From Lachnospiraceae bacterium (GTDB taxonomy: Bacteria > Bacillota > Clostridia > Lachnospirales > Lachnospiraceae), in assembly GCA_017622845.1 (NCBI GenBank), contig JAGAQJ010000027.1:1-33362 (forward strand): DNA of 33,362 nucleotides, given 5' to 3'. The first letter of the stretch is position 1; every line of letters starts with the position of its first letter. Below, piece after piece: positions 1 through 33,362 of the stretch. The position numbers and the translations under genes were made by a program. The notes beneath the pieces are model-generated. The model searched no databases. It was not told the origin of the DNA and was given only the letters and a program-made list of their open reading frames with translations.

Positions 1-23
1 AGGAAATATCACCATTCTTCACC

Positions 24-366
24 GGGCAGCCTGCAGGATACTATCTGCCGTTTTCTGTTCAGTGAAACCGTAAAGCTGGACAATTGCCAATACACAGAAG
101 GGCGGCAGTCCTATGCCGGAACAGGCTGGCGGAGAATGCTGATATTTTCTTATGGGTGATTTGATACATCAGCGAAAATCCGCACGGATGCGGATTTAGG
201 ACGAAACGCGTCCATGGACGGCGCGTAGAGTCCGGTCGCGGACGGTTTTGAAAGCTTGTGGCATCACCCATTAGAAAATTCGTATTTGGAGTCCAATCGC
301 CTGTACTGGTATACGACTGCCGCCCTTCGTCCCGGCTAAAATAATGCATAAGGCTGAATTGCTATA
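24..366. repeat. Dispersed intergenic repeat (copy A), interrupted by a palindromic insertion
   Basis: The left end carries GGGCAGCC, four variable bases, then the 19-mer at 36-54 containing GGATACTATCTGCC. The same block, ungapped, occurs at 16713-16743. The right end carries ATGCATAA followed by GGCTGAA (344-358), matching 16757-16773 of the same downstream copy. In the downstream copy the two ends are only about 13 nt apart; here about 290 nt separate them, most of it a long inverted repeat (97-328). No coding capacity is convincing; the 96-residue minus-strand frame across it is read through the palindrome. Confidence 0.6.
97..328. repeat. Long imperfect palindrome, MITE-like insertion
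   Basis: The outer arms are exact 14-mers, GAAGGGCGGCAGTC (97-110) and its reverse complement (315-328). Further inward, a 17-nt stretch around TTATGGGTGAT near 144-161 pairs 16 of 17 with ATCACCCATTAGAAAAT near 264-280. The centre holds short hairpins such as AAATCCGC/GCGGATTT and CGTCCATGGACG. This fits a non-autonomous, hairpin-forming mobile repeat. No transposase is present. Confidence 0.65.
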
Positions 367-438
367 CTTGAAAATTCAGATTTCAATATTGACATTTTCA
401 ATAAATTGTGAAAAAATATAATTGGATTACAATCTAAG

Positions 439-468
439 AAAGGAGCGTAGCAGATGAAAAGATTGTAG
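439..468 (+). CDS. Four-codon mini-ORF with a strong ribosome site
   Basis: AAAGGAG at 439-445 lies 8 nt before ATG AAA AGA TTG TAG (454-468), encoding MKRL. The next gene's ribosome site begins only 15 nt after the stop. The ideal spacing suggests real initiation, perhaps as a leader minigene for the 53-residue protein, but a four-codon ORF can arise by chance. The coordinates include the ribosome site. Confidence 0.3.
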
Positions 469-499
469 TATCCTAAACTGATAAAGGAGGATACGAGTC

Positions 500-661
500 A
501 TGGAAAGTTGCATTATTACATGCATTGTAGTCGCAGGTATGGTTACAATATACTATTTGATTACAAAGAAAAATGTGAAAAGACAGCATACGATGCTGAC
601 TTTTGGAAACATTTTCGAGTTTAAATCAGAGACTGAATTTGATAATGATGATGAGAATTAG
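500..661 (+). CDS. Small single-pass membrane protein (53 aa), function unknown
   Basis: ATG at 500 is preceded at good spacing by AAAGGAGG (483-490). The 53-residue product has a short N-terminus, a hydrophobic segment at about residues 4-21 (IITCIVVAGMVTIYYLI), a basic juxtamembrane stretch (TKKNVKRQH) and an acidic tail ending SETEFDNDDEN. This is the layout of a bacterial small membrane protein with the basic side in the cytosol. Family not recognised. It stands alone, following the MKRL mini-ORF and followed by an AT-rich non-coding island. A TATAAT at 417-422 has only a weak -35 (TTTTCA 395-400) at 16 nt. The strong ribosome site and sensible topology support a real gene. Confidence 0.6.
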   Translation: MESCIITCIVVAGMVTIYYLITKKNVKRQHTMLTFGNIFEFKSETEFDNDDEN

Positions 662-905
662 TTTTATCAATTAAATATTTTAATAGATTTAAATATAATT
701 ATCAGATTATAATAATAAACATTAAATAAGCTTATTAAAAATATTAATAATAAAGAATATTAAAGTTTAACTTAAATTATAATAAAAGAATATTATATAT
801 TGATTATTACAATAAAATGCTTAAATATTATCTCTCATTAAAGATTAGATATAAGTCATTGGAATTTTGAATCGGGTAAAAAATTAAGTTATATAAAAAT
901 AGTAG
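662..905. other. AT-rich non-coding island
   Basis: About 240 nt made almost wholly of A and T, with many TTAAAT/AATATT tracts, sharply different from the flanks. No frame with a ribosome site is visible. It could be a promoter-rich or bendable spacer, or decayed DNA. Nothing specific can be assigned. Confidence 0.5.
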
Positions 906-912
906 TAAAACA

Positions 913-950
913 TGAAGGGCTGTCACAATCAGTAATTGTGCACAGCCCTT
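913..950. terminator. Hairpin, possible terminator
   Basis: AAGGGCTGT-CACAAT pairs with ATTGTGCACAGCCCTT around a five-base loop, with one bulged base. No T-run follows on the plus strand; on the minus strand the hairpin is followed by loosely T-rich sequence. It could end transcription from the small protein gene or be another intergenic palindrome. Confidence 0.4.
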
Positions 951-1093
951 GCTTATGCACGCGGACACGCAAAGGAAGATTGCCAGCAGAGCCAAAATCC
1001 GCGAATTATTCAGATAATACCAGAGAAACGGAATAGGAAATATATTCTGTACATATATTATAGAAATGCAAATAACGGTGGAACAAGTAATTT

Positions 1094-2359
1094 ATGCGAA
1101 ACATTTATATCGGAGATGTAGGCGTGGCTGTGCAGTATATGCAGCTTGCATTAAATAGAGCAGGCTTTCCGGTCGAAATAAACGGTCAGTTTGACAGGAA
1201 TACCTGTTCTGTATTGAGAACTTTTTTGGGTGATGGAGTAGGCTGCTATGTGGACAGGGCTGCATGGACAAAGCTGATCCCTTATCTTAAGGGCTACACG
1301 ACACATATTATCACCGCAGGGGAGACTTTGTGGGGAATCGCTGACACATATGATACACAGGTATCCGCCATACTGACGGCAAATCCGTCGGTTGATGCCA
1401 TGAATTTACAGGCAGGAACGCGTATTTACGTTCCTTTTTCTTTTGCACTGGTAGACGAAAGAGTGCCATATACGTCTATTTTAACAGAGTATATCCTGGA
1501 AGGCCTGCAGGTCCGCTATCCGTTTCTGGTTTCCGGCTGTATCGGAAAGAGTGTCATGGGAAAAGAGGTCTGTTACGTGCAGATTGGAGAAGGTAATACG
1601 GAAGTATGCTATAATGCCTGCTTTCATGCAAATGAGTGGATTACAACGCCAGTATTGCTGAAATTTGCGGAGGAGTATGCGAAAGCCTATGCAGAGGGGG
1701 AGGAGCTTTACGGAGAGGATACAGAGACGCTCTTTCGGGAGTTTCGCCTGTATTTAATTCCGATGGTCAATCCCGACGGCGCAGACCTTGTAAACAATGT
1801 TATCCGAAATGAGGATTATCTGGAGCAGACAAGGGCTATTGCAGCAGATTATCCGTTTATTCCTTATCCGAATGGCTGGAAGGCAAATATCAATGGGATT
1901 GACTTAAACCTTCAATTTCCTGCTGGCTGGGAAAATGCCAAAGAGATTAAATTTGAGCAGGGATTTACGACGCCGGCGCCAAGAGATTATGTGGGTGAAG
2001 CGCCGCTTTCTGCAGTCGAGAGCATCAATATGTACCGTTTTACCACGTCACATGATTTTCAGCTGATACTGGCTTATCATACGCAAGGCGAGGTTATTTA
2101 CTGGAAATATCTTGATTATGAGCCGGAAAATTCAAGGCGTATTGCGGAGTATTTCGGACGCGTCAGCGGATATCAGGTGGAGGAGACACCTTATGCCTCG
2201 GGCTATGCAGGCTACAAGGACTGGTTTATCGAAGCCTATAACCGTCCCGGCTATACCATTGAGGCAGGCCTTGGAGAAAATCCGTTAAGCATGGAGCAGT
2301 TTCCCCAAATTTACCATGACAACCGTCTGATACTATTAGGGGGAATGACACAACTATAG
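1094..2359 (+). CDS. LysM-domain M14 zinc peptidase (probable gamma-D-glutamyl-diaminopimelate endopeptidase)
   Basis: Residues 1-58 resemble a peptidoglycan-binding domain (GDVGVAVQYMQLALNRAG, INGQFDRNT). Residues about 71-116 are a LysM module (HIITAGETLWGIADTY ... ANPSVDAMNLQAGTRIYVP). The rest is an M14 carboxypeptidase fold. The zinc ligands are visible as H178 and E181 in HANEW and H329 in LAYHTQGE; the catalytic Glu is E390 in YTIEAGLGENP. The same LysM plus M14 architecture is known from the sporulation-associated endopeptidase I of Lysinibacillus sphaericus, which cleaves the gamma-D-Glu-diamino acid bond of stem peptides. No signal peptide is present, as in that enzyme, so action on recycled muropeptides or inside the sporangium is plausible (inference). 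The start is ATG 1094 behind a weak GGTGG site. Confidence 0.85.
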   Translation: MRNIYIGDVGVAVQYMQLALNRAGFPVEINGQFDRNTCSVLRTFLGDGVGCYVDRAAWTKLIPYLKGYTTHIITAGETLWGIADTYDTQVSAILTANPSVDAMNLQAGTRIYVPFSFALVDERVPYTSILTEYILEGLQVRYPFLVSGCIGKSVMGKEVCYVQIGEGNTEVCYNACFHANEWITTPVLLKFAEEYAKAYAEGEELYGEDTETLFREFRLYLIPMVNPDGADLVNNVIRNEDYLEQTRAIAADYPFIPYPNGWKANINGIDLNLQFPAGWENAKEIKFEQGFTTPAPRDYVGEAPLSAVESINMYRFTTSHDFQLILAYHTQGEVIYWKYLDYEPENSRRIAEYFGRVSGYQVEETPYASGYAGYKDWFIEAYNRPGYTIEAGLGENPLSMEQFPQIYHDNRLILLGGMTQL

Positions 2360-2569
2360 GAGCCGGGATAATACGGTCAGTGCAATACTTACAGGAATTT
2401 CAACTAAAATATCAGGTATTTCTTTTCCGTGTTTCATGATAAAATTGAGAAGTCAAACTGATGGATAATATGGTATGCGCCGGCGCCGGATGGAATTTCG
2501 GCGGTACTGCAATGGTGCCATGCAGAAATTTTGCTGGTGCAATGGCGCAAAAACAAGGAGGAAACTGTC

Positions 2570-4909
2570 ATGAAGCAAGTTCCATATGAATACAAAAATC
2601 TTCCGATTCCGGGCGGCGGTTATGTCACGGGATTTTTATATCATAAGAAGCAAAAGGGAGTACTGTATGCGCGGACGGATATCGGCGGCACATACCGGTA
2701 TGATGCAGGGAAACAGAACTGGGTGAGCCTGATACCGCATGTGACTATGAAGGATTTGAGCGAAACCTTTCCGATTGCACTTGCATTGAATGAGAAAAAG
2801 CCCAATATGCTGTATATTGCCTGCGGAATCAATGCGGAAAAGTCGGGAGTGCTTGCAATTTCCGAGGATTATGGTGAGAGCTTCCGGTATGAAAAAATCC
2901 CTGTGAGAATACATGGAAATCTCAACGGCAGAGGAACGGACGAGAGGCTTATCGTGGATCAGGATATGAATGACAAGCTCTACTATGCAAGCCAGCAGGA
3001 AGGACTATGGGTAACGGAAGATGAAGGCAGAACCTGGAGGAAGCTGACAGCGCTTCCGGAGGAATTTCTCGCCTTTGTCACACAGGTAAACAGTGCGCTC
3101 ATTGTGTCAACGGCAGGCGTGACGACAGCGGACCGCACACAAAATATGCGTGGACACAGCTTATATGTATCCTACGATGACGGAGAACACTTTGAGAAGC
3201 TTGCACAGCCGGAAAGCAGAACGATTGAGGGCTGTCAGATAAATGGACTGGTAGCGCAGAGATGTGCAGCGGATAACAAGTATCTGTATGTGACCTTTGC
3301 TTCGACAGGAAGACGTTCCTATACAGCGGATAATGGTTATAGCTGTGATTCCGGCGATACGATTGACGGCAGAATTGTGCGGTATGAGCTTCTTGAAAAT
3401 GGGAAAATAGGTAATTACAAGGACATTACGCCTGTAACTGCAAGCAGGACATGCGGCGCCGGCATGGAGTGCATTGCAGCACAGGAACCACTTGACTTTG
3501 GATTTTCAGGAATCAGTGTATCGGCACAGACTTCGGGGATGCTGATATGTACTACAATTGTAAAAGATAATGGGGATAGTGTCCTTCGTTCTTATGATTA
3601 TGGCGATACCTGGCAGGAGATTCTTTATGACCTTAAGGAGGGTGAGATTACATTCCGTGCTCCCTATATGAGACCGGAGTGCAATGGAGGCCATTCGCTG
3701 ATTCACTGGCTCAGCGATATCAAGATCAATCCCTTTGATGACAATGAAGCATGGTTTAATTCCGGCACAGGAGTGTTTCGGACTGCCAATCTGAAAGATG
3801 AGAGAAAATGCAGGTTTACCGACTGGTGTGACGGCATTGAGGAGACAGTGCATTTAAATGTATATGGCATGCCGAAGGGTGAGGTTCAGGTGATTGATAT
3901 CCTTGGCGATCTCGGCGGCTTTGCATTTACTGACCTTGACAGACCCTGCAGTAATTCGTTTGCAGACAGTGAAGGAAACCGGTATATTACCTGCATAAAT
4001 GCGGATTTTTCAGACGAGAACCCCTGTATGCTGGTCGTGACGCCGCGCGGAAACTGGACTGGAAAAACCAAGGGAGGGCTGATTCTTTCACGGGATCAGG
4101 GACGAACCTTCGAGAGACTGGATATGCCGTTTGGTCTGGGTGATGAGATAGATAAGGCGCTCAAAAACATTGAAAACCCTAATGTCAATTCAGGCTGGAC
4201 AGCAATGTCGCCCAATTGCAGACATATTGTATGGTCAATCGCTGAAGGGATTCATCTCCCGGTAAGCCGTCTGATTGTAAGTCATGACACAGGTGTCAGT
4301 TTTGAACGCTGCAAGGTCTATCAGCTTGATGGGAAGCAGAAGACGGATGGAGATATTAAGGTCTTTTCAGACAGGACAGAGAGCGACTTGTTTTATGCCT
4401 TTGGGGACCATTCAGATTTTTATATCAGCAAAGATGGCGGAAGCACCTACCATGAATACCGTCTTCCTGATGAATTTCCGCAGGTGCATTTCGGCTTAAT
4501 TGACTGTGCTGATAAAACAGAAGTGCGCGGAGAAACCGGAAAGCAGGGTGTATTTTATATTGCATCTGGTGAAAGCGGATTATGGAAGCTGGAATATCAT
4601 TGTGACACAGATGTCATAAAAATGACAAGACTTACCAAGGAAGGCGACACAGTTTACCGCATGGGCTTGGGACTTTTATCGCCGGAGAGTGATTATTACA
4701 GAGACAATAAGGCAATTTATTTTAACGGCATCATAGACGGCACATATGGTTTCTACAGAACGCTTGATGAGGGAAAGAGCTGTGAGCGGATTAATACTGA
4801 CAGGCAAATGTACGGCGAAATCAACAGCATAGACGGTGACTGCCGCGTATTTGGCAGATTTTATCTGGCAACAGGCTCCAATGGAGTAAAATACGGCGAC
4901 CAGATATAA
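2570..4909 (+). CDS. GH74-type glycoside hydrolase (xyloglucanase-like beta-propeller), no signal peptide
   Basis: The product has 779 residues starting at ATG 2570, chosen because AAGGAGG ends 8 nt upstream; an upstream TTG at 2531 lacks a ribosome site. The N-terminus GGGYVTGFLYHKKQKGVLYA followed by RTDIGGTYRYD is the GH74 signature. D37 (RTDIGG) and D447 (GDLGGF) sit where the two catalytic Asp residues of GH74 enzymes are expected. Repeated S-x-D-x-G-x-T/S-F/W motifs (SEDYGESF, TEDEGRTW, SYDYGDTW, SRDQGRTF, SKDGGSTY) are the BNR/Asp-box blades of the two propellers. Length matches the family catalytic unit. GH74 members hydrolyse beta-glucan backbones of xyloglucan. No secretion signal or carbohydrate-binding module is seen, so cytoplasmic use of imported oligosaccharides is inferred. 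No transporter or other glycosidase lies nearby, so the substrate is unconfirmed. Confidence 0.8.
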   Translation: MKQVPYEYKNLPIPGGGYVTGFLYHKKQKGVLYARTDIGGTYRYDAGKQNWVSLIPHVTMKDLSETFPIALALNEKKPNMLYIACGINAEKSGVLAISEDYGESFRYEKIPVRIHGNLNGRGTDERLIVDQDMNDKLYYASQQEGLWVTEDEGRTWRKLTALPEEFLAFVTQVNSALIVSTAGVTTADRTQNMRGHSLYVSYDDGEHFEKLAQPESRTIEGCQINGLVAQRCAADNKYLYVTFASTGRRSYTADNGYSCDSGDTIDGRIVRYELLENGKIGNYKDITPVTASRTCGAGMECIAAQEPLDFGFSGISVSAQTSGMLICTTIVKDNGDSVLRSYDYGDTWQEILYDLKEGEITFRAPYMRPECNGGHSLIHWLSDIKINPFDDNEAWFNSGTGVFRTANLKDERKCRFTDWCDGIEETVHLNVYGMPKGEVQVIDILGDLGGFAFTDLDRPCSNSFADSEGNRYITCINADFSDENPCMLVVTPRGNWTGKTKGGLILSRDQGRTFERLDMPFGLGDEIDKALKNIENPNVNSGWTAMSPNCRHIVWSIAEGIHLPVSRLIVSHDTGVSFERCKVYQLDGKQKTDGDIKVFSDRTESDLFYAFGDHSDFYISKDGGSTYHEYRLPDEFPQVHFGLIDCADKTEVRGETGKQGVFYIASGESGLWKLEYHCDTDVIKMTRLTKEGDTVYRMGLGLLSPESDYYRDNKAIYFNGIIDGTYGFYRTLDEGKSCERINTDRQMYGEINSIDGDCRVFGRFYLATGSNGVKYGDQI

Positions 4910-4919
4910 AATAATAAGA

Positions 4920-4982
4920 CCTGTTTCGTTTATTGCATATCAAAGAGAAATCTGAGAGAACGATAAGCGAAACAGGCTTTTT
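4920..4982. terminator. Convergent terminator between the GH74 and TetR genes
   Basis: A 16-bp stem (4920-4935 with 4961-4976, CCTGTTTCG core, two G-U wobbles) with a 25-nt loop is followed by CTTTTTA. It ends the GH74 transcript and lies just beyond the stop of the minus-strand TetR gene, so it may serve both. Confidence 0.7.
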
Positions 4983-4995
4983 ATGTACAGGAGAA

Positions 4996-5631
4996 CTATT
5001 CATAGGGAGTTAGAGACAGATAACTGAGGGTTCCCTGCTCGATATCTGTTCCTTTTTCAAGCAGAGCGATAAGCCCCTGTACTGTTTCTTCAATTTCATC
5101 CGGCGTGGAGGGCAGCAGGGAATTGTCCAGCTTTACAGCAAGCACAATCAATACGATTTCTGCCAAAGCAGCAGGGGAGTCAAAGTGGATATCACCGCTT
5201 TCGATCCCCTGCTTTATAATTTCTGTCAAGGCAGGCTTTAATTCGGATATGACATGAGTCAGGTATTTGTGATGCAGGAAAGCCAAATCCTGTGCACTGG
5301 CATTGTCAGGAGAATTGTTGTTTTCTTTGATAAAGGCTGTTGAAGAATTCCGGCACGCCTGAAAGAGCATTGCCATGCGCGTAAAGGGCGCAATGTCGGT
5401 CTGGGCCGCGAGATTTTTTGCTGTGTGAAGCGGCGTTTCGTAACTGCGTTCGATCAGGGCATCTAAGATGGCGTCCTTTGACGGAAAATAATAGTAAATG
5501 CTTCCCTTTCCTATCCCGGCTTTTTGGGCAATCTCGCTGACGGAAATGTTTTGGATTTTCTTTTCCGTCAAAAGCTGCTGAAGTGCGTCCAGTATCATAT
5601 CATATTTTTCATGTTTTTTGGTATCAGGCAT
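4996..5631 (-). CDS. TetR-family transcriptional regulator
   Basis: 211 residues from the chosen start at 5631 (MPDTKKHEKYD), which has AGGTGG 8 nt upstream. The open frame extends up to 5739, but the best minus-strand promoter (5711-5739) lies inside that extension, which rules it out. Residues about 8-55 form the TetR DNA-binding domain (ILDALQQLLTEKKIQNISVS, then EIAQKAGIGKGSIYYYFPSK, the recognition helix and YYYF hallmark). The C-terminal part is the variable ligand-binding helical domain. The gene is divergent from the SCP2/hydrolase/condensation/ACP/ligase run, and the intergenic region holds two matching dyads of TetR-operator type, so it most likely represses that run and perhaps itself, with an acyl or lipid effector inferred from the cluster content. 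Confidence 0.88.
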   Translation of the reverse strand: MPDTKKHEKYDMILDALQQLLTEKKIQNISVSEIAQKAGIGKGSIYYYFPSKDAILDALIERSYETPLHTAKNLAAQTDIAPFTRMAMLFQACRNSSTAFIKENNNSPDNASAQDLAFLHHKYLTHVISELKPALTEIIKQGIESGDIHFDSPAALAEIVLIVLAVKLDNSLLPSTPDEIEETVQGLIALLEKGTDIEQGTLSYLSLTPYE

Positions 5632-5710
5632 GTGCGATGCCACCTTTCTCATAAAATCAATGTAAAAAGGATTCAGGATATTTTGTATTTCTTTTCGGAA
5701 ATTAACAAAA

Positions 5711-5739
5711 ATTATACCACATCTGTGGGAAAGGAACAA
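5711..5739 (-). promoter_or_regulatory. Promoter of the TetR gene
   Basis: On the minus strand, TTGTTC (5739-5734), a 17-nt spacer and TATAAT (5716-5711) with an extended TGG just before it. The expected start, about 5704, leaves a 70-nt leader before ATG 5631. Confidence 0.65.
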
Positions 5740-5797
5740 TTGTAAATTTTGCTATAAAAAATAAAAAATATTCTGCGTAAAATTGGGAAAACCATAC

Positions 5798-5812
5798 TTG
5801 ACCAACGGTCGA
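5798..5812. promoter_or_regulatory. Putative TetR operator 1, over the -35 of the acyl cluster
   Basis: TTGACC-AAC-GGTCGA is a dyad with 6-bp half-sites. Its TTGACC also reads as a -35, with TAGGCT (5822-5827, preceded by TGTGG) 18 nt downstream as a weak -10. Binding here would block that promoter. Confidence 0.55.
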
Positions 5813-5841
5813 AAAATGTGGTAGGCTTAAGACAAACAAAG

Positions 5842-5856
5842 TCGACTGATGGTCGA
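5842..5856. promoter_or_regulatory. Putative TetR operator 2
   Basis: TCGACT-GAT-GGTCGA repeats the pattern of operator 1 (shared right half GGTCGAAAAA), centre to centre 44 bp away, about four helical turns. It falls just after the predicted transcription start. Confidence 0.55.
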
Positions 5857-5922
5857 AAAACAGTGGGACCTTCCAGGGGAGGTCTGCGAATGTTTTGAAA
5901 ATAAAAGGTATGGAGGAAGAAT

Positions 5923-6318
5923 ATGACCTACGCAGATTTTTTTTATGAGATTAAAGGAAAGTTTATGGGAGCAGATGTGAGCGACATTCAGGAGCATCTT
6001 GCTTATCAGTTTAATATTGAGGACGAGGAAGCAGGAGGCGCTTTTTATGTCGAGGTCAAAGAGGGTGTGCTCTATGTGGAGCCGTATGAGTACTATGATA
6101 GAGATGCCGCATTTACATGTAAGCCGGAGGTGCTTGTAAAGATTGCCGAGGGCGAGATGGACCCGGTATGGGCATTCACAACACAGAAGCTTAAAGTAGA
6201 TGGAAATATCGACAAGGCGCTTAAGCTCAACGAGATTATCCAGCGCAAGAAAAAGGAAATGAAAAAAGAAGCTAAGGAAGCTAAAAAAGAGGCTAAAAAG
6301 AAGACTGCTGGTAAATAG
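5923..6318 (+). CDS. SCP2-type sterol/lipid carrier domain protein
   Basis: 131 residues with ribosome site GGAGGA before ATG 5923. The body matches the SCP2 fold: a predicted N-terminal helix, strands around FNIEDEEAGGAFYVEVKEGVLYV, AAFTCKPEVLVKIAEGEMDP and the closing WAFTTQKLKVDGNIDKALKL, which is the typical SCP2 ending (K/GDx-AL). SCP2 domains bind fatty acyl-CoA or other lipids in a hydrophobic tunnel. Residues from about 109 form a highly basic Lys/Glu/Ala tail (KKEMKKEAKEAKKEAKKK) that could contact membranes or acidic partners. First gene of the TetR-controlled run; 19 nt before the hydrolase start. Role as lipid binder or presenter in the cluster is inference. Confidence 0.8.
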   Translation: MTYADFFYEIKGKFMGADVSDIQEHLAYQFNIEDEEAGGAFYVEVKEGVLYVEPYEYYDRDAAFTCKPEVLVKIAEGEMDPVWAFTTQKLKVDGNIDKALKLNEIIQRKKKEMKKEAKEAKKEAKKKTAGK

Positions 6319-6337
6319 CAGCATGGAGGTGCAAGCA

Positions 6338-7288
6338 ATGGGAATACTGAAAAACACCATGACCTGTCTGGGTGTCCTTGCGGCAGCAGGCGTGGGAGAG
6401 ACAGCGTACTTTTACAGAAGAACAATGAAGCGCAACAATGCCAAGGTAGAGCGCACCATGAAGATGTCAGGAACGGACTGGTCTCAGTACGCGCCGCTGA
6501 TGGAGAAGAGAAAGGCATTTATGATGGCTCAGCCGCACAAGGATGTCTATGAGACTTCCTTTGACAAACTGAAGCTTCATGCAACTTATTTTCCGGCAAT
6601 TGAAGAAAATGCAAATAAGAAAAAGGTTGCCATCTGCTTTCACGGGTATACAAGCCAGGGCTTGTCAGATTACATAGGCTTATCGGATTATTATCTGAAA
6701 AGAGGCTTTGCAATGCTTCTTCCGGATGCAAGGGCACATGGTCAGAGCGAGGGCGAGTACATCGGCTTTGGCTGTCTGGACAGGAAAGATGCCCTTGTGT
6801 GGATTAACTGGGTAATTCAGGAGCTTGGCGAGGACGTGGAGATTGTGCTGCACGGAACGTCTATGGGCGGCGCTACCGTATTGATGGCAAGCGGACTTGA
6901 GCTTCCCGCCCAGGTAAAAGGAATTGTTTCTGACTGCGGATTTACCTCGCCTAAGGAAGTATTTACCCATGTGCTGAATACCATGTATCATCTGCCTGCA
7001 TTTCCTGCAATTCAGGGAGCAGACATCATCAACAAAAAGCTTGCAGGCTATGGCATGGATGAGTGCAATGCAAAACGAGAGGTTGCAAAAGCCAAGGTAC
7101 CTATTTTATTTATCCATGGCGCAAATGATACCTTTGTCCCATGTAAGATGTGCCATGAGATTTATGACTGCTGTGCATCACCCAAAAAGATACTGATTGT
7201 GGAGGGTGCAGCGCATGCAGAGAGTTATTATAAGGATACGGAAAAATACGAGCAGGCGTTGAATGAGTTTTTTGCGGAAACATTGTAG
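6338..7288 (+). CDS. Alpha/beta hydrolase with an N-terminal membrane anchor
   Basis: 316 residues. The start is ATG 6338 because GGAGG (6325-6329) gives good spacing; the upstream ATG 6323 overlaps that site. Residues about 8-27 are hydrophobic (MTCLGVLAAAGVGETAYFY) and followed by RRTMKRNN, so a membrane anchor with cytosolic body or an uncleaved signal is likely. The catalytic triad is visible: S175 in HGTSMGG, D264 in HGANDTFVP, H293 in GAAHAESYY. The oxyanion region is FHGYTSQG. The family resembles Lachnospiraceae and Bacillus YqkD-like hydrolases that act on esters or acyl chains. In this cluster it could release acyl groups from the carrier or trim a lipid product (inference). Confidence 0.85.
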   Translation: MGILKNTMTCLGVLAAAGVGETAYFYRRTMKRNNAKVERTMKMSGTDWSQYAPLMEKRKAFMMAQPHKDVYETSFDKLKLHATYFPAIEENANKKKVAICFHGYTSQGLSDYIGLSDYYLKRGFAMLLPDARAHGQSEGEYIGFGCLDRKDALVWINWVIQELGEDVEIVLHGTSMGGATVLMASGLELPAQVKGIVSDCGFTSPKEVFTHVLNTMYHLPAFPAIQGADIINKKLAGYGMDECNAKREVAKAKVPILFIHGANDTFVPCKMCHEIYDCCASPKKILIVEGAAHAESYYKDTEKYEQALNEFFAETL

Positions 7289-7308
7289 TCAAGAGGAGGG
7301 GGATTTTG

Positions 7309-8709
7309 ATGAAAACAAGATATGGATATAAGACATACCCGCTAACAGCGGCACAGAAGTACCATTTTTATTATTCGGAGTATTGTCCCGGCAAGGAGAT
7401 TCTCAATGTCGGAACCAGCCTTACAATCGAGTTCGAGCTGAATGTTGAGGAGCTTCGCAAAGCGATATATAAGGCATATGAGCGCTGTGAATCCATGCGC
7501 GCGCGCCTTACATATGATGCAAAGGAGAAGGAATGGTATCAGTATATTGTTGATAAGGAAGAACGCGAGATTGAGTTTGTGGATTTTTCCGGCAAAACCA
7601 TGGATGAGGCAGAAGCCGAGATGACGGCATGGACACGTGTTCCGTTTGAACAGGATGCTCCGATGAACAAGGTTGTCATCATTAAGACCCCGGATGGCTT
7701 TCAGGGAATGTACCTTGTAGGAGACCACAGATTTCTTGACGCACAGTCCTTGATTTGCTTTTTGAAGGATGTCATAGAGCTGTACTGTAATGCGAACTTT
7801 GAGAATGTGCCGTATCCGGCGGATATGCGCTCTTATGTTGAGCAGCTTGAGAAGGATTTTGCATATGAAGCAGGCAGCAAGGCACAGGCAAGAGACAGGG
7901 AATATTTCCATAAAATGTTTGAGGCGCCGGAGCCGATATACAATGGCATAGACGGCAGGAGAAAGCTTGATGAGGCAAGGGCAGCAACCAAAAATCCGAA
8001 TCTCAGGGCAGCGCCGACCGGTTCAGACAGTTTTGCAGCAGAGATTGATATCTTCCATCTGGAGGGAGAACCGACCGAGCGACTGATGACCTTCTGCGAG
8101 AAACAGCATATTTCATTACAATGCCTGCTGATTATGGGAATTCGTACTTATCTGCAGAAAATGAACAATTGTGATGATGTTTCCATGATGGTCGCCTATG
8201 CCCGCAGAGCGACGCTTCTGGAAAAGAAATCCGGCGGTACGCGTATCCACAGCTTTCCATTCCGGACAATGATTCCCGGGGATAAGAGCTTTTTGGAGGG
8301 AATTTTTGAAATCAGGGACAAGCAGAATGAGATTTTCCGCTATGTGAATTTCGACCCGGTGGAATGCATGATTTATAAGAATCAGGTATACAATCCGCCA
8401 AGAGGAATGGGATATGAGACGGTATCTCTTACTTACCAGCCCGCTACGCTGCGTGAAAAGGGGCTGACCGACTTGGGAGGAATCCGGTACAAGACCAAGA
8501 GATACGGCAATGGCTATTATGCAGACGGTCTTTATCTGACGGTTATGCACAGACCGGAGGATAATGGTCTGGACTTTAGCTTTGAGCATCAGACAAAGGC
8601 ATATAGCAGAGAAACACTGGAACGGTTCTATTATTATTTGTGTAAGATTATGTTTAAGGGAACAGAGAATCCGAATCTGAAGATTGGTGATATCATTAAG
8701 CTTGTGTAA
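7309..8709 (+). CDS. Stand-alone condensation-fold acyltransferase (HxxxD)
   Basis: 466 residues from ATG 7309, behind AGGAGGGGG; a TTG directly upstream is not needed. The start YPLTAAQKYHFYYSEYCPGK resembles the opening of NRPS condensation domains (PLT..Q...). The key motif is H140-R-F-L-D144 in YLVGDHRFLDAQSL, the HHxxxDG motif of condensation, PapA and wax-ester-synthase acyltransferases, with Asp replacing the first His and Ala replacing the Gly. Length (about 450) is that of a single CAT-like double-fold domain. No adenylation or carrier domain is fused; separate ACP and AMP-ligase genes follow. The likely reaction is transfer of an acyl group from the carrier protein to an alcohol or amine (inference). 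The acceptor cannot be read from sequence. Confidence 0.7.
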   Translation: MKTRYGYKTYPLTAAQKYHFYYSEYCPGKEILNVGTSLTIEFELNVEELRKAIYKAYERCESMRARLTYDAKEKEWYQYIVDKEEREIEFVDFSGKTMDEAEAEMTAWTRVPFEQDAPMNKVVIIKTPDGFQGMYLVGDHRFLDAQSLICFLKDVIELYCNANFENVPYPADMRSYVEQLEKDFAYEAGSKAQARDREYFHKMFEAPEPIYNGIDGRRKLDEARAATKNPNLRAAPTGSDSFAAEIDIFHLEGEPTERLMTFCEKQHISLQCLLIMGIRTYLQKMNNCDDVSMMVAYARRATLLEKKSGGTRIHSFPFRTMIPGDKSFLEGIFEIRDKQNEIFRYVNFDPVECMIYKNQVYNPPRGMGYETVSLTYQPATLREKGLTDLGGIRYKTKRYGNGYYADGLYLTVMHRPEDNGLDFSFEHQTKAYSRETLERFYYYLCKIMFKGTENPNLKIGDIIKLV

Positions 8710-8729
8710 TTGCATTGCATGAAAAAGAC

Positions 8730-8861
8730 GTAACAGTTCAGCCTTCGGCTTCCTGCTGCCGGACTCAAGGCATACAAAACCGCTTCGCGGCGGCCTGAGT
8801 CCTTCGAACGCTATGCTTTCTTACGAGATTGGCAGCAAGTGCAAACCTCTGAGCTGAACTG
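8730..8861. repeat. Structured palindromic element inside the acyl operon
   Basis: Nested complementary arms: CAGTTCAG (8734-8741) with CTGAACTG (8854-8861), TGCTGCC (8754-8760) with GGCAGCA (8831-8837), GGACTCA (8761-8767) with TGAGTCC (8796-8802), and a CCGC-TTC-GCGG hairpin (8780-8790). The left end GTAACAGTTCAGCCTT (8730-8745) reappears inverted at 16765-16780, so this is a dispersed element. As RNA it would fold between the acyltransferase and ACP cistrons and could act as a stabiliser or attenuator. Confidence 0.6.
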
Positions 8862-8928
8862 CAGCATATATCTTCATAGCGGCTGCTGTGATTTGCAGCA
8901 CAGAATAACATAGAAAGAGGGTAAAGTT

Positions 8929-9159
8929 ATGTTTGAGAAATTAGCAGAAATTATTACAAATTATGTGGAAGTAAAGAAGGAGGACATCAGGCCGGAGTCA
9001 CGCTTTATGGAGGATTTAGGCTTCAGCTCGTTTGATTTTATGAGTATGCTCGGCGAGCTTGAGGATGAACTGGATATAGAAATCAATCCGGAGGAGGCTG
9101 CCAATATCCGCACTGTGCAGGAGGCAGCTGATTACCTGGAGAAGCTTCAGCAGCCGTAA
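8929..9159 (+). CDS. Acyl carrier protein (dedicated to the acyl cluster)
   Basis: 76 residues, acidic, four-helix carrier fold. The phosphopantetheine site is S34 in DLGFSSFDFM (canonical DLGxDSLDxV with Ser for Asp and Phe for Leu). The flanks ESRFMEDLG and LEDELDIEINPEEAANIRTVQEAADYL match helices II and III. The ribosome site is AGAGGG 9 nt before ATG 8929. Its position between a condensation-fold enzyme and an AMP-forming ligase, instead of fab genes, argues that it is a secondary carrier and not the housekeeping AcpP. No phosphopantetheinyl transferase is encoded in the window, so it would need one from elsewhere. Confidence 0.88.
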   Translation: MFEKLAEIITNYVEVKKEDIRPESRFMEDLGFSSFDFMSMLGELEDELDIEINPEEAANIRTVQEAADYLEKLQQP

Positions 9160-9278
9160 GGGCGGTTACGGCAGGCATTTTGGCGTATAGAGGACAGCGC
9201 GGCAAATGTGCAGTCCTGTACGAAATAAAAAAGATTTCAGGCAACGATACAGGTCAATCGGGATTGGAGAATTTCATT

Positions 9279-10817
9279 ATGAATGAAGGAAAGAGTACGA
9301 TACGTGAGCTGCTTGTGGCAGCAGAAAAAAATTACAATACACAGGATGCGTTCCGCTATAAGATAAAAGGCGCAGATGAAAGCGGTAAAAAAGAGATGCA
9401 GATTGAGAGTAAATCCTACACACAGCTAAAAAATGATAGTGAATGTTTTTCGGCTGCACTTGCAGGGCTTGGAGAACAGGGGAAGCACATAGCTGTTGTC
9501 GGACCGACTTCTTATTCTTGGATTGTTGCATATTTCGGCATTGCCGACAGCGGCAGCGTAGTAGTGCCTCTCGATGCACAGCTTCCGGCAGAGGATTTGT
9601 GCGAGCTGATTGACCGCGCTGATGTGACTGCTCTGGTATATGATGCGGCTAAGGCAAATGTGGCAGAGATGGCGGCAAAGCGCTGTGAAGGTCTGAAGCA
9701 TATTATCTGTATGAGTGAACCGCAGGGAATAGAAGGCGCTCATTCCATGTGGAACCTGATTGGAGCGCAGAGTCCGGGCTTTGCCTATGAACCGCAGCCG
9801 GAACAGCTTGCGACGATTATGTTTACATCGGGCACGACCGGGAAGAGCAAAGGCGTTATGCTGACACATAGAAATCTGGCGGAGAATGCGACCTGTCTGG
9901 ATATGGGACTTGAGTCCGGTATGGTGATTCTGTCGGTGCTTCCGATTCATCACGCTTACTGTCTCAGCATGGATATTTTAAAGGGAATTTCTATCGGTTC
10001 GATTATATGCATTAACGATTCACTGCTTCGTGTGGCAAAGAATATTAAGCTCTTTGAGCCGAACATGATACTGATGGTTCCGCTGATGATTGAAACGCTT
10101 GCCAAGAAGCTTGAGGAGGCATCGTGGATTCCGGCTCCGCTTGTCAAGGCAAAGGTGTTTGGCAAGCAGTTCCATACCGTGTGCAGCGGAGGCGCCTATC
10201 TGAACCCGGCTTATATCGACCTCTTTAAAAAGTATGGAATCGCTATTTGGCAAGGTTATGGTATGACAGAGTGCTCGCCTGTCATCAGTACGAATTACGG
10301 CGATTACATAAAGGAAGGTTCTGTCGGCAGGCTGATGCCGAACTGTGAGGCAAAGGTTGTAGATGAGGAGCTTTGGGTGAAGGGTTCCAGTGTTATGCAG
10401 GGCTACTATAAAATGCCAAAGGAAACAGAGGAGACCCTGTGCGACGGCTGGTTAAAGACCGGGGACTTAGGATATGTGGACGAGGACGGCTTTGTCTTTT
10501 TGACGGGACGCAAGAAAAATCTGATTATTACGCCAAACGGCGAAAATGTTTCACCGGAGGAAATTGAGAATAAGCTTGGAGAAGACCGTCTGGTGCAGGA
10601 GGTGCTTGTGCGCGAGAGCGAAGGAGCGATTGAGGCGGAGATTTTTCCTGATTATGAGTATGCGGCAAAGAAGAAAATCAAGGATGTTCCGGCAGAGCTG
10701 CAGAAGATTATTGATGCCTACAATCAAAGCGCTCCGCTTTACAAGCGCGTGTTTAAGCTCAAGGTGCGTGAAGTAGAGTTTGAGAAAAACACAACAAAGA
10801 AAATCAAGCGCTTTTAA
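9279..10817 (+). CDS. AMP-forming acyl-ACP/acyl-CoA ligase
   Basis: 512 residues from ATG 9279 (TGGAGA 9 nt upstream); the frame is open back to 9180 but that part looks unlike the family. ANL-superfamily motifs are in order: P-loop FTSGTTGKSKGVMLTH, A5 GYGMTECSPVIS, A7 LKTGDLGYVDEDG, A8 hinge TGRKKNLIITPNGENVSPEE, and the A10 lysine in the C-terminal TTKKIKRF. It activates a carboxylate as acyl-adenylate and passes it to a thiol. The adjacent ACP gene suggests acyl-ACP formation; acyl-CoA formation cannot be excluded. The A8/A10 style (GRKKNLI, KR) is that of fatty-acid ligases rather than NRPS adenylation domains, so a fatty acid substrate is the first guess. Last gene of the run; no hairpin terminator follows before the aspS promoter. 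Confidence 0.85.
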   Translation: MNEGKSTIRELLVAAEKNYNTQDAFRYKIKGADESGKKEMQIESKSYTQLKNDSECFSAALAGLGEQGKHIAVVGPTSYSWIVAYFGIADSGSVVVPLDAQLPAEDLCELIDRADVTALVYDAAKANVAEMAAKRCEGLKHIICMSEPQGIEGAHSMWNLIGAQSPGFAYEPQPEQLATIMFTSGTTGKSKGVMLTHRNLAENATCLDMGLESGMVILSVLPIHHAYCLSMDILKGISIGSIICINDSLLRVAKNIKLFEPNMILMVPLMIETLAKKLEEASWIPAPLVKAKVFGKQFHTVCSGGAYLNPAYIDLFKKYGIAIWQGYGMTECSPVISTNYGDYIKEGSVGRLMPNCEAKVVDEELWVKGSSVMQGYYKMPKETEETLCDGWLKTGDLGYVDEDGFVFLTGRKKNLIITPNGENVSPEEIENKLGEDRLVQEVLVRESEGAIEAEIFPDYEYAAKKKIKDVPAELQKIIDAYNQSAPLYKRVFKLKVREVEFEKNTTKKIKRF

Positions 10818-10825
10818 AAAAATAC

Positions 10826-10854
10826 TTGCAATGAATTTTGGCATGTGATATTCT
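10826..10854 (+). promoter_or_regulatory. Promoter of the aspS-gatCAB operon
   Basis: TTGCAA (10826-10831), 17 nt, TATTCT (10849-10854) preceded by extended-10 TGA. It lies directly upstream of the T-box leader, putting the start near 10861. Confidence 0.65.
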
Positions 10855-10860
10855 AAAAAA

Positions 10861-11203
10861 GGTTATAATTTTAATGAAACCGAATTCTGGAATAAAAATG
10901 ATAGGAAAATGCGATGAAGGAGACTCTTGTCAGGGAAAACGACAGGAAGACGGCGTCACCGACTGAGAGCGCTGTCAGTGGAAGCTGGCGAAGGGAACAC
11001 TCCGGAGCAGATTATTTGAAAAGGCATCATGTATAACAGGATGCGCCAGTAGGGTAATACGTGCACGTGCGTTAAACGTAAGAGAGGATTGAATGCTTTA
11101 TCAAAGATTTTAGCAGATAAGGTGTTCTGTCAATGCGGGTGGTACCGCGGGTATATTTTAAATTATCCGTCCCGGAATACATTTTGTATTCCGGGGTTTT
11201 TTT
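10861..11203 (+). promoter_or_regulatory. T-box leader, Asn specifier (AAC), overlapping Glu codon
   Basis: The T-box core is GGGTGGTACCGCGG (about 11137-11150), with UGGU able to pair the tRNA acceptor end. The terminator is an 11-12-bp stem CCCGGAATACA/TGTATTCCGGG (11171-11193) followed by seven or more T. Stem I features are visible: the GAGAGC...TGGAAGC distal region (10966-10985) and the 3' side GAAGGGAACACTCCGGAGC. Aligning that with the known glyQS leader (GAAAGGC then six bases then GAGC) puts the specifier at AAC 10996-10998. The bases GAA (10995-10997) overlap it in another frame. A T-box with both Glu and Asn codons controlling gatCAB is known from Clostridium acetobutylicum. Uncharged tRNA would favour antitermination and expression of aspS-gatCAB. 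Confidence 0.85.
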
Positions 11204-11208
11204 ATGCG

Positions 11209-11472
11209 CAGACCCGTGCAGATGAAATATGCCGCCCAAGCGGAGCACGGGTCGCGCAGCGAGCAGAGGAGAAGGACGTTCCTCTACTCGATTGTACAGA
11301 CCCGTGCAGATGAAATATGCCGCCCAAGCGGCGCACAGGTCGCGCGCGAGCAGAGGAGAAGGACGTTCCTCTACTCGATTGTACCAGACCCATGCAGATG
11401 AAATATGCCGCCCAAGCGGCGCACGGGTCGCGCGGGGAGCAGAGGAGAAGGACATTCTTCTGCTCGATTGTA
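11209..11472. repeat. Three tandem 88-nt hairpin repeats in the aspS leader
   Basis: Units at 11209-11296, 11297-11384 and 11385-11472 are each exactly 88 nt and differ at only a few positions. Each holds GACCCGTGC ... GCACGGGTC arms enclosing CCGC-CCAA-GCGG, and a second hairpin CGAGCAGAGGA ... TCCTCTACTCG. They lie after the T-box terminator and before the aspS ribosome site, so they are in the 5' untranslated region of read-through transcripts. Several minus-strand frames that cross them are translations of the repeat. Confidence 0.9.
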
Positions 11473-11494
11473 AAAGTTGTGAGGAGGATTTGAA

Positions 11495-13231
11495 ATGTAC
11501 AGAGATTTGACAATGAAAGAAATTAGCGAGCAGCATATCGGGCAGACACTGCAGGTGGCAGGATGGGTTGAGAATATCCGCGACCATGGCGGTGTGTCGT
11601 TTATTGATTTGCGCGATATGTACGGCGTATTGCAGATTGTAATGAGAGATACAACACTCCTTGACGGTATCACGAAGGAAATGTGCATATCCGTTGAGGG
11701 ACCTGTGGAAAAAAGAGACGAGGATACGTACAATCCCAAGATTCCTACAGGAACGATTGAACTGGAAGCCAAGAAGGTGACTGTTCTCGGAAAAGTATAT
11801 CATCAGCTTCCGTTTGAGATTATGACATCAAAGGAAACAAGAGAAGATGTCCGCTTAAAATACCGTTACCTGGATTTGAGAAATGCCAAGGTAAAGGATA
11901 ATATTATCTTTCGCTCGCAGGTTATCAGCTTCTTAAGAGAGAAGATGACTCAGATGGGTTTTTTGGAGATTCAGACACCGATTTTGTGTGCATCTTCTCC
12001 TGAGGGCGCACGTGATTATATTGTTCCGTCAAGAAAATATAAAGGGAAATTCTATGCGCTTCCGCAGGCGCCGCAGCAGTATAAGCAGCTTTTGATGGTG
12101 TCAGGATTTGACAAATACTTCCAGATAGCACCGTGTTTTCGCGACGAGGATGCGCGGGCAGACCGTTCTCCGGGAGAGTTTTACCAGCTTGACTTTGAGA
12201 TGAGCTTTGCGACACAGGAGGATGTGTTTAGGGCAGGCGAGGAGGTTTTATCAGCCACATTTGAGAAATTTGCGCCGGAAGGGTATGCCGTGACACAGGC
12301 GCCGTACCCGATTATCAGCTACAAACAGGCTATGCTGGAGTTTGGTACGGATAAGCCTGACCTTAGAAATCCGCTTCGCATTATAGACGTGACAGACTTT
12401 TTCCAGAAGTGTACCTTTAAGCCGTTTGTTGGCAGAACGGTACGTGCCATCAAGGTACATGCCGAGATGTCAAAGGGCTTTCATGAGAAGCTTTTGAGCT
12501 TTGCTACAGGCATGGGAATGGGAGGACTTGGATATCTTGAGGTAGCTGATGATATGAGCTACAAGGGACCGATTGACAAATTTATTCCTGCTGAGTTAAA
12601 GTCAGAGCTTGCCGCAATTGCAGGGCTTGAGCCGGGCGACACGATATTCTTGATTGCAGACAAGGAGGAACGGGCAAATTATTATGCGGGACAGCTTCGC
12701 ATAGAGCTTGGCAATAAGCTTGATTTGTGCGAGAAAAATGCATATCGTTTCTGCTATGTCAATGATTTTCCGATGTTTGAGCTTGATCCTGAGACAAAGC
12801 AGATTGGATTTACACATAATCCGTTCTCAATGCCGCAAGGCGGACTTGACGCATTGATGAATGAGAATCCGCTGGATATTCTGGCATATCAGTATGATAT
12901 TGTATGCAACGGCGTGGAGCTTTCCAGCGGTGCAGTCAGAAATCATGACATGGAAATCATGGTCAAGGCATTTGAAATTGCAGGTTATGATGAGGAGACA
13001 CTTAAGTCAAAATTCGGTGCACTCTATCAGGCATTTCAGTTTGGCGCTCCGCCACATGCAGGTATGGCACCGGGCATTGACAGAATGCTGATGTTATTAA
13101 AGAATGAGGAAAATATCAGAGAAGTTATCGCATTCCCGATGAGCGGCTCTGCTCAGGACCTTATGTGCGGCGCACCCAACGACGTGACAGAGCAGCAGCT
13201 TAGAGAGGTGCATATCAAGGTAAGGGATTAA
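11495..13231 (+). CDS. aspS: Aspartyl-tRNA synthetase, probably non-discriminating (Asp/Asn)
   Basis: 578 residues, GAGGAGG 7 nt before ATG 11495. N-terminal OB-fold anticodon domain ([31 protein letters not shown]), class II catalytic core with motif 2 [22 protein letters not shown] and motif 3 [13 protein letters not shown], and the bacterial GAD insertion between about residues 290 and 415. It attaches Asp to tRNA(Asp). Operon linkage to gatCAB and an Asn-type T-box specifier imply that it also misacylates tRNA(Asn), the product being amidated by GatCAB. Discrimination cannot be proven by reading the sequence. 35 nt separate it from gatC. Confidence 0.95.
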
Positions 13232-13266
13232 GGGAAAAGGATTGTGCAAAAAGAAGGAGGGAAGAT

Positions 13267-13560
13267 ATGGCGAACATAATTACGGATGAAACGATAGATT
13301 ATGTAGGGATTCTTGCCAAGCTTGAGCTTTCCGATGAAGAAAAGGAGCAGGCAAAGAAAGATATGGGGAGTATGCTTGACTATATTGATAAATTGGGCGA
13401 GCTTGATACAACCGGTATTGAGCCGATGTCACATGTATTTCCGGTACAGAATGTGTTTCGTGAAGATGTGGTGACAAACGGCGATGAGAGTGAGAAAACC
13501 TTAAAGAACGCACCGGGCGAGAAGGACAATATGTTTATGGTGCCGAAAACCTTTGATTAA
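13267..13560 (+). CDS. gatC: Asp/Glu-tRNA amidotransferase subunit C
   Basis: 97 residues, AGGAGG before ATG 13267. Typical GatC sequence: [20 protein letters not shown], then a linker [23 protein letters not shown] that wraps between GatA and GatB, ending [12 protein letters not shown]. It stabilises the GatA-GatB complex. A 118-nt gap follows before gatA, unusually long for this operon and containing a 13-base motif shared with 2377-2389. Confidence 0.95.
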
Positions 13561-13678
13561 TAAAGGATTTGTGAGACTGTTCAGTGCAATACTATGCTTT
13601 TTGATAAGACTTGTAGTGGGTGAAAACCTTTGGACTGGACTATAACGCATTTTCAGATACGCTCTAAGGAGAGAAAAT

Positions 13679-15133
13679 ATGGACATTTTATCATATAGTG
13701 CTGTGGAGCTTGCCGCAGCAATTAAGGAGGGCAAGGTCACCGCGACAGAAGCAATGGAGGCGGTGCTTGCAAGAATTGATGAGAAGGAAAAAGACATCAA
13801 TGCATACGTGACAATTGACAGGGAAGCTGTATTGAAGGCAGCAAAGGCGGCACAGGAAAAAATAAACGCAGGAGAACTTACAGGACCACTCGCCGGCGTG
13901 CCGGTAGCAATTAAGGACAATATGTGCACGGAGGGCATGCTTACTACCTGCTCCTCAAAAATATTAGGAAATTTTATCCCTACTTTTTCGGCAGAGGCAG
14001 TGATTAATTTGGAAAAGGCAGGAGCAGTGATTATCGGAAAGACAAATATGGATGAGTTTGCGATGGGTTCGACAACCGAGACTTCTGCATATGGAGTGAC
14101 TAGAAATCCATGGAATACGGAGCATGTACCGGGCGGTTCATCGGGCGGTTCTGCAGCGGCAGTTGCGGCAGGAGAGTGCTTCTTTGCACTTGGTTCTGAT
14201 ACAGGCGGTTCCATTCGGCAGCCTGCTTCTTTCTGCGGCGTAGTAGGACTAAAACCTACTTATGGCACTGTTTCACGTTATGGATTGGTTGCATACGGTT
14301 CCTCACTGGACCAGATTGGCCCCCTGACAAAGGATGTGACAGACTGTGCAGTTGTTATGGAAGTCATAGCAACACAGGATGCAAAAGATTCCACATCTGT
14401 CAAGAGAGAGGACACGGATTTTACCTCTGCACTGGTTGCAGATGTAAAAGGTATGAAGATTGGCATTCCGAGAGATTATTTCGGAGAAGGACTTGACGCT
14501 GAGGTAAAGGATGCTGTGCTTGCGGCAGCAAAGGCGCTGGAAGAAAAGGGCGCTGTTGTGGAGGAGTTTGATTTAAGCCTCGTAGAGTATGCGATTCCTA
14601 CGTATTATACGATTGCGGCTGCAGAAGCAAGCTCGAATCTTGAGCGGTTTGATGGAATTAAGTATGGCTACCGCACCGAGAACTTTGAGGGACTTCATAA
14701 TATGTACAAAAAGACGCGTTCGGAAGGTTTTGGAGCGGAGGTAAAGCGCAGAATCATGCTTGGTTCCTTTGTGCTCAGTTCAGGTTACTATGATGCATAT
14801 TATCTGAAGGCACTCAAGGTAAAGGCAATGATTAAAAAAGCGTTTGACGAAGCCTTTGCAAAGTATGACCTGATATTAGGTCCGGTAGCGCCTACCACGG
14901 CGCCGAAGCTTGGAGAGAGCTTATCAGACCCTTTAAAAATGTATCTTGGCGATATTTATACGATTTCCGTAAACCTTGCAGGACTTCCCGGAATTTCCGT
15001 TCCATGTGGAAAGGATTCCAAGGGACTGCCAATCGGACTACAGTTCATTGCTGACAGCTTCCAGGAAAAGAAGCTGATACAGGCGGCATACACTTACGAA
15101 AAAATCCGCGGCGATTTTAAGATAGAAAATTAG
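13679..15133 (+). CDS. gatA: Asp/Glu-tRNA amidotransferase subunit A (glutaminase)
   Basis: 484 residues, AAGGAG site before ATG 13679. Amidase-signature enzyme with the Ser-cis-Ser-Lys triad at the usual positions: K79 (VAIKDN), S154 (GGSSGGS) and S178 (DTGGSIRQP). It hydrolyses glutamine to supply ammonia, channelled to GatB for amidation of Asp-tRNA(Asn) and/or Glu-tRNA(Gln). Full length, no anomalies. 18 nt from gatB. Confidence 0.97.
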   Translation: MDILSYSAVELAAAIKEGKVTATEAMEAVLARIDEKEKDINAYVTIDREAVLKAAKAAQEKINAGELTGPLAGVPVAIKDNMCTEGMLTTCSSKILGNFIPTFSAEAVINLEKAGAVIIGKTNMDEFAMGSTTETSAYGVTRNPWNTEHVPGGSSGGSAAAVAAGECFFALGSDTGGSIRQPASFCGVVGLKPTYGTVSRYGLVAYGSSLDQIGPLTKDVTDCAVVMEVIATQDAKDSTSVKREDTDFTSALVADVKGMKIGIPRDYFGEGLDAEVKDAVLAAAKALEEKGAVVEEFDLSLVEYAIPTYYTIAAAEASSNLERFDGIKYGYRTENFEGLHNMYKKTRSEGFGAEVKRRIMLGSFVLSSGYYDAYYLKALKVKAMIKKAFDEAFAKYDLILGPVAPTTAPKLGESLSDPLKMYLGDIYTISVNLAGLPGISVPCGKDSKGLPIGLQFIADSFQEKKLIQAAYTYEKIRGDFKIEN

Positions 15134-15151
15134 GAAAGGACGGGTAAAAAG

Positions 15152-16582
15152 ATGGCAAAGCAATATGAAACAGTCATTGGATTGGAAGTTCATGTAGAAC
15201 TTGCAACGAAGACAAAGATATTCTGCGGATGCTCCACAGCTTTTGGCGGAGCGCCCAATACGCATACCTGTCCTGTGTGCACAGGTATGCCGGGTTCGCT
15301 GCCTGTATTAAATAAACAGGTAGTAAATTATGCGGTGGCAGTCGGACTTGCCACAAACTGTGACATTACACAGTACTGCAAATTTGACAGAAAGAATTAT
15401 TTTTATCCGGATAATCCGCAAAATTATCAGATTAGCCAGCTCTATCTTCCGATATGCAGAAACGGTCATGTGGATATCGAGACCTCAGAGGGCAAAAAGT
15501 CAGTAGGAATCCACGAAATTCATATGGAGGAGGATGCAGGCAAGCTGATTCATGACGAGTGGGAGGACTGCTCTCTTGTAGATTACAATCGTTCCGGCGT
15601 TCCTCTGATCGAGATTGTCTCAGAGCCGGATATGCGAAGCGCAGAGGAGGTTATCGCTTACCTGGAGAAATTGCGCATGATTGTTCAGTATCTTGGCGCT
15701 TCGGACTGCAAGCTCAATGAAGGCTCCATGCGTGCGGACGTCAATCTTTCGGTGCGCGAGGTGGGAGCGACAGAATTTGGTACACGTACAGAGATGAAAA
15801 ATCTGAATTCTTTTCGGGCAATCACACATGCAATTGAGGGAGAACGCGAGCGTCAGATTGATTTGTTAGAGTCAGGACAGCAGGTGATACAAGAAACAAG
15901 ACGCTGGGACGACGCAAAGGAATATTCGTATGCGATGCGTTCGAAAGAGGACGCGCAGGATTACCGCTATTTTCCTGATCCGGACCTTGTGCCGGTTTAT
16001 ATCAGCGATGAGTGGCTTGCACAGATTAAAGCCAGCCAGCCGGAATTTCGTGAGGAGAAGATGGCACGCTACAAGGCAGAGTATGATATCCCTGAGTATG
16101 ATATCGGCATTATAACAGATTCAAAGCATATGGCGGATTTGTTTGAGGAAACTGTTGCAATCTGTAATCAGCCCAAAAAAGTATCCAATTGGCTGATGGG
16201 TGAGACCTTACGATTATTAAAGGAAAAGAATATGGACCCCGAGGACATTATCTTCTCACCGGAGAACCTTGCAAAGCTCATCGGTCTGGCAGATAGCAAG
16301 GCAATCAATTCCTCCGTTGCAAAGGAAGTTTTCGAAGTCATGTTTGATGAAAATATAGACCCGGAAAAGTATGTTGAGGAAAATGGATTAAAAACGGTAA
16401 ATGATGAGGGCGCACTCAGAAAAACGATTGAGGAGATTATTGCGGCAAATCCGCAGTCTGTGGAGGATTACCATAATGGCAAGGAAAAAGCAATCGGCTT
16501 CCTTGTTGGTCAGACCATGAAGGCAATGAAGGGCAAGGCTGATCCCGGCATGGTCAATCAGATTTTGAAGGAACTGCTTTGA
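15152..16582 (+). CDS. gatB: Asp/Glu-tRNA amidotransferase subunit B
   Basis: 476 residues, GGAAAGGACGGG upstream of ATG 15152. The N-terminus YETVIGLEVHVELATKTKIF and the zinc-site region CGCSTAF...PNTHTCPVCTGMPG are GatB signatures, as are DRKNYFYPDNPQNYQISQ and LNSFRAI. The C-terminal YqeY-like tail domain (from about 330) ends in VGQTMKAMKGKADPGMVNQI, which binds tRNA. It phosphorylates and amidates the aminoacyl group on tRNA. Last gene of the operon. Confidence 0.97.
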   Translation: MAKQYETVIGLEVHVELATKTKIFCGCSTAFGGAPNTHTCPVCTGMPGSLPVLNKQVVNYAVAVGLATNCDITQYCKFDRKNYFYPDNPQNYQISQLYLPICRNGHVDIETSEGKKSVGIHEIHMEEDAGKLIHDEWEDCSLVDYNRSGVPLIEIVSEPDMRSAEEVIAYLEKLRMIVQYLGASDCKLNEGSMRADVNLSVREVGATEFGTRTEMKNLNSFRAITHAIEGERERQIDLLESGQQVIQETRRWDDAKEYSYAMRSKEDAQDYRYFPDPDLVPVYISDEWLAQIKASQPEFREEKMARYKAEYDIPEYDIGIITDSKHMADLFEETVAICNQPKKVSNWLMGETLRLLKEKNMDPEDIIFSPENLAKLIGLADSKAINSSVAKEVFEVMFDENIDPEKYVEENGLKTVNDEGALRKTIEEIIAANPQSVEDYHNGKEKAIGFLVGQTMKAMKGKADPGMVNQILKELL

Positions 16583-16614
16583 TTGTAAAGCGGCTGTTAT
16601 TTTTATATGGTGTT

Positions 16615-16652
16615 AAGGGGCGTAGTTCTTATAGGAGGACTACGCCCTTTCT
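16615..16652 (+). terminator. Terminator of the aspS-gatCAB operon
   Basis: GGGCGTAGT (16618-16626) pairs with ACTACGCCC (16639-16647), flanked by AA/TT, and is followed by TTTCTC. Loop 12 nt. Confidence 0.7.
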
Positions 16653-16712
16653 CAACCGTTTTGTATGCAGAAATGATAGTGAAAAATAATCCGGCAGTTG
16701 AGCAAATGCAAG

Positions 16713-16780
16713 GGGCAGCCGGAGGGATACTATCTGCCGTTTTTGTCCGGATAGGAATGCATAAAAGGCTGAACTGTTAC
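16713..16780. repeat. Dispersed intergenic repeat (copy B, uninterrupted)
   Basis: Carries GGGCAGCC then GGATACTATCTGCC (16725-16738) and, 13 nt after the shared block, ATGCATAA and AAGGCTGAACTGTTAC (16765-16780). The first and third blocks match copy A at 24-366; the last is the inverse of 8730-8745. It looks like the empty site corresponding to copy A without its palindrome. Confidence 0.6.
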
Positions 16781-16813
16781 TATTAAAACGGATACAATTT
16801 GGAAATAAAACGG

Positions 16814-16842
16814 TTGACAAACGGTGCTTTGTTTGGTAATAT
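16814..16842 (+). promoter_or_regulatory. Consensus promoter, very short leader
   Basis: TTGACA (16814-16819), 17-nt spacer, TAATAT (16837-16842) with an extended TG. The start would be about 16849, so AAGGAGG (16849-16855) is at the very 5' end of the mRNA. Confidence 0.8.
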
Positions 16843-16862
16843 GCTTGTAAGGAGGGATGGAT

Positions 16863-17651
16863 ATGACGATAGAGGAGATGAAACGGAAAAAACAGGAAAA
16901 AGGATACAGCTATGCACAGCTTTCTGAATTATCAGGCGTACCGCTTGGCACAGTCCAGAAGATTTTCTCGGGAGAGACAGAGTCTCCAAGATATGCTACA
17001 CTTCAGGCTTTGGAGCAGGTTTTAAAGGATCATGATGGTATGACGACATTCAATGACTGCGCTGCATTCTCCTATGGAGCTGTTTCGGAAAAGAAGCAGG
17101 GCGAGTATACGATTGAGGATTATTTTGCCCTACCGGACGAGGTACGGGTAGAACTGATAGACGGAGTAATCTATGATATGGCGGCGCCGACCTTTGACCA
17201 TCAGAAGATAGTGGGAGAGATTTACCGGCAGATAGCCAACTACATATTGGATAATAACGCGAGCTGTGAAGCTGCTGTATCGCCTGTCGACGTGCAGCTT
17301 GACTGTGATGATAAGACAATGGTGCAGCCGGATGTGCTGATACTGTGTGACCATGATAAAATTGTGAAGGGACGTGTTTTCGGCGCGCCCGATTTTGTGC
17401 TTGAGGTTATTTCGCCGTCGACAAAGAGGAAGGATTATTTCAAAAAGCTTGAGAAGTATGAAAATGCAGGAGTGCGTGAATATTGGATACTGGACCCCTA
17501 TAAAAAGCAATTGCTGGTATTTTTCTTCGAAGGGGATATTTACGCTCAGTTTCATGATTTGACAGAACCGGTGCCGATTCATATTTATGATGGAAAATTG
17601 CAGATACGGTTTGAACATATTTTAAAGTGGTGCGATGGTATGAATGAATGA
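16863..17651 (+). CDS. HTH (XRE) plus Uma2-type PD-(D/E)XK nuclease-like protein
   Basis: 262 residues from ATG 16863, 7 nt after AAGGAGG; ATG 16857 is too close to the site. Residues about 1-58 are an XRE/Cro-type helix-turn-helix (YSYAQLSELSGVPLGTVQKI). Residues about 80-262 are an Uma2/DUF820 domain: YTIEDYFALPDEVRVELIDG, PTFDHQKIVGEI, VQPDVLILCD, PDFVLEVISPST, KLEKYENAGVREYWILDP. The D...E-x-I/K pattern is the restriction-endonuclease-like active site. Uma2 proteins are abundant in cyanobacteria and clostridia; their role is not established. The HTH fusion suggests DNA targeting or self-regulation (inference). Confidence 0.8.
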   Translation: MTIEEMKRKKQEKGYSYAQLSELSGVPLGTVQKIFSGETESPRYATLQALEQVLKDHDGMTTFNDCAAFSYGAVSEKKQGEYTIEDYFALPDEVRVELIDGVIYDMAAPTFDHQKIVGEIYRQIANYILDNNASCEAAVSPVDVQLDCDDKTMVQPDVLILCDHDKIVKGRVFGAPDFVLEVISPSTKRKDYFKKLEKYENAGVREYWILDPYKKQLLVFFFEGDIYAQFHDLTEPVPIHIYDGKLQIRFEHILKWCDGMNE

Positions 17652-17712
17652 TTCCATACAGCTGCAAAAAAACTTTGAGAAAAGCTGTAAAAGATTTAGA
17701 GGAAAGCAGTAA

Positions 17713-18459
17713 ATGATGCGATATGGGATGAATCGGACAGAAAGGACGCAGGACAGTTACCCCAAACAATTGTTAGAGCTTGCAAAACCACCGGATAACA
17801 TTTATTTCATCGGTAATATTGATATCATCAATCAGTATAAAAGCATTGCCGTCATTGGCAGCAGAAAGGTATCGGAGAAGGGGATTTTCTATGCATGGCT
17901 GGTCGGTCAGGAGTTAGGAAAGCGGGGAATCAATGTGGTCAACGGACTTGCCCACGGCTGCGATACCTATGCGTTTAAGGGAGCATTGTCAGCAGGTGGA
18001 AAATGTACAGCCGTTATGCCTTGCGGACTGGAACAGATTGTACCGCGCTCTAATACCGGACTTGCAGTGGAGCTGCTGTCAAAGGGAGGCTGCCTGATTA
18101 GTGAGTATCCGGTGATGTCACCCATACAAAAATATCAGTATATTCAAAGGGACCGGCTGCAAAGCGGAATCAGTGGCGGTGTGCTTGTCATTGAAGCCAC
18201 ATATGACAGCGGCACCATGCATACTGTAAGATATGCGATTCAGCAGGGGAAAAAGCTGGCATGCATTGACAGCCGTCTGGCGGATCAAGCCTCCGGCAAT
18301 CGATGGATGGAAGGATTAAAAGGAGTAAAAGTGATTCGAAGCATAGAGGACTTGGATTGTTTTATCAATGAGCTAAGTTGTAGTGTAACATACAGACAGA
18401 TGACCCTGGAGGGGCTGATTGATGAAGAGAATTCAGAAAGGATTTATAAAAATGTTTGA
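17713..18459 (+). CDS. Short DprA/Smf-like Rossmann protein
   Basis: 248 residues; GAGGAAAG precedes ATG 17713 (ATG 17716 is an alternative). DprA-family motifs: FIGN, AVIGSRKVSEKG, NGLAHGCDTYAFKGAL, AVMPCGL, NTGLAVELLSKGGCLISEYP, SGGVLVIEATYDSGTM, QGKKLACIDS. The canonical DprA nucleotide/ssDNA-binding core is present, but there is no N-terminal SAM and no C-terminal winged helix; the usual full length is 280-370. DprA loads RecA on incoming ssDNA in transformation. Short paralogues of this family also occur apart from competence, some near defence genes. The neighbours (HTH-Uma2, SUKH-like) do not point to competence. The next gene overlaps by 8 nt. Confidence 0.75.
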   Translation: MMRYGMNRTERTQDSYPKQLLELAKPPDNIYFIGNIDIINQYKSIAVIGSRKVSEKGIFYAWLVGQELGKRGINVVNGLAHGCDTYAFKGALSAGGKCTAVMPCGLEQIVPRSNTGLAVELLSKGGCLISEYPVMSPIQKYQYIQRDRLQSGISGGVLVIEATYDSGTMHTVRYAIQQGKKLACIDSRLADQASGNRWMEGLKGVKVIRSIEDLDCFINELSCSVTYRQMTLEGLIDEENSERIYKNV

Positions 18460-19075
18460 TGAAATAAGAACATTGTTTTCAATCATTGAGAATGACGGAT
18501 TTTCACAGGAAATTGTTGATGCTGCCTGCAGGAAGCATGGAAGCCTGCCAGAAATTTTAGCACAATATTACCTTCAGTTGGGAAAAATAGCTGCCTTGAA
18601 TCAACAGCATAATTGTCTGCTGGAGCCTGACAAGCTGATAGATGCAGGTGAATATTTGATTTTTTATGTAGAAAATCAGTATGTAGCGCAGTGGGCGCTT
18701 AAAAAGAGTGATTTGGCACTTGAGAATCCTCCGGTATTTTGTAGTCTTAATGAGAAAGATTTTAAACCGGAATGTGAAAATCTGTATGATTTTTTATGTG
18801 CAATGGCGAATTTTCATGCAGCCGCCTGGGGACTTCCCTACAGCAGTGAAGAAATTTATTATTTGGAAAAGGAACAGCTTCAGCAGATTACGGCTTCTTA
18901 CAGAAAAAAGCCTTATGCATTACACCAATGGATTGCAATTGATTTCTATGGAAATCGGAAAGATGAGGTGATTTGCGTGCTTGGCGGAGAACAGATACAG
19001 TATGCTTCGTCAAATCAGCAGCATTTTGAGGAATTGGAGCAGTTTATGGGACAGATGAATCTGGAAGTGCTTTGA
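18452..19075 (+). CDS. Protein of unknown function, possible SUKH/SMI1-KNR4 fold
   Basis: 207 residues from ATG 18452 (AAAGGA 9 nt upstream); the frame is open to 18419 but without a better site. Features resembling SUKH proteins: GSLPEILAQYYLQLGKIAALNQ near residue 30 (the LPxxYxxFL...G pattern), LIFYVENQYVAQWALKKSDL and NPPVFCSLNEKDF. No transmembrane segment. SUKH domains are common immunity proteins of polymorphic toxins, but no toxin gene is next to it. It ends the operon begun at 16814. The family assignment is tentative. Confidence 0.5.
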   Translation: MFDEIRTLFSIIENDGFSQEIVDAACRKHGSLPEILAQYYLQLGKIAALNQQHNCLLEPDKLIDAGEYLIFYVENQYVAQWALKKSDLALENPPVFCSLNEKDFKPECENLYDFLCAMANFHAAAWGLPYSSEEIYYLEKEQLQQITASYRKKPYALHQWIAIDFYGNRKDEVICVLGGEQIQYASSNQQHFEELEQFMGQMNLEVL

Positions 19076-19110
19076 TATATGAGAAGAGAATAGCGAGGGA
19101 TAGCATGATT

Positions 19111-19143
19111 AAAAAAAGAAGCTTCGTCAGAAGCTCCTTTTTA
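19111..19143. terminator. Bidirectional terminator
   Basis: AGCTTC-GTCA-GAAGCT (19120-19135) flanked by seven A on the left and TTTTT on the right, so it works on both strands, ending the plus operon and the minus-strand pepF. Confidence 0.75.
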
Positions 19144-19160
19144 TGCGCAGAATATGCCGT

Positions 19161-20966
19161 TTAACGCATCAATTCTTCCATTTCATCAATCAGGTTGTCG
19201 AATAGTTTAAGCGCTTCCTCAACAGGCTTTTTCGTGGACATATCAACGCCAGCGTCTTTCAAAATAGACACAGGGTCTTTTGAGCATCCGGCACTTAAAA
19301 ATTTCTCCTTATAAGCTTTAACAGCAGGCTCGCCTTCCTTCAATATTTTCTGGGAAAGTGCGATCGCAGCAGAGAATCCGGTCGCATACTGATATACATA
19401 GAAATTGTAGTAAAAATGTGGAATACGCGCCCATTCCAAATCAATCTTTGCATCATGTACGATATCGCTTCCGAAATACAAGTCAATCAAATCATGATAA
19501 ACCTTGCATGCAGTCTCAGAGTTTATACTTTCACCATTTTGTACCATTTGGCTCATCTTAAGCTCAAATTCTGCAAACATGGTCTGGCGGTATAGGGTTG
19601 TTCTGAATTGTTCAAGGAAATAGTTGATCAGATAAGCACGTTCCTTTTTGTCCGTTGTCTTCTTTAACAAATACTGCATTAACAGCGCTTCATTACAGGT
19701 TGAAGCGACTTCAGCGACAAATATCACATAGTCGGAATCAACGACAGGCTGATTTTTGTTTGACAGATAGGAGTGCAGCGCATGTCCCATCTCATGTACG
19801 GTAGTAAATTCGCTGTCAAGATTGTTCTTGTAATTTAAAAGTACAAGAGGGTGGATGCGGCATCCGCAGGAGTATGCACCACTTCGTTTTCCATTGTTCT
19901 CATAGATATCAATCCAGCGATTGTCAAATCCTTCATCAAGAAGTGCAGCATAGTCTGTTCCAAGAACGGAAAGCGCTTCGCGGATATTTTGTTTTGTTTC
20001 TGAGAATGGAATATCCCTTTCAGCATTTTCGATCATCGGCACATATAAATCATACATGTGAAGTTCCTCGACTTTCAGAAGCTTCTTTCTGAGACGGACA
20101 TACTTGTACATTGCCTCCATATTTTCGTGCACAGCTTCAATTAAGTTGTAGTATACCTGAGGGTCTACATTGTTGTTGTCAAGGGCTGCTTCCAACGGAC
20201 TGCTATATTTGCGCATTTTGGCAAAGAAATTTAGCTGTTTCATCTGAGCGGATAAAAGTGCAGCAGAAGTGTTTTTGTGATGAGCATATGTCTTATATAG
20301 TGATTCAAAGGCATCTTTTCTGACATTTCTGTCATAATTGTGAAGCAGCGGAATAAAGCTTGCATGTGTAACCGCCAGACGATTGCCTTCGATATCTGTC
20401 ACGGAATCAAAAGTCATGTCCGCATCATTTAACAGACCAAAAATATCATCAGGCGCCTGTGCAAGGTCTCCGGCGGCAGCAAGGATTTTTTCTTCTGCAT
20501 TGCTTAAAATATGCGCCTTCTTCCGGCGAATATCATTGAGACAGCGTTGATAGGTATTTAGCTCAGGCTGTTTCGTATAGAAATCATTAAGAACAGCATC
20601 AGGAATTGCAAGGATTTCCGGCTCGGCAAAGGAAAGTGCGGAGGAAGCCGCAACATAGATACCGGTCGTCTGGTCCTTATAGCCTTGATAAAGCGTATTT
20701 TTCGTATCTTCGTCAGCCTTTCTCATCGAATAGTTTGCAAAGCGGTCAAGCAGTATGGAAATCTCATCTTGAAGCCGGAAAAAGCGAAGCAGGCTGTCAG
20801 CGCTCTCACTCAGCTTCCCCTGATAGGATTCGATTTGCGGCAGCATGGATTTTATTTTCTCCAAATCCTTCTTCCAATCTTCATCACAGGCATATAAATC
20901 TTCAATTGCCCAAGTATATTCTTTAGGGACATCACTGCGCTTTTCGTAGCTTTTTGCATCACTCAT
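19161..20966 (-). CDS. pepF: Oligoendopeptidase F (M3 family)
   Basis: 601 residues, cytosolic, no signal peptide. GGAGGAG lies just before ATG 20966 on the minus strand. The N-terminal helical part starts RSDVPKEYTWAIEDLYACDEDW, the usual PepF opening. The zinc motif is H391-E-M-G-H395 (TVHEMGHALHS), with the third ligand in VASTCNEALL and the active-site region IPHFYYNFYVYQYATG. Length is that of the family (about 600). It cleaves 7-17-residue peptides in peptide turnover. Monocistronic, divergent from addB across a 215-nt intergenic region. Confidence 0.95.
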   Translation of the reverse strand: MSDAKSYEKRSDVPKEYTWAIEDLYACDEDWKKDLEKIKSMLPQIESYQGKLSESADSLLRFFRLQDEISILLDRFANYSMRKADEDTKNTLYQGYKDQTTGIYVAASSALSFAEPEILAIPDAVLNDFYTKQPELNTYQRCLNDIRRKKAHILSNAEEKILAAAGDLAQAPDDIFGLLNDADMTFDSVTDIEGNRLAVTHASFIPLLHNYDRNVRKDAFESLYKTYAHHKNTSAALLSAQMKQLNFFAKMRKYSSPLEAALDNNNVDPQVYYNLIEAVHENMEAMYKYVRLRKKLLKVEELHMYDLYVPMIENAERDIPFSETKQNIREALSVLGTDYAALLDEGFDNRWIDIYENNGKRSGAYSCGCRIHPLVLLNYKNNLDSEFTTVHEMGHALHSYLSNKNQPVVDSDYVIFVAEVASTCNEALLMQYLLKKTTDKKERAYLINYFLEQFRTTLYRQTMFAEFELKMSQMVQNGESINSETACKVYHDLIDLYFGSDIVHDAKIDLEWARIPHFYYNFYVYQYATGFSAAIALSQKILKEGEPAVKAYKEKFLSAGCSKDPVSILKDAGVDMSTKKPVEEALKLFDNLIDEMEELMR

Positions 20967-21181
20967 TGTTCATACTCCTCCTTCATGGAAATTAATGGTT
21001 ACTGCTCACTCCTCCATCAATGTAGAGGGAATTGCGCGGAACTGTTATGTTCATTTATAATTATAGTCTACCATTTTATCTTTCATTATGCTAGACTAAA
21101 GTGTAATGATTATTATAGTTCAGGTAACTGTTACTACTGATTCCAGATAGTATTTTGTAACGCTCTTATTGGAGGCAGAGA
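20967..21181. promoter_or_regulatory. Divergent pepF/addB intergenic region
   Basis: AT-rich DNA with several TATAAT-like boxes and a TAGTCTA ... TAGACTA inverted pair about 21070-21105. It also carries AACTGTTACTA (21126-21136) and GATAGTAT (21146-21153), pieces resembling parts of the dispersed repeat at 16713-16780 but in a different relative orientation. No promoter with convincing spacing could be picked. Confidence 0.35.
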
Positions 21182-24100
21182 ATGGGATTAAGGTTTTATA
21201 TCGGCGCATCAGGCTCCGGAAAAAGTCATAGGCTGTATCAGCATATCATAGAAGAATCCATACAGAATCCGCACACCAATTATCTGATTGTAGTGCCGGA
21301 CCAGTTTACGATGCAGACACAGCTTGAAATGGTAAGAAGGCATCCTCACAAGGGCATTATGAACATTGATGTGCTCAGCTTCGGCAGATTGTCTCACAGA
21401 ATTTTTGAGGAGGTAGGCGGCAATGATAAGCCGGTCCTTGATGATACCGGAAAAAGTCTGGTCTTAAGACGTGTGGCGGCAGGTCTTGAGGACGAGCTTA
21501 GCGTGATGAAAAGAAATATCCGAAAGCCGGGTTATATCAGTGAAGTAAAGTCAGCTATTTCAGAATTTATGCAGTACGGGCTTGGAACAGATGATGTGGA
21601 AAAGCTTTGTGAATACGCCTCCAAAAGAGGGGCGCTTGCTTATAAGCTTAAGGATTTGCATATTTTATATGAAGGCTTTTTGAAATACATTAACGAGCGG
21701 TATATTACGACAGAAGAAACCCTGGATATCCTTAGAAGGGTGCTTTCTAAGTCAAGAGTTGTGAGGAATAGTGTGATTGTATTTGACGGATTTACAGGCT
21801 TCACTCCAGTGCAGAATCATGTGATACAAGAGCTTATGATTCAGGCGCGCGAGGTCATTGTCACAGTCACAATGGATACAAGAGAGAATGCCTATGTTCA
21901 GGATGGCGAGCAGAAATTGTTTCATCTAAGTAAAAAGACCATTCATGATCTTGATAAGCTGTGCCGGGAGGCGGGAGTCAGGCGCGAAGCTGATGTGAAG
22001 ATAACAGATGAGGCAGTTTACCGTTACCGGAATAATTCCGGTCTTTCCCATCTGGAAAGAGAGCTTTTTCGGTATCCGTATCAGGAATATCAGGGGACCC
22101 AGGACAGTATTCACATCTTTGAAGCATCTAATCCCAAAGAGGAGCTGCGTCAGGTTTGCTTGAAGATTCGCGGGCTTGTACGGGAAAAAAATTATTGCTA
22201 TCGGGATATCGCGATCGTTACAGGAGATTTGGAACGCTATGGATTTCTTGCGCGGGAAATGTTTGCGCGCTTTGATATTCCTTACTTTTTGGATCAGACC
22301 AACAAGCTGGTACTGAATCCGTTTATTGAATTTATCAGAAGTGCACTGTTGGTAGTGATACAGGAGTATTCCTACGAGGCTGTATTTCATTTCCTGCGCT
22401 GCGGAATGGCAGGTATTACGCCTGATGAGACAGACCGGCTGGAAAACTATGTTATGACAATGGGAATACGCGGTAAAAAGGCATGGAACAGCAGATTTAC
22501 AAGGCGTATGAAACGACAGGAGGAGGAAGCGTCCGGGCTGGAAGAACTGAATGCACTGAGAGAACGGATTACGGGAATGCTTGAGCCGCTTATGCTGAAA
22601 AAAGCAGCCGGAAGGGAGCTGGTAAAAGCGCTCTATTCCTTTATTGCCAATGCTTCCATAGAAGAAAAGCTGACAGAATATGAGGAGTATTTTACGGAAC
22701 AGGGTGATCTTGTAAGGGCGAAGGAATACGCACAGATTTACCGGCTTGTCATGGAACTGCTGGAACAGATTTGCGGTCTGCTGGGCGACGAGGAGTTAGA
22801 GATTAAGGAGTTTGCGGAGATTCTGGACGCAGGCTTTGCGGAGATTAAAGTGGGAACCATACCGCAGAATGTAGATAAGGTAGTGATTGGTGACATTGAG
22901 CGGACGAGGCTTTGTGAGATTAAAGCGTTGTTTTTCATCGGTGTAAATGATGGGATTATTCCCAAAAGCGGAGGAACCGGAGGAATTATCTCGGACATTG
23001 ACAGGGAATTTTTGCAAGAGTCGGAATACGAGCTTGCGCCGACACCAAGGCAGCAGATGTACATACAAAGGCTTTACCTGTATATGACCATGACGAAGCC
23101 GACAGAATTGCTGTATCTGTCATATGCAAAGGTAGATAATGAGGGAAAAAGCATTCGCCCGGCATATCTGATCAATACTGTTGCGAGAATATTTCCTGAT
23201 ATCGTGACGGAGCAGCCGCAGCTTCGTCCTGTGGAGGAGCAGATTGACTCGCCCGCAGATGCACTTAGATATTTAGTGGAGCTGCTGAGACGATATGCAG
23301 CCGATGACATTGGGACAGACAAGCAGCTTTTTATGACACTTTATGACACTTATGTCAGAAATGAGAAATATGCACCAATACTGGAACAGATGAAACGGGC
23401 GGCGTTTTCTTATCTTTCTCATGCAGATGACATCAGGCTTCCCAAAGAACTTGCAAGACTTTTATATGGTCAGGTTCTCAAAAACAGTGTCAGTCGTCTG
23501 GAAAAGTTCGCTTCCTGCGCATATGCACATTTTCTTCAATATGGCTTGAGCCTTGAAGAGCGTGACAAGTACAGCTTTGAGAGTGTTGATATGGGAAACA
23601 TCTTTCATGCAGTTTTGGAGAGCTTTTCAGACAAACTGGCAGAGGAAGGTTATACATGGTTTGACTTTCCGAAGGAGGCAGGCGAGCGGATTGTGGGAGA
23701 GTGCCTTTCTGATTACGCGGCAGCCTATGGAGAAACGATTCTGTACAGCAGTAAGCGAAATGAGTACATGATAACGAGGATGCACAGAATCCTGAACAGG
23801 ACAGTGCATACCTTGCAGTATCAGCTTCAGAAGGGTGCCTTCACGCCGGAAAATTTCGAGCTGTCGTTTCACATGACCTCAGACCTTGATGCTGTCAATA
23901 TTTCGCTCTCCGAGCAGGAGCGGATGCATCTTATCGGACGAATCGACCGCGTGGACACCTGTAAAAAGGAAGATAAACTGTATGTCAAAATCATTGATTA
24001 TAAATCAGGCAATCGTAAATTTGATTTGGCAGCATTGTATTATGGACTTCAACTGCAGTTGGTTGTATATATGAATGCCGCCGTGGAGGTTGAGAAAAGG

Positions 24101-24634
24101 AAAAATCCTGACACGCGTGTCATTCCGGCGGCAATGCTGTACTATCATGTAAATGATCCGATGACAGAAACGGACAAAGGCGAACCGGATATTGCAGAGA
24201 TTGAAGCTGCGATATTAGATGAGCTGAAAATGACGGGAATGGTCAGTGATGACGAGGAGGTCATCAGACTTCTTGACAGAGATTTTGAGACAAAATCTTC
24301 TATTATACCAGTGGCAAAGAAAAAGGACGGCAGCTTTACACAGGCGTCAGCGGTGCTCTCGAAGGAAGATTTCGCTGCGATATCGGATTATGTCAATTAT
24401 AAAATAAAAGAGCTTGGCACGTCCATTCTTGATGGTGAGATTGGTTTAAACCCATATGAACAGAAGGAATCCAATGCATGTACTTACTGCGCTTATCAGA
24501 GTGTCTGCGGTTTTGACAAAAAACTTGGAGCGAAGCTTGTAAGGCATCTTGATGAACTGAATCAGCAGGATGCTATGGAATGTATCAAAAAAAGCCTTGG
24601 CATTGATGAGAACAAGGAGGGAGGCGGGCAGTAA
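21182..24634 (+). CDS. addB: AddB subunit of the ATP-dependent helicase-nuclease
   Basis: 1150 residues, ribosome site TTGGAGG before ATG 21182. The N-terminus GASGSGKSHRLYQHI is the Walker A of AddB. The C-terminal nuclease has LIGRIDRVDTCKKE...VKIIDYKSG (PD-(D/E)XK). The 4Fe-4S cluster cysteines are at C779 (FASCAYAHF) and C1100, C1103, C1109 (CX2CX5C). AddAB resects double-strand breaks up to a Chi-like site and prepares ends for RecA. The stop overlaps addA by one base (TAATG), giving translational coupling. Length matches Bacillus AddB (about 1166). Confidence 0.95.
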   Translation: MGLRFYIGASGSGKSHRLYQHIIEESIQNPHTNYLIVVPDQFTMQTQLEMVRRHPHKGIMNIDVLSFGRLSHRIFEEVGGNDKPVLDDTGKSLVLRRVAAGLEDELSVMKRNIRKPGYISEVKSAISEFMQYGLGTDDVEKLCEYASKRGALAYKLKDLHILYEGFLKYINERYITTEETLDILRRVLSKSRVVRNSVIVFDGFTGFTPVQNHVIQELMIQAREVIVTVTMDTRENAYVQDGEQKLFHLSKKTIHDLDKLCREAGVRREADVKITDEAVYRYRNNSGLSHLERELFRYPYQEYQGTQDSIHIFEASNPKEELRQVCLKIRGLVREKNYCYRDIAIVTGDLERYGFLAREMFARFDIPYFLDQTNKLVLNPFIEFIRSALLVVIQEYSYEAVFHFLRCGMAGITPDETDRLENYVMTMGIRGKKAWNSRFTRRMKRQEEEASGLEELNALRERITGMLEPLMLKKAAGRELVKALYSFIANASIEEKLTEYEEYFTEQGDLVRAKEYAQIYRLVMELLEQICGLLGDEELEIKEFAEILDAGFAEIKVGTIPQNVDKVVIGDIERTRLCEIKALFFIGVNDGIIPKSGGTGGIISDIDREFLQESEYELAPTPRQQMYIQRLYLYMTMTKPTELLYLSYAKVDNEGKSIRPAYLINTVARIFPDIVTEQPQLRPVEEQIDSPADALRYLVELLRRYAADDIGTDKQLFMTLYDTYVRNEKYAPILEQMKRAAFSYLSHADDIRLPKELARLLYGQVLKNSVSRLEKFASCAYAHFLQYGLSLEERDKYSFESVDMGNIFHAVLESFSDKLAEEGYTWFDFPKEAGERIVGECLSDYAAAYGETILYSSKRNEYMITRMHRILNRTVHTLQYQLQKGAFTPENFELSFHMTSDLDAVNISLSEQERMHLIGRIDRVDTCKKEDKLYVKIIDYKSGNRKFDLAALYYGLQLQLVVYMNAAVEVEKRKNPDTRVIPAAMLYYHVNDPMTETDKGEPDIAEIEAAILDELKMTGMVSDDEEVIRLLDRDFETKSSIIPVAKKKDGSFTQASAVLSKEDFAAISDYVNYKIKELGTSILDGEIGLNPYEQKESNACTYCAYQSVCGFDKKLGAKLVRHLDELNQQDAMECIKKSLGIDENKEGGGQ

Positions 24635-27600
24635 TGGCAATGAATTTTACACCGGATCAGCAACGGGTCATTGATACCAGAAACAGTAATATCCTGGTAT
24701 CGGCAGCGGCAGGAAGCGGCAAGACAGCCGTATTGGTAGAGCGCATTATTCAGATGATAACCGATGAACGCCATCCTGTTGATATTGACAGGCTTTTAAT
24801 TGTAACCTTTACTTCTGCTGCGGCTGCACAGATGCGGGAACGTATCAGCAAGGCAGTAGCCAAAAAACTTGAGGAAAATCCCGAAAACGAGCATTTGCAG
24901 AAGCAGACTTCTCTGATACATAATGCACAGATCACGACAATCGATTCCTTCTGCCTGTTTGTCATTAGGAATAATTTCAATGAGATTGGGCTTGACCCTG
25001 CTTTTCGTGTTGCAGACGAGAGTGAGATAAAGATGCTTGAGGCGGATGTGATGGGCAGGCTGTTAGAGGAGGCGCATACGGAGCCTACAGAGCGTTTTCT
25101 CCATTTTATTGAATGCTACAGTACAGGGGCAAATGAAAAAAAGATAGAGGAGGCAATCTTAAGGCTTTATCATTTTTCCATGAGTTATCCGTTTCCGGAA
25201 GACAGGCTTGCAGACAGGCTTGCAGATTACAGGCTGAAGGATATCAGTGAGCTTTCCGGTAAAAAATGGTTTCAGGGTGCACTTGCTTATGTCAACACGA
25301 TTCTGCAGGAATGTCTGGACAGACTCCATCAGGCAATTCGTATTGCAGGCAGTGCGAATGGTCCTGTCCAATATCTGGACAATCTGACGGCAGATGCCGA
25401 ACTGATTACAAGGCTCAAGCAGGCAGCAGATTATAACGAGCTTTATGACTTGTTTACCTATTCTGCCTTTACCAGACTTTCCGCGAAAAAAACAGAAGGT
25501 GTTGACCCTGTATTAAAGGATATGGTAAAAGCGATACGCGACGAGGTAAAGAAAAATGTCGCGGACCTCAAAAAGCTTTTGTTTCAGATATCCGCCGGGG
25601 ATACCTTAAGCGACATGACAGTGTGTCAGGAGGTTGTAGAGGAGCTGGTGTCCCTGACGCTTTCCTTTAAAGAAAAGCTTGATGCTGCAAAGCGTGATAA
25701 GAACATCATTGATTTCTCGGATATGGAGCACTTTGCCCTGCAGATTCTTTTAAAGAAGGATGAAAACGGGAAGATTGTGCCAGGCAATACGGCGCTGGAG
25801 CTTCAGGACTATTTTGAGGAAATCATGATTGACGAGTATCAGGACTCTAATGAAGTTCAGGAACTTTTGCTGAAAAGTATATCGGGTGAGGAGAAGGGGC
25901 GCTTTAACCGATTTATGGTAGGCGATGTAAAGCAGAGCATTTATAAATTCCGGCTGGCAAGACCTGAGATTTTTATGGAAAAATATGACACATATGTCAC
26001 AAATTCTGCTGACAGTAAACAAGTAAGAATTGACTTAAGCGTCAATTTCAGAAGCCGCCGTGAGGTTACGGATGCTGCGAATTTTCTATGCGGCCAGCTT
26101 ATGTCCCATAAGGTAGGAAACGTGGAGTATGATGACAAGGCGGCGCTTTATGCGGGAGCCTCCTATCCTGAACCGGAGGAACAGTACGGAGAGAATATTT
26201 ACCAGACCGAATTGCTATTGGCAACGCCGGATTCCCTCATACAGGAGGAGAATTTAGCTGCTTCCGGCAACTATTCCGAAAAGGAGATTGAGGCTGTTAT
26301 GACAGCGGAACGCATCAGACAGCTTGTAGGAAGTTTTCCGGTTACGGACAGCGTTACAGGTGAGATACGGACTGCAAAATATTCAGATATTGTCCTCCTT
26401 TTTAGAGCGACTGCCGGATGGGACGAGGAGTTTCGGCGGATTTTGACAGAGCGTGGGATTCCTGTGCATGTCACCAGCAAAACGGGATACTTTGAGACGC
26501 TTGAGATACAGGGAATCGTAAACTTTTTAAGGGTGCTGGACAATCCGCTCCAGGATATTCCGCTTTTTGGTGTGCTAAAGCTTGCGTATTTTGATTTTAC
26601 GGAGGAGGAGATTACCCTAATCCGATGCTTTGCAAGAGATTATCAGGAAAGGCAGGCACAGCTTGAAAACAGAGCAGTCAGGAAACTGTTTCTGTATGAA
26701 CAGATAAAACTTTATCATGAAACGCTTTATGAAAAAGAATCTGAGGACGAAGCGCTGAATGATAAAAATCTTGATAATGAAGAACCTGAGGACGAAGCGC
26801 TGAATGATAAAAATCTTGATAATGAAGAACCTGAGGACAAAGCGCTGAATGATAAAAATGTTGATAATGAAGAACCTGAGGACAAAGCACTGAATGATAA
26901 AACTGTTTATAACGAAAAGCCGGGTCCTGAAAAGTTAAATGATAAAATACTTTATGCTAAAAAGCCATGTGATAAAAAAACGGATTGTGATGGAGAGGAT
27001 TTTACAGAATGGGGAGAAGGCAGGAAACAGAAACGAGTAAGCCGTGACAAGCTGGAAAGGCTTTTAAACACGATAACAGAGTATCGGAAAAGAGTGGCAT
27101 ACACGCCGATTAAGGAACTTTTGCAGCAGCTTATTGCAACGATGGGCTACGAGGCTTATGTTGGTTCCATGCCGGGAGGAGACCAGAGAAGGGCGAATCT
27201 TGAGCTTCTGCTTGAGAAAGCGGGTGCCTTTCAGAATACCAGCTTCTACGGATTGTTTCATTTTATACGCTATCTTGAGACGATACAGGAGCAGGAGGTG
27301 GATTTCGGAGAAGCGAATATTCTTGACGAAAATGCAGATGTTGTGCGTATTATGACGATTCACAAAAGTAAAGGGCTGGAATTTCCCATCTGCTTTGTGT
27401 GCGGACTGTCCAAACAGTTCAACCAGATGGATACAAGGCAGAGCATTTTGATGGATGCAGAGCTGGGAGTAGGTGTGGATTATATTAATCCTGATTTGCG
27501 TTTAAGACGAAAGACCATGCGCAAAAATGTGGTAGCGCAGCGCATGAAGGAGGATACACGAGGCGAGGATTTGCGCGTGCTTTACGTGGCGCTTACCAGA

Positions 27601-28770
27601 GCGAAGGAAAAGCTGATTCTTACAGGGTATGTATCTGACTTTGATAAAAAGCTGGGCGATGCGGTTTTCCTGACCATGGAATCTGCACAAAAGCTTCCTT
27701 ATTCTGTGATTATGCATGCAAATTCCTACATGGATATGATATTAGCGGCGCTGATCCGCCACCGTTGTATGAAGGAGGCGCTTGAGGAGAGGGGCTTTGA
27801 ATATACAAAGCAGGAACTTCCCTATATGAATATTCCGATTGATGTTAAGTTCTACAAGGAGGCAGACGGTCTGTCGGAGAAGCTTGGAAATCAATTACAG
27901 CAGCAGGGCAGGGCAGCCTTTCTCGAAGAGGAATTAGAAAGAAGCGCAGAGCTTGCAGACACCGATATGGCAAAAAAGCTTCGGGAGAGACTGCACTATG
28001 AATATCCGCATGCGGCGCTGGAGGGGCTTACCGTTAAGACAACCGTGTCGGAATTGAAGAAAGCTTCCTATAAAGCTTTTAACGAGGATGACTTTGATGG
28101 AGCGGCAGAGCTTGTTGTGATGCCCAAAGAGAGCTATATCCCAAGCTTTGCACAGCAGGAACCGGAAAATATGACAGATGTGTCAGATATGAAGGGCGTG
28201 CAGAAGACCGGAACCGTAATCGGCACACAGTATGGTACGGTGGTGCACAAGATTATGGAGCTGCTGTCCTTTTCAGACAGGCTTCGGGCAGCGGATATGG
28301 AAGACGAGAAGACAAGGAAGCGTGTGTATGCAGTGATTAGAAATGAGCAGGAGCAGTGGACAGCAGAAGGAAGAATCACGAGCGAAGAACTTTCCTGTGT
28401 GAGTATGAGCAGGATTATGGGCTTTTTTGGCTCAGGGCTGTCGCAGCGAATGATAGCAGCAGAGGAAAGAAATGAGCTTTTTAAGGAACAGCCTTTTGTG
28501 CTTGGCATCAGCGCTAACCAGCTCAAGGAAAGCTATCCTGCATCTGAGACGGTGCTGATTCAAGGTGTTATCGATGTGTTTTTTTATGAAGGTGATGAGA
28601 TTGTATTGGCAGATTATAAGACGGATAAGGTCAGGAGCGCTCAGGAACTGATAGACCGATACCGCACACAGCTTGACTATTATCAGCTGGCATTGGAACA
28701 AATCACAGGGAAAAAAGTAAAGCAGCGGTGTCTTTACTCATTTCATTTGCAGGAGGAGATTTATGTTTAA
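24634..28770 (+). CDS. addA: AddA subunit (UvrD-like helicase and nuclease) with an acidic repeat insertion
   Basis: 1378 residues, against about 1230 in Bacillus. Helicase motifs: Q region FTPDQQRVID, Walker A SAAAGSGKTAVL (residues 23-34), motif Ia TFTSAAAAQMRERI, motif II IDEYQDSN, motif III VGDVKQSIYKFRLARP, motif V VRIMTIHKSKGLEFP, motif VI LYVALTRAKEKL. The C-terminal nuclease is VLIQGVIDVFFYEG...LADYKTDK. The extra length is partly a run of five 15-residue acidic repeats (residues 702-776) in the second helicase half. Start ATG 24634 overlaps addB; ATG 24640 is an alternative. The end overlaps the HAD gene by 8 nt. Confidence 0.95.
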   Translation: MAMNFTPDQQRVIDTRNSNILVSAAAGSGKTAVLVERIIQMITDERHPVDIDRLLIVTFTSAAAAQMRERISKAVAKKLEENPENEHLQKQTSLIHNAQITTIDSFCLFVIRNNFNEIGLDPAFRVADESEIKMLEADVMGRLLEEAHTEPTERFLHFIECYSTGANEKKIEEAILRLYHFSMSYPFPEDRLADRLADYRLKDISELSGKKWFQGALAYVNTILQECLDRLHQAIRIAGSANGPVQYLDNLTADAELITRLKQAADYNELYDLFTYSAFTRLSAKKTEGVDPVLKDMVKAIRDEVKKNVADLKKLLFQISAGDTLSDMTVCQEVVEELVSLTLSFKEKLDAAKRDKNIIDFSDMEHFALQILLKKDENGKIVPGNTALELQDYFEEIMIDEYQDSNEVQELLLKSISGEEKGRFNRFMVGDVKQSIYKFRLARPEIFMEKYDTYVTNSADSKQVRIDLSVNFRSRREVTDAANFLCGQLMSHKVGNVEYDDKAALYAGASYPEPEEQYGENIYQTELLLATPDSLIQEENLAASGNYSEKEIEAVMTAERIRQLVGSFPVTDSVTGEIRTAKYSDIVLLFRATAGWDEEFRRILTERGIPVHVTSKTGYFETLEIQGIVNFLRVLDNPLQDIPLFGVLKLAYFDFTEEEITLIRCFARDYQERQAQLENRAVRKLFLYEQIKLYHETLYEKESEDEALNDKNLDNEEPEDEALNDKNLDNEEPEDKALNDKNVDNEEPEDKALNDKTVYNEKPGPEKLNDKILYAKKPCDKKTDCDGEDFTEWGEGRKQKRVSRDKLERLLNTITEYRKRVAYTPIKELLQQLIATMGYEAYVGSMPGGDQRRANLELLLEKAGAFQNTSFYGLFHFIRYLETIQEQEVDFGEANILDENADVVRIMTIHKSKGLEFPICFVCGLSKQFNQMDTRQSILMDAELGVGVDYINPDLRLRRKTMRKNVVAQRMKEDTRGEDLRVLYVALTRAKEKLILTGYVSDFDKKLGDAVFLTMESAQKLPYSVIMHANSYMDMILAALIRHRCMKEALEERGFEYTKQELPYMNIPIDVKFYKEADGLSEKLGNQLQQQGRAAFLEEELERSAELADTDMAKKLRERLHYEYPHAALEGLTVKTTVSELKKASYKAFNEDDFDGAAELVVMPKESYIPSFAQQEPENMTDVSDMKGVQKTGTVIGTQYGTVVHKIMELLSFSDRLRAADMEDEKTRKRVYAVIRNEQEQWTAEGRITSEELSCVSMSRIMGFFGSGLSQRMIAAEERNELFKEQPFVLGISANQLKESYPASETVLIQGVIDVFFYEGDEIVLADYKTDKVRSAQELIDRYRTQLDYYQLALEQITGKKVKQRCLYSFHLQEEIYV
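26737..26961 (+). repeat. 45-nt tandem repeat within addA (five units)
   Basis: Units at 26737, 26782, 26827, 26872 and a degenerate fifth at 26917, each 45 nt and in frame. The protein unit is like EPEDEALNDKNLDNE. Units 1-2 differ by a single residue; later units drift. Units stay multiples of three, so copy-number change would keep the frame. Confidence 0.9.
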
Positions 28771-29443
28771 GTATATTTTGTTTGATTTGGATGGAACGTT
28801 GACAGACCCCAAACTGGGAATTACAAGCTGTGTACAGTATGCATTGAGGGCATTGGGCATTGAGGAACCGGACCTTGATAAGCTTGAACCGTTTATTGGT
28901 CCGCCTTTAAAGGACAGCTTTATGGAATTTTATGGTTTTAGTGAGGAGCAGACAAAGAAGGCAATTGACAAATATCATGAGCGTTTTGATGAGAAGGGAA
29001 TTTATGAGAATGAAATCTATCCGGGAATTGCTGCAATGCTTGGAGCCTTGAAAAATAACGGCAGTAAGCTGTCTATTGCGTCCAGTAAGCCGACACCGCT
29101 GGTTGAGAGAGTGCTTGAGCATTTTGATATCAAGCAGTATTTTGACTATATTGTAGGCAGCAATTTAGACGGCACACGCAGCAGGAAGGAAGAAGTTGTT
29201 GAGGAGGCATTAAGGCAAATGATTCCTTCGGGTTTGACGCAGGCTGAGCGGAAAGCTGCTGTAGCAATGGTGGGTGACCGAAGGTTTGATGTGGAAGGAG
29301 CAAAAGCACATGGACTCACTTCTATAGGAGTTTCTTTTGGATACGCGCCGGAGGGCGAGCTGGAACAGGCAGGTGCAGATTATATTGTTGGTACAGTGGA
29401 GGAGCTGTATCATGTTTTGAACGGAGGCTTTGATGAGCAGTAA
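28763..29443 (+). CDS. HAD-superfamily phosphatase (phosphoglycolate phosphatase-like)
   Basis: 226 residues, GGAGGAG before ATG 28763 inside the end of addA. HAD motif I FDLDGTLTD (D8 nucleophile, D10), motif II SIASSKP, motif III region K-E-E, motif IV MVGDRRFDVEGAKAHG. The cap insertion (about 15-80) is of the small helical type, as in Gph/PgmB-like subfamilies. The substrate is a small phosphate ester, unknown; assignment to phosphoglycolate is by similarity only. The next gene overlaps by 11 nt. Confidence 0.88.
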   Translation: MFKYILFDLDGTLTDPKLGITSCVQYALRALGIEEPDLDKLEPFIGPPLKDSFMEFYGFSEEQTKKAIDKYHERFDEKGIYENEIYPGIAAMLGALKNNGSKLSIASSKPTPLVERVLEHFDIKQYFDYIVGSNLDGTRSRKEEVVEEALRQMIPSGLTQAERKAAVAMVGDRRFDVEGAKAHGLTSIGVSFGYAPEGELEQAGADYIVGTVEELYHVLNGGFDEQ

Positions 29444-30266
29444 AAAGAGCAGACAGGCAAAAATTGTGCCGAAACGAACAAAACTGATACAGAAGCTTGC
29501 ATATATCCTGCGGCCGTTTGTCGTCTATATGCTTGTAAAAACCTTTGCGATGCTTTTTCTTGCAATAGCAATCCCTGCCCTTCCGATAACAGGTATTTCA
29601 GAGTGGGTGGAGCAAAATTCCAATCCGCTCAGTGCGGCTGTAAACGGCGCCGCAAGTATGATTGCCGTATGCTTTTTACTGAAGGATTTTCTGATAGAGA
29701 CAGATACTTCGGGTGAAATTGATATAGATAGGGGGACACTGAGTCAGCTTGTTCACTTCTTTAAGAACGGATTTTTGGGGTATGAAAAGCAGAAGAAGAA
29801 GAAGAAAAAAGGCAAAAAAGCAGGAGGCATGCTTCTATGTATTATACTTGGTATCAGTGCCTCCTTTGTGCTCAATCTTTTGATAGAATTGGTCACAGAA
29901 CTGATACAAAGGCAGGGGACGCTTGGCTCTGAAAAGTACGAGGTGGTAGAGACAATCCAGTATTCCGTGCCAATATGGCTTGGAATCCTTCTGTATGGGG
30001 TGGTATCTCCGCTGGTTGAGGAAATGGTATTTCGAGGCGTGGTTTATAACCGCATCAAGCGGTTTTATAATGTGCCGAAAGCAGTCGTTTGCTCTGCGCT
30101 TTTATTTGGAATGTTTCACGGAAACCTCCCACAGTTTCTTTATGGAACGGTCATGGGAATCATAATAGCGCTATGTTATGAACATCTGAACTGTTTTGCG
30201 GCTCCGGTGCTGGTTCATATGTCGGCAAATATCTTTGTGTTTCTGCTGTCATCATTGACTGTATAG
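29433..30266 (+). CDS. CPBP-family intramembrane metalloprotease (CAAX protease-like)
   Basis: 277 residues from ATG 29433 (GGAGG 5 nt upstream; the TTG before it is not needed). About seven hydrophobic segments: near residues 25-50, 65-85, 130-150, 180-196, 212-228, 230-245, 252-275. The active motif is E196-E197-MVF-R201 (LVEEMVFRG), with further His in FGMFHGN and LVHMSANIF. A lysine-rich cytosolic loop (EKQKKKKKKGKKAGG) lies between the second and third segments. The family cleaves membrane-embedded or prenylated peptides and, in Gram-positives, is often tied to bacteriocin self-immunity; the substrate here is unknown. It ends the addBA-HAD run. Confidence 0.88.
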   Translation: MSSKKSRQAKIVPKRTKLIQKLAYILRPFVVYMLVKTFAMLFLAIAIPALPITGISEWVEQNSNPLSAAVNGAASMIAVCFLLKDFLIETDTSGEIDIDRGTLSQLVHFFKNGFLGYEKQKKKKKKGKKAGGMLLCIILGISASFVLNLLIELVTELIQRQGTLGSEKYEVVETIQYSVPIWLGILLYGVVSPLVEEMVFRGVVYNRIKRFYNVPKAVVCSALLFGMFHGNLPQFLYGTVMGIIIALCYEHLNCFAAPVLVHMSANIFVFLLSSLTV

Positions 30267-30290
30267 ACGGCTGCAGCCTTTGAGAGAATC

Positions 30291-30332
30291 AAAAAACGCT
30301 GCTGAAAAGCAGGCGTTTACAGCAGCGTTTTG
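30291..30332. terminator. Bidirectional terminator between the CPBP and flavin-reductase genes
   Basis: AAAACGCTGCTG (30293-30304) and CAGCAGCGTTTT (30320-30331) form a perfect 12-bp stem with A/T-rich flanks on both sides, fitting the convergent genes. Confidence 0.8.
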
Positions 30333-30350
30333 TATCCCTGAACGGTCACG

Positions 30351-30854
30351 TTATCTTGCCATAGCCTCGATAATTTCCCCGATATACAGGGTGTGCATAT
30401 CCTTGTCAGGATACCATTTTGCAATCTCCGGTGACAGGAAGGAATCCTCTGTCAGTCTTGTTGCAGACAGCTTCTGGCACAGAAGAACCAGCTTTCCTTC
30501 GTCGATAAAAGGAATCGAGTGCTTGTAATTCCATGTCAGACCAGCTTCCTTTATCTTGTCGACATCGCGTCCTGAGTGTGAGCCGCAATAATTGAGTGCT
30601 TTTTTGTATTCATTGTCCATAAAGGAAATGGAGAAAAAATCACCTGCATCAATCAATTCTTTGGTGTACCTTGAGTCACGGATAAAGATAAAGGCAACAT
30701 TTTTGCCCCAGAGAACGCCGACCCCTCCCCAACTGACGGTCATGGTGTTTGCCTTTTGCTTAGACCCTGCTGACACAAGCGCCCAATCCTTTCCGATTGT
30801 TTCAAATGGATTAAATTCCAGTGTATCAACTGGAAGCGGTTGAAAAACATGCAT
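30351..30854 (-). CDS. Flavin reductase-like (FMN-binding) protein
   Basis: 167 residues from ATG 30854, with AAAGGAG 8 nt upstream on the minus strand; the frame is open up to 30887 but that start has no site. The body reads as a flavin-reductase-like split barrel: WALVSAGSKQKANTMTVSWGGVG, the FMN-binding region AFIFIRDSRYTKELIDAGDFFSISF and GSHSGRDVDKIKEAGL. These proteins bind FMN and may reduce flavins or act as small oxidoreductases. No partner oxygenase is adjacent. Monocistronic. Confidence 0.85.
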   Translation of the reverse strand: MHVFQPLPVDTLEFNPFETIGKDWALVSAGSKQKANTMTVSWGGVGVLWGKNVAFIFIRDSRYTKELIDAGDFFSISFMDNEYKKALNYCGSHSGRDVDKIKEAGLTWNYKHSIPFIDEGKLVLLCQKLSATRLTEDSFLSPEIAKWYPDKDMHTLYIGEIIEAMAR

Positions 30855-30907
30855 ATCAATTACTCCTTTAAAACTGATTTTGTACACATCATTATATTCA
30901 TAAAAAT

Positions 30908-30936
30908 ATTATACTATTATAAAGAGAAAATGTCAC
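30908..30936 (-). promoter_or_regulatory. Promoter of the flavin-reductase-like gene
   Basis: On the minus strand: GTGACA (30936-30931), 17 nt, TATAAT (30913-30908), about 55 nt before the ATG. Confidence 0.65.
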
Positions 30937-31042
30937 CAAGTAAGGCAAAATTTAATAACGGTTCGGTAACAGTCCGGCCTTTCTTTTTTAATCAGGACGA
31001 ATGAAGACAGTCTGCTGCTTTCGAATGTCGTTAAAATTATTA

Positions 31043-31093
31043 CTTACATTTCGCAAGTAAAATCAAGCAAGACATTTTTGGTTTTATTATAAT
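31043..31093 (+). promoter_or_regulatory. Possible operator and -10 of the AraC gene
   Basis: ATTACTT ... AAGTAAAAT dyad (about 31038-31063) lies upstream of TATAAT (31088-31093). No good -35 stands at the right distance, so an activator (perhaps the AraC protein itself) may be needed. Confidence 0.4.
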
Positions 31094-31127
31094 ACAGACA
31101 GAGTGATGGAAACGAGGTAAACAGACA

Positions 31128-32096
31128 ATGGACGAGTGGAAGAAGCAGATTCAAATAATTATTAATGAGATTGACCAATGCATTAAGCAGCATAATGATG
31201 AAGCATTAACGCTGCGCTTTTTATCCCACAGGCTCGGGTATTCCGAATTTTATACGACGAGAAAATTTAAAGAGATATCGGGTATGCAGTTTCGGGATTA
31301 TCTGCGGCAAAGAAGATTGGCCTTTGCATTAAAAGAGGTGCGTGACAGTGAGAGAAGTATTTTGGATATTGCTTTTGACTATGGATTTTCCTCTCATGAA
31401 GCCTTTACACGGGCTTTTAAGGAATTATATGGCATCACACCAAGTGAATACCGCAGAAAGCCTGTACCTGTTGTCCTTCGCACAAAAATAAACCCGTTTG
31501 ATCGCTACTTTTTAGGAATAGGAGAGATTGGTATGATGAAATCAACAGAGGACATTAAGATTTATTTTGTTACAATTCCGGCTCACAAATTTCTGCACAT
31601 TAAAAATTATGAGAGCAATGGGTATTGGGATTTTTGGCAGAAGCAAAGCCTGATTCCAGGGCAGGATTGTGAGACAATCTGCGGTCTGCTTGACAGCATC
31701 AAAGGTAAACTGGATGATGAGGGAGGTAGCGAGCCAAATGCAGGATGCGGACAGATTATGGCATATATGAACGATCCGGATGGCAGGCTTTGCGATTGGG
31801 GCATTCCGCGCACGGAATGTTATGGAGTGCGTCTTTCTGCTGATTATGATGGTGAGATACCGCCGCAAATGCTTATGGTCGATGTACCGGAAGCCGAGTA
31901 CATTGTTTTTGAGCATGGACCTTTCAGCTATGAACAGGAAAACTGCAGCGTAGAAGAAAAGATTGAGAAGGCGATGGCAGATTTTGACTTTACAGGCACA
32001 GGTTACTGTCTGGACACGACACCGGGAAGAATGTTTTATTTTTATCATGATCCGGAGAGGTTCTGGAAGTATATCAGACCAGTACGGAAGGCGTAA
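31128..32096 (+). CDS. AraC-family regulator with GyrI-like effector domain
   Basis: 322 residues, GAGGTAA 8 nt before ATG 31128. Residues about 7-107 form the two AraC helix-turn-helix motifs (LTLRFLSHRLGYSEFYTTRKFKEISG and ILDIAFDYGFSSHEAFTRAFKELYGITPSEYR). Residues about 145-320 are a GyrI/SbmC-like small-molecule binding domain (IYFVTIPAHKFLHIKNYES ... YGVRLSADYDGEIPPQML ... YIVFEHGPF). Such regulators activate genes in response to drugs or aromatic compounds, as with Rob or BltR-like proteins. It is divergent from the flavin-reductase gene, so that gene is the first candidate target (inference). Confidence 0.9.
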   Translation: MDEWKKQIQIIINEIDQCIKQHNDEALTLRFLSHRLGYSEFYTTRKFKEISGMQFRDYLRQRRLAFALKEVRDSERSILDIAFDYGFSSHEAFTRAFKELYGITPSEYRRKPVPVVLRTKINPFDRYFLGIGEIGMMKSTEDIKIYFVTIPAHKFLHIKNYESNGYWDFWQKQSLIPGQDCETICGLLDSIKGKLDDEGGSEPNAGCGQIMAYMNDPDGRLCDWGIPRTECYGVRLSADYDGEIPPQMLMVDVPEAEYIVFEHGPFSYEQENCSVEEKIEKAMADFDFTGTGYCLDTTPGRMFYFYHDPERFWKYIRPVRKA

Positions 32097-32131
32097 TTGT
32101 GATTGATTCATATTTTTGATGCTGATACACA

Positions 32132-32171
32132 GAAACGGCTGACAGTCTGCAGAAGGGCTGTCAGCCGTTTC
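32132..32171 (+). terminator. Terminator of the AraC gene
   Basis: GAAACGGCTGACAG (32132-32145) pairs perfectly with CTGTCAGCCGTTTC (32158-32171); 14-bp stem, 12-nt loop. No long T-run follows, so strength is uncertain. Confidence 0.6.
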
Positions 32172-32280
32172 CGTACACATGGGTATCACAAGGAAAATTT
32201 CCGGCAAGGCTGGTGGACATCCGGTGTGAGCAGAAGAGTAGAGAGTTGGCTTCCGTTTGATAGGAAGGATTATGACAGAA

Positions 32281-32742
32281 TCATGAAATATGGGATTTTT
32301 TGCGATAAACAGCAAGGATTCTCCACATGGAAAAGGTCAAAAGTACAATAAAAAACAAGTGAATGCCAATCCATGAGGACGATGTGTTCGCCGGACTTGC
32401 TTCTGCAATATCCTCCATATAATATAAACGTATGGTATCCCCATCTAAAACCGGAGCAAAGCCACTGATATCAAACTGATAATGTTTTCCGTTTTCATCG
32501 AAATAAGCCGCAGTCATTGTAGGAGCATGGTACTCTGCTTCTATGCAGATGCCGTCATTTATAAGATGCCGTTCTTTGATATGTAAATAGCAGGAGCTTG
32601 CAAAAATCAGAAAAGAAAGACCAGCAAGCAAAAACCAGATATCTGCCTGAAAATGTTTTTCCTTTTTGTCATCATACGGCTTGCCGGAATCTGTTCCGTC
32701 AAAACCGTCAAACTCATTGTGTGATTCATAATAATTTGCCAT
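32281..32742 (-). CDS. Two-TM membrane protein, DUF3592-like
   Basis: 153 residues from ATG 32742, with GAGGGAG upstream on the minus strand; the frame is open to 32802 but without a better site. A hydrophilic acidic N-terminus (ANYYESHNEFDGFDGTDSGK) precedes TM1 at about 34-52 (FLLAGLSFLIFASSCYL); an extracytoplasmic loop has the pattern GICIEAEYHAPTM...AYFDENGKHYQFDISG...DGDTIRLYYMED, and TM2 is at about 127-146. This loop between two TMs resembles DUF3592, of unknown function. It may be expressed on its own. Confidence 0.6.
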   Translation of the reverse strand: MANYYESHNEFDGFDGTDSGKPYDDKKEKHFQADIWFLLAGLSFLIFASSCYLHIKERHLINDGICIEAEYHAPTMTAAYFDENGKHYQFDISGFAPVLDGDTIRLYYMEDIAEASPANTSSSWIGIHLFFIVLLTFSMWRILAVYRKKSHIS

Positions 32743-32854
32743 AGTGTGTTCTCCCTCAATATTATTATTATACAATGAATGCATCGAAGATTCAACCTGC
32801 AATTATTTTGCTGCTTTCCAATTATGCAGGCTGTTGAATTGCTTGCGTTCATTA

Positions 32855-33018
32855 TAGCGTCAGTGTACAGGGGGCAACACGTCTCAGACCATGTAATTTT
32901 GCCGATTTTCTGCGTTATCCTCAGTCAGCGTACGTTCAGTACGCCTCCATCGTCTGCCTTGAAAATCGACGAAATTCCGACGTTTCTGACCGTATTGCCC
33001 CCCTGTACACTGACGCTA
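32855..33018. repeat. Inverted-repeat element, MITE-like
   Basis: Terminal arms TAGCGTCAGTGTACAGGGGG... (32855-32877) and its complement (32995-33018) match over about 23 bases apart from one extra C. Inside, CGATTTTC (32903-32910) pairs with GAAAATCG (32961-32968), so the whole can fold as one long hairpin. No ORF of note; plus-strand frames over it are readings of the palindrome. Confidence 0.7.
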
Positions 33019-33091
33019 GCATAAGCAGATTGCCTGAGACAACTATTGATTGTGTTTAGGGCATCTAAAACAGCTATTATATTATGCCTCG

Positions 33092-33125
33092 TCTGTCAAA
33101 ATATCTACCAGAATATTCTGACAGA
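33092..33125. promoter_or_regulatory. Dyad, possible operator or hairpin
   Basis: TCTGTCAAAATAT (33092-33104) and ATATTCTGACAGA (33113-33125) are 12 of 13 complementary around a short spacer. It lies upstream of the 33162 promoter, so an operator is possible. Confidence 0.45.
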
Positions 33126-33161
33126 AACACAAAAAATAACGTATATTTTCGCTGGAATATG

Positions 33162-33190
33162 TTGACAGTATACTAAATATGACGTATGAT
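33162..33190 (+). promoter_or_regulatory. Consensus promoter directed out of the window
   Basis: TTGACA (33162-33167), 17 nt, TATGAT (33185-33190). No gene starts in the remaining 170 nt. That leader contains a perfect dyad, ATTCTGAA (33308-33315) with TTCAGAAT (33325-33332). Confidence 0.6.
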
Positions 33191-33362
33191 TACGCATGTG
33201 TTTAGTTGGTTATGCATGAACTTTAAATTAACTCGTTGTGCTAATTAATATAATTAACCCGGTATAATCAACAGAAAGGTCCGAAAAGCCCAAAAAGTCC
33301 CTACTGAATTCTGAACGTTTATTTTTCAGAATACCAGCTGTTTGATTTTCCCAATGTCACAC

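Follow-up and report, generated by a model that had tools for sequence, protein, structure and literature searches.

In the window analysed in this work, a stretch of 33,362 nucleotides from a Lachnospiraceae bacterium (contig JAGAQJ010000027.1), six intact genes make up the locus: a divergently oriented gene of a TetR-family repressor on the minus strand (4996..5631; PF00440, 7.3e-14) and five co-directional genes on the plus strand. The latter encode an SCP2-type lipid-binding protein of 131 amino acids with a Lys-rich tail (5923..6318; PF02036, 6.8e-14; PDB 4uei, 5.5e-05), an alpha/beta hydrolase of 316 amino acids with an N-terminal hydrophobic stretch, probably an anchor (6338..7288; PF12146, 1.2e-14), a stand-alone condensation protein of 466 amino acids with the motif DHRFLDA (7309..8709; PF00668, 7.3e-33), an acyl carrier protein (ACP) of 76 amino acids (8929..9159; PF00550, 1.1e-11), the only one in the operon, and an ANL (AMP-forming) ligase of 512 amino acids (9279..10817; PF00501, 1.4e-65). 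All five genes claimed in the original prediction were thus found as open frames on the stated strand and with the stated domains; the TetR gene falls just beyond the range it covered (5632..10817). The most likely start of TetR is the ATG at 5631, its relative in locus L119 beginning at matching residues (MPDLKKRE), and the best start of the ligase is the ATG at 9279. Judged by eye, the phosphopantetheine site of the ACP is probably S34 (LGFSSFD), and the ligase carries the motifs TSGTTGKSKG and GYGMTE together with a C-terminal Lys in TTKKIKR. About 133 bp of the 219-bp gap between the condensation and ACP genes is a dispersed genome repeat foreign to the system (8729..8861); the segment 8715-8900 gave 41 matches in the genome, itself included, many of them partial.

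The operator-bearing promoter claimed earlier was recovered as two 15-bp sites upstream of the SCP2 gene, both on the plus strand. Operator O1, TTGACC-AAC-GGTCGA (TTGACC-N3-GGTCGA, 5798..5812), has a left half that doubles as the -35 box (5798-5803). An extended -10 element, TGG-TAGGCT (5819..5827, plus strand; relatives' consensus tg-n-ta), is spaced 18 bp after the -35 box, and operator O2, TCGACT-GAT-GGTCGA (TCGACT-N3-GGTCGA, 5842..5856), lies 44 bp after O1. The pair recurs at a spacing of 43-45 bp in 71 of 73 intergenic regions, the first site overlapping the -35 box, and in 70 of the 73 the best site reaches 11 or 12 of 12; among 3650 base shuffles used as a control, 6 reached a score of 10, one reached 11 and none reached 12. 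The sites are operator-like and conserved, and TetR presumably binds them. A wider TetR regulon was considered and rejected: genome-wide, the operator pattern gave two matches at the promoter and one elsewhere, and the backwards pattern also gave one. The search for a TetR ligand from sequence returned no informative match to the ligand domain, most matches covering the DNA-binding part.

Conservation of the unit was followed in 80 loci kept from 181 relatives, a gene being counted as present at an identity of at least 45% and misses at contig ends being set aside. The hydrolase was present in 80/80, the ACP in 79/79, the ligase in 78/78, SCP2 in 73/77 and TetR in 67/72 loci. The exact order and strands, TetR-SCP2-hydrolase-C-ACP-ligase, were kept in 60 of the 80 loci, so that the gene order proposed for checking, with TetR and ACP included, proved to be conserved in relatives; the 20 exceptions comprise 10 loci cut by a contig end, nine truly devoid of SCP2 or TetR and one, L063, with TetR on the other strand. 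The six-gene layout exceeds chance. No further conserved genes were found beyond the six, and since even the commonest flanking family is limited to 14 of 107 loci, at varied places, the conserved unit consists of these six genes. The condensation gene was detected in 34 of 38 genomes of the genus. Decayed copies also occur: L119 retains only TetR, the operator sites, SCP2 and ligase fragments, and in L109 the condensation protein is shortened and the ACP match is absent. No description of the six-gene layout was found in the literature searched, partly covered as it is, and the figures of Chang et al. (2021) may show such a layout.

Among solved structures OaaC (PDB 12KH; E 4.2e-101, 342 bits) is the nearest relative of the condensation protein by a wide margin, the next chain following at 6.7e-07 and 32 bits. 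The two proteins share 38% identity in an end-to-end alignment, which, at the level of sequence, is free of gaps across the extra helix region near Gln214-His224 of OaaC. According to the accessible part of its description, OaaC is a condensation domain which joins ACP-bound fatty acids to free amines in vitro, yields fatty acid amides together with OaaA and OaaACP, and forms an autoinhibitory homodimer opened by holo-ACP; the FAA clade is placed there nearest to the starter condensation domains (PMC13142362). The motif DHRFLDA fits the noncanonical (D/H)HxxxD followed mostly by S or A that the same source gives for FAA condensation domains. Across 107 condensation proteins we counted DH..DA in 84, DH..DS in 12, NH..DA in six, HH..DA in four and NH..DS in one, the motif thus ending with A or S in 107/107 and opening with N in 7/107. 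In a tree of 63 rows thinned from the 107 and built without a canonical condensation-domain outgroup, the window's protein falls within a clade neighbouring that of OaaC and outside OaaC's own. Its predicted assignment as an acyltransferase agrees with the kinship to OaaC, its nearest solved relative being a condensation domain with in vitro acyl transfer. In the window the three core proteins are encoded together, in the order C-ACP-ligase. With the OaaC system the locus shares a condensation protein that stands free, an ACP and a ligase for fatty acids, as well as the DHxxxD(S/A) motif. With OaaC so clearly the nearest solved relative of its condensation protein, the three-gene core would, judged from sequence, count among the FAA or "CTA" systems already known. 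The general reading of the locus as an acyl-conjugation system is supported by the conserved gene order and the kinship to OaaC, but its novelty had been overestimated, because the chemistry is known from the FAA/CTA systems.

The same machinery might make a different product, for instance by forming an ester or an N-acyl amino acid or by acylating a membrane lipid or protein. At 38% identity and on a separate branch, the amine and even the bond type could differ from those of OaaC, and SCP2 together with the dedicated hydrolase sets the window type apart from the OaaC-side loci; yet the FAA-type motif, the end-to-end alignment and the reported use by FAA condensation domains of small free amines to the exclusion of amino acids (PMC13142362, in its accessible part) make such a product rather unlikely. 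The view that the genes are a remnant of a nonribosomal peptide synthetase (NRPS) and lack a joint function could appeal to the decayed copies L119 and L109 and is, in our estimate, very improbable: the window's six genes are intact, their order is kept in the majority of related loci, the condensation gene is widespread in the genus, and the window's protein is the sole PF00668 match in the whole genome. A remnant of a canonical NRPS was rejected, given this single match and the lead of OaaC over the next solved chain. NRPS starter condensation domains share the PF00668 fold family with the window's protein, but the locus has no megasynthase, no multidomain C-A-PCP protein and no acceptor carrier in the operon, and the motif is not HHxxxDG.

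Coprococcus eutactus has the fatty acid amide system OaaC/OaaACP/OaaA, which, as citing papers relate, was reportedly discovered by Chang et al. in 2021. Our comparison with the OaaC side is based on 14 loci of low identity, the C. eutactus locus itself not being among them. The order C-ACP-ligase occurs in 11 of these loci; in L101 the ACP follows the ligase (C-ligase-ACP), and only the condensation gene is seen in L099 and L100. None of the 14 contains a full-length match to the window's TetR (one short weak match in L088); in eight there is a different TetR-like gene (PF14278, 7.7e-09, in the one checked), placed downstream on the opposite strand in seven of the eight. SCP2 occurs in 0/14, and a hydrolase, where present (5/14), is of another lineage than the window's. 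Another counterpart is known from Blautia wexlerae and other Lachnospiraceae, namely the CTA acyl amine operon, in which the same C-ACP-ligase order forms one operon (PMC13060934). In the accessible part of that publication the operon consists of three genes, whereas the window type adds TetR, SCP2 and hydrolase; its main text as available contains none of the terms TetR, sterol, regulator, esterase, lipase, SCP2 and hydrolase. CTA-positive Blautia and Coprococcus were reported there to produce more acyl amines, and the amines to relieve fatty-acid toxicity.

The hydrolase has a probable triad of S175, D264 and H293, all invariant in 28 sequences. Its hydrophobic stretch is moderate (mean 1.44 in the window's copy; a mean of 1.6 is reached by 36 of 90 copies). 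At an identity of at least 51% the hydrolase adjoins the condensation gene wherever it was found (21 of 21 places), more distant relatives being found also away from the core. A shared origin of this lineage and the one next to the OaaC-side clusters was rejected (p-AU 0.000236) in a test on a quick tree with a basal support of 86, run after the tree had been seen and including 19 of 20 fetched outside copies. The hydrolysis step in the original prediction was a guess. That the enzyme is an editing thioesterase or a product-reversing amidase, not a supplier of fatty acids, is a possibility of some weight, if not the favoured one, and concerns the hydrolase step alone. The tight association with the condensation gene and the occurrence of a separate hydrolase lineage beside OaaC-side clusters are consistent with it, as with any role in the cycle, while the hydrophobic stretch and its positive flank suggest that the substrate is borne by the membrane, and the nearest solved relatives, weakly matched, are esterases (5g59, 9.6e-10).

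SCP2 is dispensable for the chemistry because it is absent in all 14 OaaC-side loci, and it is also found apart from the core enzymes: L120, L124 and L129 carry TetR, operator-like sites and SCP2 but none of the enzymes. In Blautia hominis the SCP2 protein RS03310 has been studied as a cholesterol protein which rises with cholesterol and binds it, and RS03300, a nearby condensation-domain protein, is its predicted partner (PMC13029680, accessible part). The tags leave space for one gene between the two, matching SCP2-hydrolase-C, and the residues reported for the B. hominis protein, I10, I22, Y28 and F30, are identical in the window's SCP2; the terms 'acyl carrier', 'operon' and 'TetR' are absent from the main text of that source as available. 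RS03310 is probably the first gene of this operon type, as the tag and the word 'nearby' suggest. The B. hominis data and the enzyme-free loci would also suit a mainly sterol-handling or lipid-detoxifying operon, in which SCP2 and TetR sense host lipids such as cholesterol, with the condensation arm serving to conjugate a lipid by-product. Such an operon seems to us improbable: the matches listed for the enzymes next to SCP2 are to fatty-acyl and esterase families, with no sterol-specific one among them; that a small SCP2 carries out an NAD-dependent oxidation is a surprising claim of a single study (PMC13029680, accessible part); and the tag and 'nearby' are what place RS03310 in this operon type.

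Considering the above, we regard an operon for fatty acid amides (acyl amines) under the control of a repressor as the best explanation of the locus, with good though not full confidence. The ligase would use ATP to activate a free fatty acid, loading it onto the dedicated ACP, from which the condensation protein would transfer the acyl chain to a small free amine, releasing an N-acyl amine. SCP2 may bind the lipid substrate or product, shielding it in the cytoplasm, and the hydrolase, at the inner membrane face, would most likely free fatty acids from membrane-borne lipids for the ligase. TetR would repress the operon from two sites, O1 overlapping the -35 box and O2 shortly after the -10 element, and would be released when a fatty acid or a similar lipid accumulates. 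We infer in this way the substrates, the product and the inducer, as well as the roles of SCP2 and the hydrolase. By analogy with the B. wexlerae CTA operon (PMC13060934, accessible part), the operon probably serves the cell by detoxifying free fatty acids.

The fatty acid-amine chemistry is thus known in related gut bacteria, and what is new is the switch and the two helper genes. Set around the three-gene core, they suggest what turns the pathway on, and the dedicated hydrolase with SCP2 suggests the source of the fatty acid. Fatty acid amides of gut Clostridia act on host receptors; in one preprint they are reportedly said to act on gut hormones. No transcriptional regulator of amide synthesis is named, and the word TetR does not occur, in the accessible parts of PMC13142362, PMC13060934 and PMC13029680; with a conserved two-operator promoter and its own repressor, the trigger of amide synthesis becomes directly testable. 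More speculatively, TetR, the two operators and SCP2 might constitute a portable sensor of host lipids which captured an amide-making cassette in one lineage, SCP2 and the anchored hydrolase serving as a membrane-to-enzyme relay, so that lipids from the host or its diet, such as fatty acids and perhaps cholesterol, could directly switch on the bacterial production of signalling amides. The likely identity of the Blautia SCP2 with the first gene of this operon would unite two separate research lines, and, if the portable-sensor reading is true, the cholesterol response of that protein and the work on acyl amines would describe one operon.

The window carries a TetR gene on the minus strand (4996-5631, most likely starting with the ATG at 5631), diverging from five plus-strand genes, which encode SCP2 (5923-6318), an alpha/beta hydrolase (6338-7288), a stand-alone condensation protein (C, PF00668; 7309-8709), an ACP (8929-9159) and an ANL ligase (9279-10817), all five co-directional genes of the original prediction being present within 4996-10817. 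The ligase frame opens with TTG at 9180; a purine-rich stretch precedes the ATG at 9279, and the ligases of the related locus L005 and other close relatives are alignable across all 512 residues counted from this ATG. The condensation protein is the single PF00668 match in the genome. Since the genome also contains one PF01648 phosphopantetheinyl transferase and five PP-binding matches, including the ACP of the window, the latter is a separate carrier which can probably be activated in the cell.

Gene order was analyzed in 80 named loci, the best 80 of 181 relatives gathered by the condensation protein; close kin are therefore over-represented among them. With misses at contig ends excluded, the hydrolase adjoins C in 80/80 loci and the ACP in 79/79, while the ligase (78/78), SCP2 (73/77) and TetR (67/72) are found alongside it. 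The proposed conservation of this order together with TetR and ACP is borne out, as the exact order and strands of all six genes recur in 60/80 loci (including L019, yet its TetR lies 1.9 kb off). Among the remaining 20, the contig end cuts 10, SCP2 is truly missing in four (L043, L052, L057, L070), TetR in five (L025, L044, L050, L066, L072), and L063 has TetR on the opposite strand. No flanking gene family beyond the six occurs in more than 14 of the 107 loci. C was present in 34 of 38 whole genomes of the genus and in 42 of 299 genomes of the family sample, where its matches form two groups: 29 places with at least 49% identity and 14 with at most 36%. In 27/29 places of the former group, the hydrolase separates SCP2 from a nearby C (genomes G059 and G066 deviate, the place in G066 being at a contig end); SCP2 was found in 0/14 low-identity loci, of which 11 show C-ACP-ligase, one (L101) C-ligase-ACP and two (L099, L100) C only.

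Among 76 loci in which TetR was matched, 73 were used to survey the intergenic region that separates it from the first gene of the operon, which is SCP2 in 69 and the hydrolase in 4; orientation or distance excluded the other three (L063, L019, L109). The pattern TCGACC-N3-GGTCGA, derived from the window itself, had a best match of 12/12 in 33 regions, 11 in 37, 10 in two and 9 in one; among 3650 base shuffles, 10 was reached by 6, 11 by one and 12 by none. In the window, two operator-like sites, O1 (5798-5812, TTGACC-AAC-GGTCGA) and O2 (5842-5856, TCGACT-GAT-GGTCGA), were recognized. At thresholds of at least 10/12 to TTGACC-N3-GGTCGA for O1 and at least 8/12 to its own pattern for O2, such a pair is spaced 43-45 bp in 71/73 regions (44 bp in 48, 43 in 19, 45 in 4) and was not found at this spacing in L104 and L105. 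As an extended -10 (TG-n-TA) follows O1 at the correct distance, O1 overlaps the -35 box, and O2 lies directly downstream of the -10; judging by this anatomy, the repressor would block the polymerase via two sites on one helix face. Apart from O1 and O2, the pattern occurs at one other place in the genome, and the reversed control pattern has one match, so the switch is probably local.

SCP2 relatives were detected in 68/299 family genomes, many without C, and 15 places where SCP2 does not adjoin C (L119-L133) were fetched. TetR accompanied by one or more operator-like sites occurs in four of them (L119, L120, L124, L129), L128 has one site and no TetR match, and both elements are absent in the other 10. 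At L119:5613-7563, TetR, both operator-like sites and SCP2 are kept, followed by ligase fragments only, which has the appearance of an operon in decay. On these sequences, a unit of TetR, operators and SCP2 can therefore exist by itself, and the enzymes can join or leave it; SCP2 often also stands without TetR.

Among solved structures, the condensation protein is closest to 12KH (E 4.2e-101, 342 bits, residues 8-465 versus 6-464; 38% identity over 460 columns), compared with 31.6 bits for the second-best chain. 12KH is reported to be OaaC of Coprococcus eutactus, a stand-alone condensation domain which, with OaaACP and OaaA, forms fatty acid amides (FAA) by joining free amines to fatty acids carried on the ACP, the FAA motif being (D/H)HxxxDS with serine (42%), alanine (36%) or glycine (17%) at the last position (PMC13142362). 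The motif in the window is DHRFLDA, and the 107 C proteins of the fetched loci comprise DH..DA (84), DH..DS (12), NH..DA (6), HH..DA (4) and NH..DS (1). In a quick-search tree of 63 rows thinned from these 107 (rooted for drawing only, with long-branch warnings and no canonical C domains), OaaC clusters with 11 low-identity rows (97% SH-aLRT), 51-56% identical to it, and the C of the window falls in the other large group. A further study reports higher acyl amine output in Blautia and Coprococcus with a C-T-A operon, and fatty-acid toxicity relieved by amines (PMC13060934). The C-ACP-ligase core is thus a member of the already known FAA/CTA kind. A different TetR-like gene is carried at the OaaC-side loci L089-L095 and L098; in 7/8 of these it is both downstream and oppositely oriented. 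The one checked (L091) matched PF14278 (7.7e-09) and PF00440 (3.8e-05), and OaaC-type systems may be controlled by a switch of their own.

In 200 family genomes, hydrolases with at least 51% identity occupy 21 places, 21/21 adjoining the condensation gene; more distant copies (at most 45%) are scattered. A hydrolase of this more distant kind (32-37% identical) also lies close to the core in five of the 14 low-identity loci; it is located upstream of C in four of them, and in L094 downstream, on the opposite strand. When 19 outside copies were included in a tree, the six-gene and low-identity groups each cohered, not together, and their shared origin was rejected (forced grouping costs 61 log units, p-AU 0.000236). 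Recruitment of a hydrolase twice to the same neighbours argues for its real role beside C. Across 28 sequences, residues S175, D264 and H293 do not vary. An N-terminal hydrophobic stretch is present in all 90 full-length six-gene-type hydrolases (best mean over 17 residues at least 1.0; at least 1.6 in only 36, 1.44 in the window), and the charge is higher behind this stretch than in front of it in 80/90 by a crude measure, which points to a predicted position at the inner face. Our preferred reading is that the hydrolase would supply fatty acids from membrane lipids, the observations being open also to editing or product hydrolysis.

Several other elements were observed in the window. Between the C and ACP genes, a repeat spanning about 133 bp (8729-8861) has at least 41 matches listed in the genome, many of them partial and one being the repeat itself (of 240 candidates, 40 were scored). 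The region is predicted to fold strongly as RNA (z -2.46, with 1/200 shuffles equally low), and the repeat resembles a small dispersed palindromic element. Downstream, a T-box leader (10905-11177; RF00230, 73 bits, E 7e-15, under the gathering score of 93) precedes the gene at 11495, by eye an aspartyl-tRNA synthetase, with an 88-bp unit three times in tandem between them (11209-11472); the region 11180-11480 is matched in part at 17 further places in the genome. A TwoAYGGAY RNA motif lies at 127-294 (91.9 bits).

The six-gene form is a variant of the FAA/CTA kind, to which a repressor of its own, a pair of operators, SCP2 and a dedicated hydrolase are added; no description of it was found in the literature searched, a body of partly accessible texts which does not extend to the founding Chang et al. 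2021. The product, the amine and the inducer, as well as what SCP2 and the hydrolase do, are inferred. RefSeq tags usually advance in steps of five. In Blautia hominis, one report describes an SCP2-like protein, RS03310, which is raised by cholesterol and binds it, and whose predicted partner is a 'nearby' condensation protein, RS03300 (PMC13029680). The tag gap would leave one gene between the two, resembling the SCP2-hydrolase-C spacing of the window, and in a locus named Blautia (L051) the complete six-gene order is present. The SCP2 of the window shares the RS03310 residues I10, I22, Y28 and F30, with the same numbers, and agrees at 6 of the 12 positions named there (range over 84 SCP2 sequences, 0 to 8). 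By sequence, this agreement shows a common protein family, not membership of the operon, and is equally compatible with stand-alone SCP2s. Nevertheless, we regard it as fairly probable that RS03310 is the SCP2 of this kind of operon, which would join two literatures.
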